Assembly (NCBI RefSeq): GCF_024204645.1
Contig: NZ_CP100351.1
Span: forward strand, 2,294,001 to 2,358,000
DNA from: Desulfomicrobium sp. ZS1
Lineage (GTDB): Bacteria; Desulfobacterota; Desulfovibrionia; Desulfovibrionales; Desulfomicrobiaceae
Direction of reading: 5' to 3'
DNA: 64,000 nt
Below the pieces are notes generated by a model that was not told where the DNA came from, did not search any database, and saw only the letters and a list, made by a program, of their open reading frames with translations. The position numbers were made by a program, and so were the translations under genes. Below, piece after piece: positions 1-64,000 of this stretch. Every line of letters begins with the position of its first letter. The first letter of the stretch is position 1.

Positions 1-101
1 CTTTCGACCTTTGACATGTCCACCTTTACGACGGACTCGTCTTCCGTGCAGGCGGCCATGGTGAACACCAATAAAAGAATCAGAAGTCGCGCAAACGTCA
101 T
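1..101 (-). CDS. N-terminus of a small lipoprotein (partial, cut by window edge)
   Basis: Reading leftwards from an ATG at 101-99 the first residues are MTFARLLILLLVFTMAACTE, a textbook lipoprotein signal: short charged start, hydrophobic stretch, and a lipobox (MAAC) with the cysteine at residue 18. A purine-rich ribosome site (gaaga-ggga) lies just upstream of the start. After the cysteine comes an acidic stretch (TEDES). The gene runs off the left edge, so nothing beyond about 33 residues is visible and no function can be given. It is divergent from the HDOD gene to its right. Confidence 0.7.
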   Translation of the reverse strand, partial: MTFARLLILLLVFTMAACTEDESVVKVDMSKVE

Positions 102-398
102 GGTCCCTCTTCGGCTATATTATTTCTATCCGATGCCTTACCTCAAAAGGCCAAAACCAACAACCAGAAGGTTTCTCCGTCCTTTAAGCGCAGGCGCTTC
201 CGGCCATTCGGATTCATTGCGGAAACGGCATCATCAGAGGATGGTCCAAGGCGTAGGACGAGGCGATCGTCCACGCTGCATGCAGGCCGAAGGCTTTTTT
301 TGGGAGCAAACCCCCCGCGTCCTTCATCAATGCTTGATGCGCGGCCGCTGACATTGTATCGGTATGCACGTCAACAAACCTCAACACCGGATACAATC

Positions 399-1262
399 AT
401 GCACTCGGTCAAACGACTTGCCCATATCGATTTCAATATTCCGGGCGTGAAAGCCGTCGGAATGGAACTGATGAGACTGATCAACTCCCCAAACCCCGAT
501 ATGGAAGCCTTCGCCCGGACCGTCGAGCTCGACCCGGCCATCTTTGGCTCCATCCTGGCCTGCGCCAATTCCCCTTTATTCGCCGGTATTGCGGAAATTT
601 CGGATTTGCGAGTTGCGCTGAACCGACTTGGCATGAAGGAAATTCGCCGAATCATCTTCCATGTAGTCCTCGAATCGGCATTCAGATCCGACAACGCGGA
701 AATCAACAAGCTTCTGCGCGCCATCTGGAAGCAGAATCTGGCCGTTTCGCTGACCATGCAGCGGCTCATCCAGGAATGCCCGCAGGTAAAAGCCCTGCCC
801 ATGGAAATGGTCTCCATGATCTATCCTCTTGGTCTCATGCATGTCATCGGCATTCCGGTGCTCGCCATCAATTTTTATGAAGCATTCGCAAAATTCATCC
901 ATGAAGACCTCTCGCGTCCGTTGCCGGAAATCTATGCGCGTGAAAAAGAGCTCTTCGACGGATTCGATCACTTTGAACTGGGCGCGGAATTGATCAAGCG
1001 CTGGGGCTTTCCGGATTTTGTGCCCGACATCATCTCAACCTACCATGTGCCCGAACCGAGCCTCGATGCACACAGCCGCACCTTGCATTCCCTGCTGCGT
1101 TTTGCCCGCCATCTTGCCCAGGAACTTGGTTTTGCGGCGCTTCCCGGCGCACCCGAAGGCTTTTGGCTGGAAAGCAACACTCTCGACGTATCCAAGGTGA
1201 ACACCCAGGAAATCATGGCCGATGTCACTGATCAGCTCAAGAAAATAACCGCCATGTTTTAG
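399..1262 (+). CDS. HDOD domain signalling protein
   Basis: A 287-residue cytoplasmic protein whose first two thirds match the HDOD domain, a degenerate HD-type fold found in signalling proteins that lacks the catalytic His-Asp pair. Family signs are the early DPAIFGSILACANSP segment (DP..F.kiL..aNSp) and the following alanine/leucine-rich helices with RLGMKEIRRII. HDOD proteins are usually tied to regulation of motility, c-di-GMP or stress pathways; no partner domain (EAL, GGDEF, PAS) is fused here. The start at 399 is chosen because homology begins there; the frame stays open further upstream to about 300 and no strong ribosome site settles the start. A clear terminator follows the stop. 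Confidence 0.8.
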   Translation: MHSVKRLAHIDFNIPGVKAVGMELMRLINSPNPDMEAFARTVELDPAIFGSILACANSPLFAGIAEISDLRVALNRLGMKEIRRIIFHVVLESAFRSDNAEINKLLRAIWKQNLAVSLTMQRLIQECPQVKALPMEMVSMIYPLGLMHVIGIPVLAINFYEAFAKFIHEDLSRPLPEIYAREKELFDGFDHFELGAELIKRWGFPDFVPDIISTYHVPEPSLDAHSRTLHSLLRFARHLAQELGFAALPGAPEGFWLESNTLDVSKVNTQEIMADVTDQLKKITAMF

Positions 1263-1283
1263 TGAGCCGCCCTGGATAAAAGA

Positions 1284-1325
1284 AAAGGCCGCCGCGCCCA
1301 TTACGGACGCGGCGGCCTTTTTTCG
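1284..1325 (+). terminator. Rho-independent terminator after the HDOD gene
   Basis: Perfect 13-bp stem (aaaggccgccgcg, 1284-1296, with its complement at 1308-1320) and an 11-nt loop, followed by a run of T. Because the left arm is preceded by A residues it may also work for the convergent fadL-type gene. Confidence 0.9.
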
Positions 1326-1349
1326 TGCCGAACCGGATTGACCGGACGG

Positions 1350-2591
1350 TCAGAATTTATACGTCACGCTCAAGCCCGCCATGTGGGCACGGGCGTCTTC
1401 GCGGGTCAGTTCGAGGATGCCTGATTTGAGTCTGGCCTCGTAGTCTCGATCCTTCATCCAAAGATAGCCGTAGGACGCGTCCACGGCCCAGGCTTCGTTT
1501 ATCTTCCAGCCTGCGCCCAGGGTCACAATCTGCCGGTCCGTACAGGGCACGGCATAATCCTCATAATCGTCATTGACCGGAGACTGGTCGTAAACGTAGC
1601 CCGCGCGCAGATCGACGCTATCGGTCAATGCGTACTCGGCGCCGAACTGGAATCTCCAGGCGTTGTGCCAGTTCTTGGGGCTTTCCAACTTGTCGCCGCC
1701 GAATCCGAGTTGCGGATCATCATAATTGACGATCAAAGATTTGTAGGCGCTCCACTTGGTCCACACCGCATCGAATTCCAGACTAAGGCGCTCCATGGGC
1801 TTGACCATCACGCCCATAGTCACGGATTCGGGAATGGGCTCGGTACCGGAAACCTCCGTACTTTTAAAACCCAGATCCGCGATTCCCTTTTGCGTGAAGT
1901 CTCCGTCGCCATGCACCGTCAGCTGGATTTCGCTGCGCCACATGAGGCCGAACGCCAGCCAGTCGAAGGGTTTGTAACGCGCTCCGAGATTCATGCCGTA
2001 GCCCCACCCGTCCGCGGATATTTCATGAAGGACGTCGGTATCATCCGTAGTCGGATGCCTGAAGGTCATATCATACCCAAAATCCAGATAGGTCGCCTCC
2101 ACGCCCACGGCCAGGGAAAAGGCGTCGGAAAACCTCATGGCCAGGTTCGGATTGATGGAGACGGACTTGATGGCCGCGCGGGAGCAGTTGTAGCGTCCCG
2201 CCCAGGTATCGGCATCCTCGTACTCGGTACCCAGTCCAACCCGGGAGAACATGCCCAGCCCGAACCAGTAATTGTCCGAAAGCTGGTGCGTGTAATACAT
2301 GGTGGGCAAAGCCCAGACCGAATCCGCGAAGTCCATGTCTTCCACCAAATCCGATTTCACATCCATGGTCGCAGAAGGCGCAATGGCCGTAGCCCCGATC
2401 TGAATCTGTTTGCCTGGTACGTCGGTGATGCAGGCCGGATTGTAGGCCACGGACGAAGGGTCCCCATCCCGGGCCACCATGGCCCCGCCCAGAGCGTTGC
2501 CCCTGGCGCTCCATTCATAGACGCCATAGCCTGCGGCCCATGCCTGCAATGGACAAAGAACAACGCAGAGCACAAAAATCCATCTTCGCAT
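1350..2591 (-). CDS. FadL/OmpP1-type outer membrane transport protein
   Basis: A 413-residue precursor that starts with a classical signal peptide (MRRWIFVLCVVLCPLQAWA, cleaved before AGYGVYEWSARG). Right after it come the hallmarks of the FadL family: a G-N-A-GGAMVA hatch segment and YNPA (the NPA kink-type motif), followed by many alternating hydrophobic/aromatic strands and a terminal aromatic residue (VTYKF), as expected for a 14-stranded beta barrel inserted by the Bam machinery. The family carries long-chain fatty acids or other hydrophobic molecules across the outer membrane. Start 2591 is preferred over an upstream in-frame ATG at 2624 because it begins the signal peptide and has a gggagaagaga ribosome site. 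The substrate cannot be read from the sequence. Confidence 0.88.
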   Translation of the reverse strand: MRRWIFVLCVVLCPLQAWAAGYGVYEWSARGNALGGAMVARDGDPSSVAYNPACITDVPGKQIQIGATAIAPSATMDVKSDLVEDMDFADSVWALPTMYYTHQLSDNYWFGLGMFSRVGLGTEYEDADTWAGRYNCSRAAIKSVSINPNLAMRFSDAFSLAVGVEATYLDFGYDMTFRHPTTDDTDVLHEISADGWGYGMNLGARYKPFDWLAFGLMWRSEIQLTVHGDGDFTQKGIADLGFKSTEVSGTEPIPESVTMGVMVKPMERLSLEFDAVWTKWSAYKSLIVNYDDPQLGFGGDKLESPKNWHNAWRFQFGAEYALTDSVDLRAGYVYDQSPVNDDYEDYAVPCTDRQIVTLGAGWKINEAWAVDASYGYLWMKDRDYEARLKSGILELTREDARAHMAGLSVTYKF

Positions 2592-2642
2592 TTCTCTTCT
2601 CCCGCTTGTGATTTGGCCTGCCAATGTTGACAGAGCCCCGAG

Positions 2643-2670
2643 ACTGTAGCAGACAAAAATATAACGTCAA
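2643..2670 (-). promoter_or_regulatory. Possible sigma-70 promoter for the FadL-type gene
   Basis: On the minus strand ttgacg (2670-2665) and tacagt (2648-2643) are spaced by 16 bases, about 50 bases before the start codon at 2591. The minus-10 box matches TATAAT at only four of six positions, so this is a suggestion from pattern alone. Confidence 0.3.
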
Positions 2671-2739
2671 TGAACTATTATGCATTTCCAGTTCATTTTT
2701 TATGAATCACCCTTTTTGCCATACAGCGCCGGTGAATCG

Positions 2740-4371
2740 ATGACAGTAAGCGAGCTTTTGGATTTCTACTCCCCTCGACTTGAGGACATGAGCGATCTGG
2801 CCTTGATTCTTGACCAGACGGGCGCTGTGCTTTTCGCCAACGAGGCTGTGCGTAAAATCCAAAGCGCTCCGCCCAAGAGCCTCGCTCCAGAGGACATCAT
2901 TGAACAGTTGCGGGCGCAAGGCCGGGCCGGAGAATTCTCAAACCTGCCAGACAACACCCCGCCTGTGCGCGAGGCCCGGTTACGCGTCATTCTCCCCGAT
3001 GGTGCGGGAACGCGCCACGTAAACTGGAAATTCGTCGGCATCCCGGCGACTGACGGCGCGATTACGCTCGCATGGGGCACCTTTCGGGCTACCGGCCCCG
3101 GCCAGGAAATGGGTTTCACCGTTCTGCCAAACGGCATCATCCAGGCCGCAAGCCCTGCCTTATGCAGCATCTGCGGCTATTCGCGAGACGAACTTGTCGG
3201 CAGACCCGCAAGACAATTCTATTACACTGCCGCCTCGCGCAAGCGCATCGTCAATCAATTAAATGAGCGCAACGAAGTCGAAAACGGAGCGGTCACCCTG
3301 CGCTGCAAGGATGGCTCCCCGCTGACTCTCTGGTACAGCGCCGAATCCATACGGGGCACAAACGGACGGATTCTTGCCTACAGTGGATTTTTCCAGCAAC
3401 GCCCCTTCACCTTTTCCTCCAAGCTGGCCGGCGAATTCACGCGTATCGTCGATGCTCTCCCCGACCTGGCCTGGGTCAGCGGACGGGACTTGCGCATCGT
3501 CGCGGCCAATCAGGCCTATCTGAGGGCCTACAAACGCGAACGCGCCGAAGTCATCGGTCAAAGCGAATACGACTTCCTGGATCCCGAACAGGCGCGTTTT
3601 CCCATCGAGGCGGCTCTCAAGGTCTTTGAAGAAAAGCAGGAACTCCTGCACCCCGCCGTGCCTCATCTGACTGATCCGCAAGTCTGGTACCGGGTCATTC
3701 GCCGTCCCATCTTCGACGACGACCGCCAGGAGGTCATTGGTCTTCTGGGGATTGCCCAGGATATTTCCGCCAAGGTTGTGCAGGAAAACGCCTTCATGGA
3801 ACAACTGCGCGTTCGGGAGGAGGATGTGGTCGTGGTCACCGACGACCAGGGCCGCATTCTGCGCCGCTCAGCCCAAACGTTGAACCCTTCAATATACGGA
3901 CGGCCACAAACCTTTGACGCCTACACCCTCGACATGCGGCCGGTACTCGACCTCTTGCATGCCGATGATCTACCCGCAGTGCGAAAGGCCATGCACCTTG
4001 TTCTGCGCGAACGTCGCGAACAGCATCTGGAATGCCGCATCCGTAATCAGGCCGGAAACTACTCGACGGTCCTCGCCAGGCTGCTCTTTCACGATGCCAT
4101 ATACGGCGAACCTCGCATGTACGTAGTCGTGCGCGACATTACCGAGCAGATGGGCTTGCGCAAGGCGACCATGGTCATCGAGCGGCTCAAGCTGGCCTCG
4201 GGGGCGCGCACGGACCGGGAGCTGGCATCTTTTCTCAATGTATCCGCCGCAGCCATTTCCAACGCACGTAAAAACGAGAGAGTCCCTCCGGACTGGATCA
4301 TCGACACCGGACTGCGCACCGGCCGCTCCATCGACTGGATCGTCAGCGCGGTGGTGCCCAATCAGGCCTGA
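2740..4371 (+). CDS. PAS-domain sensor with C-terminal phage-CI-type helix-turn-helix
   Basis: A 543-residue cytoplasmic protein with several PAS folds: residues about 5-115, 120-220 (FTVLPNGIIQAASPAL with GYSRDEL, a typical PAS entry), 235-345 (ALPDLAWVSGRDLRIVAAN, ending in LLGIAQDIS, a PAC-like end) and 350-475 (ending YVVVRDITEQ). The last 65 residues (LASGARTDRELASFLNVSAAAISNARKNERVPPDWI) resemble the bacteriophage CI repressor helix-turn-helix domain, so this is most likely a one-component transcription regulator in which the PAS tiers sense a ligand or redox state and the tail binds DNA. No kinase, GGDEF or sigma-54 ATPase part is present. The start at 2740 follows a ggtga ribosome site; an upstream ATG at 2680 is in frame but less likely. 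Confidence 0.82.
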   Translation: MTVSELLDFYSPRLEDMSDLALILDQTGAVLFANEAVRKIQSAPPKSLAPEDIIEQLRAQGRAGEFSNLPDNTPPVREARLRVILPDGAGTRHVNWKFVGIPATDGAITLAWGTFRATGPGQEMGFTVLPNGIIQAASPALCSICGYSRDELVGRPARQFYYTAASRKRIVNQLNERNEVENGAVTLRCKDGSPLTLWYSAESIRGTNGRILAYSGFFQQRPFTFSSKLAGEFTRIVDALPDLAWVSGRDLRIVAANQAYLRAYKRERAEVIGQSEYDFLDPEQARFPIEAALKVFEEKQELLHPAVPHLTDPQVWYRVIRRPIFDDDRQEVIGLLGIAQDISAKVVQENAFMEQLRVREEDVVVVTDDQGRILRRSAQTLNPSIYGRPQTFDAYTLDMRPVLDLLHADDLPAVRKAMHLVLRERREQHLECRIRNQAGNYSTVLARLLFHDAIYGEPRMYVVVRDITEQMGLRKATMVIERLKLASGARTDRELASFLNVSAAAISNARKNERVPPDWIIDTGLRTGRSIDWIVSAVVPNQA

Positions 4372-4470
4372 ATCCGACTCGCCGCGCCGCATTATGCGAG
4401 CATGTGAGCATTGTGCTTGCGGCGCGACATGGATAGAAATCCCACTTTGAACACCAACCGGAGATTTTCC

Positions 4471-5799
4471 GTGAAACCATTCCTTCATCTGCTGCTGCTT
4501 TTCATGATCACGGCCTGCGCAGGCCATCAGGCAAACTCCTCGGCTGCGCAGGACAAATGGCTGGCCCTGAACAGGGAATTCATCGCGCTTCACACCAAAG
4601 GCTCCTATGACCAGGCCTTGACGGCGGCCCAGCAAGGGGTCGCGCTGGCGCAGGAATTCATGCCCAGGGACAACGCCGACCTGGCTACTTCGCTGAATAA
4701 TCTCGGCGTGACGTACGCGGCCATGGGCAGATTCGAGGAAGCCAGGGACCCGCTGGAAAGAGCCCTGGCCATGCGTGAAAAAGTGCTGGGCCCCAATCAC
4801 CCCGAAGTGGCCACGACCCTAAGCAATCTCGGAGAACTTTACGTGGACATGAACCTGCCCTCCGAAGCGGAAGATGCGTTCATCAGGGCGCTTGAAATCC
4901 GGGAGGCCGAACTCGGGTCCGAGAACGCCGATCTTGCCGAGACCCTGAACAACCTCGGCGAACTCTACCTGCGCAGAGGACTTCTCGATCAGGGCGACAC
5001 ACTGCTGCGACGGGCGCTGGCCATCAGAGAAAACAAACTGGGGCCCGGTCATCCGCAGGTCGCCCGCACCCTCGACAATCTGGCCGGAATAGAACAGGCC
5101 CGCAAAAACTATCCACAGGCCCAGGAACTGCTGGAACGATCGCTGCGCATCAAGGAAGCGGCCCTGGGACCGGATCACCCCTGGCTGGCCGTCACCCTGA
5201 CCAGCCTGGCGGAAGTCCTCATGGCCCAAGGCATGATCGCCGACGCCGAACCTATGGCGCGCAGGGCCGTAAACATTGGAGAGGCAGCATACGGCAGCGA
5301 CGGCGTGCGCATGGCCCTTCCCCTGGCGACCCTGGGCAACCTGATGCGAAGCCAGGGGCGATTCGACGAAGCCGAAGAGATGCTCACCCGTGCGCTGCAC
5401 CTGCAAGAACAGGCGTTGCCGGCGGATCATCTCGACATCGCAGTTTCCCTTGGCAACTTGGCCTCAGTTCATTATGCCCAAGGTCGTTTTGCCGAGGCCA
5501 GATCAGATTATGAACGCGCGCTCGTCATCAGCGAAGCAGGCCTTGGCCAAAAGCATGGGGATGTGGCCCAGCTCCTGCACAATCTGGGAGTGGTGAACCG
5601 CAAGCTCGGCGATCTGGATCAGGCCGGGACCTTGCTCATGCAGGCGCTGTCCATCCGTGAGGCTCTGTTTGGCCCATCGTCTCCCGCCGTGGCCGACACT
5701 CTGGAGGCACTGGCCTTCACCATGAAGGATGCAGGCGACACGGCTTCAGCGGCCGCATATCTGGAGCGGGCCAAGGCCATCCGCGGACAAAAGAAGTGA
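4471..5799 (+). CDS. Tetratricopeptide-repeat lipoprotein
   Basis: 442 residues beginning VKPFLHLLLLFMITACAG, a lipoprotein signal with cysteine in the ITAC lipobox. The mature part is almost entirely made of about nine 42-residue TPR units of the kinesin-light-chain type, each with the pattern ..ATTLSNLGELY...G...EAE....RAL.IRE..LGP.HP... Such proteins are protein-protein interaction scaffolds on the periplasmic face of a membrane. The start is a GTG at 4471, picked because GGAG lies seven bases upstream and because it begins the signal peptide; an earlier ATG at 4411 adds residues that do not fit a signal. The partner is unknown. The gene is followed by 180 bases and then motA. Confidence 0.85.
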   Translation: MKPFLHLLLLFMITACAGHQANSSAAQDKWLALNREFIALHTKGSYDQALTAAQQGVALAQEFMPRDNADLATSLNNLGVTYAAMGRFEEARDPLERALAMREKVLGPNHPEVATTLSNLGELYVDMNLPSEAEDAFIRALEIREAELGSENADLAETLNNLGELYLRRGLLDQGDTLLRRALAIRENKLGPGHPQVARTLDNLAGIEQARKNYPQAQELLERSLRIKEAALGPDHPWLAVTLTSLAEVLMAQGMIADAEPMARRAVNIGEAAYGSDGVRMALPLATLGNLMRSQGRFDEAEEMLTRALHLQEQALPADHLDIAVSLGNLASVHYAQGRFAEARSDYERALVISEAGLGQKHGDVAQLLHNLGVVNRKLGDLDQAGTLLMQALSIREALFGPSSPAVADTLEALAFTMKDAGDTASAAAYLERAKAIRGQKK

Positions 5800-5983
5800 T
5801 AAAAACGACCGGGGAACCGCAACCTGTGACGTTTTTTGGTCCGTTTCGGGGAAAAGTCTGAATCTCGGGATTAGACGTTTCACTTCTTTTTCGATAGGTG
5901 GATAAACTTCTTGCCATGGCGATATTCCGCCACCACGATTCAAGACGAATTTCAATTCAAAGTCAGGAGCGAGTTACAACGCA

Positions 5984-6835
5984 ATGTTTGCGATTATAGG
6001 CTTATTGGTTGTTATAGGCTGTGTTGCGGGTGGCTACGTCATGGGCCACGGAAATCTCAGCGTTCTATGGCAGCCCGCTGAATTCATCATCATTCTCGGC
6101 GCGGCGATCGGCACGTTCCTCATCGCGTCGCCAATAAAAGTCATCAAACTCACGATGAAGGGCTTTGCCAGCGCCTTCAAAGCCAAGGCTCCGGGCAAGG
6201 ATGAATATCTCCAATTGCTGCGCACGCTTTACGACCTGCTGACCCTGGCCAAGCACGAAGGCATCATCGCCCTTGAAAGCCACGCCAACAAACCCAAAGA
6301 AAGCAGCATCTTCACGCCATACCCCTTTGTCATCAAGAACCACCACGTGCTCGATTTCATCTGCGACAACGTGAAGACCTACGCCATGGCGGGCATGGAA
6401 CCGCACGAATTCGAAACCCTCATGGACATCGACATCGATGCGCATCACGAAGAGGAGATGATCGCCGCCGGCACAATCAACAAGCTCGCCGACTCCATGC
6501 CCGCCCTGGGCATCGTGGCCTGCGTTCTGGGCGTGGTCATCACCATGGGTGCCATCAACGAACCTCCTGAAATCCTGGGTAAGCACATCGGCGCGGCCCT
6601 GGTCGGCACATTTTTCGGCATCCTGATGGCTTACGGATTCGTCGCGCCGTTCGCCACCAACGTCGAACACCAGGTCCGGGACCAGCATACGCTCATGAAC
6701 GTGGCCAAGACCGCCATCATGTCTTTTGCCCTCGGGTGGGCTCCGGCCCTGGCGCTGGAAGCCGCCCGTCGCGCAGTGCCCAGTTCGTCCCGCCCCACCT
6801 TTGAAGAACTTGAAAACGCCGTGCGCAAGAAATAG
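5984..6835 (+). CDS. motA: Flagellar motor stator protein MotA
   Basis: 283 residues with the usual MotA length and topology: two N-terminal membrane segments (starting MFAIIGLLVVIGCVAGGYVMG and EFIIILGAAIGTFLIAS), a long cytoplasmic loop carrying the charged residues that act on the rotor, and two C-terminal membrane segments (MPALGIVACVLGVVITMG and GAALVGTFFGILMAYGFVAPF). The conserved PALGIVA proline region before TM3 is intact. MotA forms a pentamer around a MotB dimer and drives rotation of the flagellum with ion flow. MotB begins 34 bases downstream, so the two are an operon. An aggag ribosome site lies rather far (14 bases) from this ATG, but the reading frame and first membrane segment support the start. 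Confidence 0.95.
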   Translation: MFAIIGLLVVIGCVAGGYVMGHGNLSVLWQPAEFIIILGAAIGTFLIASPIKVIKLTMKGFASAFKAKAPGKDEYLQLLRTLYDLLTLAKHEGIIALESHANKPKESSIFTPYPFVIKNHHVLDFICDNVKTYAMAGMEPHEFETLMDIDIDAHHEEEMIAAGTINKLADSMPALGIVACVLGVVITMGAINEPPEILGKHIGAALVGTFFGILMAYGFVAPFATNVEHQVRDQHTLMNVAKTAIMSFALGWAPALALEAARRAVPSSSRPTFEELENAVRKK

Positions 6836-6869
6836 TCCGCCATGGTCGAACAGGATACAGTGAGACATC

Positions 6870-7772
6870 ATGGCCGATAAAAAAGCCGTCATCATCAAAA
6901 AGGTCAAAAAAGGCGGACACGGCGGGCATCACGGCGGGGCCTGGAAGATCGCCTATGCCGACTTCGTCACCGCCATGATGGCCTTCTTCCTATTGATGTG
7001 GCTCTTGAACAACGTCAGCGAGGAAAAGAAGGAGCAGCTCTCCATCTATTTCAAGGAATTCTCCGTCATCGAAGGCCTGCCCCCGTCCATGAACGTGGGC
7101 GCAGGAGGCCAGAGCGCCGCCGACCCGCAGCTCAAGCCGCTCATCATGGAAGGAACCACCGGCATGTTCACCGAAGGCAAATCCCAGGAAGAAGTCCTCA
7201 AGGAAGCCATGGCCAAGATGATCGAAGAGCGGCTGAAGGAATACAAGGAAGAACTCATTATCGACACCTTTGATAACGGGGTGCGCATCCAGATGCTCTA
7301 CGGAGAGGGCAATCCTTTTTTTGATTCGGCCAGTTCCCAGCTGACCGGCGACGCGCGCAATGTGCTCAAAGTCATAGCCGACACCGTTCGCGACCTGCCC
7401 AACCAGATCGCGGTGGAAGGCCACACCGACGCCGTCCCGCTTGGAGGCCCCAGTTCTCGCTACACCAACTGGGAACTCTCCACGGACCGGGCTTCATCCG
7501 CACGCGTCATCCTTGAAGAATTCGGGCTGGACCCCAAACGCATGGTCAGGGTAGCGGGATATGCCGCCACGCAACCACTGATCCGCGAAAATCCGGAGGA
7601 TCCCCGCAACCGCAGAGTCAGCATTCTCCTCTTCAACGACCCCACACGGGCCCCTGTGGACATGAACTCGACATCCGGAGAAAATGGTCAGCTCTCCGTC
7701 AATCCCCTTCTCAACGGAACAGCCGTGCCGACGGCGCCCACAAGCGCGCCTCCCCTGCCCTCCAGAAACTGA
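6870..7772 (+). CDS. motB: Flagellar motor stator protein MotB
   Basis: 300 residues: a lysine/glycine/histidine-rich cytoplasmic tip (KKVKKGGHGGHHGG), one membrane segment beginning WKIAYADFVTAMMAFFLLMW that contains the ion-carrying aspartate (YADF), a plug/linker region, and a C-terminal OmpA-like peptidoglycan-binding domain (about residues 150-255) with VEGHTDAVPLGG and the NRRVSILL end motif. It anchors the stator to the cell wall and forms the ion channel with MotA encoded just upstream. The C-terminal tail after residue 255 is proline/serine-rich and probably disordered. A strong terminator follows. Confidence 0.95.
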   Translation: MADKKAVIIKKVKKGGHGGHHGGAWKIAYADFVTAMMAFFLLMWLLNNVSEEKKEQLSIYFKEFSVIEGLPPSMNVGAGGQSAADPQLKPLIMEGTTGMFTEGKSQEEVLKEAMAKMIEERLKEYKEELIIDTFDNGVRIQMLYGEGNPFFDSASSQLTGDARNVLKVIADTVRDLPNQIAVEGHTDAVPLGGPSSRYTNWELSTDRASSARVILEEFGLDPKRMVRVAGYAATQPLIRENPEDPRNRRVSILLFNDPTRAPVDMNSTSGENGQLSVNPLLNGTAVPTAPTSAPPLPSRN

Positions 7773-7814
7773 ACTTTGTCCTTGTGTCGTCACCATATGA
7801 ACGACACAAAAAAG

Positions 7815-7855
7815 AACCCCCTGCTCGCAGTCACGCGCAGGGGGTTTTCCTTTTT
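7815..7855 (+). terminator. Rho-independent terminator after motB
   Basis: Perfect 10-bp stem aaccccctgc / gcagggggtt (7815-7824 and 7837-7846) with a T-rich tail. It sits between the convergent motB and helicase genes and A residues on the other side suggest it may stop both. Confidence 0.85.
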
Positions 7856-7890
7856 AACTGGAATAACAGCCAGTCACATCAAAATCCAAC

Positions 7891-9225
7891 TCAGGATGCG
7901 GCTGACGCCACTCCGAATACGCCCCGTCCCGGGGAGCTTGAACGGCGGGGGTTGCCGGAACGTCCGGCAGGAGAGCGCGAATCGGAGGTATTTCTCGGCG
8001 CAGGCCGTCCTGATCTGCCGGAAGGGGCATTGCGGCCGGGAGTTCTGCCGGGCGCACGGGCAGGACGCGGTTCTTCAAAGGAAGCCTCGTCGCCGCCGCT
8101 TGAATAGGCAAAACCTTCAAGACGCACCCGCTCCAGACGGCCACCCAGGATGCGCTCGATGGCATTGATCTGGGCGGAGTCTTCCGGCGTGACCAGGGTT
8201 ATGGCCTCGCCGCTCTTGTCGGCGCGGCCGGTGCGTCCGATACGGTGAGTATAGCTCTCGGCCGTATCCGGCAGATCAAAATTGACGACATGGGAAATAC
8301 GCACGCAATCGATGCCGCGAGCCGCTATGTCCGTGGCGACCATGATGCGGTATTTGCCGCTGCGGAAACCTTCCAAGGCTTCCTGTCTGCGATTCTGGGA
8401 CAGGTTGCCCTGCAAGGATGTCGCAAGCATCCCTTTCTGCTCCAGCTTGCGGGCCAGGCTCTTGGCGCGATGCTTGGTGCGGGTGAAGATGAGCACGCAG
8501 TCATGCGGAGTCCTGCCCAGATACGCTTCAAGCAAGCCCATCTTCTGCCCGGCGGAGACCGGGAGGAGGGTATGCCGGATCTTTTCGGGCGGAGCCGTAT
8601 TGGAGACCTGAACCACCGAGGGCTGAACCAGAACCTGATCGGCGATCTTGCGGATCTCGGGGGGCATGGTCGCGGAAAAAAGCAGATTCTGCCGTTTGGC
8701 CGGCAACTTGGCCATGATCCGGCGCAGGTCCGGCAAAAAGCCCATGTCGAACATGCGGTCCGCTTCGTCGAGAACCAAGGCATTCACATGTGACAAGTCG
8801 ACCAAGCCGCGATTGACGAGATCCAGCAAACGTCCGGGGCATGCCACCAGGACGCTCGCCTGACGGGCGGCCTTGACCTGCGGAGTTTCACCAACACCGC
8901 CGAAAACCGCCGCGGAGCGGATGCCGGTCTGTTTGCCAAGAGAAATGAAGGTTTCGTGAATTTGCAGGGCAAGCTCGCGGGTTGGAGCCAGAACAAGCAC
9001 GCGCACCGGGCCGCGCACGGAAATTCCGTCATTGATCATGCGCTGCAAGAGGGGCAACGCGAAGGCAGCGGTCTTGCCGGTGCCGGTCTGGGCCAGACCG
9101 AGAACATCCTTGCCGGCGAGCACCGAAGGAATGGCCTGAATCTGAATGGGGGTGGGGGTAACATAGCCGCAGTCACGGATGCCAACGTTCAAACGCTGGT
9201 CAAAAGAAAAAGAGGAAAAATCCAC
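7891..9225 (-). CDS. DEAD-box ATP-dependent RNA helicase, RhlE type
   Basis: 444 residues with the full set of DEAD-box motifs in order: Q motif (FDQRLNVGIRDCGYVTPTPIQIQAIP), Walker A AQTGTGKTAAF, PTRELALQI, GGVGE, Walker B DEADRMFD, SAT, then the second RecA domain with RGIDC and HRIGRTGR. The C-terminal 65 residues are arginine/proline/glycine/serine-rich and probably bind RNA. RhlE-type helicases remodel structured RNA in ribosome assembly, decay and cold adaptation. The start is taken as GTG at 9225, which has AGGA six bases upstream and starts the Q-motif region (VDFSSFSFDQ); the frame is open to 9360. A second helicase of the same class lies at 10.1 kb on the other strand. Confidence 0.92.
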   Translation of the reverse strand: MDFSSFSFDQRLNVGIRDCGYVTPTPIQIQAIPSVLAGKDVLGLAQTGTGKTAAFALPLLQRMINDGISVRGPVRVLVLAPTRELALQIHETFISLGKQTGIRSAAVFGGVGETPQVKAARQASVLVACPGRLLDLVNRGLVDLSHVNALVLDEADRMFDMGFLPDLRRIMAKLPAKRQNLLFSATMPPEIRKIADQVLVQPSVVQVSNTAPPEKIRHTLLPVSAGQKMGLLEAYLGRTPHDCVLIFTRTKHRAKSLARKLEQKGMLATSLQGNLSQNRRQEALEGFRSGKYRIMVATDIAARGIDCVRISHVVNFDLPDTAESYTHRIGRTGRADKSGEAITLVTPEDSAQINAIERILGGRLERVRLEGFAYSSGGDEASFEEPRPARAPGRTPGRNAPSGRSGRPAPRNTSDSRSPAGRSGNPRRSSSPGRGVFGVASAAS

Positions 9226-9447
9226 AAATGGTCCTGTGGTTGGAGGAAAATCAACGACTGGCGTGATGAACAATCGAAGGCCGGACGTGCCGGAAGAATG
9301 GAAAATCTCCAAGACGAGATGATGACGGGCCGTTGTCGGACAGGGTCCGCAAGGCTTCAAGGCTCTAGTCTGCTCACGCGAGAGAGGTGAGCCATAAGCC
9401 CCTTTGATATGGAATGCAAAGAAAATAATGAGGGCAAAAAAACAAAA

Positions 9448-9480
9448 AGGCTGCCCCGATAACGAAGCAGCCTGATTTTT
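9448..9480 (-). terminator. Terminator of the tRNA-Lys transcript
   Basis: On the minus strand the stem aggctgc / gcagcct (arms 9473-9467 and 9454-9448) is followed directly by a T run, just downstream of the tRNA 3' end. Confidence 0.8.
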
Positions 9481-9483
9481 TTG

Positions 9484-9559
9484 TGGTGGGCCAACAAGGA
9501 ATCGAACCTTGAACCTGCTGATTAAGAGTCAGATGCTCTACCAATTGAGCTATTGGCCC
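9484..9559 (-). tRNA. tRNA-Lys (anticodon CTT)
   Basis: A 76-nt cloverleaf read on the minus strand. The acceptor stem is gggccaa paired with ttggccc, followed by discriminator A and an encoded CCA (9486-9484). D arm gctcaattggtagagc, anticodon loop ctCTTaa and T arm with ggttcgattcc are all in place. CTT decodes AAG. The outer pair of the anticodon stem (T27/C43) is mismatched; the other four pairs are intact. Confidence 0.95.
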
Positions 9560-9652
9560 GCGCAAACAGAAGGGCTTAGTAGACAGGCCGCGCGTAGTTG
9601 TCAAATAGAAATCCAATATTTTTTGAGAATTTTACCAAGCCGGCGGTGCAGG

Positions 9653-9763
9653 TCAAACCTTCTTCACCTGCTTGTCCTGTTTTTCCTTTTTCTTCCCGGC
9701 TTCTTTGCTGGCTTTCTGCTTCTGCAACTTTTCCTTATCCTTCTTTCCGCCTTTGTCGCCCAT
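9653..9763 (-). CDS. 36-residue lysine-rich small protein
   Basis: On the minus strand an ATG at 9763 preceded by AGGAG (six-base spacing) opens a 36-codon frame ending in TGA at 9653. It begins MGDKGGKKDKEKLQKQKA and continues with the same lysine, glutamate and glutamine bias; 17 of 36 residues are lysine. Short proteins starting MGDKG.KKDKEK occur widely in proteobacteria as unnamed hypotheticals (from general knowledge, not checked). It has no hydrophobic core, so it is probably disordered and could bind nucleic acid or ribosomes; that is inference. It lies in its own interval between the tRNA-Lys and the second helicase gene. The good ribosome site and the strongly biased composition are the case for it being real. 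Confidence 0.7.
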   Translation of the reverse strand: MGDKGGKKDKEKLQKQKASKEAGKKKEKQDKQVKKV

Positions 9764-10115
9764 GATCCGCTCCTTGGTGTAAAAGATCGTGTTCATACAA
9801 TGGCTCCGGAATTCAGGCCGACTTTGCGCGCACGGAAATCGGAGCTGCCATTAAGGAAATTTGATTTCTGTATAGCATGTTGGCGACCGCGCGGCAATGT
9901 CTTCATAACATTCCGAAATACTGGATGAGACGTCGCGCAGCAGCTCGCCGGCTCCCGCATCTTCGCAGAGTGGACACACTCACCGGAACTGACTAGATAA
10001 TGCTTTGCGAACATCGTCGTCAGGCTCTCACCCCATTTTCTCTGACTTGATTCAATCCCCGGAAATCCCGGTTCGCCCACACGCTTTTTTATCATTGGAA
10101 TTGTAAAGGAATATT
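9764..10115. other. Intergenic region before the second helicase gene
   Basis: About 350 bases between the small lysine-rich gene (minus) and the helicase (plus). It must hold the two divergent promoters and, by analogy with other RhlE genes, a 5' leader. I see no convincing minus-35/minus-10 pair, conserved RNA or gene. A 100-codon minus-strand frame here has no ribosome site and no protein-like pattern. Confidence 0.5.
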
Positions 10116-11753
10116 ATGTCATTTGATCAACTTGGCCTGCGGGTCGAACTGCTGAAAGCTATTAAAAATAAAGGATACGAAGCGCCTACTGCCATTCAGG
10201 CCCAGGCCATCCCCGTCATCCTTGCCGGACGGGATATCCTGGCCCGCGCCCAGACCGGGACAGGCAAGACAGATGCCTTCGGCCTGCCTATTGTCCAAAC
10301 TCTGGGTTTGACGCGCGGCAACGGCCATCACCCCCGAGCCCTGATCCTCACCCCCACGCGGGAACTGGCCCTGCAGGTCGGCGAGAGCATCAAAGCCTAT
10401 GCCCGCAAAGTCTCCCTACGCTGCACCGTGGCCTTTGGCGGTGTACGCATCGAACCGCAGATTGCGCGCCTGGAACGCGGCATCGACATTCTGGTGGCCA
10501 CGCCGGGACGTCTGCTTGATCTTGCAAGCCAGGAACATCTGAGCCTCGCCTCCATTGAATTTCTGGTTTTCGACGAGGCCGACAGGATGCTCGACCTGGG
10601 ATTCAGCGGGGAGATCAACGCCATTCTCGACCTCCTGCCCACAAAGCGCAGGACCATGCTCTTTTCCGCCACCTACACGCCGCAGATCAAGGCCTTGGCC
10701 GCAAAGATGCTGGACAAGCCCGAATACATCGAGATCACTCCCGACACCGCCGCCGCTGAAGCGGTGCAGCAGAAAGTGCACCACGTGAACAAGGACAACA
10801 AACTTACCCTGCTGCTGCATCTCATCGAGAAGCAAAAACAGGATCGCATCCTGGTCTTTGCCCGCACCCGTACCTGGGCCAACAGGCTGACCGACAAGCT
10901 GGCCGCCCACGGGATCAGTGTCGCGGCCCTGCACGGCAGCAAGAGCCAGTCCCTCAGAAAGCGGACCCTGGAAGAATTCAAGGACGGCAAGATCCATATC
11001 CTTGTGGCCACGGATGTGGCCGCGCGAGGACTGGACATCAGCAACCTGCCCCTCGTGGTCAATTATGATATCCCCAACTCCCCCGAGGATTACGTGCATC
11101 GCATCGGACGCACAGGCCGGGCCGGCGTCAGCGGCATCGCAGTGTCCCTGGTCAGCCCCGAGGAGCGCAACCTGCTTCTGGCCATCGAAGACCTGCTGCG
11201 CCACCAGATTCCAGTGGAAGCGGTCAAGGGATTCACGGAAGACAGTGACGTCCCGGATTTCGTGCTCTACCGCCCCGGTAATCCCAAAAGCGAGCGAAAC
11301 GCCCCCAGGGCGATCAAGGAACTGGTGGCCAAAAAATCTCCGGCCAAGCTGACCGTTCAAGGCCGAGGCAAGAAACCCAAAGACGCGGGTCCGGAATCAA
11401 CGGCTCGCGGCAAAAAGAACGAAAAATCGGACGCCCGAGCAGCAGAAGACAAAGACACGAGGCCGGATTCCAAGCCACGCGGCAGAAGCACCGAGAAGCC
11501 AGGCGCGCGGTCAGGGAAAGACTCTGGTTCGGAGTCCAAGGGACGCGGCAGACGAAACGAAAGAACGGATACCAGGACAGGGTCCGAGAAGAATTCCGGT
11601 CCGGAGTCCAAGGGACGCGGCAGAAGGAACGAGCGAACGGAAGATTCCCGCGCCGGGGCCGATAAGCGCGGAGGAAACACGCGCGGCAAGGCTGCCCGTC
11701 CCGATTCCCGGCCCGCCCAGCCAGCCCGGGGGCGGTCCAGAGGCAGAGGCTAG
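10116..11753 (+). CDS. DEAD-box ATP-dependent RNA helicase, RhlE type, with long repetitive basic tail
   Basis: 545 residues. The helicase core (residues 1-370) shows Q motif FDQLGLRVELLKAIKNKGYE, Walker A AQTGTGKTDAF, PTRELALQV, Walker B DEADRMLD, SAT, ARGLDIS and HRIGRTGR. The last 140 residues are an unusual low-complexity tail built from four degenerate 22-24 residue units around (S)GPESKGRGRRNERTDTR, giving a charged, arginine-rich and probably unstructured RNA-binding extension. A Shine-Dalgarno aagga lies seven bases before the ATG. It likely unwinds or anneals structured RNA (ribosome assembly, cold shock). It differs from the other helicase at 7.9 kb in tail and linker, so this is an old paralogue pair rather than a recent duplication. 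Confidence 0.92.
   Translation: MSFDQLGLRVELLKAIKNKGYEAPTAIQAQAIPVILAGRDILARAQTGTGKTDAFGLPIVQTLGLTRGNGHHPRALILTPTRELALQVGESIKAYARKVSLRCTVAFGGVRIEPQIARLERGIDILVATPGRLLDLASQEHLSLASIEFLVFDEADRMLDLGFSGEINAILDLLPTKRRTMLFSATYTPQIKALAAKMLDKPEYIEITPDTAAAEAVQQKVHHVNKDNKLTLLLHLIEKQKQDRILVFARTRTWANRLTDKLAAHGISVAALHGSKSQSLRKRTLEEFKDGKIHILVATDVAARGLDISNLPLVVNYDIPNSPEDYVHRIGRTGRAGVSGIAVSLVSPEERNLLLAIEDLLRHQIPVEAVKGFTEDSDVPDFVLYRPGNPKSERNAPRAIKELVAKKSPAKLTVQGRGKKPKDAGPESTARGKKNEKSDARAAEDKDTRPDSKPRGRSTEKPGARSGKDSGSESKGRGRRNERTDTRTGSEKNSGPESKGRGRRNERTEDSRAGADKRGGNTRGKAARPDSRPAQPARGRSRGRG
11391..11650 (+). repeat. In-frame degenerate tandem repeat in the helicase tail
   Basis: Four copies of a GGA(G/A)TCCAAGGGACGCGGCAGA-like unit begin near 11393, 11465, 11531 and 11603, spaced 72, 66 and 72 bases. 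All spacings are multiples of three, so copy-number change would keep the reading frame. The last two copies share an identical 22-base core. Confidence 0.8.
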
Positions 11754-11793
11754 GATTTCTCCACTCAACGTTCAAACTCTCGAGAGCTGACAC

Positions 11794-12990
11794 ATGCATA
11801 TCGCAGACAGGATAAGCAGGCTGGGAACCGAGACGGCCTTTGCAGTGGCCGCCCGCGCGGCCGCGCACAAGGCCGCCGGGCATGAGGTTTTCCCTTTTCA
11901 TCTGGGCGACATGAACATCCCCACTCCGGCCAACGTCATGGAGGCGGCCTGCCGCGCCATGCGCGCCGGCAAGACCGGCTACTGTCCGAGTCCCGGCATC
12001 CCCGAGCTGCGCGATGCCCTGGCCTTGAACGTGAACGCGGCCAGAGGGACCTCCTACGCCATGGAAAACGTGGCGATTCAACCCGGGGGCAAACCGGTCA
12101 TCGGCAAGTTCATCATGGTCTGCATGAATCCCGGCGAGGAAGTGCTCTACCCCAATCCCGGCTACCCCATTTACGAATCCCAGATCGAATACCACGGCGG
12201 AGTCGCCGTGCCCTACCGCTACCTGCGGGATACGAGCGGATTTCATATCGATCTGGATCATCTTCAGAGCCTGATCACCCCGCGCACGCGAGCGATCATC
12301 ATCAATGACCTGCAGAACCCGCTCGGGGCCCAGTGCTCTGGAGAGGAACGGAACCGCCTGGCCGAACTGGCCATGCGCCATGACTTGGCCGTTCTTCTGG
12401 ATGAAGCCTATTTCGACATCCGCTACAGCGGGAAAAGCGTCTCCCTGGCCTCCATCCCGGGCATGGCCAAGCGCAGCGTGATTCTCTACACCTTCTCCAA
12501 GAAATTCGCCATGACGGGCTGGCGTCTGGGCGCGGCCATCGGCCCCCGCGAGATCATCGATGTCGTCGCCAAGCTCAACGTCAACGACGAGTCCTGCTCC
12601 AACCATTTCGTGCAGCACGGCGCCCTCGAAGGCCTGACCGGCGACCAGTCCGGCCCCAAGGCCATCCTGTCCACGCTCAAGGAGCGGCGCGATGCCGCGG
12701 TGGAACTTCTCAACTCCATGCCAGGTGTTGACTGCCCCAGCCCCGAGGCTACCTTCTACCTCTTCCCCGAGGTCACGGAACTGATGGCCCGCAAGGGCTT
12801 TAAGGACGATTATGCAGCCTTCGCCGAGGACATCCTGGTCAAAACAGGCGTCTCGCTCTGTACCCGACTGCATTTTGGACGCCCGCTCCATGGGGAGGGA
12901 CGGCGCTTCGTACGCCTGGCCTATTCGGGGATTGACGTGGACGGAATCCGCAAAGGACTCCTCGCGTTAAAGACGTATGCGGCTCAATGA
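11794..12990 (+). CDS. Class I/II pyridoxal-phosphate aminotransferase
   Basis: 398 residues of the aspartate-aminotransferase fold type I. Visible family features are the N-terminal GDMNIPTPANVMEAA and GKTGYCPSPGIPELRDAL segments, the Asn/Asp/Tyr cofactor contacts (INDLQNPLGA, LDEAYFDI) and the PLP lysine in YTFSKKFAMTGWRLG. The family transfers amino groups between amino acids and 2-oxo acids; LL-diaminopimelate, aspartate, alanine and aromatic specificities share these motifs and I cannot tell which applies. The usual N-P-N-P-T-G loop is altered to NDLQNPLGA, so it is not a standard AspC. It begins 40 bases after the helicase and may be cotranscribed with it. Confidence 0.85.
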   Translation: MHIADRISRLGTETAFAVAARAAAHKAAGHEVFPFHLGDMNIPTPANVMEAACRAMRAGKTGYCPSPGIPELRDALALNVNAARGTSYAMENVAIQPGGKPVIGKFIMVCMNPGEEVLYPNPGYPIYESQIEYHGGVAVPYRYLRDTSGFHIDLDHLQSLITPRTRAIIINDLQNPLGAQCSGEERNRLAELAMRHDLAVLLDEAYFDIRYSGKSVSLASIPGMAKRSVILYTFSKKFAMTGWRLGAAIGPREIIDVVAKLNVNDESCSNHFVQHGALEGLTGDQSGPKAILSTLKERRDAAVELLNSMPGVDCPSPEATFYLFPEVTELMARKGFKDDYAAFAEDILVKTGVSLCTRLHFGRPLHGEGRRFVRLAYSGIDVDGIRKGLLALKTYAAQ

Positions 12991-13079
12991 TCTCACTGCA
13001 AAAAGCCTTCATTCTTTTCAAGAAATAGATGCTTCTAGTTTGAACTATTCGGAAATACTGAACTCCGCCTGACGGGTAC

Positions 13080-13118
13080 ATGCCCGCGTCCCTCCGCTGG
13101 ACGCGCGTTCGCGGGCAT
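13080..13118 (+). terminator. Possible terminator after the aminotransferase
   Basis: Nine-bp stem atgcccgcg / cgcgggcat (13080-13088, 13110-13118) with a short T stretch. A competing 7-bp inner stem (cgcgtcc / ggacgcg) overlaps the outer arm, so two folds are possible. Confidence 0.45.
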
Positions 13119-13124
13119 GGCTTT

Positions 13125-13162
13125 TACGGACATATGCCTGCTTTTTGCAGGCACCTTCCGTA
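13125..13162. repeat. Two-tier hairpin between convergent genes
   Basis: Stem tacgga / tccgta (13125-13130, 13157-13162) encloses a second perfect stem tgcctgc / gcaggca (13135-13141, 13147-13153) with a T5 loop. It lies between the aminotransferase and the response-regulator gene; it lacks an adjacent T run and so is not an ordinary terminator. Confidence 0.5.
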
Positions 13163-13244
13163 TGGCTGGAAAAAAAACGAATATGCTGATAAAATTTATG
13201 TTGTAGTATACTATGTTAATTACATTAATTCGTATTTTATCTTT

Positions 13245-13904
13245 TCAGTTTATACCGCTTATTGTCTCCAAGACATAGGGCTTTCCTTGGCGAAGCTCTG
13301 ACAGATTGTGGATTCCGAGTTTTACGAGGATATTTGACCTGTGCTTGTTGACCGTCTTGATGCTTATAAAAAGAATATCCGCGATCTCTCTGCTTTTATT
13401 CCCGTCGATAATGAGTTTGACAATTTCTTTTTCCCGCGACGTAAGGTTATGCAAAGGAGGGAGAGAATTTCGATGGTGGTTGACCAAGAGATAATCCTCA
13501 ACAATTATCTTGGCCAATTTTGGACTTATAAACATCTCGTTTTTCATGGAATAATGAATCCCTAAAAACAATTCTTCCGGGCCGGACCCCTTGAGCACAT
13601 AGGCGTTGGCGCCAAGGGCAAGGGCCTGAAACAGCAGTTCGTTATCCTCGCAGATGGTCAGCAGAATAACAGGGACCTTCGGCGCCACCTGTTTCAACTG
13701 CCGCAAAACCTCCGTGCCGGAAATGTCAGGAAGCATCAGGTCAAGAAGGACAATATCCGGATGCACCATGCCAAAAAGCCTTACCGCCTCCTTGCCGCTG
13801 CCAGTATCTGCATCAATGCTGAACCCGCCCCGCATCTCGATCATTGTCTTCAGCCCTTTGCGCAATAAAAGATCGTCTTCAACCAAAAGAATCTTTTTTT
13901 TCAT
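13245..13904 (-). CDS. NarL/LuxR-type response regulator
   Basis: 219 residues. The receiver domain (1-120) has the acidic pair (VEDD), the phosphoacceptor aspartate in DIVLLDLMLPD and the switch lysine in AYVLKGSGPEE. The C-terminal LuxR-type helix-turn-helix (about 150-205: LTSREKEIVKLIIDGNKSREIADILFIS) binds DNA. It is thus the output half of a two-component system; no cognate histidine kinase lies next to it. The ATG follows GGAG-AAGGG. It starts 27 bases after the stop of the HlyD-type gene and is almost certainly in the same transcript. Its base composition is lower in GC than the flanking core genes. Confidence 0.9.
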   Translation of the reverse strand: MKKKILLVEDDLLLRKGLKTMIEMRGGFSIDADTGSGKEAVRLFGMVHPDIVLLDLMLPDISGTEVLRQLKQVAPKVPVILLTICEDNELLFQALALGANAYVLKGSGPEELFLGIHYSMKNEMFISPKLAKIIVEDYLLVNHHRNSLPPLHNLTSREKEIVKLIIDGNKSREIADILFISIKTVNKHRSNILVKLGIHNLSELRQGKPYVLETISGIN

Positions 13905-13931
13905 ACCCTTCTCCGTAAAAATTGCGTCTAC

Positions 13932-15374
13932 TCATTGCTCGTTCAGCGTACCTGACTTGGATTTGAGGATAGGCTTGAGAAGATACTGCAGCACGGTCTT
14001 CTTGCCAGTGAGCACATCCACTTCCGCCACCATGCCGGCTATGATCGGAAGATCTTTTCCATCTCTGCCTTTCAGGGACGCTTTGTCTGTACGCACCTTG
14101 ATAAGATAGTAGCTCAGATTTTCCTGCTCATCTGTTATGGCATCGGCGCTTATATGCTCCACGACGCCCGGCATGCTTCCATATATTGAAAAGTCATAGG
14201 CCGTGATTTTCACCTCAGCAGCCTGACCGGGGTACAGAAAGGCGATATCCTGCGGCAGGACCTTGGCCTCTATCAAAAGAGTGTCTTCCCGTGGTACGAT
14301 TTCAAGCATTTCCTTGCCCGCCCCAACGGCTTCTCCGATTGTGGTCACAAAAACCCGCTTCACCGTGCCATCTACCGGAGACCGGACACTCGTGCGGTCC
14401 ATTTTGTCTTCCAACGCGGGCAAGGTCTCCTTCACGCCTTCCATTTCCGTGCGAATCTTGCTCAACTCGTCCAATATGGCGGAACGCTGCTTGCCTTTCT
14501 CTTCTTCTATGCGCTGGTTTGCGCCCTCGACAGCCGCTGCCGCCTTCGGAATTGCCAGACGCGACTCGGCAATCTCGCCGGAAAGGTCGGAAAGTTCACG
14601 CTGCGCACGCAAGAGGTCCATGTCCGAGGCCGCGCCCTTGGCCGTCATGCTGCGAATCATCTCCACTTCTTTCAACAGAAGCGCATGCGTTCTGAGCTGA
14701 AAGTCCAGCCTGTTTTTGAACTCTTTGAGCTCCTGCGAGCACTGCTCCCGCTCTCGTTCAAGTACGCTCAACGCGGCACGGCGACTGTCGTTTCGAGACC
14801 GCAAAAGCTGACGCTGGTTTTCGACGAGGTGCGGCTTTTGGTTCAAAATCTCTTGAGGAAAATCGATATGTTCCCTGGCGTTCAGTTCCGCCTCCAATCG
14901 GGCGATGGCGAGAGTCGAATCAAGGAAGCCCGACTGCTGCTCCCGATACCTGGACTCCATCTGAATCTGATCAAGCAAAATAAGCAGTTGCCCTTTGCCG
15001 ACCAGATCCCCTTCCCGCACCAAAATCTCTTTGACTATTCCCCCCTCGAAATTTTGAATGCGCTTTATTTCGGATGAAGGGATGACCTTGCCTATACCCC
15101 GCACCACTTCATCAAGCGGCGCATAGGCTGCCCACGAAACGGCGACAATAAAAACAAGGGCCACCGCAATCAGGAGAACATTGGCCGCAAACTGACGGGA
15201 GGAATCGAGTTCGCGCAAGTCGTTCACGAATCCGCCTCCCTCGCCTCGGATGCTTTTCGATCCGGACCGGCCTGTTTTGAAAATCTTCCGGGGAGAGGAA
15301 GCATGCGAGCTGTCCGCGGCAGTGGCGTTCGTATCTTCAGCCTGAAAACCGGACTGATCGTTTTGCGAACTCAT
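13932..15374 (-). CDS. HlyD-family type I secretion membrane fusion protein (orphan)
   Basis: 480 residues: a serine-rich cytoplasmic N-terminus, one membrane segment (FAANVLLIAVALVFIVAVSW, about residues 75-95), then the half-lipoyl motif FEGGIVKEILVREGDLV, a long coiled-coil hairpin (about 150-330), the second lipoyl half (SPVDGTVKRVF) and the RND/HlyD beta-barrel ending near VLTGKKTVLQYLLKPIL. This is the type I secretion adaptor class (HlyD/PrtE/LapC) that bridges an inner-membrane ABC exporter and TolC. The start at 15374 has GGGAG and eliminates 28 residues of an upstream extension. Neither the ABC exporter nor the TolC partner nor a large secreted substrate is next to it. It is followed by the LuxR-type regulator in the same direction. 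Confidence 0.88.
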   Translation of the reverse strand: MSSQNDQSGFQAEDTNATAADSSHASSPRKIFKTGRSGSKSIRGEGGGFVNDLRELDSSRQFAANVLLIAVALVFIVAVSWAAYAPLDEVVRGIGKVIPSSEIKRIQNFEGGIVKEILVREGDLVGKGQLLILLDQIQMESRYREQQSGFLDSTLAIARLEAELNAREHIDFPQEILNQKPHLVENQRQLLRSRNDSRRAALSVLEREREQCSQELKEFKNRLDFQLRTHALLLKEVEMIRSMTAKGAASDMDLLRAQRELSDLSGEIAESRLAIPKAAAAVEGANQRIEEEKGKQRSAILDELSKIRTEMEGVKETLPALEDKMDRTSVRSPVDGTVKRVFVTTIGEAVGAGKEMLEIVPREDTLLIEAKVLPQDIAFLYPGQAAEVKITAYDFSIYGSMPGVVEHISADAITDEQENLSYYLIKVRTDKASLKGRDGKDLPIIAGMVAEVDVLTGKKTVLQYLLKPILKSKSGTLNEQ

Positions 15375-15556
15375 TTCTTTTCTCCCATGCATTGCAGTTT
15401 TGCTTGATGCCCAAAATCTTTCCGGAATCCAGTTACAAAAAAAAGATTTCCAGGCCATATGTCGTCACCGACCCTCGTCTATAGCACCTAAAATCTACTA
15501 TATATTTTAACATATGAATTTTAAAAAAAATCATTATAAAAAACATCAATAAAGCT

Positions 15557-16696
15557 TTACTCATAAGAAAATAAATCTTTAATACTCAATATTTCATCCA
15601 AAGATACGACAAATATATCTACAAGTCTTGAATCAAAATGTTTTCCTTTCTCATTGATGATGATTGATACCGCATCATCAACTGAAAAAGAATCCTTATA
15701 CGATCTCCGAGAAAGCAATGCATCAAAGACGTCAACGAGTCCGACAATCCGTGCTTCGATGGGAATATTCGTACCGCGCAAACCCTGAGGATATCCTTTT
15801 CCATCCCAACGTTCGTGATGAGATAAGGCAACAATATGCGCTACACGCAGCAAATCAGACTTACCATCTGCCAAAGCTCTTGCGCCAATCACGGTGTGTT
15901 GCTTCATGATTTCAAACTCTTCAGGCGTAAGCTTACCGGGCTTAAGCAAAATGTGATCTGAAATACCGATTTTGCCCAAATCATGCATTGAACTCGCCAA
16001 ACCCAATTGCCCAGCATCTTCCTGCGACATTCCGAACTTCAAAGCGATCAATTCTGTATATGCCTGGATTCGTTTAATGTGATTCCCTGTATCTGTATCA
16101 CGCAATTCTGCAGCAAGGCATAATCTAAAAATTGTTTCGCGCTTTACTTCATCCAGTTCAATATTTTTTTCTTCAAGATTTTTTGTTCGTTCTGCCACCT
16201 TAACTTCAAGGCTTGTGTTGTATTCTTTCAATTTTCTTTCAGCAATTTTGAGCTTTAAATGAGTTTTTAACCTTGCATTCACTTCAATTATATCAAATGG
16301 TTTTTTTATATAATCAACAGCCCCAAGCTCGAAAGCCTTGTTCAAAGTTAATGGATCATGTTCTGAAGTTATAAAAATTACAGGAATATCATTTGTATAT
16401 TTATTATTTTTTATATACTTACAAACGTCCAGGCCATTCATGTATGGCATTGAAATATCAAGCAGTATTATATCTGGCAAAGCGTATGATAAAGAATCGA
16501 ATGCTATCTTGCTATCTTGCGATACTGAAATTTTTGAATAAGACCTAAGCGCTTCAATCAATACAAGTATGTTAATTTCATAATCATCGACAATTAAAAT
16601 TTTGCATTCATTCAACTCTTCATCAATTTGATCATTCTTTACTTCTAAATCCATATTGAATTCGGAATATTCGTCAATACTGCATTGTTTTTTCAT
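15557..16696 (-). CDS. Receiver / HD-GYP cyclic-di-GMP phosphodiesterase
   Basis: 379 residues. After a 30-residue acidic lead comes a receiver domain (35-155) with IVDD, phosphoacceptor D in DIILLDISMPYMNG and the lysine in DYIKKPF. A coiled-coil linker leads to an HD-GYP domain (about 190-360) with the metal-binding HD in SMHDLGKIGI and the signature HHERWDGKGYP, all intact, so cyclic-di-GMP hydrolysis is expected. Such proteins lower c-di-GMP and favour motility over attachment. ATG 16696 follows AAGGGG; GTG 16702 is an alternative. The gene is markedly AT-rich compared with the window (many AAA, ATA, TTT codons), which points to acquisition from a lower-GC source. Confidence 0.92.
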   Translation of the reverse strand: MKKQCSIDEYSEFNMDLEVKNDQIDEELNECKILIVDDYEINILVLIEALRSYSKISVSQDSKIAFDSLSYALPDIILLDISMPYMNGLDVCKYIKNNKYTNDIPVIFITSEHDPLTLNKAFELGAVDYIKKPFDIIEVNARLKTHLKLKIAERKLKEYNTSLEVKVAERTKNLEEKNIELDEVKRETIFRLCLAAELRDTDTGNHIKRIQAYTELIALKFGMSQEDAGQLGLASSMHDLGKIGISDHILLKPGKLTPEEFEIMKQHTVIGARALADGKSDLLRVAHIVALSHHERWDGKGYPQGLRGTNIPIEARIVGLVDVFDALLSRRSYKDSFSVDDAVSIIINEKGKHFDSRLVDIFVVSLDEILSIKDLFSYE

Positions 16697-16850
16697 AATC
16701 ACCCCTTGCGATAAAGTATTAATTCATTATGAAAAATAAATTATCATGAATATCAAAGGATCACCATCAATATGTACTCAAACTACTTGCCTATACCTCT
16801 TAGCTACAATGCCTAACCAACAGTATCTTTAACAACGTTTTAGTACATAA

Positions 16851-16874
16851 TTTCATACGCAATTACGTATGAAA
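16851..16874. promoter_or_regulatory. Palindrome, possible operator upstream of HD-GYP gene
   Basis: Perfect 9-bp inverted repeat tttcatacg / cgtatgaaa with a 6-base spacer, about 155 bases before the HD-GYP start codon. The size and symmetry suit a dimeric regulator such as a LuxR-type or TetR-type protein. There is no T tail, so a terminator is unlikely. Confidence 0.4.
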
Positions 16875-17339
16875 CGCTGTTGAAAACTGAACAAAATCAC
16901 GAGGAATTGGTCGCCGCCCTCAAAATTAAGCTTATTAATAGCCTGTAATATATAATAAAATATCTTCAGATACGAAGAAAATGAACTCCCGCCGAACATG
17001 GCTTTTCCCATGCAAGAATAAGCAAAAATTTACAGCGCAGTCCTGAAATGATGGCCTAGCAAAAGAGAAACAGATGAGTACGTATTCGGAAAAAAAGGGG
17101 GGACAAACAAAAGCTGAAATGAGGGTGCGTCACACCACGCAAATTAGATTACGCGCATAACTTCATGAATTTATGCAAAAAAAGCTGGCAAATACAAAGG
17201 CAAAATCACCTGAAGAACCCAACCTGAGGATAAAAATCGGAGCAAGACGAGGACGCCTCAGAATAAGTGACCCGAAGAAACCCGAGCACAAATCCGGCAT
17301 TGTAGGCAGCAAAGGAGGAACAAATTTTGGACAAGCGAC

Positions 17340-17366
17340 AAAAAAGCCGCCCCTAAGGACGGCTTC
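17340..17366 (-). terminator. Terminator of the tRNA-Ala transcript
   Basis: On the minus strand aagccgtcc pairs with ggggcggctt (one mismatch), followed by a T run; it lies about 45 bases past the tRNA 3' end. Confidence 0.75.
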
Positions 17367-17412
17367 GTTGTTTCGGCATTCAAGTAAACGTAATGTTTTT
17401 TCAAGCGTAAAT

Positions 17413-17488
<76 letters not shown>

Positions 17489-17545
17489 ACAACGCGAAAA
17501 CGGTTACTGCCTAAACCCTTTTGAAAAAGCAAGCGCTTTTTTAAG

Positions 17546-18766
17546 CTATTTGAGTTCTTCCATAATCTGAAGCACATGATCGTCCGAAGCAGCGCCCATG
17601 AGCACGGGCAGGCTCTCAACAGGACGAAAGCCGCCGCCATCCGCTTTTTTCAAGCGGACAAGTCCAAAACCAAACCCCTTAGACATTGCCGGGAGATACG
17701 CAGGGTTTTCGCCCGATTTTCCATTGCCGTCGCCAAGAATCACGTCCACGGCACCTTCATCGCCCAGCAAAGCTGATATTTCCTCCGTGCCAAATTGCGT
17801 CAGAAGCACAATGCAATCGGCCTTGCTCCTGAGTTCCGGCAGCATAGCCTGCAAGGCTTGCCTGGGCGGGATGAGTTTCGCGCCCGTGATCCTGGCTCCC
17901 GGCGCTGGCGGCAATAGGCTTACAAGCGCGATCCTGACCTGATCGCGTTTGATCAGGACATAGGGCTTTATCCATGGCTCCACGCCCTTCTGGAACTGGA
18001 GATTTGAACAGATCATGGGAAATGACGCGATGCTGACAAGCTCACGCAGCATTACCTCGCCAATGGCCAAATCATATGGACCAAGGCCCATGGCATCATA
18101 ACGCATATGGTTCATGGCGCGGACCTGCACTTTATTGATTGCCTCGGCCTTGGCAAACCCCGTGACAAAAGCATCCCCGGCATCGAGCACTACGGTGTCA
18201 GGGTCTTCCGCCCGGAAGTGATCGAGGGTGGGCGAACGCCGGGCAAGGCCGCCGACCGGGCCGAATTCCCCTGGCTGGGCATAAACCACGCCCTGGGTAT
18301 CCCCACTGAAAAGAAGCGTAATGGGACGTACTGTGGCCTCGGGAATGGGCAACGTCACAGGCTCGGAAACGACACCAAGCGGCTGCGCCTGATTTTCGGC
18401 TGCCGGAACGCGTAGCGCCTGACCGAAACGATCTTCGAACTGCCTGTAAATCCTGCTCTTCGCCCCGTGCGTGCGGTACGCGACGGAAAGCCCGGCCAGC
18501 AGACGGGCCGCTTCGCCCGTAGCCGGGTCCTGCTCGAAATCACGGACCCGCTGCAACCAGTCGGCATATGGGGAGTTGTATGTAAAACCGTAACGCTGAA
18601 AAACGTCATCATCCCTGAAAACGAGAAACTGCTCGTGCAGGGCGTTCAACCGCTTAAAGACAGGAAGGATGGGCGCCTGCGAGGCCACGGGTGCCTGCGA
18701 AGGACCGGAATGTCCGGCACAGGAAAACAAGGAAAGCAGGCAGAACAAAACAGCGATAAACTTCAT
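17546..18766 (-). CDS. 5'-nucleotidase/UshA-like lipoprotein
   Basis: 406 residues starting MKFIAVLFCLLSLFSCAG, a lipoprotein signal with cysteine at residue 16. An N-terminal part of about 140 residues without recognised domain precedes a calcineurin-like phosphoesterase region similar to the N-terminal domain of UshA-type nucleotidases: ITLLFSGDTQG (usually DxHG), TVVLDAGDAF, MNHMRYDAMGLGPYDLAIG and MICSNLQF. The first metal motif lacks the usual D-x-H, and the later metal-binding histidines (GHxH) are replaced by DVILGDGNGK, so catalysis may be lost or changed. The frame is open to 19021, but the start at 18766 with a GGGA site and the signal peptide fits best. It is possibly a periplasmic binding or degenerate enzyme. 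Confidence 0.7.
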   Translation of the reverse strand: MKFIAVLFCLLSLFSCAGHSGPSQAPVASQAPILPVFKRLNALHEQFLVFRDDDVFQRYGFTYNSPYADWLQRVRDFEQDPATGEAARLLAGLSVAYRTHGAKSRIYRQFEDRFGQALRVPAAENQAQPLGVVSEPVTLPIPEATVRPITLLFSGDTQGVVYAQPGEFGPVGGLARRSPTLDHFRAEDPDTVVLDAGDAFVTGFAKAEAINKVQVRAMNHMRYDAMGLGPYDLAIGEVMLRELVSIASFPMICSNLQFQKGVEPWIKPYVLIKRDQVRIALVSLLPPAPGARITGAKLIPPRQALQAMLPELRSKADCIVLLTQFGTEEISALLGDEGAVDVILGDGNGKSGENPAYLPAMSKGFGFGLVRLKKADGGGFRPVESLPVLMGAASDDHVLQIMEELK

Positions 18767-19033
18767 ATTATTCCCGGCAAGTGTGTTCAGTGGCCGCGAT
18801 TGCAAAAAAAAAGCGGTCTCAACCGTTTCGTCGCCACGATCTAGCCCATGCCCCCGGCAAAATAAAGGGGCTCTGCAACGGGCGCGAAAACCACACGCAG
18901 GCCCCTGCAGCGAACCGAAACCGGTTTCATGGCATTCTGGTTCGCAACGCGCGTTCCAGGCTCCGTGCCGATAGCCCGCGCTCCGGACCAATGTGCGCAG
19001 GCCGGTGCGCAAAAGGATCACACGTCGAAATCG

Positions 19034-19543
19034 TCAGTCTTCTTCCCTGGCAAGGCATTCCTCATACAACTGCCGCATGGAATCCGAAAAGCAGACAAAA
19101 ACAACTGTGGTCGGCGCTACATTCTCGCGCTGAAAAGCACGGACCTCGGACACGGCTATGGCGCAGGCTTCCGCAGCGGGGAAACCGTAGGCTCCGCAAC
19201 TGATGGCCGGAAAAGCTACGCTGTCAAGGTGACGTTCACGAGCCAGACTCAGACAGGCCTTGTAACATGCCGCCAGCAATCCCCTCTCGCCCTGTCCGCC
19301 ACCTTTCCAGACCGGCCCGACGGTATGAATCACATACCGCGCCGGCAACATGTAGCCTCCGGTTATCCGCGCCTGCCCCACAGGGCACCCCCCAAGGGTA
19401 CGGCACTCGGCCAGAAGCCCGGGACCGGCCGCACGGTGGATGGCTCCATCCACCCCGCCTCCGCCCAGAAGCGACGAATTGGCCGCGTTGACAATGGCGT
19501 CCACCTGCAACGTCGTTATATCGGCGACAACAACGGCAATCAT
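19034..19543 (-). CDS. Macro-domain ADP-ribose-binding protein (YmdB type)
   Basis: 169 residues forming one macro domain. Family motifs are clear: [35 protein letters not shown] (I split here at its key parts: VDAIVNAAN and [10 protein letters not shown]), [10 protein letters not shown] and the loop SCGAYGFP. Bacterial members of this type remove ADP-ribose or O-acetyl groups from O-acetyl-ADP-ribose, proteins or nucleic acid ends. The start at 19543 follows AGGAGG, with 49 spurious upstream codons removed. It lies upstream of the UshA-like gene with 268 bases between, so it may be a separate unit. Confidence 0.9.
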
Positions 19544-19910
19544 GATCTTCCTCCTGTATGGGGTAATGAATGATTCTGACCGCTGACCCGGCGCCAACAG
19601 CACTTCACAGCCGCCATGAATCCTTTCCCCGTCGTGAAAGGCTCCAAATTCGCCGCAAAATATACGTATCCCGTTTAAGCACCGGCTCATTATCTCTACG
19701 TATCACGCTGACCCGAACGGTTGCCCCGCCCCGGTCAGCGGCAACAACGTCCCGCTCACCAGAACAATTCGGGTCCTTTTGCCAATAACCTGTTCCTCCC
19801 TCCATTCACCGGAAAGCAGATGCAATAGTTTTCAAACCGTGTCAGAAAACGTCCAAGCTCAATCGGGTGAAGCCACATTTCATCAACGTTTTTTGCACAG
19901 GGGGGACAAC
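19544..19910. other. Divergent intergenic region, macro gene / symporter operon
   Basis: About 370 bases that must contain the promoters for the macro-domain gene (minus) and the symporter operon (plus). I see short inverted repeats but no convincing sigma-70 or sigma-54 promoter, riboswitch or gene. Small frames on both strands lack ribosome sites. Confidence 0.5.
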
Positions 19911-20162
19911 ATGGAAAAGTCAATGCAAAGTTACTGGAAAAGAAACAAAACGTACATGCTCATCCTTTTGACCATTTGGGCGACGGTCTCGTACGGATTC
20001 GGAATTTTATTCGTCGAGCAGCTCAATGCCTTTTCCTTGGGCGGATTTCCTCTAGGTTTCTGGTTTGCCCAACAAGGCTCCATCTATGTTTTCGTACTTA
20101 TTATCCTTGCCTATTTTCTGCTTATGGATCGGCTGGATAAGAAATACGACGTGCACGAATAG
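19911..20162 (+). CDS. DUF4212 small subunit of a sodium/solute symporter
   Basis: 83 residues with two membrane helices (YMLILLTIWATVSYGFGILF and a second from about residue 45: GFWFAQQGSIYVFVLIILAYF). The loop LGGFPLGFWFAQQGS is the typical family signature. This is the small partner that always precedes the large symporter of the VC_2705 type. The ATG at 19911 follows a gggggac ribosome site. The large subunit starts 18 bases after the stop, so the pair is translated together. Confidence 0.92.
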   Translation: MEKSMQSYWKRNKTYMLILLTIWATVSYGFGILFVEQLNAFSLGGFPLGFWFAQQGSIYVFVLIILAYFLLMDRLDKKYDVHE

Positions 20163-20180
20163 CGACCAACCGGAGGAAAT

Positions 20181-21956
20181 ATGTCACTGCAAATCTGGAC
20201 TTATCTCATAGTGGGCCTGACCTTCGCCCTCTACATAGGCATCGCCTGGACGTCCCGCGTCAAGGACACCAAGGGCTTCTACGTCGCCGGCGGCGGGGTT
20301 CCGCCCCTGGCCAACGGCATGGCCACTGCCGCGGACTGGATGAGCGCGGCGTCATTCATCTCCATGGCCGGCATGATCTCGTTCATGGGTTACGCGGGCT
20401 GCATGTATCTCATGGGCTGGACCGGCGGCTACGTGCTCCTGGCCCTGCTCCTGGCCCCGTATCTGCGCAAATTCGGCAAATTCACGGTCCCGGATTTCGT
20501 CGGCGACCGTTACTATTCCTCGGCGGCCCGCCTTGTGGCTCTGATCTGCGCCATATTCATCTCCCTGACCTACGTGGCCGGGCAGATGCGCGGCGTGGGC
20601 ATCGTCTTCAGCCGCTTTCTGGAAGTCGACGTCAACACGGGCGTCATGATCGGCATGGTCCTGGTCTTCCTGTACGCGGCCATCGGCGGCATGAAAGGCA
20701 TCACTTGGACCCAGGTCGCGCAGTACTGCGTCCTGATCACGGCCTTCCTCATCCCGGCCATCGCCATTTCCCTCAAACTGACCGGCAACCCCATCCCGCA
20801 GATGGGATTCGGCGGCACCATCCTCGGAGGCCCGGATTCGGGCAAATTCCTGCTTGAAACGCTGAACCAGATCGGCCGGGACCTGGGTTTCGCCGAGTAT
20901 ACCAGCGCCTTTGGCGCGGGCACCAAGCCCATGATCGACGTTTTCGCCATCACCATGTGCCTCATGGTCGGCACGGCCGGTCTGCCCCACGTCATCATCC
21001 GCTTCTACACCGTGCCGAGCGTGCGGGCCGCGCGCCTCTCGGCCTTCTACGCCATCCTCTTCATCGCCATCCTTTACACCACGGCCCCGGCCCTGGGCGC
21101 GTTCTCCCGTTACACCCTGACCAACGCCCTGAGCGAAACCCCCTACTCGTCCGTGCCTGCCTGGTTCGGAAACTGGGAAAAAACAGGACTTCTGGCCTGG
21201 GTGGACAAAAACAATGACGGTATCATCACCTATCGCGCCGGTGCGGCCTTCGCAGGCAAGCCCGCGTTCAGCGGGGAAACGGGCGCGCACGGCCAGCGAC
21301 TGGTCACCAACGCGCCTCTCGACAACGCCAACGAACTCTACATAGACAACGACATCATGGTCCTGGCCACGCCCGAAATCTCCCAGCTTCCGCCCTGGGT
21401 CATCGCCCTGGTCGCGGCGGGCGGACTGGCCGCAGCCCTGTCCACGGCGGCCGGCCTCTTGCTGGTCATCGCCTCGTCCATCTCCCATGACCTCTACTAC
21501 CGCATCATCAATCGCGGCGCCTCTGAGAAGATACGCCTGCTCGTGGGCCGGGTCATGATCGGCGTGGGCGTCATCATCGCAGGCTACTTCGGCATCAATC
21601 CTCCGGGCTTCGTGGCCCAGGTGGTGGCGCTGGCCTTTGGCCTCGCCTCGTCGTCCTTCTTCCCCATCATCGTGCTCGGCATCTTCTGGAAACGCGCGAC
21701 CAAGGAAGGAGCCATCAGCGGCATGGTCACCGGCATCGGCTTCACCATGCTCTACATCGTGCAGACCAAGTTCATGGGCGTGTCCCCCTGGTTCTTCGGC
21801 ATCAGCCCCGAGGGCATCGGCACCGTGGGCATGGTCATCAATTTTGCGGTCACATTCGGCGTCTCCCTGATCACCAAGGCCCCGCCGGCCGCCGTACAGG
21901 AAATGGTCGAGAGCGTGCGCATCCCTCGCGGAGCGGGTGCGGCCATAGATCACTGA
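20181..21956 (+). CDS. Sodium:solute symporter large subunit (VC_2705 type, ActP-like)
   Basis: 591 residues, about 13 membrane helices of the SSS (LeuT-fold) family. The N-terminal signature FYVAGGGVPPLANGMATAADWMSAASF and SLTYVAGQMRG are typical of acetate/monocarboxylate carriers such as ActP. A loop of about 75 residues (335-405, from WFGNWEKTG to LATPEISQLPPW) carries an EF-hand-like run VDKNNDGIITYR, a plausible calcium site typical of this subfamily. With the DUF4212 partner it probably imports acetate, lactate or a similar organic acid with Na+; for a sulfate reducer these are carbon or electron sources. The substrate is inferred from the family. Confidence 0.92.
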   Translation: MSLQIWTYLIVGLTFALYIGIAWTSRVKDTKGFYVAGGGVPPLANGMATAADWMSAASFISMAGMISFMGYAGCMYLMGWTGGYVLLALLLAPYLRKFGKFTVPDFVGDRYYSSAARLVALICAIFISLTYVAGQMRGVGIVFSRFLEVDVNTGVMIGMVLVFLYAAIGGMKGITWTQVAQYCVLITAFLIPAIAISLKLTGNPIPQMGFGGTILGGPDSGKFLLETLNQIGRDLGFAEYTSAFGAGTKPMIDVFAITMCLMVGTAGLPHVIIRFYTVPSVRAARLSAFYAILFIAILYTTAPALGAFSRYTLTNALSETPYSSVPAWFGNWEKTGLLAWVDKNNDGIITYRAGAAFAGKPAFSGETGAHGQRLVTNAPLDNANELYIDNDIMVLATPEISQLPPWVIALVAAGGLAAALSTAAGLLLVIASSISHDLYYRIINRGASEKIRLLVGRVMIGVGVIIAGYFGINPPGFVAQVVALAFGLASSSFFPIIVLGIFWKRATKEGAISGMVTGIGFTMLYIVQTKFMGVSPWFFGISPEGIGTVGMVINFAVTFGVSLITKAPPAAVQEMVESVRIPRGAGAAIDH

Positions 21957-21968
21957 TCCGTTCAAACA

Positions 21969-21988
21969 GGGGCCGGGAAACCGGCCCC
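21969..21988 (+). repeat. Hairpin between symporter and DUF294 genes
   Basis: Perfect 8-bp stem ggggccgg / ccggcccc closed by a GAAA tetraloop, without a T run. Likely an mRNA stabiliser or processing site that could set different levels for symporter and sensor. Confidence 0.6.
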
Positions 21989-22009
21989 ACAACCCAGAAG
22001 GACACTACC

Positions 22010-23923
22010 ATGAACGCGGGAACTCAGCCTGCGGGATACGACAGCATCATCACCTTTCTTGAAACCACCCTGCCCTTTTCCGAACTGGAGAGGCAGAGTC
22101 TGCTCCGCCTGGCCCGCACGTGCCTGGTGGACTTCTTTCCGGCCGGGACGAGGCTCCTTCGCCGGGGGGTGAGCGAGGTGGATGGGCTTTATCTTGTGCA
22201 AAAGGGGGCCATCCGCCTTTTTCTGGAAGACGAGGGCGTCCTCATGGACATCCGTACGGATGGGGCCTCTTTGGGGGCGCTGTCCCTCTTCAACGGCGAA
22301 AAAGCGGCCATGGACGCCGAGACCGTGGAAGACACCTTCATCATCAAGATTCCCCGCGAGCGCTTTTTTGAAGCCGTGCATCTCAACCCCGCCATCCCTC
22401 GCTTCTATCTCAAATCCTTCGCTGACACCTTTCTGTCCAAGGCCTTCGAGGAGATGCGCTGCAAGGCCCAGCCCGCCCACGAGGACCACAGCCTGCATCT
22501 CTTCAGCAACCCGGTAGGCGGCCTTGTCACCCGCGAGCCGGTCAGCGTGCCCTTTGGCCTGAGTATCCAGGCCGCGGCCAAGGAAATGATCCGCCACAAC
22601 ACCGGCTCGCTCCTGTTCCGCGAACCCTCGGGCGAAATCTGCGGCATCATCACGGACACGGATCTGCGCAAGGCCATGGCGCTCGGCCTCGACCTGCAGG
22701 CTCCGGCCGAAACCGTCATGACCACGCCGGTGGAAAGCATCGATGCGGGCGCGGTCTGCTTCGACGCCCTCTTGACCATGATGTCCAAGAACATCCACCA
22801 TCTCGTGGTCAAGTCCAACAACACGCTGCAAGGAGTCATTAGTTCCCACGACATCATGCTTCTGCAGGGTCGCTCGCCCATGTCCGTGTTTCGCGAAATC
22901 GCCTCCCGCACCACCATCGCCGGCCTTTACCCCCTGCACGACAGTATCACCCCGGTCATCCGCACGCTGGTCCAGCAGGGAGCCAAGGCGGGCAACATCA
23001 CCCGCATGATCGCCATTTTAAACGACCAGATCATGTCCAAACTGCTGGATCTGATGCTGCGCGAACTGGGCCCTCCGCCGGTCAAATTCTGCCTGCTGCT
23101 CATGGGCAGCGAGGGCCGCCGCGAACAGACCTTCGCCACGGACCAGGACAACGCGCTGGTCACTGAAAACTGCGGAGTGGATTTTCTGGAAAGGGCCGCG
23201 GAGACGTATTTCTCGGCCTTCACGGAACGCATGGTCGGCCATCTCATAAACTGCGGCTTTCCCCGCTGCCCGGGCGACATGATGGCCTCGAACCCTGCAT
23301 GGAGGGGCTCTTTGGATGCGTGGAAGGGCCGGGTCAATACCTGGACGGCCACGCCCGAACCCGAACGCGTCCTGGCCAGCTCCGTTTTTTTCGATTTCAG
23401 GGGCGTCTACGGACACAAGGACCTGGCCGAAAACCTGCGCCAGCACGTAACCAACGCCTGCGCCGGAAAAGACCTTTTCCTGCGCTACCTGGCCGCTGAC
23501 TGTCTGAACGCCAAGCCGCCACTGACATTTTTCAAAAATTTCATGGTCGAAAAAGACGGGGCACACAAAAACACCCTGGACATCAAAACCCGAGGGCTAC
23601 TGCCGTTCATGGACTTTGCGCGAGTCATGGCCCTGTACCACGGAATCCGTGAGACCAGCACCCTGGGCAGGCTCGAGCTGCTGCATCAGGAAGGACACCT
23701 GTCGCGCGACCTGTTCCACGAAGCGCGGGAGGCTTTCGAATTCCTGCTGCATTCGCGGCTCATGCACCAACTCGAACAGATGGAGCAGGGCATACTCCCG
23801 GACAACCGGCTTGACCCCGGCAAATTGTCCTCACTGGAAAAGCGGACCCTGCGCGAAGCTTTCGGCGTGACCACGGCCTTACACGGGGTGCTGCGCGAAG
23901 TCTTCCGGCTGAACATGGTGTAA
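22010..23923 (+). CDS. Cyclic-nucleotide/CBS/DUF294 nucleotidyltransferase-like signalling protein
   Basis: 637 residues. Domains in order: cNMP-binding fold (20-135, FFPAGTRLLRRGVSEVDGLYLV), two CBS repeats (about 165-290, with GIITDTDLRKAMA and GVISSHDIMLL), a DUF294 nucleotidyltransferase-like domain (about 310-460) with the GlnD-like motif MGSEGRREQTFATDQDNAL that keeps GS-GR-E and DxD, and a helical DUF294 C-terminal domain. Members of this family sit next to symporters of the kind encoded just upstream and are thought to sense nucleotides and control uptake; the actual reaction is unknown. The next gene starts three bases after its stop. Confidence 0.9.
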   Translation: MNAGTQPAGYDSIITFLETTLPFSELERQSLLRLARTCLVDFFPAGTRLLRRGVSEVDGLYLVQKGAIRLFLEDEGVLMDIRTDGASLGALSLFNGEKAAMDAETVEDTFIIKIPRERFFEAVHLNPAIPRFYLKSFADTFLSKAFEEMRCKAQPAHEDHSLHLFSNPVGGLVTREPVSVPFGLSIQAAAKEMIRHNTGSLLFREPSGEICGIITDTDLRKAMALGLDLQAPAETVMTTPVESIDAGAVCFDALLTMMSKNIHHLVVKSNNTLQGVISSHDIMLLQGRSPMSVFREIASRTTIAGLYPLHDSITPVIRTLVQQGAKAGNITRMIAILNDQIMSKLLDLMLRELGPPPVKFCLLLMGSEGRREQTFATDQDNALVTENCGVDFLERAAETYFSAFTERMVGHLINCGFPRCPGDMMASNPAWRGSLDAWKGRVNTWTATPEPERVLASSVFFDFRGVYGHKDLAENLRQHVTNACAGKDLFLRYLAADCLNAKPPLTFFKNFMVEKDGAHKNTLDIKTRGLLPFMDFARVMALYHGIRETSTLGRLELLHQEGHLSRDLFHEAREAFEFLLHSRLMHQLEQMEQGILPDNRLDPGKLSSLEKRTLREAFGVTTALHGVLREVFRLNMV

Positions 23924-23926
23924 CCC

Positions 23927-24661
23927 ATGAACCTTGCCACGCCGAAAAATCTGCTCGCCCTGCTGGGGCTTGGTCCCAAAGCCTCGAACCTGCCCGTGCT
24001 GGAGGAGAACAACCGCCTGTGCCGGGCACTGGATCAGAACCGGTTCCTGGAAGACTATGTCTATACGGTACTGGACACGGAACTGACCGGCCTCTCCGCC
24101 CGCAAGGAAGAAATCGTCTCCATCGGGGCCGTGCGCGTGCGCGGGCTTGCCATCGTGCCGGGCGAAAGTTTCAGCGTCCTGGTGCGCCCGAGCATCCCCC
24201 TGCCCAAGACCAGCACCCTCATCCACCGCATCACCCCGGAAGCCATCGCTACGGCCCCACCCCTGGCCGAGGTACTTCCCGCGCTGATCGAATTCTGCAA
24301 GGGCACCCTCATCGTCGGCCATCACGTAGGTCTGGACATGAGTTTCCTGAACCGCGCCTGCAAAAGAAACCACGGCCAGCCGTTGGCCAATCCTTGCCTG
24401 GACACCATGCGCATGGCCATGCTGTGGCGCGAGAAACGCACGCCCTCGCATTATGAGCAGTACAACTTAAACATCTCCTATGTACTGACCGACCTGGCCC
24501 ATGAATTCGATCTGCCCCGCTTCACGGCCCACGAAGCCTTGGGCGATGCCCTGCAGACGGCCTATCTCTTCATCTACCTGGCCAAAAAAATCGCCGGAAA
24601 CTCATCCCTCACCCTGCGCGAACTGTTCCGCGCCGGTCAAAGCTGGCGCTGGTACATGTAG
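23927..24661 (+). CDS. DnaQ-like 3'-5' exonuclease (DEDDh)
   Basis: 244 residues with all DEDDh residues in place: DTELTG (usually DTETTG) near residue 50, a HHVGLDMSFL segment with the second Asp near 136, and HEALGDAL giving the His and last Asp. It resembles the proofreading epsilon subunit of DNA polymerase III but lacks a polymerase-binding tail of the usual type; it has its own 40-residue N-terminal helix region. Coupling to the DUF294 sensor (three-base gap) indicates a joint role, perhaps trimming RNA or turning over a nucleotide signal, rather than replication. A terminator for the convergent exporter gene follows. Confidence 0.88.
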   Translation: MNLATPKNLLALLGLGPKASNLPVLEENNRLCRALDQNRFLEDYVYTVLDTELTGLSARKEEIVSIGAVRVRGLAIVPGESFSVLVRPSIPLPKTSTLIHRITPEAIATAPPLAEVLPALIEFCKGTLIVGHHVGLDMSFLNRACKRNHGQPLANPCLDTMRMAMLWREKRTPSHYEQYNLNISYVLTDLAHEFDLPRFTAHEALGDALQTAYLFIYLAKKIAGNSSLTLRELFRAGQSWRWYM

Positions 24662-24786
24662 AACGCCAGGCCCACGCCGCCTGACAGGCAAGGCCCAACT
24701 CCGAAGACGTGCCTCATGCGGGAAAGATCGAGTCTGGAGCGGAACGCGAACCGGATTCTGCATTCATCAAAGCGAACGCGCCTGAA

Positions 24787-24833
24787 TAAAAAAACCCGGA
24801 ACCGCTCCTCGCATGCTGCAGGATCGTTCCGGG
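24787..24833 (-). terminator. Terminator of the TauE/SafE gene
   Basis: On the minus strand the perfect 8-bp stem cccggaac / gttccggg (arms 24833-24826 and 24802-24795) is followed by seven T and then more A/T. It also lies downstream of the exonuclease gene. Confidence 0.85.
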
Positions 24834-24902
24834 CCCATCAAAGCCGCAAATTTTGCGCAAGGAACGCCCGAATCCAGAGTGATCCGAGCTTCCGTGCTTT
24901 TG

Positions 24903-25700
24903 CTAGAAAAGCGAGATCAGCATCTTGGTGCCCACCAGAAAGAGGATAAGCGCAAACACCCTTTTGAGTTTGTCCACGGGCAGGCTGTGGGCCAAGCGTA
25001 CACCCAAGGGGGCGGTGATGACGCTCATGACCGCGATGGAGATAAGCGCCGTCAGAGATACATAACCAAGAGAAAAAGGCGGTAGGTTTTCAACACCAAT
25101 GCCGTTTACGATATAGCCCACGGTTCCGGCCACCGCGATGGGGAAACCAATGGCGGCCGAAGTGCCGATGGCCTTATGGATGGGAATATTGTGCCAGATC
25201 ATGAACGGCACGGAGAGCGTGCCCCCACCGATGCCGACCAGGCTCGAAACCACCCCGATGACATTGCCCGCACCAAACATCCCGGCCGCTCCCGGCATCA
25301 CTCGTGATGGTTTGGGCTTTTTGCCGGAGAGCATCTGGTAGCAGACGTAATAAAGAAAAACGACGAAGAATATCTTGAGCGCCCCGGTGCTCATCTGCGC
25401 GGCCACCCAGGCACCGAGAAACGTGCCGACCAGGATACCGGCCACGATGCGCCTGACCACACTCCACTCCACCGCGCCACGGCGATGATGGGCCATGAAG
25501 CTCGAGACCGAGGTGAACATGATGCTGGCCATGGAGGTGCCCAGAGCCATATGCATGATCAGCTCTTGGGGCAGATCCTGCAACTCCATGCAAAACACCA
25601 GCATGGGCACGATGACAAGCCCGCCTCCGATGCCCAGCAATCCGGCCAATACGCCTGCCACCGCGCCCACAGCCAGATACAAAGCGAGTACTTCAAACAT
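24903..25700 (-). CDS. TauE/SafE family sulfite or sulfonate exporter
   Basis: 265 residues with eight predicted membrane helices in two halves. The family motif GLLGIGGGLVIVPML near the N-terminus and its pseudo-repeat SSLVGIGGGTLSVPFM in the second half are both clear. TauE/SafE proteins move sulfite, sulfonates or organosulfur anions across the inner membrane; for a sulfate reducer, sulfite or thiosulfate handling is plausible but not shown. The start at 25700 follows AGGAGG and removes 44 non-family upstream residues. It is divergent from the iron-sulfur protein gene at 25887. Confidence 0.9.
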   Translation of the reverse strand: MFEVLALYLAVGAVAGVLAGLLGIGGGLVIVPMLVFCMELQDLPQELIMHMALGTSMASIMFTSVSSFMAHHRRGAVEWSVVRRIVAGILVGTFLGAWVAAQMSTGALKIFFVVFLYYVCYQMLSGKKPKPSRVMPGAAGMFGAGNVIGVVSSLVGIGGGTLSVPFMIWHNIPIHKAIGTSAAIGFPIAVAGTVGYIVNGIGVENLPPFSLGYVSLTALISIAVMSVITAPLGVRLAHSLPVDKLKRVFALILFLVGTKMLISLF

Positions 25701-25886
25701 GATATCCTCCTGATGGAGACCGTGCAGGCCATGCCGCATACGACCCCGCAAAATTGGTAGGACCAATCTCTGAACCAGTCTGAAGATCTTGTCAACGGCC
25801 CGGGCCGCAAAAGGATGGATTCGTGCTTGCAATTCCGAATGAGCCGGGGGAATTATCGGCCATCAACAGCGCAACCAAGGACCATC

Positions 25887-27164
25887 ATGGGACACATCGC
25901 AAGCAAGGACATCTACCGCAAACTCGGACGCCGCCTTGATCAGGCCCCGGTACGCACCCCATGGACAGATGTTTTCAGACAATTGGTAGAAGAACTGTAT
26001 TCCCGGCCCGAGGCCGAACTGGTCGCACGCCTGCCCTATCGCCCTTCTACCCTGGGACGCATCTCGACCATGCTGGGCGAAACGCAAGACGTCCTGCGGC
26101 CCATGATCGAAGGGCTCTGCGCCAAGGGTCTGGTCATCGACATCTGGGACGGCGAAAAATACCAATACATGGTCAGCCCCATTGTCATCGGCTTCTTCGA
26201 GTTCACCATGATGCGCACCGGGCCAAACCTGCCCCAGGCACGCTGGGCAGAGCTTTTCCAGGCCTACATGTTCGGGGAGAAGGATTTCCTGCACGCCAAT
26301 TTCGGCGACGGCCAAAAGACTTCGGTCATGCGCGCCCTGCCCTACGAGGAAGCCCTGGGCGAACATGTGGAGATCCTTGACTACGAGAAGGCTTCGGCCC
26401 TCATCGAGGAACACACGGAATTCTCGCTGGGCCTGTGCTCTTGCCGGCATGAAAAACACCATCTCGGGCACGCACCATGCCGCACGCCCATGGACACCTG
26501 CACGTCCATGGGCACGGGCGCGCGCTTTCTGATCCGCAACGGCTTCGCCAAACCCATCGACAAAATGCAGATGCGCGACATCCTGGCCCGCTCCCGCGAC
26601 CAGGGCCTGACCCTGTCCGCCGACAACGTGCGCCGCGACGCGGGCTTCATCTGCCACTGCTGCGGCTGCTGCTGCAACCTGCTACAGGGCGTGCGCGAAA
26701 CCGGCTACACGGGCATCCTGGTCACGGCCAGCGTGGTGGCCGTGGTGGACGAAACGCTATGCACGGGCTGCGGCCTGTGCGCCAAGGCCTGCCCGGTGAA
26801 CGCCGTGAGCGTGGAGAAGGTTTCCGGGCAGGACGCCCGCAAGTCAAAAAAGCTGGCGGCCATGCAGGAGCATTGTCTGGGCTGCGGGGTCTGCGCCATG
26901 AAATGCCCCACCGGCGCGATCACGCTCCAGCCCCGCCCGCAAAAAGTGTATCATCCCGAAGACAGCTTCGAGCGAGTCATGCTTCAGGCCCTGGAGCGCG
27001 ACACCTTCCAGACCTTCATCTTCGACAACCCCGAAAGCCGCACCCAGGAATTCATGCGCGCCCTGGTCGGCGGGTTCCTGAAACTCCCCCCGGTCAAACG
27101 CGCCCTTTTGGGCGAAAAGCTGCGCTCGCGCTTTTTGTCGGCATTGCGGAAGGCGGCGGGTTAG
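25887..27164 (+). CDS. Winged-helix/ferredoxin-type iron-sulfur protein
   Basis: 425 residues. The N-terminal 100 or so look like a winged-helix domain (RPSTLGRISTMLGE, then LRPMIEGLCAKGLVIDI and WDGEKYQYMVS). The middle holds CSCRHEKHHLGHAPC and a dense cluster CHCCGCCC. The C-terminal part has two [4Fe-4S] ferredoxin motifs, CTGCGLCAKACPV and CLGCGVCAMKCP, about residues 295-350. Start at 25887 has AAGGA seven bases upstream. Similar proteins occur in sulfate reducers and other anaerobes as 4Fe-4S ferredoxins of unknown partner; the CxCxxC cluster suggests further metal binding and redox sensing or electron transfer. DNA binding is inference from the fold only. Confidence 0.75.
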   Translation: MGHIASKDIYRKLGRRLDQAPVRTPWTDVFRQLVEELYSRPEAELVARLPYRPSTLGRISTMLGETQDVLRPMIEGLCAKGLVIDIWDGEKYQYMVSPIVIGFFEFTMMRTGPNLPQARWAELFQAYMFGEKDFLHANFGDGQKTSVMRALPYEEALGEHVEILDYEKASALIEEHTEFSLGLCSCRHEKHHLGHAPCRTPMDTCTSMGTGARFLIRNGFAKPIDKMQMRDILARSRDQGLTLSADNVRRDAGFICHCCGCCCNLLQGVRETGYTGILVTASVVAVVDETLCTGCGLCAKACPVNAVSVEKVSGQDARKSKKLAAMQEHCLGCGVCAMKCPTGAITLQPRPQKVYHPEDSFERVMLQALERDTFQTFIFDNPESRTQEFMRALVGGFLKLPPVKRALLGEKLRSRFLSALRKAAG

Positions 27165-27208
27165 TACAGCATGGACTTGCAAAATATATAAAAACTTATA
27201 ATCCACTT

Positions 27209-27513
27209 ATGAGCACAAAAGCCCTGATGATCTTCGGAATTTTCCGGAGGAAGCCCGAAGAGTTGCGGGTTTCGAACTTCGCGCGATCCAGAACGGAATG
27301 GAGCCTCGAGATTGGAAGGTCATGCCTACGATCGGCTCCGGCGTGAAGGAAATCCGGATTCATGTGTTGGGCGAATGGCGGGTAATCTACGTGGCGAAAC
27401 TGCTGGACGCCGTCTACGTGCTGCACTCCTTCCAAAAAAAGGGGTCAAAGACCAACAAGAACGATATTGAACTGGCCCGTACGCGGCTTCAACAAATTGG
27501 AGGCAACCTATGA
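27209..27513 (+). pseudogene. RelE/HigB-type toxin (phage Gp49-like) with apparent frameshift near the start
   Basis: From about 27226 to the TGA at 27511-27513 one frame encodes a complete-looking Gp49-like toxin core: DLRNFPEEARRVAGFEL, then QNGMEPRDWKVMP, VKEIRIH, WRVIYVAK and AVYVLHSFQKKG. This frame has no start codon between its upstream stop (TAA, about 27199) and the core. The only good ATG (27209) is in another frame; adding one A to the aaaa run at 27216-27219 would join it and give MSTKSPDDLRNF. So the gene has lost a base, is expressed by frameshifting or an unusual start, or the base call is wrong. The antitoxin gene overlaps its stop by ATGA. Confidence 0.7.
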
Positions 27514-27794
27514 GTGAGCCCATCGTCGATTCATCCGGAAACATCTTCAGCGATCTCGGCTACCCCCCCGAAGAAGCGGCAATTCTTCAAATGCGCGCAG
27601 ACCTTATGGCCGATCTTCGCAAGTTCATCAAAGCGAAGAAGCTGACCCAAGCCAAAGCGGCTGAGATGCTGGGCGTCAGCCAGTCCAGGGTTTCCGATCT
27701 TGTCAGGGGCAAGTGGGAGAAGTTCAGTCTTGAGATGCTGATCATTCTTGCCACGAAAGCCGGAATGCATGTGACTCTCAAGACTGCGGCGTAA
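27510..27794 (+). CDS. XRE-family antitoxin (HigA type)
   Basis: 94 residues with a Cro/CI helix-turn-helix in the second half: LRKFIKAKKLTQAKAAEMLGVSQSRVSDLVRGK. Its ATG overlaps the toxin stop (atga, 27510-27513), the usual translational coupling in HigBA-type pairs with toxin first. It should bind and neutralise the toxin and repress the shared promoter. The frame is intact, in contrast to the toxin. Its GC content is slightly lower than its neighbours, as for a mobile pair. Confidence 0.88.
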   Translation: MSEPIVDSSGNIFSDLGYPPEEAAILQMRADLMADLRKFIKAKKLTQAKAAEMLGVSQSRVSDLVRGKWEKFSLEMLIILATKAGMHVTLKTAA

Positions 27795-27886
27795 TCGCGG
27801 GAAAGCCAGCATCTCATCGGACAAGGCATGCCTGTCTCGATGCCTATACGGGGCCGGCCTTATCCGGGCAACGGCCCCGCTCACTC

Positions 27887-28138
27887 TTACTCCTCCGGTT
27901 CCGTACTGTAGGTACGAATGGAGGCGATCTCCTCCCAGCCGTAATAGGTGTTGACGGACAGGCCGTCCTCCTTTTCGGTCACGCGCAAAAAATCCGAGCC
28001 CAGGAACAAGACGGACTTTTCATAGATTCGGCCTTCATTGATCTGAATTTTGAGTCCTTTTCTGAGCTTGCGCGAGAGTGTCCCATGCAGGGGCATGGAT
28101 GCATATTCCACCACTTTTTCCAGGCAACTGACGTTCAC
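27887..28138 (-). CDS. Conserved hypothetical protein (83 aa)
   Basis: Starts with GTG at 28138, chosen because AAAGGAGG lies five bases before it. No recognised domain: the middle is basic (LSRKLRKGLKIQINEGR) and the end is acidic with alternating hydrophobic residues (FLGSDFLRVTEKEDGLSVNTYYGWEEIASIRTY), which suggests a small beta-rich fold. It follows the TPLG-repeat gene by 32 bases on the same strand and is probably cotranscribed with it. Confidence 0.65.
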   Translation of the reverse strand: MNVSCLEKVVEYASMPLHGTLSRKLRKGLKIQINEGRIYEKSVLFLGSDFLRVTEKEDGLSVNTYYGWEEIASIRTYSTEPEE

Positions 28139-28170
28139 AATTCCTCCTTTGCGGTTTGGTTCATGTGGGT

Positions 28171-29121
28171 CTACCACTTGCCCGCACCCATGGAACACAT
28201 GGGCGACAGCGCTTGCAGAGGCAGAAAAAATCGGGATGAAGTGACGCCTTGCGTTTTAACCGAGAGACGCGAGGAATCGGCAAACATGAAACTGACCATT
28301 CCGGGGCTGAATTCGAGGGTAATGGGGCCGGCTTCCATGCGCTCACCGTCACACGGATGAGGGCGCAGAGGCGGCGAGAGATTTTTCCTGCGGCCGTTTT
28401 CAAGCTCCACGTCAAAAGCGTGAGCCGCCGTCGTCAGGCCATGCAGAGCCCCGTTCTCGCAAAAGCGCAGCGAATTCTGATCCCCGCAGATACCCACCGC
28501 GTCCTGGTCAAAGGCCAGAAGCTCGCCCAGAGGCGTGGACACGGCCACGGGCTGGGCCGGTTCCACGGAGCGGAGCACGCCGCTGTCGAAAAAGGCGACT
28601 CCGGACCGCACGCGGATGCTCCCGAGCGGAGTGGGCACACAAAGAACAGAGCCCGGCCACAGGGTCAGACTACGCAGGTTGCCTTCGGGGCCAAAATAGA
28701 CGCAAACAGGCTTGATCTCGACAGACCCGATGGGCGTATCCAGGATCAAGGGCACGGCCATCGCGGCCTCGTCCTCCTGAGTCCAATAACCGCTTAGGGT
28801 TCCATTCAAAGGAAAGACACGCTTTACGGCTCCGGTGTCGTAGAAGGTGACCTGCTCGGCGGGCAGGATGCCCAATGGAGTCGGAACCATGATTTGCTCT
28901 TCCAGCGGAAGGTTGCGGATCATGCCGTTTGGATGAAAACTGACAGCCGGCAACTGACGCTTGCGCAAGGTGCTGGCATTGAACTGGGGTACGAGGGAAC
29001 CAAGGGGCGTGGACAGAGTGCAAGCCCGGGCGGCGATGCATGATTGCACGGTGCCGTCTGGAAAAAACTCGATGTCGGGCAGGGTTTCAAGAACTCCGAA
29101 AGGCGTTGTGATGACGGGCAT
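28171..29121 (-). CDS. TPLG-repeat protein of unknown function
   Basis: 316 residues, no signal peptide or membrane helix. Six TP(L/F/I)G motifs occur at residues 6, 38, 81, 129, 164 and 196. Each is followed by a beta-hairpin-like unit of the form (V/I)xF(F/Y/H/G)xxGx(L/V/I)(R/K): IEFFPDGTVQ, VSFHPNGMIR, VTFYDTGAVK, VYFGPEGNLR, VAFFDSGVLR and LRFCENGALH. This looks like a repeat beta-solenoid or MORN/YwqK-like array of about 40 residues per unit. The end (residues 250-316) is not repetitive. The ATG has an AGGAGG site. I do not recognise a named family. It could be a surface for protein interaction. Confidence 0.7.
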   Translation of the reverse strand: MPVITTPFGVLETLPDIEFFPDGTVQSCIAARACTLSTPLGSLVPQFNASTLRKRQLPAVSFHPNGMIRNLPLEEQIMVPTPLGILPAEQVTFYDTGAVKRVFPLNGTLSGYWTQEDEAAMAVPLILDTPIGSVEIKPVCVYFGPEGNLRSLTLWPGSVLCVPTPLGSIRVRSGVAFFDSGVLRSVEPAQPVAVSTPLGELLAFDQDAVGICGDQNSLRFCENGALHGLTTAAHAFDVELENGRRKNLSPPLRPHPCDGERMEAGPITLEFSPGMVSFMFADSSRLSVKTQGVTSSRFFLPLQALSPMCSMGAGKW

Positions 29122-29222
29122 GGCAGCCTCCTGTTAGGGAGGATGAAGCAGCTCTTGTGCCAATCGTATCTATCTGTTTTTTATATTGAAGGAGAAAACG
29201 AAGACGACACTTTCGTAGGGAG

Positions 29223-30218
29223 CTACGCCACAAAAACGTGGGAGGCGTCGTTTATTCCCGTGTCCAAAAGCGACCGCCCGTGACTGGCTGCGCCGCGAAG
29301 GCCCGTATCGTTAGTGGTGATCAGCCGGATGGGGATTTCCGCCAGAAGATGCCCGTAGGCCGGACAATCGCAAAATTCACGCAAAAATTCATGGTGAGCG
29401 GCCAGAAAGGGATTCTTGGCCACTATTCCGCCACAGAGATAAAGACCGCCCCAGGCCAGCACGTGCAACGCGTAAGCCCGGCAGGCGCGGCCAAAGAAAC
29501 GTGCGAACCACTCCGCTGTTTCACTTTGCGGTCCGATCTCGCGTGCCACCTCGGCCGCGGGCAGATCCCGCCCCGTTAAAAACAGATGCATGGCGCAAAG
29601 GCCCTGCCCCGAGACCACGATATCGCCAAAGGCATGAGAATGGCCGGTGCGGGCTTGAAGAAATCTCAGGAACTCGAACTCCCGCTCGGTGACAAAGGCC
29701 AGGGGCGCATGTCCACCTTCGGAGGGCAGGGCCAGAAAACCAGGACACCCGCCAGCCAATGGGGCAAGGGCGCAAAGGCCAAGCCCCGTTCCCGGACCCA
29801 CCGCAGCCACCACTCCGGGACGAGCCGCCCCTTCCTGAACCGGAATGGAAGACTCGGCCGCGTTGCGGGTCCGACAGCCAAGGGCCTGGGCCACGAAGTC
29901 GTTGATCAGGACGGTCCGGTCCGCCGGCAATCCGGCCGAGGACTCACGCAGATCAATGTCCCAGCTCGCATTGGTCAGGCTGCAGCGCGCCCCGTCCTGC
30001 ACAGGACCGGCCACGGCCAGGACAACCTGATCGGCGACCATGGGATCAATACTCAGACCCGCGTCCCGAATCCGCTGCAGCAGCTGCGCAAGCGAATCGA
30101 CCGAAGCGGTCAAGACACTGTACGATTCCAGGAGCTCCGGATCACGGCCTGAAAGATGGCCGAAAAGTCCGAAACGGCTGTTGGTTCCGCCAATGTCGGC
30201 GGCCAGAATATATGCCAT
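29223..30218 (-). CDS. glk: Glucokinase
   Basis: 331 residues of the bacterial glucokinase (Glk) family: ADIGGTNSRFGLF phosphate-1 loop, VLAVAGPV, INDFVAQALG with the catalytic Asp, GPGTGLGLCAL (phosphate 2), and SEGGHAPLA for sugar and metal. The start is M5 of the open frame, at 30218, with ttggagcgg upstream. It phosphorylates glucose to glucose-6-phosphate with ATP; the phosphofructokinase at 39.7 kb acts later in the same route. In a sulfate reducer it may serve polyglucose or trehalose turnover rather than growth on glucose (inference). It is 90 bases downstream of the next gene on the same strand. Confidence 0.93.
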   Translation of the reverse strand: MAYILAADIGGTNSRFGLFGHLSGRDPELLESYSVLTASVDSLAQLLQRIRDAGLSIDPMVADQVVLAVAGPVQDGARCSLTNASWDIDLRESSAGLPADRTVLINDFVAQALGCRTRNAAESSIPVQEGAARPGVVAAVGPGTGLGLCALAPLAGGCPGFLALPSEGGHAPLAFVTEREFEFLRFLQARTGHSHAFGDIVVSGQGLCAMHLFLTGRDLPAAEVAREIGPQSETAEWFARFFGRACRAYALHVLAWGGLYLCGGIVAKNPFLAAHHEFLREFCDCPAYGHLLAEIPIRLITTNDTGLRGAASHGRSLLDTGINDASHVFVA

Positions 30219-30308
30219 GTGCCGCTCCAAAAAACAGCCGCTGCCGGCGCAAAGTCCGGCATGACCATCAGGGCATACGTCTCCTGGAACCGAAAGACTG
30301 AAGACGCC

Positions 30309-30719
30309 TTATTTTGCCGCGCCAGCTCCGGCTTCGCGGATACGCTCGACCACATAGGCCACGAGCTCCTCGTCGGCCTCGTCGACGTTGAAACAACGGG
30401 CATCCTCGCCCATGAGGCCGCCAGGAACCCAGTCTCCGAGCTCCTGCTCGTCACTGACCAGATCATCGTAAAAACAGACCGAAAGCCAGCGCTGTTCGGG
30501 ATCGTCGTCGATGACATCGATCAATGCGAAAAGATCCCGCCCCTGCTGCGCCGGATGGGCGCCGCGCAGGGAATAGGTGATGCCCGGGCGGGCCTTGAAA
30601 TCAAGGGTCACGCCGTTTACTGTCTCAAGAGTCTGTCTGAAAAGCAGAAATGCGTCCTTGGCGTCACAGGAATCCCACTCGGAAACAAACGCCTCCAGTT
30701 CAGCTGTCACGTTCTCCAT
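30309..30719 (-). CDS. Conserved hypothetical protein (136 aa)
   Basis: Acidic soluble protein beginning MENVTAELEAFVSEWDSCD with an aggga ribosome site. Recurrent features are FLLFRQTLETVNGVTLDFKARPGITYSLRG and a C-terminal helix DEELVAYVVERIREA. No catalytic motif or known family is evident. It is 18 bases after the DUF3124 gene and part of the minus-strand run of small genes up to 33.0 kb. Confidence 0.7.
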   Translation of the reverse strand: MENVTAELEAFVSEWDSCDAKDAFLLFRQTLETVNGVTLDFKARPGITYSLRGAHPAQQGRDLFALIDVIDDDPEQRWLSVCFYDDLVSDEQELGDWVPGGLMGEDARCFNVDEADEELVAYVVERIREAGAGAAK

Positions 30720-30737
30720 TCGTACTCCCTTTTGTGA

Positions 30738-31187
30738 TTATTCTTGAACTTCCCTCGACTGGGAAGTGAAGGAAATGCCCTGACCCGACTGGGCTCCGAT
30801 CATGACCGACTCCACCACCGGGGCATTGATCGGCTTTGCGGCCTCCCAGCGCACCAGAAAATTGGCACCCGAGCCGCCCTTTATGTCCTTTTCGGCCACC
30901 ACGTAACGAATGGAGGCAAGCGGCGTGATCTCCACAGGCACATCAAGATAGTGCCGGACCAGATGTCCATCGGTGTCATAATAATCCACTGCCGTCAGCC
31001 TCAGATTGCCGCGCGGATCGGTATTGCGAATGGACAGGGTCACGGCCAGATTGAACGGCCGCTCCTTGTCCCCGGTGTAGATGTGCGAATATACGGGCAC
31101 ATACAGCAGCTGACCCGATGACAGGACCGGTCCGCCGCAAAATCCGGACAGGGGGACCAAAAGCAGGCACAGCATGATCCAACGCAT
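30738..31187 (-). CDS. DUF3124 family secreted protein
   Basis: 149 residues with a signal peptide (MRWIMLCLLLVPLSGFCGG). The mature part matches DUF3124: LLYVPVYSHIYTGD, VTLSIRNTDP, VDYYDTDGHLVRHYL and IRYVVAEKDIKGGSGANF. It probably folds as a beta sandwich in the periplasm; function unknown. Start 31187 follows caaggagac. If the signal-peptide cysteine is lipidated the lipobox would be SGFC, so a lipoprotein is possible. Confidence 0.82.
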   Translation of the reverse strand: MRWIMLCLLLVPLSGFCGGPVLSSGQLLYVPVYSHIYTGDKERPFNLAVTLSIRNTDPRGNLRLTAVDYYDTDGHLVRHYLDVPVEITPLASIRYVVAEKDIKGGSGANFLVRWEAAKPINAPVVESVMIGAQSGQGISFTSQSREVQE

Positions 31188-31226
31188 GAGCGTCTCCTTG
31201 GCGGGGTGAAACCGCCCCAAAAACAA

Positions 31227-31637
31227 CTACGATTCGACTTCGCCCATCTTGGGAAGAAAATCCTTGGGAGCCTCGGATTCGTAGCGGAAAGTATGACTGA
31301 ACGGCGTCATGACGTCCAGAGCCTGCTCCAGGCTCGCGCCTTCTTCGATCAGCTTCTCGATCTTGGCGCGCTCCTTCCACATGTCGCCCAGCGGATCGTG
31401 CTCCTTGTTCTTCACAGGTGCCACGACCTTGTCCCAATCATAGGGATCGGCTTTTTCCTTGGTCACGATTTCCCAGTATTCGCCGGGCTTGCGAGCTTTT
31501 GCGGGACGCGAGGCTGTGGCCTCGTCCAGAATCTCGGAGAAACGCGGTAAATCCTCGTCCCAGAGGGCGATGACGGCCTCGGGCTTTTTGAGCACCTCTT
31601 CTTCTTTGCAGCGGTAGACCAGATATGAGCGGGACAT
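31227..31637 (-). CDS. Conserved hypothetical protein (136 aa)
   Basis: Soluble and charged, beginning MSRSYLVYRCKEEEVLKKPE with gaggaaaat upstream. Contains many Lys/Glu and an aromatic block (GEYWEIVTKEKADPYDWDKVV). No known domain. Probably limited to sulfate-reducing relatives (from memory, unchecked). It sits between the DUF84 and DUF3124 genes in the same operon-like run. Confidence 0.7.
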   Translation of the reverse strand: MSRSYLVYRCKEEEVLKKPEAVIALWDEDLPRFSEILDEATASRPAKARKPGEYWEIVTKEKADPYDWDKVVAPVKNKEHDPLGDMWKERAKIEKLIEEGASLEQALDVMTPFSHTFRYESEAPKDFLPKMGEVES

Positions 31638-31668
31638 ATTTTCCTCGTTGGCAAATGGTTAAAAAAAT

Positions 31669-32244
31669 TCAACGGCCCATGCGGACCAGTGCCATGGACA
31701 CCGCCGGCCGACTGTAATCCATGCGCGTCACGCGCCCGCCACTCAGGATTCCGATGATGCCCTGGGCGTAGCCGATGCGTTCGTTATCGGTCAGCCCGGC
31801 CTGGCGTACGGCCGGATCAAGTTCCAGCCCATCCTCCACCACCAGGCGTGTCACATCCGGGGGAAGTTCGAAGGCGGGACCCAGCCCCAGGTACATTTCA
31901 CGGCCGTCGTAAATGGCGCAGGCCGTCAGATTCATGTAGCCCGTGTTCGACCCGGGCACTTCGATGAGTCCCGATTCCAGGGCCACGGACAGGGCGCAAT
32001 CCGCAAAAGCGTTCCTGGCGCGGTTCTTTGCCCCGCGCAGGGTCTCTTCCAGGCCCAGGGGCTGATCCGGCACTTCGGAGGGGGCAGGCACGGGCTCAAA
32101 CCGGGCCAGGGGGAAGGGCACGCGCATGACCTCGCGGATGGCCCCGAGCTTGACCGGATTGAGCGAACCGACCCGAATGACCAGCACAGCATCGCTGCTG
32201 GGGCCGCTTTGGTTCTCCCGGATCAAAACGTGATGACCTGCCAC
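31669..32244 (-). CDS. DUF84/YjjX-type inosine/xanthosine triphosphatase
   Basis: 191 residues with the family opening VIRVGSLNPVKLGAIREV (loop SxNPVK), a mid region PLGLEETLRGAKNRARNA and SVALESGLIEV with the acidic residues that bind Mg2+, and the C-terminal NERIGYAQGIIGILSGGRVTR. Family members hydrolyse non-canonical purine nucleoside triphosphates (ITP, XTP) to protect DNA and RNA. The start is uncertain: GTG at 32244 overlaps the upstream DsrE gene by 22 bases and adds a non-family lead; GTG at 32187 lies just before the conserved part and is a good alternative. Confidence 0.85.
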   Translation of the reverse strand: MAGHHVLIRENQSGPSSDAVLVIRVGSLNPVKLGAIREVMRVPFPLARFEPVPAPSEVPDQPLGLEETLRGAKNRARNAFADCALSVALESGLIEVPGSNTGYMNLTACAIYDGREMYLGLGPAFELPPDVTRLVVEDGLELDPAVRQAGLTDNERIGYAQGIIGILSGGRVTRMDYSRPAVSMALVRMGR

Positions 32245-32567
32245 CCGGCGTCCATGTAGGTACGCATGGCCGGATGACCGCTCATGTCACCGATGAGCGC
32301 AATTCCAGCAGCTTCGATCTCGGAGGCAACGCCAAGCTTGACGGAGCAGGCCTTGCACGCGCCTTCAAGCAACCCGGCCTCGCGGACCTTGACGAAAAGT
32401 TTGGACAGGGGGTGCTCGGGTTTGAGCAACGCCGGGGTCAGCGCCACGGACGCGCCTTCCATGACGATGCGGACTTCGTGACCGCCGGCGTGCATGTCGA
32501 GAGCGTTCAGAAGTACGTGGATAAAACACATGGGGTCGCCGTTGAATACGAACAGGGCTGTTTTCAT
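32223..32567 (-). CDS. DsrE-family protein
   Basis: 114 residues, soluble: MKTALFVFNGDPMCFIHVLLNALDM, then GGHEVRIVMEGASVAL, a CKACSVKLG cysteine pair and the end DAGWQVITF. This matches the small DsrE/DsrF-like fold used in sulfur relay and in sulfite-reducing organisms. CxxC at the expected active-site loop could carry persulfide. Start has aaggagc. It overlaps the DUF84 gene by up to 22 bases and follows the YdcZ-type gene by 10 bases. Confidence 0.85.
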   Translation of the reverse strand: MKTALFVFNGDPMCFIHVLLNALDMHAGGHEVRIVMEGASVALTPALLKPEHPLSKLFVKVREAGLLEGACKACSVKLGVASEIEAAGIALIGDMSGHPAMRTYMDAGWQVITF

Positions 32568-32577
32568 GACAAGCTCC

Positions 32578-33021
32578 TTAGAATTTGCGAATCAGCACTA
32601 CGCCGGTGAAAAGCAGGATCGCGCCCAGGATCCGCCACAAGGAGATGGGCTGGGCCGGGATTCCAAGCCATCCGAAATGATCCATGACCAAAGACATACC
32701 CATCTGTCCGGCGATCAAGAGGGCCATGACGCTCATGGCGCCCAGACGCGGCACGGCGACGATGGTCATGGTCACGAAAAAGGCTCCCATGGGACCGGCC
32801 AACCAGGCCCACCACGGCAGGCCCATTATGATTTTCCCGTCGGGCCAAGGCAGGCGCAGAGCCAGGCACAAAAGACCCAAAACCAGCGTGCCGGTCAGAA
32901 AAGAAAAAAACGAGGCCAGATACGGGCTGCTCATCATCTGTGCGGTAACAGCGTTCACGGCCGGCTGGACCGGCATGAGACACCCGGCCAGCGCTGTCAA
33001 GACGAGAATCAGTCCATCCAT
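32578..33021 (-). CDS. YdcZ/DUF606-type DMT-family membrane protein
   Basis: 147 residues with five hydrophobic helices, starting MDGLILVLTALAGCLMPVQPAVNAV. The PAxN..l..... pattern and the end ISLWRILGAILLFTGVVLIRKF are characteristic of the short drug/metabolite-transporter family once called DUF606. It forms half of a DMT carrier, so it should act as a dimer. Substrate unknown. The start at 33021 has aaggag; the frame upstream to 33102 overlaps the divergent promoter region. First gene of the minus-strand run that ends at glk. Confidence 0.85.
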   Translation of the reverse strand: MDGLILVLTALAGCLMPVQPAVNAVTAQMMSSPYLASFFSFLTGTLVLGLLCLALRLPWPDGKIIMGLPWWAWLAGPMGAFFVTMTIVAVPRLGAMSVMALLIAGQMGMSLVMDHFGWLGIPAQPISLWRILGAILLFTGVVLIRKF

Positions 33022-33160
33022 TTTTACTCCTTGAAAAACACCAGGAATCGGCGATTGCCGCCCAATGAGGGCTTTGATACGGTATGCGACCGCACTGATC
33101 AAGGAGTGCGATCAACAACTGTCAGGGTCGCTCCCTACAAGCGTCCCGGGGAGAGAAAAC

Positions 33161-33682
33161 ATGCTCGAAATCCTGCGCAAACGCCGCAGCATCCGCCATT
33201 ACACGCCGCAGGCCCTTGAACCCGAAGTCATGGAACTGCTGCGGGAAGCCGTGCTGCGTTCGCCGTCTTCCCGCGGGCTCGACCCCTGGGAGTTCATTTT
33301 TGTCACGGACAAGCCCCTTCTTGAGGCCCTGTCCAAGGCCAAACCCCACGGCGCGCATTTTCTGCGCGACGCGGCGCTGGGCGTGGTCGTGCTCGGTCAC
33401 GAAGACAAGGCCGACACCTGGATCGAGGACTGCGCCATCGCCTCCATCATCCTGCAGTTGGCGTGCGAGAGCCTCGGCCTGGGCAGTTGCTGGATGCAGA
33501 TCCGCCTGCGGCCCCACGACCAGGAAAGAACGGCCGAGGACCGCGTGCGCGAGATTTTGCGCATTCCGCCCCATTTGCGGGTTGAATCCATCATCAGCAT
33601 CGGGTATCCGGCCAAAGCCCTCGCGGGTCATGCCCGCGAAACCCTCAAGGATCACACGATCAGGACCAACACCTACTCATGA
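33161..33682 (+). CDS. Nitroreductase-family FMN protein
   Basis: 173 residues starting MLEILRKRRSIRHYTPQ, the family opening with the FMN-binding RxSxR. RSPSSRGLDPWEF and LACESLGLGSCWMQI are further typical segments, and IISIGYPAK closes the FMN site. These flavoproteins reduce nitro compounds, quinones or flavins with NAD(P)H; this is a short version, close to those in anaerobes. A ggggagag site precedes the ATG. The Nudix gene starts inside its stop codon (atga), so the two are coupled. Confidence 0.88.
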   Translation: MLEILRKRRSIRHYTPQALEPEVMELLREAVLRSPSSRGLDPWEFIFVTDKPLLEALSKAKPHGAHFLRDAALGVVVLGHEDKADTWIEDCAIASIILQLACESLGLGSCWMQIRLRPHDQERTAEDRVREILRIPPHLRVESIISIGYPAKALAGHARETLKDHTIRTNTYS

Positions 33683-34251
33683 CCACAACCGCCGGTCCCA
33701 TCCGTCACGACCGCTACCGTTTCTGCCCCGCCTGCGGAGCGCCACTGGAATTGCAACGCCTGCGCTCGGACGAACCACCTCGCCTGGTGTGCTCGAAATG
33801 CTCGGGCGTGGTGTATCTCGACCCCAAGGTCGTGACCTGCGTCATCCTTGAAATCGGCGACAAGGTTCTGCTCATGCGCCGCAAGCGCCTGGACGACACC
33901 CACAAATGGCTCCTGCCCGGAGGCTATGTGGACGAAGGCGAGCCCGTCGAACAGGCCGCCATCCGCGAAATTCGCGAGGAAGTGAATCTTGACATCACCC
34001 TGGACGGACTGGTCGGCGTCTTCTCCTACGCCGGATGGCCGCCGGTCATCATCGTCTACAGCGCCCATCTGGACAAAGCGGAACCCAGCGCGGGCGAAGA
34101 GACGGAGGATCTGGACCTCTTCTCGCACGACCAGATACCGTGGGACAAGCTGGCCTTTCCGAGCACCCGCGACGCCCTCTTGGCCTATGTGCAGGGGCGG
34201 ACTTGCCAACCCATGCCTCTGTCCGTAAGCACTTTGCCCCATAACCCGTAG
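33679..34251 (+). CDS. Nudix hydrolase with N-terminal zinc ribbon
   Basis: 190 residues. The first 45 contain CPACGAPLE...CSKCSG, a four-cysteine zinc ribbon of the type in NudC-like and related Nudix proteins. The Nudix box reads [22 protein letters not shown] and matches Gx5Ex7REUxEExGU, so hydrolysis of a nucleoside-diphosphate-X is expected (I cannot say which; the ribbon recalls ADP-ribose, NADH or nucleotide-sugar cleavage). It overlaps the nitroreductase stop and precedes glnS by 26 bases, so all three may be one transcript. Confidence 0.88.
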
Positions 34252-34277
34252 ACATCCCCCAGCATTCAAGGATTACC

Positions 34278-35948
34278 ATGGACACGCCATCCACGCCTTC
34301 AAATTTTTTGCGCGCCATCATCGAAGAAGACCTCAAGAACGGCAAGAACGACGGCCGGGTCTGCACCCGCTTTCCACCCGAGCCGAACGGATTCCTGCAC
34401 ATCGGCCACGCCAAGTCCATCTGCCTGAACTTCGGTCTGGCGCGCGATTACGGAGGACGCTGCCACCTGCGCTTCGACGACACCAACCCGGGCAAGGAAG
34501 ATCCGGTCTACGTGAACTCCATCAAAGAAGACGTGCATTGGCTGGGCTTTGACTGGGGTGAGCACCTCTACCATGCCTCGGACTACTTCGAGCCTCTTTA
34601 CGCCTTCGCGGTGGAGCTGATCACCAAGGGCAAGGCCTATGTCTGCTCACTCTCGGCCGAAGACATGCGCCTGTACCGAGGCACGCTGACGGAAGCCGGC
34701 AAGAACAGCCCCTACCGCGACCGCTCCGTGGAGGAAAACCTGGACCTCTTCACCCGCATGCGCGCCGGGGAATTTCCCGAGGGCACGCACATCCTGCGCG
34801 CCAAAATCGATATGGCCTCGCCGAACATGAACATGCGCGACCCGGCCCTGTATCGCATCCTGCATCAGGAGCACCAAAACACGGGAAATGCGTGGTGCAT
34901 CTACCCCATGTACGATTTCGCCCACGGCCTGTCCGATTCGCTGGAGCACATCACCCATTCCATCTGCACCCTTGAATTCGCGGACCACAAGCCCCTCTAC
35001 GACTGGATTCTGGACCAGCTCGACGTTCCCAGCCGGCCCAGGCAGTACGAGTTCAACCGCCTGAACATCAACTATACCGTGACCAGCAAACGCAAGCTCA
35101 AGAATCTGGTCGATAACGGCGTGGTCAACGGCTGGAACGACCCGCGCATGCCCACCATCTCCGGACTGCGCCGCCGCGGCTTTCCGCCCGTGGCCATCCG
35201 CGACTTCTGCGAACGCAGCGGAGTAAGCCGCTCGGACAGCTGCGTGGACATGGGCGTGCTGGAGAACTGCGTCCGCGAAAATCTGGACGCGGCCGCCCCC
35301 CGGGCCATGGCCGTGCTACGTCCGATAAAACTCATCATCGAGAACTATCCCGAGGACAAGGAAGAATTCTTCGAGCTGGCCAACCATCCCAAAAACCCGG
35401 AGATGGGCAGCCGCAAGGTCGGCTTTTCACGCGAGATCTTCATCGAAGCCGAGGATTTCATGGAAAATCCGCCCGGCAAGTATTTTCGTCTCTCGCCCGG
35501 CCGCGAAGTGCGCCTGCGCGGAGCCTATCTGGTAACCTGTCAGGATGTGCTGAAAAAATCCGACGGAACCATCAAGGCCGTAATCTGCACCTACGATCCT
35601 GAAAGCCGGGGCGGGGACGCCGCCGACGGCCGCAAAGTCAAGGGCACCCTGCACTGGGTCAGCGCACGGCACTGCGCACAGGCCGAAGTGCGCCTCTACG
35701 ACCGCCTCTTCACGGTGGAATCGCCGGGCAAGGAAGCTGACTTCCTGACCCAGATCAACGCATCCTCCCTGGAAGTCCTGACCGAATGCAAGGTAGAAAA
35801 ATCCCTGACCCAGGCCTCGGGCGAGGCCCGCTTCCAGTTCGAGCGGCAGGGCTTTTTCTGCGCGGACCGTTACGACCACGGACCGGACCGAGCGGTTTTC
35901 AACAGGACTGTCACGCTGCGCGATTCCTGGGCCAAGGTGACAAAATAG
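34278..35948 (+). CDS. glnS: Glutaminyl-tRNA synthetase
   Basis: 556 residues, close to E. coli GlnS (about 550). Class I signatures: [15 protein letters not shown] (HIGH loop) near residue 35, [12 protein letters not shown] and the second signature VTSKRKL in place of KMSKS. The C-terminal half forms the anticodon-binding beta barrel. It charges tRNA-Gln with glutamine. Many delta-proteobacterial relatives instead use GatCAB amidation, so this gene marks a lineage with the direct route. ATG has AAGGA seven bases upstream; a terminator follows. Confidence 0.95.
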
Positions 35949-35961
35949 GCTGACAATGGAC

Positions 35962-35996
35962 AGGGCCGAACGGAGCTAACCGGGTCGGCCCTTTCT
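35962..35996 (+). terminator. Terminator of glnS
   Basis: Perfect 8-bp stem agggccga / tcggccct (35962-35969, 35985-35992) followed by a pyrimidine-rich, T-containing tail. Confidence 0.7.
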
Positions 35997-36027
35997 TCCT
36001 TTGTCCGCGAGGAGCGTGGGGCGGGTT

Positions 36028-36768
36028 ATGATTCTTTACTCTCAACCTGAGTTTTCGACGCCAGCGCCCTGCCCCTACCTGCCGAACAGGACGCTGGTTT
36101 ATTCCTTTTTTTTTGCCGACGGCTTAAATAACACCGAGCTTTCCTGGTTCCTGTCCCGAGGCTGGCGCAAGTTCGGCCATTATTTCTTTCGTCCGGCCTG
36201 CCCGGATTGCCGGGCCTGCACCCCTCTGCGCGTGCCCGTACGACGCTTCCTACCCAGCCGCGGCCAGAAGCGCGTGCTGCGCCGCTGCAGCCATCTGCGT
36301 GTCAGTTTCGGCCCGATTCGCTACGAAAAAGAACTTTTTGACCTATATCATACACATTCCAGGGTGCGTTTCGGACAAGAAAGCAGCTTCGATGAATTCA
36401 TCGCCAACCTGCACTCTTCGCCCTGCCCGAACCTGCTTGCCCGCTACGAGGAAAACGGACGCCTGCTGGGGGCCGGATATCTTGACGTTGGCAGCGATGG
36501 CCTGAGTTCTGTCTACTTCGTCTTCGATCCCGCGGCGTCGCCTTTGAGTCCCGGCATCTTCAGCGTACTGCGCGAGATCGAAGAGACGAAAAAAAGAGGG
36601 CTTTCCCACTACTACCTGGGTTATGTAGTGCCGGGATGCGAGCGCATGGCCTACAAGTCCGGATTCAATCCGCACCAGTTGCTTAACTGGGAAGACGGGC
36701 TCTGGCGCGAGGACGGCAAAGAGCCGGAATCGCCGACTCCGGGCATTCTGCATCCATTCTCGGGGTAG
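36028..36768 (+). CDS. bpt: Aspartate/glutamate leucyl- or arginyl-transferase (Bpt/Ate type)
   Basis: 246 residues. Characteristic elements are the N-terminal PCPYLPNRTLVYSFFFAD, the cysteine cluster [17 protein letters not shown], the RRCSHLRVSFGP region and the C-terminal Ate domain with YFVFDP, GYVVPGCERMAYKSGFNPHQLL. These enzymes transfer an amino acid from aminoacyl-tRNA to the N-terminus of proteins with acidic ends, marking them for degradation by ClpSAP (N-degron pathway). Bacterial members of this size are usually leucyltransferases (bpt). Start ATG 36028 is preferred over a TTG at 36001. Confidence 0.87.
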   Translation: MILYSQPEFSTPAPCPYLPNRTLVYSFFFADGLNNTELSWFLSRGWRKFGHYFFRPACPDCRACTPLRVPVRRFLPSRGQKRVLRRCSHLRVSFGPIRYEKELFDLYHTHSRVRFGQESSFDEFIANLHSSPCPNLLARYEENGRLLGAGYLDVGSDGLSSVYFVFDPAASPLSPGIFSVLREIEETKKRGLSHYYLGYVVPGCERMAYKSGFNPHQLLNWEDGLWREDGKEPESPTPGILHPFSG

Positions 36769-36825
36769 ACAGGTCCGAATTAGGGATTAAAATCTCATCG
36801 TAATTTTGCGAAACAAGGAGCCGCC

Positions 36826-38010
36826 ATGGAAAACAGAACCGTTTATTTTGATAATAATGCCACCACCCCCCTGCATCCGGGCGTGAAAGAAGCCCTGATC
36901 GAGGGTCTTGAAATATTTGGGAACCCTTCCAGCATGCACGGCTTTGGCCGCGAGGCGCGGGAAAAAATCGAGGAAGCGCGGGAAAAAGTTGCGTCTTTCA
37001 TTGGTGCCGACTCTGACGAAATCCTTTTTGTCGGCAGCGGCTCCGAGGCCAATAATACCGTGCTGTCCCTGCTGCATTGCGACAGCACTCGCTGCTCGTG
37101 CGCCTTGAGCGGCCGCAGCGGCCTTGTGACCACGGTCATCGAGCACCCCTGCGTGCTGAACACCGCCCAGGATCTGGGACGCAAAAGTCACGCAATAACC
37201 TACTTGCCCGTAGACAAATACGGCCGCATCGACCTCGAAGAACTGCGCCGGGCCGTAACGGACAAGGTCGGCATGGTTTCCATCATGATGGCCAACAACG
37301 AGATCGGCACCATCCAGGACATCAAGGCTGCGGCGCGCATCGCCCATGAAGGCGGAGCCCTCTTTCACACCGACGCGGTGCAGGCAGTAGGCAAGATCCC
37401 CGTGAACGTGCGTGACCTGGACATCGATTTTCTGACCATTTCCGCGCACAAGCTTTACGGACCCAAGGGCATCGGAGCCCTGTACGTCAAAAAGGGCGCG
37501 CCGTACTGCCCCCTCATCCTGGGGGGCCACCAGGAAGGCGGCCGCCGCGCGGGCACGGAAAATTCCCTGGGCATCATCGGCATGGGCAAGGCGGTTGAGC
37601 TGCGCGGCCTGGAGATGGAAGCAGAGGAAAAACGACTGCTCGAACTCAAGAACATTTTAAAGGACGGCATCGCCAAAGCCATTCCCGACACCCTCTTCAT
37701 GGGCCACCCCGAGCACTGCCTCCCGGGCACGCTGAGCGTCTCCTTTGCCGGGGCCGAGGGAGAAGCCATCCTGCTGTACCTCGACCTGGCCGGAATCGCC
37801 GTATCCACGGGCTCGGCCTGCGCATCGGGCTCGCTTGACCCGTCCCATGTCATCATGGCCACCGGCGTGCCGGTGGAGAACGCTCACGGCTCCGTGCGCA
37901 TCAGCCTGGGCCGGGAGAACACCCTGGAAGACGTGCACTACATGCTCCACCACCTTCCTCCCATCATCGACCGCATCAGGACCATGTCCAGTGCGTACAG
38001 GAGAAAATAA
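36826..38010 (+). CDS. nifS: Cysteine desulfurase NifS
   Basis: 394 residues. Opening YFDNNATTPLHPGV, PLP-binding lysine in ISAHKLYGPKG, histidine in VIEHPCVL and the catalytic cysteine loop STGSACASGS all intact. It takes sulfur from cysteine as a persulfide for Fe-S cluster building, and the NifU scaffold gene starts two bases after the stop. ATG follows caaggag. The pair is the nif-type Fe-S assembly machine, widespread in anaerobes as the only system, so it need not imply nitrogen fixation. Confidence 0.95.
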   Translation: MENRTVYFDNNATTPLHPGVKEALIEGLEIFGNPSSMHGFGREAREKIEEAREKVASFIGADSDEILFVGSGSEANNTVLSLLHCDSTRCSCALSGRSGLVTTVIEHPCVLNTAQDLGRKSHAITYLPVDKYGRIDLEELRRAVTDKVGMVSIMMANNEIGTIQDIKAAARIAHEGGALFHTDAVQAVGKIPVNVRDLDIDFLTISAHKLYGPKGIGALYVKKGAPYCPLILGGHQEGGRRAGTENSLGIIGMGKAVELRGLEMEAEEKRLLELKNILKDGIAKAIPDTLFMGHPEHCLPGTLSVSFAGAEGEAILLYLDLAGIAVSTGSACASGSLDPSHVIMATGVPVENAHGSVRISLGRENTLEDVHYMLHHLPPIIDRIRTMSSAYRRK

Positions 38011-38011
38011 C

Positions 38012-38614
38012 ATGGCAAAATGGACCTATTCGGACAAGGTGAAGGACCACTTCATGAACCCGCGCAACATCCTGCGCGAAGACAACGAGGCGGACTTCCA
38101 CGGCATTGGACAGACGGGCAACATCAAGTGCGGCGACGAGATGATCGTCTACATAAAGGTCGACCCGGACATGCTGACCATCACCGACTGCAAATGGCGT
38201 ACGTACGGCTGCGCCAGCGCCATCGCCAGCACCTCCATCCTCTCCGAGATGGTCATCGGCATGACCCTGGACCAGGCCTATGCCATCACCGCCAAGGACA
38301 TCCTAAAAGAGCTGGACGGCCTGCCCGACAACAAGGTGCACTGCTCGGTGCTTGGCGACAAGGCGCTGCGGGCGGCCATCGACGACTATTACCGCAAGAA
38401 CGGCATGGAAGACCGCGTCAAAACCAAGGGCGCGAAAATCGTCTGTCAATGCATGCAGGTCACGGACGAGGATATCGAACACGCGGTGCTCGACGGGGCC
38501 AGAAGCTTTCTCGAACTGCAGGAGATGACCAAGATCGGCACGGACTGCGGCGAATGCAAGGAAGAGGCGCAGAACGTCATGACGGGCTATATCCAGAAGC
38601 ATTTCGGGCTGTAG
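38012..38614 (+). CDS. nifU: NifU-type iron-sulfur scaffold (IscU + BFD domains)
   Basis: 200 residues. IscU-like part (1-130): cysteines in GNIKCGDEMIV, YGCASAIASTS and VHCSVLGDKALRAAI, the three cluster ligands. C-terminal BFD-like [2Fe-2S] domain (145-200): CQCMQVTDEDIEHAV followed by GTDCGECK. The third domain (Nfu) of full-length Azotobacter NifU is absent, so this is a two-domain form. Starts two bases after nifS, with acaggagaaaa at the nifS end acting as its ribosome site. Supplies Fe-S clusters to apo-proteins such as those in this window (ferredoxin, radical SAM). Confidence 0.93.
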   Translation: MAKWTYSDKVKDHFMNPRNILREDNEADFHGIGQTGNIKCGDEMIVYIKVDPDMLTITDCKWRTYGCASAIASTSILSEMVIGMTLDQAYAITAKDILKELDGLPDNKVHCSVLGDKALRAAIDDYYRKNGMEDRVKTKGAKIVCQCMQVTDEDIEHAVLDGARSFLELQEMTKIGTDCGECKEEAQNVMTGYIQKHFGL

Positions 38615-38635
38615 ACGGCTCGGGGGAGGGTGATC

Positions 38636-39550
38636 ATGAAAATTCTGGCCTTCGGCGCAACCGGTTTCGTAGGCGCTCATCTTGTGCCTCATCTCCGAGA
38701 GCGCGGCCACGAGGTTACCGTGGTCGCCCGTTCTGGAAAGACGCGATTCTCCCCCAAGGTGCCTGTCGTAAAAGCCGACCCGGTCACGCCGGGGCCCTGG
38801 CAGGATCTGGTCGGCGACCACGACGCGGTGGTCAACCTGGCCGGCAGCCCGGTCATGACCCGCTGGAACACGGCCGGGAAGGAAGGCATCCTGCAATCCA
38901 GAATCCTGAGCACGCGGCACATTGTCGATGCGCTGGCCCACACCACGGGAAAGACCCTGCTCTGCGCCAACGCCATAGGCTTTTATGGCGACGGCGGGGA
39001 CAGCGTCTGTACCGAGGAAACCCCGCGCGGCAACGGTTTCCTGGCCGAGGTCTGCAAGGCCTGGCAGGCCGAGGCCCTGCATGCCCAGGAGTTTGGACAC
39101 CGGGTGGTCATCCCGCGCATCTCGGTCGTCCTTGGCCGTGGCGGCGCGCTGGCCAAGATGAAGACGCCCTTCTCCCTGGGACTCGGGGGCAGGATCGGCA
39201 ATGGGCGGCAGTGGTTCTCATGGATTCACATAGATGATCTGACCCGAATCATGAGCTTTTTGCTCGAAACGCCGGCAGCCTCTGGCCCGTTCAACGCCTG
39301 CGCTCCGGGCCCCGTCACCAATGCCCGCTTCACGCAGGCCTTGGCGCAGGCTCTGGGCCGCCCCGCCATCCTGCCGGTGCCGGCCTTTGCGCTGCGCCTG
39401 GTTCTGGGCGAAGCGGCCGGCATGCTCCTGGCCGGTCAGCGCTGCCACCCCGAGGCGTTGAAAAGCCTGGGCTTTGCATTCGCCTACCCGGACATCGACG
39501 CAGCCCTGGCCCATATCGTGCCCGCATTCAAGACCGCCCGCTCCGCCTGA
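38636..39550 (+). CDS. TIGR01777-family NAD(P)-binding sugar-epimerase-like protein
   Basis: 304 residues with Rossmann motif LAFGATGFVGAHL, the family signature VVNLAGSPVMTRWN, SRILSTRHIVDAL, ANAIGFYGDGGD and WIHIDDLTRIM. The C-terminal DUF1731-like helical part (QALAQALGRPAILPVPAFALRLVLGEAA) is present. Close to E. coli YfcH and the cell-division inhibitor-like SulA family of plants (not the SOS SulA). The enzyme activity is unknown. The ATG at 38636 has GGGGAGGG upstream; a GTG at 38630 is an alternative. Confidence 0.9.
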   Translation: MKILAFGATGFVGAHLVPHLRERGHEVTVVARSGKTRFSPKVPVVKADPVTPGPWQDLVGDHDAVVNLAGSPVMTRWNTAGKEGILQSRILSTRHIVDALAHTTGKTLLCANAIGFYGDGGDSVCTEETPRGNGFLAEVCKAWQAEALHAQEFGHRVVIPRISVVLGRGGALAKMKTPFSLGLGGRIGNGRQWFSWIHIDDLTRIMSFLLETPAASGPFNACAPGPVTNARFTQALAQALGRPAILPVPAFALRLVLGEAAGMLLAGQRCHPEALKSLGFAFAYPDIDAALAHIVPAFKTARSA

Positions 39551-39659
39551 TTTATTACAACTCACCACGCTTCTTGTTTTTTAGGCCTCCCTGGCTTAAC
39601 AAACAGGAAGCTTTTTCATTCCAGCTCCTTTTTCAAGACCGCAACCTCATGGAGACGCA

Positions 39660-40973
39660 ATGGGCAACGCGCCACGCCTCGATACTTCCGTCACAACCCT
39701 TGGCCCGTGCAAGGTCGACAATCCCTTGCCCTACTGCCACCATATCGACGACGATTCCAAGATGCCTCTCTATCTCTCCGGCGAAATCCTCGATGGCGCG
39801 ACATCAAACACCGTCTGTGAATTCGAGGAGGCTGGGCCAAGACAGAAAATCTATTTCGATCCGCCCAAGACCAAATGCGCCATTGTGACCTGCGGCGGCC
39901 TGTGTCCGGGCATCAACGACGTGATCAGGGCCATCGTCATGAGCGCCCATCACAACTATCACATTTCCGGAATCTATGGCATCCGCTACGGCCTGCAGGG
40001 CTTCATCCCCAAATACAAGCACGATGTCATGGAACTGACCCCGGACAGCGTCAGCGACATCCATGAATTCGGCGGCACGATCCTGTCCTCCTCGCGCGGG
40101 CCGCAAGCCCCGGAGGAGATCGTGGACGCGCTGGAGCGCATGAACATCTCGGTCCTGTTCATGATTGGCGGCGACGGCACCATGAAGGCCGCCAGTACGG
40201 TAACCAAAGAGGTGCTGCGGCGCGGGCTGAAGATCTCGATCATCGGCATCCCAAAAACCATCGACAACGACATCAACTTCGTGACCCGCTCGTTCGGCTT
40301 CGACACGGCCGTTGAAAAGGCCACCGAGGCCATCCGCTGCGCCCACATCGAGGCTTTGGGAGCACCCGCCGGCATCGGCATGGTCAAGCTCATGGGCCGC
40401 GAGTCGGGCTTCATCGCGGCCCAGGCGAGCCTGGCCTTGAAAGAGGTCAATTTCGTGCTGGTCCCCGAAGCGCCTTTTGAATTGCACGGTCCGGAAGGAT
40501 TTCTGGCCCAGCTCAAGGCCCGCCTGGAGCAGCGTCAGCACGCGGTCATCGTCGTGGCCGAGGGAGCTGGACAGGACCTGTGCCACATCGACAATCAGGT
40601 CGATCTCTCCGGCAATCCCATCCTGGGCGACATCTGCGACGTGCTGCGTTCGGAGATCAAGAAATTCTTCGCGGCCACGGATTTCCCCTACACCCTCAAG
40701 TACATCGACCCCAGCTACATCATCCGCTCCATCCCGGCCAACTCCAACGACCGCATCTACTGCGGCTTCCTGGGCCAGCACGCCGTGCACGCGGCCATGG
40801 CCGGCAAGACCGGGATGGTCGTCTCCAAGCTGCAGGAGCGCTACCTCTATCTGCCCCTGGAACTGGTCACAGCCAAGCGACGCAAGCTCAATATCCTCTC
40901 CAACTACTGGAGATCGGTCATGGAATCCACCGGACAACCCCAAGCCATGTTTAACTGCGCCAAACAGGCATAG
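39660..40973 (+). CDS. 6-phosphofructokinase, TP0108/PRK06830 type
   Basis: 437 residues. Group III-like PFK with long N-terminal extension, CGGLCPGINDVIRA (substrate loop), the donor-site GGDGTMKAAS, catalytic PKTIDNDINF and MGRESGFIA. The glycine after GGD (rather than Asp) points to ATP rather than pyrophosphate as phosphoryl donor; members of this subfamily have been described as either, so I leave it open. It makes fructose-1,6-bisphosphate. A GGAG site precedes ATG 39660. The 360-aa protein gene follows by six bases. Confidence 0.9.
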   Translation: MGNAPRLDTSVTTLGPCKVDNPLPYCHHIDDDSKMPLYLSGEILDGATSNTVCEFEEAGPRQKIYFDPPKTKCAIVTCGGLCPGINDVIRAIVMSAHHNYHISGIYGIRYGLQGFIPKYKHDVMELTPDSVSDIHEFGGTILSSSRGPQAPEEIVDALERMNISVLFMIGGDGTMKAASTVTKEVLRRGLKISIIGIPKTIDNDINFVTRSFGFDTAVEKATEAIRCAHIEALGAPAGIGMVKLMGRESGFIAAQASLALKEVNFVLVPEAPFELHGPEGFLAQLKARLEQRQHAVIVVAEGAGQDLCHIDNQVDLSGNPILGDICDVLRSEIKKFFAATDFPYTLKYIDPSYIIRSIPANSNDRIYCGFLGQHAVHAAMAGKTGMVVSKLQERYLYLPLELVTAKRRKLNILSNYWRSVMESTGQPQAMFNCAKQA

Positions 40974-40979
40974 AAGCTC

Positions 40980-42062
40980 ATGAAACGTATTCTCGCCATC
41001 GCTTTCATTCTGGCTCTGGCAGGCGGTTACTGGTTCATGCAGAACCGCGATCGCTTTTTTCCCAAACCGGTCGCCACGGAAGTGGCTCCGCAGCGCTGGC
41101 AGGTCGGCACAGGCCAGCCGGCTCCGGCCATTCCGAGCCTCCCCAACGCGACCATGGCCGAAACCGGGAGTAACGCCACTGCCGGCAACGCCACCGCAGA
41201 AGGCAACGGCACCCGGCCGGCCTTCCCGGCTGACGAAATCGTGCGCCATGATTTCGTGGAGGACCTGAGCGGCTATCTGGTCGGCCGCTACCTGCCGGGC
41301 GGGACCAAGAAAAATCCCGGACCCGAAGGACGGTTCGACCTCAACGTCAAGTCCGTGAACATCCGCTACGGAGTTGATTTCAATGGATTAAACGTCGATC
41401 CGGCCGACACTCTCGGAGCGCGCAAGGTCGTCTTCTCGCATGTGCTCAAGGAGCCGGTGCTTGATTTTCTGCACGCTGCATACACGCCGCTCTTTCTGGA
41501 CAGCCTGGAGCGGGCCCTGCAGTCGACCACCTATTCCCTGCCTTCCGGGCAGATGGCCGTCGTCAGCGAGGCGCAGCGCAAGGAGATGCTGACTCTTTTG
41601 GCCGCGCGGCTGAAGACGATCGGCAAGACCGTCGCTTCGCTGGCCAGAACAGACTCGATCCGGCTTTTGGTGACGAAATATCTCGAAGATATGGAGAATG
41701 TCAGTCAGGCGCACCTGGCGTTCTGGAATTTGCACGGGCAGGAGGCGTCCATCTCGGCCAAAAACGAGGCCAGCGCCCGCATCAAGACCACCATCCAGAC
41801 CCGCGAGATCTCGCGTCAGCGTCTCCTGCAGGCCATCGTCAGCGCTTCGAACCCGCAGGGCATGGACGCTTCGGAGTTGATCTATCTGGCGCAATGGGTC
41901 TATCGGCGCAGCCTGGAGGATCCGAATGGGATGGGGAGCCTGGCCAAGGCCGGAGAACTTCTGGTCAGGACAGCGGAGGCGGTGCACGAGCGTTCCCTCG
42001 AGCCCCAACCGGAGGTGGAACAGATGATTACGGACAACGGTACCCAAAGCGTAGGGCAATAA
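40980..42062 (+). CDS. Periplasmic anchored protein with N-X-T sequons, unknown function
   Basis: 360 residues: an N-terminal signal anchor (ILAIAFILALAGGYWFM), a Pro/Ala/Thr/Asn-rich linker (35-85), then a soluble, mostly helical domain (90-345) without recognised motif. In the linker four N-X-T sequons crowd into 25 residues (N56, N65, N70, N76); the last, EGNGT, fits the bacterial D/E-X-N-X-S/T glycosylation sequon. It starts six bases after the phosphofructokinase stop, so it is cotranscribed, but this says little about its role. Convergent with the next gene with no gap. Confidence 0.7.
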   Translation: MKRILAIAFILALAGGYWFMQNRDRFFPKPVATEVAPQRWQVGTGQPAPAIPSLPNATMAETGSNATAGNATAEGNGTRPAFPADEIVRHDFVEDLSGYLVGRYLPGGTKKNPGPEGRFDLNVKSVNIRYGVDFNGLNVDPADTLGARKVVFSHVLKEPVLDFLHAAYTPLFLDSLERALQSTTYSLPSGQMAVVSEAQRKEMLTLLAARLKTIGKTVASLARTDSIRLLVTKYLEDMENVSQAHLAFWNLHGQEASISAKNEASARIKTTIQTREISRQRLLQAIVSASNPQGMDASELIYLAQWVYRRSLEDPNGMGSLAKAGELLVRTAEAVHERSLEPQPEVEQMITDNGTQSVGQ

Positions 42063-42398
42063 TCAGGATAGGAAACTCTTGTCGAGGCGGCAGGACTGTA
42101 CCACTTCTCCGCCTGCCTCATGCAGAACGAACTCTATCTCGCCCCGGCGACCCAGCCGGGGCAAGCATTTTTCATTATTCCACAAAGTCATCCAGCCTGG
42201 TCCCCACTCTGAATAGGGAAAAGACAAAGTCCCGATGCGGTACAATTCGTCAACGCTCCAGCCCGCCGCTTCAAGCTCTGCACGATTCTCCCGAAACCAG
42301 GCCAGGGATATTGCGTAGGCCCGGGCCAACTCCTTGGAAATCTTCTCATTCTTCAACAATTCCCCGGTCGCCTCAAGCTCCTGTTCAAATGCGGACAT
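42063..42398 (-). CDS. Conserved hypothetical protein (111 aa)
   Basis: Soluble, helical first half (MSAFEQELEATGELLKNEK, then KELARAYAISLAWFRENRA) and tryptophan/glycine-rich middle (SEWGPGWMTLWNN). Ribosome site aggaag. Stop codon abuts the stop of the convergent upstream gene. No known domain. It lies 21 bases from the PilZ gene, in the same direction and downstream of it. Confidence 0.65.
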   Translation of the reverse strand: MSAFEQELEATGELLKNEKISKELARAYAISLAWFRENRAELEAAGWSVDELYRIGTLSFPYSEWGPGWMTLWNNEKCLPRLGRRGEIEFVLHEAGGEVVQSCRLDKSFLS

Positions 42399-42419
42399 GC
42401 TTCTTCCTGCTTGCGTTCA

Positions 42420-42749
42420 TCAATGACAGACAGGATGCATATACTGCACCCCAATCCCGAAACGGGTTTGTTCCGTATAGCCCAAATCCCTTGTCCAGCG
42501 CACCATTCCCTGAGAGCTCCTGTGCGCGGCCAGTCCCAAACCTTCCGGATGAACGTTCAGGAGTTGGACATAAATTCTGGTCCCGGTCTTGAGCGGAGCG
42601 CACGTTTCCATGCACAATCCGCCCTCTCCCATGTCCAGCAACCGGGCCTCTTTGTATTCCTCGCTGCCGAGCAGACTGTAGCGCACCCTGATCTCTTTTC
42701 GCTGCCGTTTGAATTCACGCCTGTTCGTCGTGTTTGTCGTGTTTGTCAT
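42420..42749 (-). CDS. PilZ-domain cyclic-di-GMP receptor
   Basis: 109 residues made of one PilZ domain. The RxxxR-type loop is RREFKRQRKEIRVRYSL and the second motif, usually (D/N)xSxxG, reads DMGEGGL. The Ser is replaced by Gly, so c-di-GMP binding is probable but weaker evidence than usual. Start at 42749 follows gggagggg. Cyclic-di-GMP would be lowered by HD-GYP proteins such as that at 15.6 kb. Preceded by 71 bases from the DUF523 gene on the same strand. Confidence 0.85.
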   Translation of the reverse strand: MTNTTNTTNRREFKRQRKEIRVRYSLLGSEEYKEARLLDMGEGGLCMETCAPLKTGTRIYVQLLNVHPEGLGLAAHRSSQGMVRWTRDLGYTEQTRFGIGVQYMHPVCH

Positions 42750-42820
42750 CTCCCCTCCCAGATCATGCGAATGAATCACCTTAACTTCTAATTCATCCGT
42801 GAAAAAAGAAAAGGGCGCGA

Positions 42821-43267
42821 TCAGCTCAGTTCATCCGGCACGAGCAGCAAAAACCCCTGCGCCCTCAGACTCTTCGTCAAGGCACCATCACCCTCGATGC
42901 GCGTGCCGGAAAAGGTGCCGTCGTAAATGATTCCCCGCCCGCAACTCGGTGAACGCGGTTGCAGCACGGCCGCCTGGGCTCCGGTCAGACCGGCCACGCG
43001 CAGAACCTGCTGGACCCCGCGCTCGAAGTCCGCGGTCAGGTCCGCCCCGTCTTTGGTCACGGCCCGGCCGTCAAGCAGTTCCACGGCCGAACGGGGGGTG
43101 GGCAGGCCGCCCAATTGCTCCGGACATACAGGGATCAGGACATGGTCCTGCGACAAGGCCATGACCCTCTCGTCCGTCTCGCACCGCCCGTCATAACGGC
43201 AATAGATTCCCAGCAGACAGGCGCTGACCAATATCGGCCCGCAGCCTTCCAAATCCGTTCTTGTCAT
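42821..43267 (-). CDS. DUF523-family protein
   Basis: 148 residues with the family marks ILVSACLLGIYCRYDGRC near the start, PVCPEQLGGLPTPR, and LQPRSPSCGRGIIYDG. DUF523 is a cysteine-rich, probably metal- or Fe-S-binding family of unknown function that is common in anaerobes; it contains the SxCLLG and PSCG pairs. Start is ATG 43267 (GGGGA five to seven bases upstream); ATG 43279 is an alternative with AGG spacing that is too close. Divergent from cobT. Confidence 0.85.
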   Translation of the reverse strand: MTRTDLEGCGPILVSACLLGIYCRYDGRCETDERVMALSQDHVLIPVCPEQLGGLPTPRSAVELLDGRAVTKDGADLTADFERGVQQVLRVAGLTGAQAAVLQPRSPSCGRGIIYDGTFSGTRIEGDGALTKSLRAQGFLLLVPDELS

Positions 43268-43344
43268 CGTTTTCCCCATCCTGTAGCCCTTTGAACGCGA
43301 CAATTCGCATTAAAATAACGTGAAATTCCGGAGGCTTCATAACC

Positions 43345-44403
43345 ATGCTCCAGTCCACCATCGCCCAGATCCGCCCCCTTGACCGCGCGTATTTCGCTCA
43401 GGCCCAGGCCCACCTGGATTCCCAGACAAAACCCAAAGGCAGCCTCGGCGTCCTGGAACGGGTCGCCTGCAGGCTGGTGGCCATGGCAGGCGGAAAAGCG
43501 CCCAGGGTCGACCCGGCCCGCATCTACACCTGCGCCGGAGACCACGGGGTGGCGGCACAGGGCGTGAGCCTCTTCCCCCAGGAAGTGACGCGGCAGATGG
43601 TCGCCAATTTCGTCATGAACGGCGCGGCCATCAACGTACTGACCCGCACCGCGGGAGTGGACCTCAAGGTCGTGGATGCGGGTTGCCTGGGCGGCAAATT
43701 CCCCGATCATCCGGCCCTTGTCCAGTGCAAGGTCGCGCCCGGCACCAAAGACCTGAGCACAGAGGCAGCCATGAGCCGCGAGCAATGCGTACGCGCTCTG
43801 GAAAACGGCATCGCCCTGGCCAGAACTGCCCACGCGGACGGAATCGTGACCCTCGGCAGCGGCGAGATGGGCATCGCCAACACGACCCCGGCCACGGCCC
43901 TCTTCTGCGCCTATCTGAACCTGGCCCCGGCAGCCATCACCGGCCCCGGCACGGGGCTTGGGGCCGAAGGCATGCGCCACAAAATCGCGGTCATCGAGAA
44001 GGCCCTGGCCCTGCATGAACCGACAATCGTCAAGGCCGACCCCCTGGAAATCCTGGCCTGCCTCGGAGGATTTGAAATCGCAACCCTGGCCGGAATGATC
44101 CTGGGTGGCGCGAGCCTGGGCATGCCTCTGGTCATCGACGGCTTCATCTCTTCCAGCGCCTATGTGGCGGCCCGTGCCATCTGCCCGCTCGTGGCCGAGT
44201 ACGCATTCTTTTCCCATGCTTCGGCCGAACCCGGATTCGCAGCCGTCATGAACCGTCTTGACGCAAAACCCCTCTTGCACTTGGACCTGCGCCTCGGAGA
44301 AGGCACCGGCGCGGCCATGGCCATTTTCATCCTGCGCAGCGCGGCCAATCTCTACACCGACATGGCCACGTTCTCAGCGGCGGGCGTAAACAGCGGCGAA
44401 TAA
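43345..44403 (+). CDS. cobT: Nicotinate-nucleotide--dimethylbenzimidazole phosphoribosyltransferase
   Basis: 352 residues, normal CobT length. Motifs: GDHGVAAQGVSLFPQEVTRQM, GPGTGLGAEGMRHK and catalytic Glu in LRLGEGTGAA. It moves the phosphoribosyl group of NaMN onto 5,6-dimethylbenzimidazole in assembly of the lower loop of cobalamin. Ggagg lies nine bases before the ATG. No other cobalamin genes or cobalamin riboswitch are adjacent, so the rest of the pathway is elsewhere. A hairpin terminator follows. Confidence 0.95.
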   Translation: MLQSTIAQIRPLDRAYFAQAQAHLDSQTKPKGSLGVLERVACRLVAMAGGKAPRVDPARIYTCAGDHGVAAQGVSLFPQEVTRQMVANFVMNGAAINVLTRTAGVDLKVVDAGCLGGKFPDHPALVQCKVAPGTKDLSTEAAMSREQCVRALENGIALARTAHADGIVTLGSGEMGIANTTPATALFCAYLNLAPAAITGPGTGLGAEGMRHKIAVIEKALALHEPTIVKADPLEILACLGGFEIATLAGMILGGASLGMPLVIDGFISSSAYVAARAICPLVAEYAFFSHASAEPGFAAVMNRLDAKPLLHLDLRLGEGTGAAMAIFILRSAANLYTDMATFSAAGVNSGE

Positions 44404-44434
44404 AAAGAGGCAGAAAAAGCCGGCCTGAAATGTC

Positions 44435-44468
44435 AAAAGGGCGGACGGAGAACCCGCCTGCCCTTTTT
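44435..44468 (+). terminator. Terminator of cobT
   Basis: Stem aaaagggc / gcccttt (44435-44442 with 44460-44467), with further imperfect pairing inside, followed by T residues. The A-rich left side means it may also serve hemC. Confidence 0.65.
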
Positions 44469-44494
44469 CGTTGCATGCTGAGCCACGGTCCGCC

Positions 44495-45430
44495 TCAGAC
44501 CGCTGCGCCGCTCCGGTAAACCTCGTCCAGAATTTCCTTGCCGCCATCATCCAGCACGGCCCTGGCCACTTGCGCGCCAAGCTCCACGGCCGCATGGGAC
44601 AACGCCGTGGCTTGCCGACGGATGACCCGCTCGCCGCAAAGATCGGCCACTAGGCCCGTGAGAGTGATCTCGGTGCCGCTGAGGGTCGCATATCCGGCGA
44701 TGGGCACCTGGCAGCCTCCGTCCAGGCCGAACAGAAAAGACCGCTCCGCCTCTACGCAAATCTTTGAGGGCGCATGATCCAAAAAGGCCAGCAGTTCGTC
44801 CAGTTGCGGACGGTCGGCGCGATATTCGATGCCAAGCGCGCCCTGGGCCACGGCCGGATAGAACATGGGCGGAGCCAGCTCCTGCATGTGCGGGGCGGAA
44901 AGTTCAAGACGGTTCATACCCGCCGTAGCCACGATGATGGCGTCGAATTCTCCGGCCATGAGCTTGCCCACCCGCGTGTCCAGATTGCCGCGCAGGGAGA
45001 GGATGCACAGATCCCGTCGCAACCCCATGAGCTGGGTCTGGCGACGCAGGCTGCTCGTCCCGACCCGGGCTCCGGCCGGCAGCGACGCGATATCGGGATA
45101 GTTGACGCTCAGAAAGGAGTCGGTGGGCTGCTCGCGTTCCGGGATAATGCCGAGCTTGAGGCCTTCGGGCAACTCGGCAGGCACGTCCTTCATGGAATGC
45201 ACGGCGATATCGGCCTCGCCCGCCAGGAGGGCTTCCTCGATCTCCTTCACGAAAAGGCCCTTGCCGCCGATCTTGGCCAGGGGCACGTCCAGGATCTTGT
45301 CGCCCTTGGTCTTTATAATGTTCAGTTCGACGGTCATGCCCGGATACTGGGCGCGAAGCAGGCCGGAAATGTGATGCGCCTGCCACAGGGCCAGCTTGCT
45401 GCCCCGGGTAGCGATGCGAATGGTGTTCAT
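44495..45430 (-). CDS. hemC: Hydroxymethylbilane synthase (porphobilinogen deaminase)
   Basis: 311 residues starting [19 protein letters not shown], the typical HemC start. Catalytic Asp segment and [21 protein letters not shown] motifs present, and the dipyrromethane cofactor cysteine is in [15 protein letters not shown]. It condenses four porphobilinogen molecules to hydroxymethylbilane for heme, siroheme and cobalamin. Start 45430 has AGGA at a ten-base spacing. It is the last gene of a gmhA-fmdB-hemC run. Confidence 0.95.
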
Positions 45431-45450
45431 CAAAAATAAATCCTTACATT

Positions 45451-45693
45451 TTAGCCGCAGCTGGAACAATTGCCGCCAGAGCAGCTGCCGCAACCGCTCT
45501 TGCCTCTGGTGGTGATGGCGCTGGCAGAGGGAGAGCCCATGACGATGGGGCCTCCGGTCCGAAACACGCCGCGCGAGATGAGCTTGGTCGTGTCATTGGC
45601 GCCGCAGGCCGGGCAGACGGGTTGCTCCCCGCCGAGAACGATTTCCTCAAATTCCTTGTGGCAGGAATTGCAGACATATTCGAAGATGGGCAT
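45451..45693 (-). CDS. FmdB-family zinc ribbon protein
   Basis: 80 residues: [27 protein letters not shown] form the FmdB-type CxxC...CxxC zinc ribbon, followed by a serine/glycine/cysteine-rich tail ([13 protein letters not shown]) that may bind metal as well. The family is regulatory or structural in formamidase/amidase operons, and common next to core genes in sulfate reducers. The ATG has AAGGAGG. Twenty bases upstream of hemC. Confidence 0.9.
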
Positions 45694-45702
45694 GTTTCCT
45701 CC

Positions 45703-46326
45703 TTATGATTGCTCCGAACCCAGAAAAGGCTCGAGTTCCGCAACCGCTTCAAACAGATAATAGTCCACCAGGCCGCACAATAGGTGACCGATGGCACCGT
45801 GGATTTCCTGAACCAGCGGCGTCCTCGTGTCCGGCACGACGAGGGTATGATGGCAATGGGCAATCATTGCTCCGCCGCTGCCCCCACCCAGCCCGACCGT
45901 GACCAGTCCGTTCTCCAGTCCCACGCGAAGCGCCTCGTTGACGTTGGCGCTTCGGCCCGAGGTGGAGATGCCGATCAAGACATCCCCTGGCCGCCCCAGA
46001 GCCTGGACCTGCTTGCTGAAAATCTGGTCGAACGAATAGTCGTTGCCAATGGCGGTCAGGGCCGATGTGTCCGTAGTCAGGGCGATGGCCGGCAGTGGCG
46101 GCCGCTCCATCATGAAGCGGTTGACCAGCTCGGCCGCGAAATGCTGCGCATCGGCGGCGCTGCCGCCATTGCCGCAAAAGAGGATCTTGCCGCCGGCCGC
46201 AAGGCTCAGCGCCATGGCCCGCGCCACTTCGGCCACCTGCGAAGCGTTGTCGGCAAAAAAAGTCTTTCGCAACGCCGCGCCTTCATGCGCATGGTCGGTT
46301 ATGATCTTGTGCACCCGCTCCGTCAT
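45703..46326 (-). CDS. gmhA: Phosphoheptose isomerase
   Basis: 207 residues with an SIS domain: ILFCGNGGSAADAQHFAAELVNRF, ALTTDTSALTAIGNDYSFDQIF and GISTSGRSANV. This is sedoheptulose-7-phosphate isomerase, the first step to ADP-heptose for lipopolysaccharide core. Start 46326 has gggaggtg; 21 upstream codons are excluded because they do not fit the family. It begins the gmhA-fmdB-hemC transcript. Divergent from livJ with a 434-base region in between. Confidence 0.93.
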   Translation of the reverse strand: MTERVHKIITDHAHEGAALRKTFFADNASQVAEVARAMALSLAAGGKILFCGNGGSAADAQHFAAELVNRFMMERPPLPAIALTTDTSALTAIGNDYSFDQIFSKQVQALGRPGDVLIGISTSGRSANVNEALRVGLENGLVTVGLGGGSGGAMIAHCHHTLVVPDTRTPLVQEIHGAIGHLLCGLVDYYLFEAVAELEPFLGSEQS

Positions 46327-46760
46327 GGACACCTCCCGTGCTCTTTGAACAGGACCATGGTTTCTAAGTCCCCCCCCGGCCTTTGGCAAGGTTTTCTTCC
46401 TCGTTTCCGACCAGGATGATTCTACAAATATGTGAATTCACATCTCGAAGCGTCACCTTTTTTGACAATTTCGACATCCTACCCCTACGTAAATACCCAT
46501 AAATCCTCTCTCAGAAATACCACTCTATCCGAATTGTCAAACTCTGGCGCACGTTCAAGAGCGACATCCCCCTCTCTGTGTAATTAAGGCATAATGATTG
46601 CACAATCAACTCAGGGCTAAAGGTGCTGAATCACGGAGTTCTTTCGCGAGGGCCACAATTTCATCAAAAAGCGCGCACGCGCCTAAAATAACTTTCTTTT
46701 TTTGATTTTCTCCATTAAGAAAATCATCACTTTGTAACACTTACTTCATGGAGGTTGTTT
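46327..46760. other. Intergenic region upstream of livJ
   Basis: 434 bases of lower GC between gmhA and livJ, carrying the promoters of both operons. A ttgaca box (near 46463) is visible but no matching minus-10 at the correct distance. The only clear feature is the hairpin at 46703-46726. I see no gene or recognised riboswitch. Confidence 0.5.
46703..46726. promoter_or_regulatory. Hairpin or operator just upstream of livJ
   Basis: Perfect 9-bp inverted repeat tgattttct / agaaaatca with a six-base loop, 35 bases before the GTG start. It could be an operator or the base of a 5' UTR structure; preceded rather than followed by T, so not a plus-strand terminator. Confidence 0.45.
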
Positions 46761-47924
46761 GTGAAGAAATCCGCCCGTGTTTTACTTGCCATGGTATGCG
46801 TGCTGCTCTTTGCCGCGGCCGCTGGAGCCGAGTCCATTAAAGTCGGCTTCAACATTCCGCTGACCGGCGACATCCCGAAAGTGGGTGAAGAATCAAAGTT
46901 CGCTGCCGAAATGCTGAAGGAAGATATCAACGCCGCAGGCGGCCTTGAAATCGGTGGCAAGAAGTACCCGCTTGAATTCATCTACGAAGACAACGAATCC
47001 AAAGCCGAATCCGCCGTCTCCGCGGCCCTGAAGCTCATCGAGCGCGATGATGTGCTGGCCATTGTCGGCCCCAACTCCAGCAAGCAGGCCGTTCCGGCCG
47101 GCCAGGTCTGTGACGACAACCAGACCCCAATGATCTCGCCCTGGTCCACCAATCCCGACACCACCAAGGACCGCCCCTGGGTTTTCCGCGCCGCCTTCCT
47201 TGATCCCTTCCAAGGTCCCGTGGCCGTCGACTTCGCCATGGAGCAGTTCGGCGCCAAGAAGGCCGCCGTCCTCTACGCCCTCGACAACGACTACTCCAAG
47301 GGCCTGGCCGAAATCTTCCGCGACGACTTCAACGCCAAGAACGGCGCAGGCGCGGTCGTGGGCTTCGAATCCTACTCCTCCAAGGATCAGGACTTCAGCG
47401 CCCAGTTGACCACCATCCTGGCCGCCAAGCCCGATTTCATCTTCCTGCCCAACAATTACAACGAAGTCGCGCTGATCATCAAACAGGCCCACGACCTCGG
47501 CTGGAAGAACCCCTTCATGGGCGCCGACGCCTGGGGCAACTCCGAACTGATGGCGCTGTGCGGCGACGACTGCAAGGGTCAGTACTTCTCGACCCATTAT
47601 GCGGCCGCAGGCGCCACCGGCGAGACGAAAGTCTTCATCGACCGCTACAAGGAAAAATACGGTTATGAACCTGCCGACGTAGCCGCGCTGACCTGGGACG
47701 CGACCAATCTGGTCTTGAAGGCCATCCAGAACACCGGCGGACTGTCCGGCAAGGTCCGCGCCGACCGCAAGGCCGTCCGTGACGCCATGGCCGCCATCCC
47801 CGAATTCCCCGGCATCACCGGCAACATGAAATTCGATGCCGAAGGCGACCCCATCAAATGCGCGGTGGTCGTCAAGATCAACGAGCAGGGCGAATTCGTG
47901 TTCACCAAATCCGTTTGCCCGTAA
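46761..47924 (+). CDS. livJ: Branched-chain amino acid ABC transporter, periplasmic binding protein
   Basis: 387 residues with a Sec signal peptide (VKKSARVLLAMVCVLLFAAA, cleaved after AGA) and a type I periplasmic binding protein fold of the Leu/Ile/Val family: IKVGFNIPLTGDIP at the start, LIERDDVLAIVGPNSSKQA, PWSTNPDTT and KDQDFSAQLTTILAAKPDFIF. GTG start with GGAGG at six-base spacing. It supplies LivHMGF encoded downstream. No lipobox, so it is a free periplasmic protein. A hairpin terminator after the stop probably keeps its transcript level above that of the membrane parts. Confidence 0.94.
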   Translation: MKKSARVLLAMVCVLLFAAAAGAESIKVGFNIPLTGDIPKVGEESKFAAEMLKEDINAAGGLEIGGKKYPLEFIYEDNESKAESAVSAALKLIERDDVLAIVGPNSSKQAVPAGQVCDDNQTPMISPWSTNPDTTKDRPWVFRAAFLDPFQGPVAVDFAMEQFGAKKAAVLYALDNDYSKGLAEIFRDDFNAKNGAGAVVGFESYSSKDQDFSAQLTTILAAKPDFIFLPNNYNEVALIIKQAHDLGWKNPFMGADAWGNSELMALCGDDCKGQYFSTHYAAAGATGETKVFIDRYKEKYGYEPADVAALTWDATNLVLKAIQNTGGLSGKVRADRKAVRDAMAAIPEFPGITGNMKFDAEGDPIKCAVVVKINEQGEFVFTKSVCP

Positions 47925-47937
47925 CAAATCGATCAAG

Positions 47938-47970
47938 GTGCGCGGGGTTTGAACTCCGCGCACTTTTTTT
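47938..47970 (+). terminator. Attenuating terminator between livJ and livH
   Basis: Perfect 8-bp stem gtgcgcgg / ccgcgcac (47938-47945, 47956-47963) and a T7 tail. In an operon this is expected to be partial so that binding protein is made in excess. Confidence 0.85.
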
Positions 47971-48042
47971 GTTTCAAAGCCCGCCTGGGCCCTTCATTGT
48001 CAACAGAAGTCAACGGGACACTGGACTCATAGGGGAAAACTC

Positions 48043-48957
48043 GTGCTCGCAAGTATTATCCAGAACCTCTTCAACGCGTTTCAGTGGGGCAGCTTCTACT
48101 CCCTGATCGCGCTTGGCTATACGCTGGTGTACGGCGTGTTGCGTCTGATCAATTTCGCGCACGGCGATATCTTCATGGTCGGCGCCTATATCGCGTTCTT
48201 CATCGCCACGGCCATCCTGGGCATGGCGGCCTCGCTCCCTGGCTGGATGGTTTTGGCCATGGTCATACCCTTGACCATGATCCTCACCGCCGTCGTCGGC
48301 GTATCGCTGGAGCGCATCGCCTACCGGCCGCTGCGCCGCAAGGGCGCACACCGCCTGTATGTCGTCATCACCGCGCTCATGTGCGGGCTGGTCCTTGAAA
48401 ACGGCAACCTCGCCCTGCTCGGGGCAAGCCGCAAAAGCTTTCCCGAACTTGTGGACAAGGTCGTCTATACCGTCGGTGACCTGAGCATGACCAACCTGAA
48501 AATCGGAGTCGTATTCTCAGCAATCCTGGTCTTCATTTTTCTGCATTTCATCGTCACCAAGACCAAGATCGGCATGGCCATGCGCGCCATCTCCTACGAC
48601 AAGTTCGCGGTGCCGCTCATGGGCATCCCCATCGATACGGTCATCGTCTTCACCTTTATCCTCGGTTCCTCTTTCGCCGGGCTGGCGGGCCTGCTTTTCG
48701 CCCTCTCCTATCCCATTCTGGACCCCTACATGGGTGCAATGATCGGATGGAAAGCGTTCATCGCCGCCGTGGTCGGAGGGATCGGCGACATTCGCGGGGC
48801 CTTTCTGGGCGGTTTTCTCCTCGGCTTCGTGGAAATTCTCGTCGTCGCGGTTTTCCCGTCAACCTACAGGGACCTGATCGCTTTCGCCATCCTGATGACC
48901 ATCCTGTGCATCAAGCCCACAGGCATGTTCGGCGTGGCAGGTACGACCAAAATCTAA
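48043..48957 (+). CDS. livH: Branched-chain amino acid ABC transporter permease LivH
   Basis: 304 residues, eight or so membrane helices of the LivH type with LGYTLVYGVLRLINFAHGDIFM and GLLFALSYPILDPYMG. The EAA-like coupling loop is ....IGMAMRAISYDKFAVPLMGI, which contacts the ATPases. GTG start at 48043. It forms the channel with LivM next to it and imports leucine, isoleucine and valine or similar substrates delivered by LivJ. Confidence 0.94.
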   Translation: MLASIIQNLFNAFQWGSFYSLIALGYTLVYGVLRLINFAHGDIFMVGAYIAFFIATAILGMAASLPGWMVLAMVIPLTMILTAVVGVSLERIAYRPLRRKGAHRLYVVITALMCGLVLENGNLALLGASRKSFPELVDKVVYTVGDLSMTNLKIGVVFSAILVFIFLHFIVTKTKIGMAMRAISYDKFAVPLMGIPIDTVIVFTFILGSSFAGLAGLLFALSYPILDPYMGAMIGWKAFIAAVVGGIGDIRGAFLGGFLLGFVEILVVAVFPSTYRDLIAFAILMTILCIKPTGMFGVAGTTKI

Positions 48958-49018
48958 AAGCGGATACAGAGTCGGATCGAGCGTTCTCTTCTTTTTCACT
49001 TGGTACTCGAGGAATTCA

Positions 49019-50095
49019 ATGCGAAAATTAACCGTCCCCACGCTCCTGTTGGCGATAACCGGTGTGATAGTGTTCATGTCCCATCAGGAATACATCGACC
49101 TGTACATCCAATCCGTCATCATGTTCATGGGCGTAAACATCATCCTGTCCAGCAGTTTCAACATCGTGAACGGCTACATGGGCGAGTTCGCCTGCGGACA
49201 CGCCGGATTCATGGCCGTGGGCGCATACGTGACCTCCGTCGTCAACGTGATGCTCTTCACCGACGACAAGGTCTTCGGCGCCGCGCTGCTGCCTCCGGAA
49301 ACGGCCGTCTATCTCTTTCCCTTCACCCTGCTGATCGGCGGAGCCGCGGCCGCGGTGGCCGGCGTACTGGTGGCCATCCCATCGTTCAAGACCCGCGACG
49401 ATTACCTGGCCATCATCACCATCGCAGCCAACTTCATCATCATCAGCACCATCATCAACATCGACAAGATCGGCGGCGCCAGAGGATTCATGGGCATGAA
49501 GAAAGTGCTCTTCGCCATGACCGACAGCTACGACATCCCCTGGATTCTGCTCTGGGTCATGATCTTCACCTTCGGCACGGTGTTCATCATCCGCCGCTAT
49601 GTGACCTCGACCTACGGCAAAGGCATCATCGCCATCAAACAGGACGAGGTGGCCGCGGAAATAATGAGCGTCAACACCAACAGAATGAAGCTGGTGGCCT
49701 TCATGCTCTCCAGCGGCCTGGCCGGTATCGCGGGCGGCCTCTTCGCGCACATCCTCGGCTACATCAACCCGAACTCCTTTGGAATTCTGAAATCAACGGA
49801 ATGCCTCGTCATGGTCTACCTCGGAGGAATGGGTTCGCTCAGCGGTTCGGTCATCTCCGCGATCCTCTTCACTCTGCTCCTGGAGTCGCTGCGTTTCATC
49901 ATTCCCTGGATGGATACGGCCATGCATTACATGCATCTGCTCCCTGACAGCTATGAGCTGAGCCAGGTCTGGAAATGGGTCATCATCCCCCTTATCCTCA
50001 TCCTGCTCATGCAATTCCGGCCCGAAGGCATCATGGGCAATCGGGAGTTGTCCGACGTGTTCCCGAAACTCAAAAAATTCTACTCATTCAAGTAA
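49019..50095 (+). CDS. livM: Branched-chain amino acid ABC transporter permease LivM
   Basis: 358 residues, about nine membrane helices. LivM features: NIVNGYMGEFACGHAGFMAVGAY, ARGFMGMKKVL and YGKGIIAIKQDEVAAEIMSVN (coupling loop), with GGMGSLSGSVISAI late. Starts with ATG 49019 after GAGGA. It partners LivH. The C-terminus (DVFPKLKKFYSFK) is charged and cytoplasmic. Confidence 0.94.
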   Translation: MRKLTVPTLLLAITGVIVFMSHQEYIDLYIQSVIMFMGVNIILSSSFNIVNGYMGEFACGHAGFMAVGAYVTSVVNVMLFTDDKVFGAALLPPETAVYLFPFTLLIGGAAAAVAGVLVAIPSFKTRDDYLAIITIAANFIIISTIINIDKIGGARGFMGMKKVLFAMTDSYDIPWILLWVMIFTFGTVFIIRRYVTSTYGKGIIAIKQDEVAAEIMSVNTNRMKLVAFMLSSGLAGIAGGLFAHILGYINPNSFGILKSTECLVMVYLGGMGSLSGSVISAILFTLLLESLRFIIPWMDTAMHYMHLLPDSYELSQVWKWVIIPLILILLMQFRPEGIMGNRELSDVFPKLKKFYSFK

Positions 50096-50143
50096 CACGC
50101 TCACAACAGCGACAAGCGATCGTATTCATCATCCGGAGCTTCT

Positions 50144-50910
<767 letters not shown>

Positions 50911-50911
<1 letters not shown>

Positions 50912-51636
50912 TGCTGCTCGAAGTCAAAAATCTCTATGTGAAGTACGGCAATATCGAAGCCCTGCACGGTATCTCATTCACCGTGGACAAGGGCGAGATC
51001 GTCACCCTGATCGGCGCCAACGGCGCGGGAAAAACGACCACCCTGCACACCATCACCCGCGTCCCACCGCCGGAGGGCCCGAAAATCACCCAGGGCGACA
51101 TCCTCTATGAGGGCAAGAGCATCATCGGCACGGAAGCGCACAAGGTCGTGCAGGATCTCAAAATTGCGCTTTCCCCCGAAGGCAGGCACATCTTCGGCAA
51201 TCTGACCGTCGAGGAAAATCTGCAACTGGCCACCTATGCACGCAAGGATAACGATCAGATCCAGGTGGATTTCAAGAGGGTCTATGACCTCTTCCCCAGG
51301 CTCTTCGAGCGCCGCAAGCAGCGCAGCGAATCCCTGTCCGGCGGCGAACAGCAGATGCTCTCCGTGGGCCGTTCGCTGATGACCGGGGCCAACTTCATCA
51401 TGCTCGACGAGCCCTCCATGGGCCTTGCGCCGCTTCTCATGTACGACATGTTCAGGGCCTTGAAAGAACTCAATTCACAGGGCATGACGCTGCTGCTGAT
51501 CGAACAGAACGCGCGCATCGCCCTGCAGTTCGCGCACCGGGGCTACGTGCTCGACACCGGCGCCATCGTGGCCTCAGGCAATGCCAAGGAACTGATGAAC
51601 AACCCCGATGTGAAAAAAGCGTATCTCGGGGGCTGA
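50911..51636 (+). CDS. livF: Branched-chain amino acid ABC transporter ATPase LivF
   Basis: 241 residues: Walker A GANGAGKTTTLH, signature ESLSGGEQQMLSVGRSL, Walker B FIMLDEPSMGLAP and H-loop replacement in LLIEQNARIALQ, all typical of LivF. The ATG shares its A with the stop codon of livG, so the ATPases are translationally coupled. The hairpin after the stop ends the operon. Confidence 0.95.
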
Positions 51637-51663
51637 CAGCCGCGGCGCGTCCCGTTTTCCAAC

Positions 51664-51697
51664 AAGCCCGGGCGTCATGCTTGGGCTTCATTTTTTT
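51664..51697 (+). terminator. Terminator of the liv operon
   Basis: Ten-bp stem aagcccgggc / gcttgggctt (51664-51673, 51679-51688; two G-T pairs) with a five-base loop and a T7 tail. Confidence 0.85.
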
Positions 51698-51711
51698 GGA
51701 CGGATCGAAAC

Positions 51712-52233
51712 ATGAACCACGAAAACATCATCCTCATCGGCATGGCCGCCACCGGCAAGTCCACCCTCGGCAAACGCCTGGCCAAGCGGCTGAGCTGGGC
51801 CTTCGTGGATACGGACCTGCTCATGGAGGCCTGGTGGGGCGCTCCTCTGCAGCAGATCAGGGATCATCTCGGCCTTGAGGCTTTTGTGCTGGCCGAGGCG
51901 CAGCAGATACAGCGCCTGCACCTCAAGCGCTGCATCATCGCCACGGGCGGCAGCGTGGTCTATTCCGAGGACGCCATGACGCATCTGCAAGGCCAGGGAC
52001 ACATCGTCTACATCGAGACCTCCTTTACAAGCATCTCCCGCAGACTGACCAATCCGGCCTCAAGAGGGCTGGCCATCGGCCCCGGCCAAACCCTCAAAGA
52101 CCTTTACGACGAGCGCGCCCCCCTGTATGCACGCTTCGCCCAGCTAACGGTGAACACCGACGGAGCGAGCCCGGAAGAATCCTGCTCCGCCATCATCGAG
52201 GGCCTTTCTCGAACCACACAGGAATATCCGTGA
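51712..52233 (+). CDS. Shikimate kinase (AroK/AroL-like)
   Basis: 173 residues with a modified P-loop GMAATGKSTLGKRLAKRL (classical G-x-x-G-x-GK-[ST]), the DTDLLMEAWWGAPLQQI acidic pair that binds shikimate and Mg, IATGGSVV and the C-terminal adenine-binding loop R-x-x-LY (DERAPLYARFA). The lid region is short. It should phosphorylate shikimate for aromatic amino acid synthesis; the WWG replaces the standard SG of typical AroK, so it may be a divergent paralogue. No other aro genes are adjacent. Confidence 0.8.
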   Translation: MNHENIILIGMAATGKSTLGKRLAKRLSWAFVDTDLLMEAWWGAPLQQIRDHLGLEAFVLAEAQQIQRLHLKRCIIATGGSVVYSEDAMTHLQGQGHIVYIETSFTSISRRLTNPASRGLAIGPGQTLKDLYDERAPLYARFAQLTVNTDGASPEESCSAIIEGLSRTTQEYP

Positions 52234-52826
52234 TCAAAAAAATACTTCCCGCCCAGGCATACCGAAAACTAGCCAGTCTCTACGCCGACATGCAGAGCAG
52301 CTACTCCGCCCACGCCCAGGCTTTGGGTCTAAGCTGCGACGGTTGCCCGCAGAACTGCTGCACCAGTTTTTTCCAGCATCACACCCGCATCGAATGGGCC
52401 TACCTGCTTCACGGCCTTAGCGAGCTGCCGTCCGACCGCAGGGCCGTCTACGAAGAGCGGGCACGCGCCTATGTGCGCGATGCCACCGCCGCCCTCTCTC
52501 GCGGCGAACGTCCTGCCATCATGTGCCCGCTGAACGACGACGGGCGCTGCGGCGTCTACGCCCACCGGCTGATGATCTGCAGGCTGCACGGCGTGCCCAA
52601 CAGGCTGCGCTACCCGAATGGCCGCAGCGTAGACTTTCCGGGCTGTTTCCGCAGCCAGGAACTGTGCGCCCAGGCGGATTCCTTCCCGGTCCTGGACCGC
52701 ACGACGCTGTACACGCGGCTGATGGAACTCGAAGTGCAGTTCGTCGGCCCCCGGCAAATCCGCGAGCTGCCCCGGGTTGATCTCACCCTGGCCGAGATGA
52801 TAGTGCAGGGCAGTCCCAAGTTATGA
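52230..52826 (+). CDS. YkgJ-type cysteine cluster protein
   Basis: 198 residues. Conserved cysteines CDGCPQNCCTSFFQHH, then CPLNDDGRCGVYAHRLMICRLHG, the full YkgJ/UPF0153 pattern (CxxCxxxCC...C......C.iY..RP..CR). The family is thought to bind zinc or an iron-sulfur cluster. The GTG start overlaps the shikimate kinase stop by four bases (gtga), with AGGA seven bases before. The lipoprotein gene follows by 29 bases. Confidence 0.85.
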   Translation: MIKKILPAQAYRKLASLYADMQSSYSAHAQALGLSCDGCPQNCCTSFFQHHTRIEWAYLLHGLSELPSDRRAVYEERARAYVRDATAALSRGERPAIMCPLNDDGRCGVYAHRLMICRLHGVPNRLRYPNGRSVDFPGCFRSQELCAQADSFPVLDRTTLYTRLMELEVQFVGPRQIRELPRVDLTLAEMIVQGSPKL

Positions 52827-52855
52827 TGACCACGGTGAAATACAAGGAGACGAAC

Positions 52856-53353
52856 ATGCGTCCACGGCTGATCCTGTCGCTTGCGATTGCCTGCCTGCTT
52901 ATCGCGGGCTGTGCCCATTTGAGCGTCGTGCATCTGGACAAGAACCCCTGGACCCTCGGTCAGCAGGAAACCCTTGTCATGCGCTACTGGGAATTCTCCT
53001 ACTCGAGCCGCCTGGAGGAAAACACGCTGATCATTTCCGGCACGGCCAAACCCGTGGCCGGAGCGATCCCCGAATGGGCGACCTGGATCCAGGACCTGTG
53101 GATGCAGATCTACCTGAGCGACGACCAGAGCCGCGTTCTGGCCAAGGACCTGCGTCTTTACCTGCCCACCGGCCTGGACCACGAAAAGGGCGTGCCCTTT
53201 GAATTCCACCTCACGCCCGAATCCCTGGGCTCGTCGGGCCCCCTGTACATCTCTTTCGGATACCGCATGGAACTGACGGCGGAGAAAAACACCCTGGGCG
53301 CGGGCGCGCCCGGCAAGGTCTTCTTCGCCAGCCAGGGGGCGCTCTTTCAATAG
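52856..53353 (+). CDS. Small lipoprotein of unknown function
   Basis: 165 residues starting MRPRLILSLAIACLLIAGCAH, signal with lipobox LIAGC. The mature part is mainly beta (LSVVHLDKNPWTLGQQETLVMRYWEF at its beginning) with a tryptophan-rich middle (WATWIQDLWMQIYL) and no known domain. Start chosen at 52856 with caaggag. It could be in one transcript with the two preceding genes. A strong terminator follows. Confidence 0.75.
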   Translation: MRPRLILSLAIACLLIAGCAHLSVVHLDKNPWTLGQQETLVMRYWEFSYSSRLEENTLIISGTAKPVAGAIPEWATWIQDLWMQIYLSDDQSRVLAKDLRLYLPTGLDHEKGVPFEFHLTPESLGSSGPLYISFGYRMELTAEKNTLGAGAPGKVFFASQGALFQ

Positions 53354-53378
53354 TCCCTCCCCTTCACACAACACAAAA

Positions 53379-53415
53379 AGCCCCCGCAAGCAGCACAACT
53401 TGCGGGGGCTTTTTT
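53379..53415 (+). terminator. Terminator after the lipoprotein gene
   Basis: Near-perfect 11-bp stem agcccccgcaag / cttgcgggggct with a loop of eight bases and a T6 tail. Confidence 0.9.
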
Positions 53416-53518
53416 CGTATTATCCCATCCTTCGAACATTTGCCCCACATGGGCAAACCCTGTCCGTAAGACTTTAGTCATCAGCCTAAAAACAAAATAC
53501 GTTCCACCAGCGCCTTAA

Positions 53519-53693
53519 GGCCCGTTGTCGTCATGGCCTTGAGGCTCGTCGGCTGTCTGACTGAGCCAGGCATCGTTTGTTGAATCGTTGCCAGACGCGC
53601 GGCATGGGCTATCCGCCCGGTACGCAACGATTCAACTCTACGAGGCCGGTGATGGAGTTCCGGCGGGTCTCAAGGCCATGACGACAGCGGGCC
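53519..53693 (+). ncRNA. Long imperfect hairpin, candidate structured RNA or palindromic element
   Basis: Outer arms of 34 bases (53519-53552 and 53660-53693) match at 30 positions; the other four are G-T pairs when read on the plus strand. Inside lies a partly paired 10-bp section (aggcatcgt with acgaggccgg) and then a perfect 13-bp stem gttgaatcgttgc / gcaacgattcaac (53579-53591, 53624-53636), with a small gggc/gccc hairpin at the tip. Total span is 175 bases. Not an attC site (the core sites are in the wrong orientation). Whether it is transcribed is unknown. Confidence 0.5.
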
Positions 53694-53803
53694 GCGTGCC
53701 GTAACCGGGTTTCTTCTTTTCAGCGTTCTGTCCCGGAACGCTTACCGCACATGATCGCGAGTCACGGCTTGATACAGTTGCTCGCAGGCATCATTGAAGA
53801 TGG

Positions 53804-53823
53804 ATTCCCGCCTTCGCGGGAAT
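53804..53823. repeat. REP/dRS3-like palindrome
   Basis: Attcccgc-cttc-gcgggaat, an 8-bp perfect stem, in the context ggattcccgccttcgcgggaatgac. This motif is widespread as a dispersed repeat in many proteobacteria (translated by chance as VIPAKAGIH in false frames); the copy here is isolated in the window. Confidence 0.75.
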
Positions 53824-53903
53824 GACCCCGTGTTGCGCGGTCAATCTGTTTTTTGCCTTGCAGCTGAACAAAGCAGAGGGTGTTAATGGGATTAAAAAAC
53901 CCG

Positions 53904-54386
53904 TCAGTTCATGGCCCCGTGCTCGGCCTGCATCTGCAGCTTGAGGGACTGAACCAATTGCTGCGCCTTCTCCGTTGTTTTCCATTCGCCGTAAATATGC
54001 ATCCAGTAGTCAAACCCGTAGATCTTCTGCATGAGCTGCTCCTCGTGCAGATCCACCCACGTATCGAACAGATACATCTCAATGGAAAAATCCTTGCTGT
54101 CCAAGACTTTAAGAACGGTGTTGGCCGGAAATTTCTTGCCTTCATAATTGACCTGAAGAAACTCGACCACGGCTTGCTGAGACAATTCCGGGGACAGTGG
54201 GCGATCTTGCACGCTCTCCGCCAGCTCCCAGAACTCAGGAAATTTGGCCTGCATTTGTTTTGCCTGCTCTTCAGTCAATTGAATATAAAGATTCCCGTCC
54301 CGCTCTTCGATAAAATAATAACGAAGCCAAAATTCGAAATGAAAAACCTGAGCCATGTCGTTCAAGGCGTTGTGCGGAATTGCCAT
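53904..54386 (-). CDS. Conserved hypothetical protein (160 aa)
   Basis: Soluble, aromatic-rich protein starting MAIPHNALNDMAQVFHFEFW with gggagaaa upstream. Two halves of similar composition (FHFEFWLRYYFIEERDGNLYIQ; FSIEMYLFDTWVDLHEEQ) suggest an alpha/beta fold with exposed acids. No known domain; it might be lineage-specific. Divergent from the mucR-like gene with about 160 bases of AT-rich DNA between. Confidence 0.7.
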   Translation of the reverse strand: MAIPHNALNDMAQVFHFEFWLRYYFIEERDGNLYIQLTEEQAKQMQAKFPEFWELAESVQDRPLSPELSQQAVVEFLQVNYEGKKFPANTVLKVLDSKDFSIEMYLFDTWVDLHEEQLMQKIYGFDYWMHIYGEWKTTEKAQQLVQSLKLQMQAEHGAMN

Positions 54387-54549
54387 TTTTTCTCCCTGTA
54401 GCGTTATTACCAATTATTATTCTTGAATGGAAAAAAATCCGTATAAACATTTATGCATGCAGAGCCAGAAACATTTGCCATGTGTTGACAAAATTACAGA
54501 ACGAAACTAATACTACAAATTACAAATACGCGATAGTTGGAGGTTGAAC

Positions 54550-54942
54550 ATGGAAGAGTATGTAAAACAAGCGCTCGAAATCGTCAAAGCACAAGCCAGT
54601 GTGCGCAACATGAACGAGGAAGAGCTGACGTCCATGATTCGTTCGTTGACCGAAGGAATCAAGAACGTTGCCGAAGGAAACCAACCTGAACCCGAAGCAA
54701 CCCTGTCACTTGATGATGCCAAAAAAGCCATCCGCGAAAAAAGCATCATCTGCATGGAATGCTCGAAATCGTTCAAGGTGCTGACCAAACGCCACCTGGC
54801 GACCCACGGTCTCACTCCCGAAGAATACCGGGAAAAGTGGGGCTACAAGAAGGGCACGTCCCTGGTGGCCAAATCCCTGGCCCGTGATCGCCGCAAAAAA
54901 ATGCAGGACATGAAGCTCTGGGAGAAACGGGTCAAGAAGTAG
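54550..54942 (+). CDS. MucR/Ros-family transcription regulator
   Basis: 130 residues. Zinc finger CMECSKSFKVLTKRHLATH (C-x2-C-x9... with H-x4-H spacing) followed by GLTPEEYREKWGYKKGT and a basic C-terminal tail, the Ros/MucR hallmark. The N-terminal 65 residues are acidic and helical. MucR proteins bind AT-rich DNA and often silence horizontally acquired genes or control exopolysaccharide and motility. ATG 54550 has GGAGG at six bases. The gene lies a few hundred bases from the hairpin-rich stretch. Confidence 0.92.
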   Translation: MEEYVKQALEIVKAQASVRNMNEEELTSMIRSLTEGIKNVAEGNQPEPEATLSLDDAKKAIREKSIICMECSKSFKVLTKRHLATHGLTPEEYREKWGYKKGTSLVAKSLARDRRKKMQDMKLWEKRVKK

Positions 54943-54964
54943 TTCTTACCCTCGAGCCAACTGG

Positions 54965-54992
54965 AAAGGCGAAGCACATGCTTCGCCTTTTT
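54965..54992 (+). terminator. Bidirectional terminator after the MucR gene
   Basis: Perfect 11-bp stem aaaggcgaagc / gcttcgccttt with a four-base loop and T tail. It lies between two convergent genes and can stop both. Confidence 0.9.
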
Positions 54993-55004
54993 CATTTTCC
55001 CGCC

Positions 55005-57563
55005 TCAAAAAAACTGCGCCGTCTTGATCAGCCGTCCCTGCAGCATTGTAAAATCCGGGTCCACGGCCTGCAGCACAAAGATCGGGCTGACATAGAGGGC
55101 CTGCCAGTCAAAATCGATGATAAAGCCTTTCTCGTCCTCGGTGATGGACATGACCATGGGCCGCACGTCCACTTCGCCCGGCTCGCCTTTCTTGGTCCGC
55201 TTGAAGACCTTCCACTCCGCGGCCTCCAGAAAAGCCGGGATTCGGCCCGAAAAGCGCAAGCTGTCTTCGGCACGCTTAAACCCGAGGGAAAAACGCTCGT
55301 GGTTCGAGATGGGAGCCCGGCCCTGACACGGCAGCTCGTCCACCTTGACCACGCGCATGCCCTGGGGCAGCTCGGCCTCAAGCAAGGCGGGCAGGTCCCG
55401 GACGCCTATGTGCTCGCGCACAAAAAAATCCATCCACTCACAGACGCTGCCGACGCCCACGGGCAGGGCCCGGGCAAAGGACAGGAGCGGCGCGGGATGA
55501 AAGCCACTGCTGAAAGCCAGCGGCAACCGCGCGCGGCGAAAGGCGCGCTCGAAGATCCGCTGCAATTCGAGCTGGCTCAGGTACATGGCCGGTCCGGTTT
55601 TGGAATACCACAGCCGAAAGCGCTGCGCCTTGTTGTGCAGATCATCGGTTGAAGCCGCGGGCTGTCCCGCTGGCTGCTCCTCCGGTTCCTCTACCTGCCC
55701 GGCGTCTTCCTGATCGCGCGTGGTGCGGTTAATGACCGGCACGATGTCGTGACCTGCGGCCTGCCGCACCAGCTCGGACTCGCGGCCGTCCAGGGTACAG
55801 ACTCCACAGGACCGGCACGCCTCGTAGCGGCAGTCCGGCGTTCCGGCCTCTTCCAGGGCGCGGCGGCGTTCGGTCAGCAGAAATTTGCGACTCACCCCCG
55901 AGGTGAGATGATCCCACGGCAGAGGCTGCTCCGGGTCCCGCTCGCGCAGATAGGACTCCGCGTCGATGCCGGTCTCGGCAAAAGCTTCCAGCCACGGTTC
56001 AAGGTGCAGATGGTCGGACCAGCTGGTGAAGAGCGCGCCCTTGGCGTATGCGGACTCGAGGGCAGGGGCCAGATGCCGGTCGCCACGGGCGAAGACCCCT
56101 TCCAGCCAGGTCATGTGCGAATGGTGCCACTTGAGCTTGAGCTTCTTGTAAGGGCGGAAGATATTGCGCAGATAGGCCAGCCGCTCCTCGATCTCGGCCA
56201 TGGAGATCTGCCGCTCCCACTGAAACGGAGTGTGCGGCTTGGGCACAAACGGCGAAACCGCCGCCGTAACCTGCAGCCGCCGGACGTTCTTTCCGGCGCT
56301 GGCCGCGACCTTCAGGCACAGGTCCAGTATGCCGTGCAGATCCTCGCGGGTCTCGGTAGGCAGACCCATCATGAAATACAGTTTGACCTGCTGCCAGCCC
56401 AGACGAAAGGCTTTTTCGGTGTGGTCCAGCAGTTCGTCCTCGGTCACGCCCTTGTTGATGACGTTCCGCAGCCGCTGGGTGCCGGCCTCAGGGGCCAGGG
56501 TCATACCCGTATGCCGGATTTTGCCCATAAGCCGCATGAGGTCTTCAGAGACCGAACCTACGCGCAGGGACGGCAGGGAAATGGAAACCTGTTCCTGCCT
56601 GCAATGGCTGTAGGAAGACAGGAAAAGAGCCTCCAGGGCGCTGAAATCCCCGGTGCTGAGCGACAGGAATGAAAGCTCCTCGCTGCCCGTCTCGGCCAGG
56701 CCACGATCGATGATGGAGCCCAGCACGTCGACCTCGCGCTCACGCACGGGACGGTAGATCATACCCGCCTGGCAGAAGCGGCAGCCGCGGGTGCAACCGC
56801 GCGCGATCTCGACCGAGAAACGGTCGTGCACGGGCTTGCCGAAAGGCACGATCTGGCGCGTGGGGAAGGAGACCTTGTTCATGTCCGTGACGATGCGCTT
56901 TTCGACTTGGGGCCGCGCGCCGTCTAAAGGACGCATGGCCCCGCTGCCGTCGTCCTCGAAAAATGAAGGCACGTACACACCGGGAATCCCGGCCAAACGG
57001 CTGATCAGTTCGCTGCGGGACCAGCCTTCGTCCTTGCCGAGCGCAATGAGTTCAAGCATCTCAGGCAGGACTTCCTCCCCGTCGCCGAGCACCATGACAT
57101 CCACAAAAGCGGCCAACGGCTCTGCGTTGAAGGTGCAGCCTCCTCCCGCGATGACCAGCGGGTGCCCGTCGACGCGCTGCGCCGCACGGAGGGGAATCCC
57201 CCCCAGATCGAGCATGTAGAGCACGTTGGTGTAGCACAGCTCATGGGTGATGCTGAACAACACCCCGTCCAGATCCTTGAGCGGCGTGTCGCTTTCAAGA
57301 GTGGCCAGGAGCGTGTCATGAGTGCGCAGCACCTCGGCCACGTCCTCGGTAGGCGCGAAGACCCGCTCGGCGCAGAAATGATCCGTGGCGTTGACGATGT
57401 CGTACAGAATCTTCTGTCCAAGATAGGACATGGCCACTTCGTAGAGATCCGGAAAGGCCAGGGCCACATGGGCCCGGACCGTTTTCAGGTCCTTGTGGAC
57501 GCTGTTGATCTCGGTGCCGAGGTAGTGACTGGGGCGGGAAAAAAGGGGGAGCAGAGCCTTCAT
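55005..57563 (-). CDS. TIGR03960-type radical SAM protein fused to DUF2344
   Basis: 852 residues. N-terminal B12-binding-like fold (ALAFPDLYEVAMSYLG; VLGDGEEVLPE), radical SAM core with CTRGCRFCQAG (CxxxCxxC) near residue 270, and a linker of cysteines (CRYEACRSCGVC). The final part (about 630-852) is the DUF2344/TIGR03936 domain (FRLWYSKTGPAMYLSQLELQRIFERA). In many genomes these two parts are separate genes; here they are one chain. Substrate unknown, but the family is associated with tRNA or ribosome maturation genes. An aaggac site precedes ATG 57563. The smaller Sm-like gene lies upstream in the same direction with a terminator between. Confidence 0.88.
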   Translation of the reverse strand: MKALLPLFSRPSHYLGTEINSVHKDLKTVRAHVALAFPDLYEVAMSYLGQKILYDIVNATDHFCAERVFAPTEDVAEVLRTHDTLLATLESDTPLKDLDGVLFSITHELCYTNVLYMLDLGGIPLRAAQRVDGHPLVIAGGGCTFNAEPLAAFVDVMVLGDGEEVLPEMLELIALGKDEGWSRSELISRLAGIPGVYVPSFFEDDGSGAMRPLDGARPQVEKRIVTDMNKVSFPTRQIVPFGKPVHDRFSVEIARGCTRGCRFCQAGMIYRPVREREVDVLGSIIDRGLAETGSEELSFLSLSTGDFSALEALFLSSYSHCRQEQVSISLPSLRVGSVSEDLMRLMGKIRHTGMTLAPEAGTQRLRNVINKGVTEDELLDHTEKAFRLGWQQVKLYFMMGLPTETREDLHGILDLCLKVAASAGKNVRRLQVTAAVSPFVPKPHTPFQWERQISMAEIEERLAYLRNIFRPYKKLKLKWHHSHMTWLEGVFARGDRHLAPALESAYAKGALFTSWSDHLHLEPWLEAFAETGIDAESYLRERDPEQPLPWDHLTSGVSRKFLLTERRRALEEAGTPDCRYEACRSCGVCTLDGRESELVRQAAGHDIVPVINRTTRDQEDAGQVEEPEEQPAGQPAASTDDLHNKAQRFRLWYSKTGPAMYLSQLELQRIFERAFRRARLPLAFSSGFHPAPLLSFARALPVGVGSVCEWMDFFVREHIGVRDLPALLEAELPQGMRVVKVDELPCQGRAPISNHERFSLGFKRAEDSLRFSGRIPAFLEAAEWKVFKRTKKGEPGEVDVRPMVMSITEDEKGFIIDFDWQALYVSPIFVLQAVDPDFTMLQGRLIKTAQFF

Positions 57564-57592
57564 GGGTCCTTGCCGTGCACTGGGCCGGGCGG

Positions 57593-57620
57593 AAAAAAAA
57601 AGGGTGGAAAGCCACCCTTT
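57593..57620 (-). terminator. Terminator of the small Sm-like gene
   Basis: On the minus strand a 7-bp stem (57618-57612 with 57607-57601: agggtgg / ccaccct) is followed by eight T. It separates this gene from the radical SAM gene downstream. Confidence 0.8.
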
Positions 57621-57640
57621 TCCCGGCAGCGCCTGCTGCG

Positions 57641-57988
57641 TTATTTTTTCAAGAATTTGCTGAAATCGGCCACACCGCCGCCCATGCCGCCCAAATTGCC
57701 GAGGCCGCCGGGGGCGGACAGGGTCAAGTTGGTGGTCGCCTCAAGATACTTGGTCTTGAGTTCCTCGGGTACGGTCTTGTACTGGTAGATGACGTGCTTG
57801 AGTTCGATCTCCCCTGTCATTTCCTGATCAAAGGGATAGCCGAAAGGAAGCAGCAGCATCTGCATGCCGCCCTGCTGCGTAGGAATGGTCTGCAGGATGG
57901 CCGGATCAGCGATGATCCCCTTCTCCTGATTCCATTTGCCGAGCACCATGTCGCCGTTCACCAACTTCACCAATCTGATATCGTACAT
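57641..57988 (-). CDS. Small conserved protein with Sm-like start
   Basis: 115 residues starting MYDIRLVKLVNGDMVLGKWN, similar to the first strands of Sm/LSm folds, then ILQTIPTQQGGMQMLLLPFGYPF and the end GGLGNLGGMGGGVADFSKFLKK. Conserved in sulfate reducers as a hypothetical protein (memory only). A gaggtgac site lies four to five bases before ATG 57988; a GTG at 57994 is an alternative. RNA binding is plausible only by analogy. Confidence 0.6.
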   Translation of the reverse strand: MYDIRLVKLVNGDMVLGKWNQEKGIIADPAILQTIPTQQGGMQMLLLPFGYPFDQEMTGEIELKHVIYQYKTVPEELKTKYLEATTNLTLSAPGGLGNLGGMGGGVADFSKFLKK

Positions 57989-58157
57989 TGTCACCTCATC
58001 GTGTTTCTAGACTCATGCCCCCGCCCGAAAAGTCCGGACGAGCCGAGGTTTCGTGTCTACGAGGTGCGCCGTGCACTGTCAAGGTCGTGCCCCGCGCGCC
58101 CTTTCCGATCCTCATCCTTTATGATAGCCGACCCTCACATCGACCGGGAGGATAAGC

Positions 58158-58730
58158 ATGAATACTCTGGATATCGTCTTCTGCGTGATTTTGGGATTTC
58201 TGGGCTTGCGCGGCATTTTTCGCGGACTTGTCAAGGAGATCGCCTCCATCCTGGGGCTGATCCTGGGTTTCGTGCTGGCCAACACCTACCACGCGCAGCT
58301 TTCTCCTCTGCTCGAAGACCTTCTGGGCGGAACCGGCATGGCCAATCTCGTTGCCTATCTGGGCATCTTTCTGGGCGTCGTGGCGGCGGTCTTCCTGCTC
58401 GCCTCGCTGATCAGAAAGCTCCTGCAGATGATCATGCTCGGCTGGGTGGACAGCATCGGCGGCGGAGCGCTGGGTCTCTTCAAAGGCGCGCTGTTGTGCA
58501 GCATCATCGTCATGGCGCTGACCGCCTTTCTGCCGTCCAAGTCCGCAGTGCTGACCGAGTCGAAAATCGTGCCCTACGTGAACACGTTCAACACCATGCT
58601 CTCAAGCGCCCTGCCCAAGGAGATGCGCGACCAGTTCCTGATCCGAAGCCAGGAGCTGCAGCAGGAATGGGAAAAGCGGGTCGTGGAAAAACTTAAAGAA
58701 ATAAAAGGAAACCCTGGTGGAAAAGAATAA
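58158..58730 (+). CDS. CvpA-family membrane protein
   Basis: 190 residues with four membrane helices; opening MNTLDIVFCVILGFLGLRGIFRGLVKEIASILGLILGFVLAN is family typical, as is GGALGLFKGALLCSIIVMAL. A coiled-coil tail follows. CvpA proteins are needed for colicin V export in E. coli and help membrane stability; function here is unclear. The mazG GTG lies inside its final codons, overlapping by 14 bases. Confidence 0.88.
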   Translation: MNTLDIVFCVILGFLGLRGIFRGLVKEIASILGLILGFVLANTYHAQLSPLLEDLLGGTGMANLVAYLGIFLGVVAAVFLLASLIRKLLQMIMLGWVDSIGGGALGLFKGALLCSIIVMALTAFLPSKSAVLTESKIVPYVNTFNTMLSSALPKEMRDQFLIRSQELQQEWEKRVVEKLKEIKGNPGGKE

Positions 58731-59499
58731 TTTTGCCGACATATTGGAAGTTATCGACACCCTGACCGGACCGAACGGCTGCCCCTGGGACAAAGAGCAG
58801 ACCCCGCAGTCCATGTGCGATTATCTGGTGGAGGAATGTTTCGAACTGGTGGAGGCAATCCGTCAAGACGACAAGTCCGAGATCGCCGAAGAGCTTGGGG
58901 ATGTGCTCTTCCTGCTGCTCTTCATCGGCCGTTGCCATGACCGGCAGATCCCGGATTTCCTGCAGACCGCCATGGCCGGCAACGTGGCCAAAATGATCCG
59001 CCGCCATCCCCACGTTTACGGCGAAAAAGCCGCCAGCGTGGCCGAAGTGGTCAAAAACTGGGAGCAGATCAAAAAGCAGGAGAAGGCCGAAAAGGACAAA
59101 GACCCCGGAGTGTTCGCCTCCCTGCCCGCAAGTCTGCCGCCGCTTCTGCGCGCCTACCGCATCAACTCCAAGGCGGCCCGCTCGGGCTTCACCTGGGCCA
59201 CGGACGCGGATCAGGAGAAAAAGCTGGCCGAGGAATGGAACGAATTGCAGGCCGCCCTGGCCACGGACGACGCGGCGGCACGTGAAGAGGAATTCGGGGA
59301 CTATCTGTTTTCGCTGGTGGAATATGGCAGACGGCGCGGAATCAAGGCCAACTCGGCTCTGGCCGTGGCCAACGCCAAGTTTTTGGGACGCTTCGAAGCC
59401 ATGGAGAAATTGGCCAGGGAACGCGGTCTGGAACTGGACAAGCTCTCCCTGGAAGAAATGGACAACCTCTGGGACGAAATCAAAGCCACCCGCCGATAA
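58717..59499 (+). CDS. mazG: MazG nucleoside triphosphate pyrophosphohydrolase
   Basis: 260 residues with two MazG domains. The first has CPWDKEQTPQSMCDYLVEE and E-x-x-E-L-G-D (IAEELGDVLFLLLF); the second has AEEWNELQAAL and REEEFGDYLFSLVE. It hydrolyses (d)NTPs to NMP and PPi, cleaning the pool and lowering ppGpp-dependent stress death. GTG start at 58717 overlaps cvpA by 14 bases. After the stop come hairpin repeats before the convergent cmk. Confidence 0.93.
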   Translation: MEKNNFADILEVIDTLTGPNGCPWDKEQTPQSMCDYLVEECFELVEAIRQDDKSEIAEELGDVLFLLLFIGRCHDRQIPDFLQTAMAGNVAKMIRRHPHVYGEKAASVAEVVKNWEQIKKQEKAEKDKDPGVFASLPASLPPLLRAYRINSKAARSGFTWATDADQEKKLAEEWNELQAALATDDAAAREEEFGDYLFSLVEYGRRRGIKANSALAVANAKFLGRFEAMEKLARERGLELDKLSLEEMDNLWDEIKATRR

Positions 59500-59550
59500 T
59501 CCGTACGGCGGCCCTTCGTGACCGATATCCCATCCCGGAAATAACCGTAC

Positions 59551-59572
59551 GGGCGGCCCTGCGTGGCCGCCC
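59551..59572. repeat. GC-rich hairpin repeat downstream of mazG
   Basis: Perfect 8-bp stem gggcggcc / ggccgccc. Its left flank ccgtacggg.cggccct.cgtg is repeated in degenerate form at 59502-59525 (ccgtacggcggcccttcgtg), so two copies of a unit lie in tandem about 45 bases apart. Confidence 0.6.
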
Positions 59573-59593
59573 TCTCCCCAAAAAAAACGGCAA

Positions 59594-59712
59594 GACCGCT
59601 GAAAATCCACTCTTGCAAGGCGCGAACCGTTTTTGGAGGGTGACGTGTAGCCGACTACATGAGCCCTTCAAAAACGGTTCGCAACGCAGTCCAGAAAGAA
59701 TTTTCAGCGGTC
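59594..59712. repeat. 119-nt palindromic element between mazG and cmk
   Basis: Arms gaccgctgaaaat / attttcagcggtc (59594-59606, 59700-59712) enclose an internal loop and a second perfect 13-bp stem cgaaccgtttttg / caaaaacggttcg (59623-59635, 59669-59681), then an apical stem gtgtag / ctacat. The right end reaches the cmk stop region. Resembles dispersed palindromic repeats with a cgcaacgcag end, and could work as a terminator for both convergent genes. The cmk stop codon lies at its right edge. Confidence 0.7.
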
Positions 59713-60378
59713 TCAGAGGCCTTTTTCCCGGATATGCTCCACAATCTTCTCCAGCACCCGGTCTGCATCCAGGGCGCTGGTGTCGATGATCACTGCGTCC
59801 AGGGCGGGCTTCAAGGGGGCCACCACGCGATTGCGGTCCTGATCGTCGCGGATGCGGATCTGGCCACGGATGCGCTCCAGGTCCTCGTCCATGCCCAAGG
59901 CACTCAGCTGCGCGTGACGGCGCTTGGCGCGCACGTCGATGGATGCGTCCATGAAGAACTTGTGCCGGGCGTTCGGGAAGATCACGCTGCCCATGTCCCG
60001 GCCCTCGGCCACCAGGGAGGTGGTCCGTCCGATGGCCTGCTGGTTGCGACGCAGAAAATCGCGCACCACCGGAATGCGGCCCAGGTGCGAGGCCCACAGC
60101 CCGACCTCTTCCTTGCGGATCTCCGGGGACAGAGGCATCCCGTTCAGGAGCAGTTCGGAATATTTTCCCAGTCCTTCCAGATCAAAATCGAGACGATTGA
60201 GTTCGGGCACCAGCTGGTCAACAGGCTGTTCCCAGGCGCCATCCCCGAAATAAAGTGCCACGGAGCGGAACATGGCTCCCGTGTCCAGATAGGCAATACC
60301 CAGACGGTCCGCCAGCTCGCGGGCGATAGTGGTCTTGCCTACCCCGGCCGGTCCATCAAGAGTGACGATCGTGACCAC
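59713..60378 (-). CDS. cmk: Cytidylate kinase
   Basis: 221 residues: P-loop VTLDGPAGVGKTTIARELA, DTGAMFRSVAL, NGMPLSPEIRKEEVG, AEGRDMGSVIFPNA and RRHAQLSALG; all usual for CMP/dCMP kinase. GTG start with GGAGG and overlap of 23 bases with the hisC end, so the two are coupled. The last codon is followed immediately by the palindromic element. Confidence 0.95.
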   Translation of the reverse strand: MVTIVTLDGPAGVGKTTIARELADRLGIAYLDTGAMFRSVALYFGDGAWEQPVDQLVPELNRLDFDLEGLGKYSELLLNGMPLSPEIRKEEVGLWASHLGRIPVVRDFLRRNQQAIGRTTSLVAEGRDMGSVIFPNARHKFFMDASIDVRAKRRHAQLSALGMDEDLERIRGQIRIRDDQDRNRVVAPLKPALDAVIIDTSALDADRVLEKIVEHIREKGL

Positions 60379-61471
60379 GCAACACCTCCGCTGTTTTAGT
60401 CAAAAATTCCAGATTTTCTTCCTCGTTCCCGATGCTGACCCGCAGCTTCTCGGGCATGTCGTAACTACCGAGGGGCCGGATGATGACCCCGAGCGCAAGC
60501 AATGCCTCAAAAAGGGCATGCGCGTCCATGGGCGGTTCAAACATAAGGAAATTCGCCTGCGAAGGCCAGACCTTGCAGCCAAGAGCCGAAAGCTCCCGTT
60601 CCAGCAGGCGGCGGCCCTCGCTCACGACGCGAAGGGTCTGGGCCACGAAGATATCGTCATCCAGCGCGGCCAGGCCGGCCTGCTCGGCCAGAATGTTCAC
60701 GCTAAAAGGCAGCTTGACCCGAAGCAGGAGGTCCGCCAGCCACTCGGGCATGACTCCGTAACCCAGGCGCAGGCCCGCCAGGCCGTACATCTTGGAAAAA
60801 GTCCGCAGCACGACCAGGTTGGGGATGGCGTCCAAATGCGGGAGCATGCTGAACACGTCCAGCGGCTCGGCAAAATCGATGTAGGCCTCGTCCACCACCA
60901 ACAGCGTACGCGCCGGGAGCCTGGACGCGAGCGCCACCAGATCGGCGGCCGGACAGGCATGACCCGTAGGGTTATCCGGGTTGGTCACGAAGACCAGGGC
61001 GGTGTTCTCGTCGGTCAGAGACACAAGCTGATCAAAGGGAAAGGAAAAATCCGCGTTCAGTCTGGCCTGCCTGAACTCCACCCCGCACAGCCGCGACTGC
61101 ACGTCGTAAATACTGAAGCAGGGCTTGAAGGCCACCACGTTGTCCACGCCGGGCCGGGCCACCACGCGCAGCAGGAGGTCGATGATCTCGTCGGAGCCGT
61201 TGCCCGCCACCACGCGGGTCGCGCTCACGCCCAGGTGCGCCGCCAATTTCTCGGTCAGGACCGGGGAACCGGCCTGCGCGTAGCGAAAAGCCATGGGGCT
61301 CATGTTTTTGAGCCGCTCCTGAACCACGGGGGACGTGCCCAGCGGATTTTCGTTGCTGGCCATCTTGATGACCCGGGACAGGCCGTAACGCTTTTTTATC
61401 TCGTCGATGGAAAGGCCGGGGGAATAGGGTTTGAACCCCGCCATCTCCGGCCGCACCAGAACCTTGGTCAT
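60356..61471 (-). CDS. hisC: Histidinol-phosphate aminotransferase
   Basis: 371 residues: SNENPLGTSP near the start, NPDNPTG, DEAYIDFAE and the PLP lysine in RTFSKMYGLAGLRLGYG; end LRVSIGNEEENLEFL. This is HisC2-type aminotransferase for histidine, and in this class also aromatic amino acid synthesis. Start 61471 follows AAGGAG; upstream frame extends to 61546. It lies 123 bases downstream of selA and overlaps cmk. Confidence 0.93.
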   Translation of the reverse strand: MTKVLVRPEMAGFKPYSPGLSIDEIKKRYGLSRVIKMASNENPLGTSPVVQERLKNMSPMAFRYAQAGSPVLTEKLAAHLGVSATRVVAGNGSDEIIDLLLRVVARPGVDNVVAFKPCFSIYDVQSRLCGVEFRQARLNADFSFPFDQLVSLTDENTALVFVTNPDNPTGHACPAADLVALASRLPARTLLVVDEAYIDFAEPLDVFSMLPHLDAIPNLVVLRTFSKMYGLAGLRLGYGVMPEWLADLLLRVKLPFSVNILAEQAGLAALDDDIFVAQTLRVVSEGRRLLERELSALGCKVWPSQANFLMFEPPMDAHALFEALLALGVIIRPLGSYDMPEKLRVSIGNEEENLEFLTKTAEVLRGHDRHS

Positions 61472-61594
61472 ATATTCTCCTTGCTGCGCCCCCTGCTGTG
61501 CCGTGGAGCGCGTGTGGTCAATTGTTCGGCGGCAGCGTTTTTTCAAAAATTCAATTGTCCCAGACAGGCCGCCATTGTTGCCGGAATACCGTCC

Positions 61595-63001
61595 TTACTT
61601 GACCCCGTCCGCCAGGACCGCCGTGATCGCCTCTGTCGCCAGGGCGAACTCCGCATCCATGAGCGTACGCGGATCCAGACAGAATGCCCCGTCCTCCATC
61701 CGCCCGACGACCGGGATGTCCGCCGCCAGCAGTCCCTGACGCAGGGATTCCACATCCATGCCCGCAGGCGCGACGCTGACCAGCGTGGTCGGCAAATCCT
61801 GCTCCGGGAAGGAACCGCCGCCCACACGCGAAAAGCCGGGTTTCATCGTCACTGCGGCCAACCCCGCGAGCGCCCGCGACAGCCTGCGCCGCAGACGTCC
61901 GGCCCGGGCCCGTAATTCCTCCGGTCCGGCCGTGATCATGACCAGGGTCGGCACGGTGCGCCGGGCCTGTTCCGGGTCCAGATACAGGCGCAGGGTCGCC
62001 TCCAGCGCGGCCAGCGTCATCTTGTCGATGCGCAGGGCCCGGTTGAGCTGGTTTTTCTTGATGCGCTCGATGTATTCCCGGCGACCGATAATGACCCCGG
62101 CCTGCGGACCGCCCAGCAGCTTGTCACCGCTGAAGGTGACCACGTCCACCCCGCTTTTCAGAACCTGCTGGACCGTGGGCTCAGGCATGAACCCGTAGGA
62201 GGAGAAATCAAAAAGATTGCCGCTACCCAGATCCTCGAAGGTGGCTAGGCCCTTCTCGCGGCCCAGAGCCACCAGCTCAGGGAGCTCCACCTCCTTGTGA
62301 AACCCGATGATGCGATAGTTGGAGGTGTGCACCTTCATGAGCATGGCCGTGTCCGCGCCGATGGCCTCGCTGTAGTCGCGCAGATGGGTGCGGTTGGTGG
62401 CCCCGACCTCGCGCAGCACCGCCCCGCTCTTCTTCATGACCTCGGGGATGCGAAAAGACCCGCCGATCTCGACCAGCTGCCCGCGCGAGACCACGACCTC
62501 GCGGCCCTTGGCCAGGGTGTCGAGGACCAGCAACACGGCGGCGGCGTTGTTGTTGACCACGAGCCCCGCCTCGGCCCCGGTCAGGCGGCAGAGCAGCTTC
62601 TCGACATGGGCATAGCGGCTTCCGCGCAGGCCCGTGTCCAGATCCATCTCCAGATTGGAATAATGACGGCAGCCCTGGGCCACGGCGGCCACCGCCTCCT
62701 CGGCCAGGATGGAGCGACCCAGGTTGGTGTGGATGACCACGCCCGTGGCATTGATGACCCGCCTGAAATGCGGCCGGGAACGCGCCCGTACGTATGCTCC
62801 GGCCCGTGCGGCCAGGATCGCGAATGTCAGGACGCTCTCGTCCTTGACCACCCCGGCCCGGATTTCCTCGCGGCAAAGGTCCAGAAACTCGCCCACCAGA
62901 TCCTTGAGCAACTGACGCGGCAGACCGGCCAGGGACCGATCCTGCTCCAGATCCTGCAGAAACCGGTCAACGGACGGAATATGTCTGAAAAGTGAAGACA
63001 C
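61595..63001 (-). CDS. selA: L-seryl-tRNA(Sec) selenium transferase
   Basis: 468 residues, normal SelA length. N-terminal helical domain (IPSVDRFLQDL), RVINATGVVIHTNLGRSIL, the PLP lysine in TFSGDKLLGGPQAGVIIG and the C-terminal region with FSRVGGGSFPEQDLPT. It converts Ser-tRNA(Sec) to Sec-tRNA(Sec) with selenophosphate, so the organism makes selenoproteins (typical formate dehydrogenases or hydrogenases in sulfate reducers). GTG start with GGGAGG. No selB, selD or tRNA-Sec in the window. folC stops nine bases upstream, so the two are likely cotranscribed. Confidence 0.95.
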   Translation of the reverse strand: MSSLFRHIPSVDRFLQDLEQDRSLAGLPRQLLKDLVGEFLDLCREEIRAGVVKDESVLTFAILAARAGAYVRARSRPHFRRVINATGVVIHTNLGRSILAEEAVAAVAQGCRHYSNLEMDLDTGLRGSRYAHVEKLLCRLTGAEAGLVVNNNAAAVLLVLDTLAKGREVVVSRGQLVEIGGSFRIPEVMKKSGAVLREVGATNRTHLRDYSEAIGADTAMLMKVHTSNYRIIGFHKEVELPELVALGREKGLATFEDLGSGNLFDFSSYGFMPEPTVQQVLKSGVDVVTFSGDKLLGGPQAGVIIGRREYIERIKKNQLNRALRIDKMTLAALEATLRLYLDPEQARRTVPTLVMITAGPEELRARAGRLRRRLSRALAGLAAVTMKPGFSRVGGGSFPEQDLPTTLVSVAPAGMDVESLRQGLLAADIPVVGRMEDGAFCLDPRTLMDAEFALATEAITAVLADGVK

Positions 63002-63010
63002 CGGACCTCC

Positions 63011-64000
63011 CTACAAAAGCTGTTCCGGAAAAAGTTCGTAATAAGCCCCCACCAGATACAGGGAGCCGCAAAGCAGGATGGCGCCTTCCCCTTGCAGGGC
63101 GGTTTGCAGGTCCCGAACCGCCCTGGCCCCGTGACCGAAGCGTCCGGCCAGTTCCCGGGCGTCCCAGGCCCGCTCGAGCGTCAACGCGGGAATGACCACC
63201 GTATCCGCCAGAGCCCGCAGACGCTTCAGGATGACCTGATCCAGCGTCTTGTCGCGCATGGCCTGAAAGACGAGCACATTGAAATGCTCCCCGGCCGCCT
63301 CCAATGCCTCGCACAGGGCGGTCAGCCCCATGGGGTTGTGGGCGCCGTCGACCAGGATTCGTCCATGGCGGCAAAAGCGTCCGGAAAACCTCGTCACGGC
63401 AAGGACTTGTGTACACAGTGCCGCGTCAAATTGCCAGCCCCCGGCCAGGGCCAGGCGGCTCCAGGCCAGGGTGGCCAAGGCGGCGTTCCGCAGCTGATAC
63501 GGAGGATGGCCCGACAGGGACGCGGAAGTCAGAAGCATGGGCGCCTCGCCCGCCGGGATGAGAAATCCGCCAGCCGTGCGGCAGTCTTCCAGACTCCACA
63601 GCGGCCGCCCCGCCCCGGCCTGGCGAAAAATATCCGTAACGCACGCATCCTGCTCGCCTGTCACGGCCGGGCAGCGTCCCAGGGCCCCGCTCTTGTCGTG
63701 GGCGATATCCGCCAGGGTCGGTCCCAGGACATGCTCATGATCCAGCCCCACCGGAGTCATGACCGCAAGATCGGCCGAGATGGCGCAGGTGGCGTCATGG
63801 GTGCCGCCCAGCCCCGCCTCCAGCACGATCAGATCAAGGCCCTCCCGCGCAAAGATAAAGAGCGCCATGACAGTCAGCAACTCGAAATAGGTCAGCCCCA
63901 CGCCTGCGCACCTGTCCATGACCGCATTGGCGGCCTGCAGCCAGCCTGCTTCGGAGACCATGCTCCCGCGTACGCGGATGCGCTCACGCACGCTGACCAG
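63011..64000 (-). CDS. folC: Folylpolyglutamate/dihydrofolate synthase (partial, start beyond window)
   Basis: The frame is open to the window edge with LVSVRERIRVRGSMV, the typical start of the second conserved block of FolC (after TSPHL), so the first 40-50 residues including the P-loop are missing. Seen here are LIVLEAGLGGTHDATC, the Mg/ATP segment LDHEHVLGPTLADIAHDKSG and VDGAHNPMGLTALCEAL of the C-terminal domain. It adds glutamate to folates and, in bifunctional forms, to dihydropteroate. It leads into selA. Confidence 0.92.
   Translation of the reverse strand: MVSVRERIRVRGSMVSEAGWLQAANAVMDRCAGVGLTYFELLTVMALFIFAREGLDLIVLEAGLGGTHDATCAISADLAVMTPVGLDHEHVLGPTLADIAHDKSGALGRCPAVTGEQDACVTDIFRQAGAGRPLWSLEDCRTAGGFLIPAGEAPMLLTSASLSGHPPYQLRNAALATLAWSRLALAGGWQFDAALCTQVLAVTRFSGRFCRHGRILVDGAHNPMGLTALCEALEAAGEHFNVLVFQAMRDKTLDQVILKRLRALADTVVIPALTLERAWDARELAGRFGHGARAVRDLQTALQGEGAILLCGSLYLVGAYYELFPEQLL

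Follow-up and report, generated by a model that had tools for sequence, protein, structure and literature searches.

Palindromic repeats that occur dispersed in genomes are usually regarded as remnants of transposition. Integron attC sites are imperfect hairpins of single-stranded DNA that combine conserved unpaired features with a free stem sequence. Long stem-loop repeats such as ERIC, YPAL and Bcr1 are a kind that is already known, and the same is true for the REPs. ERIC, YPAL and Bcr1 are described as dispersed repeats of about 100-170 bp that are able to form stem-loops; ERIC is one long stem-loop, and in Yersinia it acts on neighbouring genes via RNA hairpins (PMC2267715). REPs are palindromic and multi-copy, and in E. 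coli they are handled as single-stranded DNA by the RAYT (PMC3733652; see also PMC3116915).

The locus described here lies in a stretch of 64,000 nucleotides from Desulfomicrobium sp. ZS1 (contig NZ_CP100351.1, positions 2,294,001 to 2,358,000), which is called the window below. The hairpin is not a lone one; it is one copy of a dispersed family, which the initial annotation missed. The family is a multi-copy, structure-constrained element of Desulfovibrionales. The genome of strain ZS1 is called G000, and G015 is a close relative, which was taken as Desulfomicrobium baculatum DSM 4028.

The copy in the window and its surroundings

The features of the window copy are compiled in Table 1. An inverted-repeat search yielded the outer arms, 34 nt each, 88% complementary and with 107 nt between them, and it also recovered the inner arms. 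The arms had been said to agree at 30 of 34 positions with four differences that are all G-U pairs on the plus strand, and this was borne out; also the perfect inner stem of 13 bp is present as described. The predicted fold of the plus strand had an energy of -117 kcal/mol, compared to -68.6 for dinucleotide shuffles (z -11.1, equalled by none of 200 shuffles), and all 34 outer positions were paired, G-U included. The values for the minus strand were -100.1 kcal/mol and z -9.3, again with dinucleotide shuffles. The fold energy is far outside the shuffles on both strands, and the plus strand is better.

Table 1. Features of the hairpin element in the window (window positions unless stated otherwise)
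Feature	Position	Strand	Basis or remark
Whole hairpin element, window copy	53519..53693	+ (folded, motif-bearing strand)	Fold and inverted-repeat search
Covariance-model match of the window copy	genome 2347533-2347681		148.8 bits
Outer helix, 5' arm	53519..53552	+	34 bp here; family average 33 bp
Outer helix, 3' arm	53660..53693	+	Fold, inverted repeats, pairing drop after bp 33
Conserved 5' half of internal loop and short helix, TGTCTGACTGAGCCAGGCATCGTTTG	53554..53579	+	Column counts (n = 182 copies); paralogue alignment
Conserved 3' half, TACGAGGCCGGTGATGGAGTT; family TACGAGGCCnGCGARGGAGTT	53639..53659	+	Column counts, paralogue alignment
Inner stem, 5' arm, 13 bp	53579..53591	+	Fold; covariation in modelled inner pairs
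Inner stem, 3' arm	53624..53636	+	Fold, inverted repeats, covariation
Variable apical part	53592..53623	+	Least conserved element part between orthologues, 10.3%
Upstream flank	53479..53518	+	Family-average basis (about 40 nt, C-rich and G-poor on the motif strand), not the window copy alone

The gene-free stretch around the element exists and contains two further hairpins, but according to the ORF calls its length is about 550 bases (53354-53903) and not 490 bases as first given. A perfect 16-bp hairpin at 53375-53414 is terminator-like on the minus strand and is followed by TTTTTTCG on the plus strand; this hairpin, with its T run, separates the element from the upstream gene. Near 53803-53826 a GATTCCCGCCTTCGCGGGAAT palindrome was read by eye, within a GATTCCCGCCTTCGCGGGAATGAC palindrome at 53798-53830 that we take to be a widespread REP-like repeat. 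G015 has the hairpin element but lacks a match to the stretch of 187 bases in which the GATTCCCGCCTTCGCGGGAATGAC palindrome lies. Pieces of a similar repeat, e.g., CCATCTT and GAATCCA, are enriched upstream of other copies (11-16 of 169 flanks). The MucR gene that had been placed beside the hairpin was confirmed (PF05443, E 1.5e-43, 54544-54942), although on the right side it comes second and does not adjoin; the immediate right neighbour is a minus-strand ORF of 169 aa, which has no Pfam match.

A scan of the window with Rfam 15 yielded only two tRNAs that reached the cut-off. A permissive scan of 53350-53900 gave 24 matches, none at its own cut-off, and most of them fell on the hairpin at 53375-53414; one sub-threshold match (18.8 bits, cut-off 45) touches the 5' arm of the element. 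For a comparison of the locus, 13 other genomes were searched, and eight sequences including that of the window were aligned. The element is present at this locus in G015 and G001, and a remnant was found in G007. It is absent in G003, G008, G012 and G014, which have little beyond a terminator-like hairpin between the genes.

Distribution, structure and conservation of the family

BLAST of the own genome with the hairpin gave 76 match pieces, and an alignment of the first 20 loci revealed two conserved half-motifs, while the arms of the subfamilies differ in sequence yet are complementary. The covariance model R1 was used for the genome searches. In the own genome it matched 60 places, 51 of them strongly (at least 79 bits); the other nine had at most 47.1 bits, and eight of these were the same copies on the other strand. 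G015 had 50 places, i.e., 42 strong ones and eight other-strand echoes. With filters that were stricter than in the own-genome search, R1 matches were found in 24 of 61 genomes and 7 of 18 genera of the relatives set, and in 23 of 297 genomes and 7 of 53 genera of the class (own genome included in both cases), while a phylum sample of 395 genomes had no match outside the own genome. In the relatives set the copy number ranges from zero to at least about 50 per genome, and counts near 50 are lower bounds because the best 51 candidates per genome were scored. At least 50 copies each were present in G001 and G041, at least 41 in G007, 28 in G014 and seven in G026, which was taken as Desulfohalobium retbaense, while five genomes of the genus Desulfomicrobium had no R1 match. 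An exact pattern was matched in the GTDB genome collection by Desulfomicrobium, Desulfonatronum, one Desulfovibrionales MAG and one MAG labelled Proteobacteria; the latter (JAHIQM records; L069, L071 and others) is very probably genome G001, a Desulfomicrobium. A plasmid search with 541 bases gave no match, and no viral contig contained a 24-base pattern.

Fifteen loci from other genera were folded, and most of them retain the layout, although their arms differ in sequence; the exceptions in regularity are L179 (G027) and L218 (G305). An intact structure is also found in most genomes that have a single match, and inspection of the neighbour translations by eye revealed no common partner gene beside single copies (G017, G035, G058, G291, G305 and one of the two G037 copies). 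Local tandem arrays occur at L021 703-1590, L022 574-1063 and L028 1248-1727, with spacings of 240-296 bases (element plus spacer), and the copy number in tandem arrays differs between G000 and G015. A description of the family was not found in the open-access literature that was searched, and neither was the motif string GAGCCAGGCATCGTT. The genome papers of D. baculatum and D. retbaense contain "palindrom" 0 times, and their repeat passages concern CRISPR or are references. Apparently this hairpin element family of sulfate-reducing bacteria is undescribed so far.

The layout is fixed. An outer stem of 33 bp, which is almost free in sequence, leads to a conserved asymmetric internal loop and a short helix, and these are followed by the inner stem and a variable tip. 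For the covariation analysis, 28 of 38 parsed paralogues were aligned in motif orientation. RNAalifold predicted 44 column pairs, 29 of them with compensatory changes. For 46 tested pairs in the 28 paralogues, 92.1% of the cells were able to pair, compared to 72.5% in shuffles, and 263 cells had changes on both sides, compared to 82.7. None of 500 shuffles attained any of five covariation measures, and when the structure was slid by 1-3 columns the pairing fell to 33-46%. Changes on both sides were also seen in 10 of the 11 modelled inner-stem pairs. Compensatory changes, on which the initial annotation had made the case for a conserved RNA depend, are many across the paralogues. Columns 30/128 covary (U-A in 19 rows, C-G in 7 rows). 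In columns 31/127 and 32/126, 27 of the 28 rows hold non-standard combinations, for the most part G-A and A-G, and G-C and C-G occur in one row each. Among 182 copies with at least 22 of 34 arm matches, the mean Watson-Crick pairing was 0.81 at bp 33, 0.45 at bp 34 and 0.23 at bp 35. These are positional means and not helix lengths of single copies, and the drop after bp 33 indicates that the helix ends at about 33 bp despite its nearly free sequence.

The mismatches in the outer stem are unequal on the two strands. The first 31 arm pairs of 183 of the 202 distinct copies (at least 20 of 34 matches, ungapped arms, no RNA rule) contained 5044 Watson-Crick, 370 G-T, 41 A-C and 218 other cells. 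In 177 copies and 33 pairs, the mismatches were G-T 379, A-G 118, G-G 67, A-C 44, C-T 18, A-A 13, T-T 9 and C-C 2; these copies include orthologues and tandem copies and are hence not independent. Counted by distinct context, the same mismatches were G-T 234, A-G 81, G-G 44, A-C 38, C-T 16, A-A 13, T-T 8 and C-C 1. Positions 4, 7, 8 and 9 of the outer stem are special, and without these four and position 33 the distinct contexts were G-T 158, A-G 64, A-C 32, G-G 11, A-A 11, C-T 10 and T-T 5, so that the share of G-T was 158 of 291. A mutation bias of the replication strand was considered as the cause of the G-T excess and was rejected, because copies in reverse orientation show the excess too, with 20 G-T to 1 A-C in the 10 of 13 that could be parsed; this count omits 13 of 93 copies, which were unparsed or had poor pairing.

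Conservation in place was analyzed at orthologous sites of G000 and G015, which were found from their flanks; 25 loci were parsed and kept. The sequences differed at 22.0% of the positions in the flanks, 10.3% in the apical part, 5.9% in the outer stem, 2.4% in the motif (0 to 5 of 49 sites per locus) and 1.7% in the inner stem. Changes in outer pairs were of the type Watson-Crick/G-T in 36 cases, Watson-Crick/A-C in six and Watson-Crick/other in 19. Fifteen outer pairs had changed on both sides, compared to an expectation of 2.9, and 12 of these are Watson-Crick in both species. Two of originally 27 pairs were dropped after the counts had been seen, i.e., 3838550/3910482 (arms misparsed) and 2701677/244121 (probably the wrong tandem partner). 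With these two loci the counts are 42, 13 and 33, respectively, and there are 24 double changes, 20 of them Watson-Crick to Watson-Crick and four other. The pairs 3541286 and 3690897 could not be parsed and were left out. An earlier count on MFE pairs at 24 loci was less favourable, with 107 broken and 67 kept pairs among single changes and 4 broken and 18 kept among double changes; it was replaced by the ungapped arm counts because pairs taken from the MFE structure of a single species favour breaks. At the divergence of G000 and G015, little effect is expected from ascertainment by the model. With 2.4% in the motif against 22% in the flanks, single copies look constrained in place and, as far as the sequence comparison goes, appear to be held there by selection. 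Decayed copies exist, for example a remnant in G015 opposite G000 2584979. Eight loci without an upstream sense gene were as conserved as 17 loci with one (motif 1.5% versus 2.9%); an RNA would thus need no neighbouring sense gene.

Taken together, the compensatory changes, the asymmetry of G-T and A-C and the changes at orthologous loci support selection on the plus-strand fold well beyond the original argument, which was that four differences would fall on one strand by chance about one time in eight. The family is almost certainly a structured one that is under selection on the fold of this strand.

Protein coding was also considered. The motif reads CLTEPGIV and YEAGEGV in one frame, and stops in this frame are rare (3 of 1958 codons per arm; the other two frames have 34 and 5 stops in the 5' arm and 28 and 21 in the 3' arm). 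Coding was rejected despite the rare stops, because the conserved halves are out of frame in 133 of 182 copies and the changes by codon position at the 25 loci do not fit (18/22/9 in the 5' arm, 15/13/21 in the 3' arm).

Orientation, gene context and candidate partner proteins

The gene context was called with a home-made gene caller on 62 fetched regions. Sites between convergent genes are frequent (17 of 38 in G000, 16 of 36 in G015), while sites between divergent genes are rare (1 of 38 and 2 of 36), and element-free divergent gaps are common in the same regions (38 in G000, 33 in G015). Two of the 51 copies of G000 overlap a gene call. The motif strand is on the C-rich strand in 43 of 51 copies in G000 and 37 of 42 in G015 (binomial p 7e-7 and 4e-7, tandem copies counted singly). 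The rRNA genes (two in G000, one in G015) identify the G-rich strand as the leading strand. Counted by site, 31 of 38 in G000 and 32 of 36 in G015 are oriented against the leading strand. This was true in each gene context, although the divergent class comprises just 1 site in G000 and 2 in G015. Gene direction was rejected as the cause, because the bias is independent of the direction of the adjacent genes. A ratio of 57 to 8 against the leading strand was found in nine other genomes of the genus, and in Desulfonatronum it was 27 to 11 (loci analysed, orthologous sites included in both cases). In G012 it was 0 to 3, i.e., all three copies examined point the opposite way.

Some copies were flipped in place: for example, the copies at G015 1040198 (L293) and G000 1127279 (L241) have opposite orientations in collinear flanks, and recombination between the arms is perhaps responsible. 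The regions G000 0.19-0.66 Mb and G015 2.32-2.78 Mb are part of a large rearrangement, and most copies retained their orientation relative to replication.

On the motif strand, the flanks (roughly 40 nt before and 60 nt after the element) are rich in C and poor in G (C 0.36-0.38, G 0.18-0.19 as family averages). A negative GC skew was present on each side in 77 of 80 consistently oriented copies. It was far weaker, together with the C-richness, in 13 reverse-oriented copies, and the C-richness is thus partly a property of the replication strand. Sigma-70-like promoters are not in excess upstream; with 0.6% of 169 flanks they are less frequent than in the shuffles (6%). Terminator-like sites follow the element on the motif strand at 8 of 75 sites; intrinsic terminators near the copies are few and were dismissed as uninformative.

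Among 32 searched genomes, PF01797 (Y1) was found in 17 of 22 that bear the element and in 2 of 10 that are free of it. Ordered by the number of R1 matches, it was present in 10 of 13 genomes with at least ten, 7 of 9 with one to nine and 2 of 10 with none. Genome size and kinship are confounders of this association. The element-bearing genomes G014, G041, G003, G008 (63% complete) and G017 have no PF01797 match. One copy in G001 is less than 600 bases from a Y1 match. Judged from gene content, the element may be linked with Y1 proteins, for which the association speaks, and they would not be required in every host. PF00078 (reverse transcriptase) was found in 13 of the 32 genomes. A resident reverse transcriptase was rejected as a required partner, because at E 1e-5 the copy-rich genomes G001, G007 and G015 (at least 50, at least 41 and 42 copies) have no match. 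The own genome has three reverse transcriptase genes with identical scores and frames of 500 aa (G000 C1:1681818, 2421866 and 2687292), perhaps a recently multiplied group II intron or similar.

Possible modes of action and comparison with known systems

The best explanation overall, to which we assign a probability of roughly 0.4, is that the motif strand is folded as RNA, and that anti-fork transcripts are ended or cut at the element. The RNA would originate from transcription through the intergenic site in the direction opposite to that of the fork. A protein would read the double helix of fixed length together with the conserved asymmetric loop and its facing G-A/A-G positions; 33 bp are about three turns of A-form RNA. 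The C-rich, G-poor and presumably unpaired flanks would let the transcripts be ended or cut in a Rho- or RNase III-like manner, and head-on and antisense transcription would be kept out of the neighbouring genes. Because G-T is the commonest mismatch, RNA is mildly favoured over single-stranded DNA as the folded molecule, at slightly better than even odds. That the function is the control of anti-fork transcription is possible, but doubtful. The main points against RNA are that no sigma-70-like promoter signal was seen and that conservation does not depend on sense genes, and the alternative of single-stranded DNA is close behind. The reverse orientation in G012, the T-run hairpin upstream of the window copy and the weaker C-richness of the flanks in reverse-oriented copies also count against this explanation. 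Its absence or loss at the same locus in close relatives, together with the five genomes of the genus without a match, shows that the element is dispensable.

The lack of a promoter signal, the independence of an upstream sense gene and the orientation that follows replication make it possible that folded single-stranded DNA is the working form, either as a polar chromosomal site or as a mobile hairpin that is handled at the replication fork; we regard this as a serious candidate that is nevertheless rather unlikely. In sense, the motif strand corresponds to the nascent lagging strand, as would be expected if a folded copy anneals to the lagging-strand template and is joined like an Okazaki fragment. 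It is in line with this that GC skew, and not the genes, determines how the copies point in G000 and G015, that the orientation follows GC skew in other species as well, that loci are gained and lost and flip in place, and that Y1 genes accompany the element. The tolerated mismatches are those with G, and the tolerance of G-T, A-G and G-G could reflect a hairpin of single-stranded DNA; however, G-T dominates outside the five special positions, which fits better to RNA. As a rule, single-stranded DNA is exposed on the lagging-strand template, and the strand found there is the opposite one. Furthermore, no enzyme is present in every host, since G014 (28 matches to the element) and G041 (at least 50) lack Y1 matches, and mobility alone leaves the constraint on old copies unexplained. 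An RNA-like fold and a fork-related orientation would also be expected if the hairpin RNA were copied by a reverse transcriptase and inserted at forks. The enzyme is encoded in 13 of 32 genomes, with three equal-scoring genes in the own genome, but G001, G007 and G015 maintain the element without a PF00078 match, so that a resident enzyme is unnecessary for maintenance, although one may have been used in the past, and such a retroelement is very improbable.

A passive palindromic repeat of the MITE, ERIC or REP kind, mobilized by a transposase in trans and with stems kept only by palindrome repair or template switching, is disfavoured and we consider it improbable. It would account for dispersed intergenic copies that are rare between divergent genes, for tandem duplications, for copy numbers between zero and at least about 50 per genome and for the association with Y1 genes. 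Palindrome repair would also yield covariation, but neither a strand asymmetry nor the protection of a non-palindromic loop motif, and both are seen. In addition, the subfamilies share no arm sequence, so the arms are not terminal repeats read by a transposase, and no target duplication was seen at the six compared sites. The constraint at the loci and the mostly intact structure in single-match genomes, which have no common partner gene by eye, would also fit to copies that are independent small-RNA genes. This has only a slim chance, given that there is no promoter signal of the sigma-70 consensus, that terminator-like sites follow the element at only 8 of 75 sites and that most copies are oriented against the fork.

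This one family unites strong covariation with a stem of fixed length, selection on one strand, constraint on individual loci and an orientation that depends on replication but not on genes. It is conceivable, though we hold it to be unlikely, that this is a new class of polar chromosomal signal, with about fifty intergenic sites per genome at which a folded single strand is read (RNA against the fork or DNA at the fork), oriented by replication and selected site by site, yet gained and lost between species. The family makes it testable whether such repeats serve the chromosome, either by limiting anti-fork transcription or in the handling of single strands at the fork, and a cultured type strain, D. 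baculatum (taken as G015), carries 42 copies.

The element resembles MITEs in being short and non-coding and in having inverted arms. The initial annotation had offered a MITE-like palindrome as the alternative; copies are indeed dispersed, but the arms differ wholly between subfamilies yet pair. Target-site duplications, which it had proposed to look for, were not visible at six sites that differ between G000 and G015, with junctions blurred by divergence and other repeats. In contrast to MITEs, the copies have no arm sequence in common, and they look constrained in place. With regard to retrons, group II introns and other reverse transcriptase elements, the hosts G001, G007 and G015 had no match to the enzyme. 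Integron attC sites are similar as judged from their description only; the copies here are single or in short tandem arrays across the chromosome. REPs have 20-40 bp and a GTAG or CGTC tag, whereas the element here has about 175 nt and no constant GTAG: CTACGAG, whose complementary strand includes GTAG, gives way to TTACGAG in other subfamilies. The element also occurs in genomes without a Y1 match. Repeats of the ERIC/YPAL type are similar in kind, i.e., they are dispersed intergenic repeats of 100-200 bp with a long stem-loop, and the likeness meant here is one of kind. Compared with the excerpted description of ERIC, YPAL and Bcr1 (PMC2267715), the present family is set apart by another host, a free stem sequence, a fixed stem length, a conserved internal loop, selection on one strand and an orientation that follows replication.
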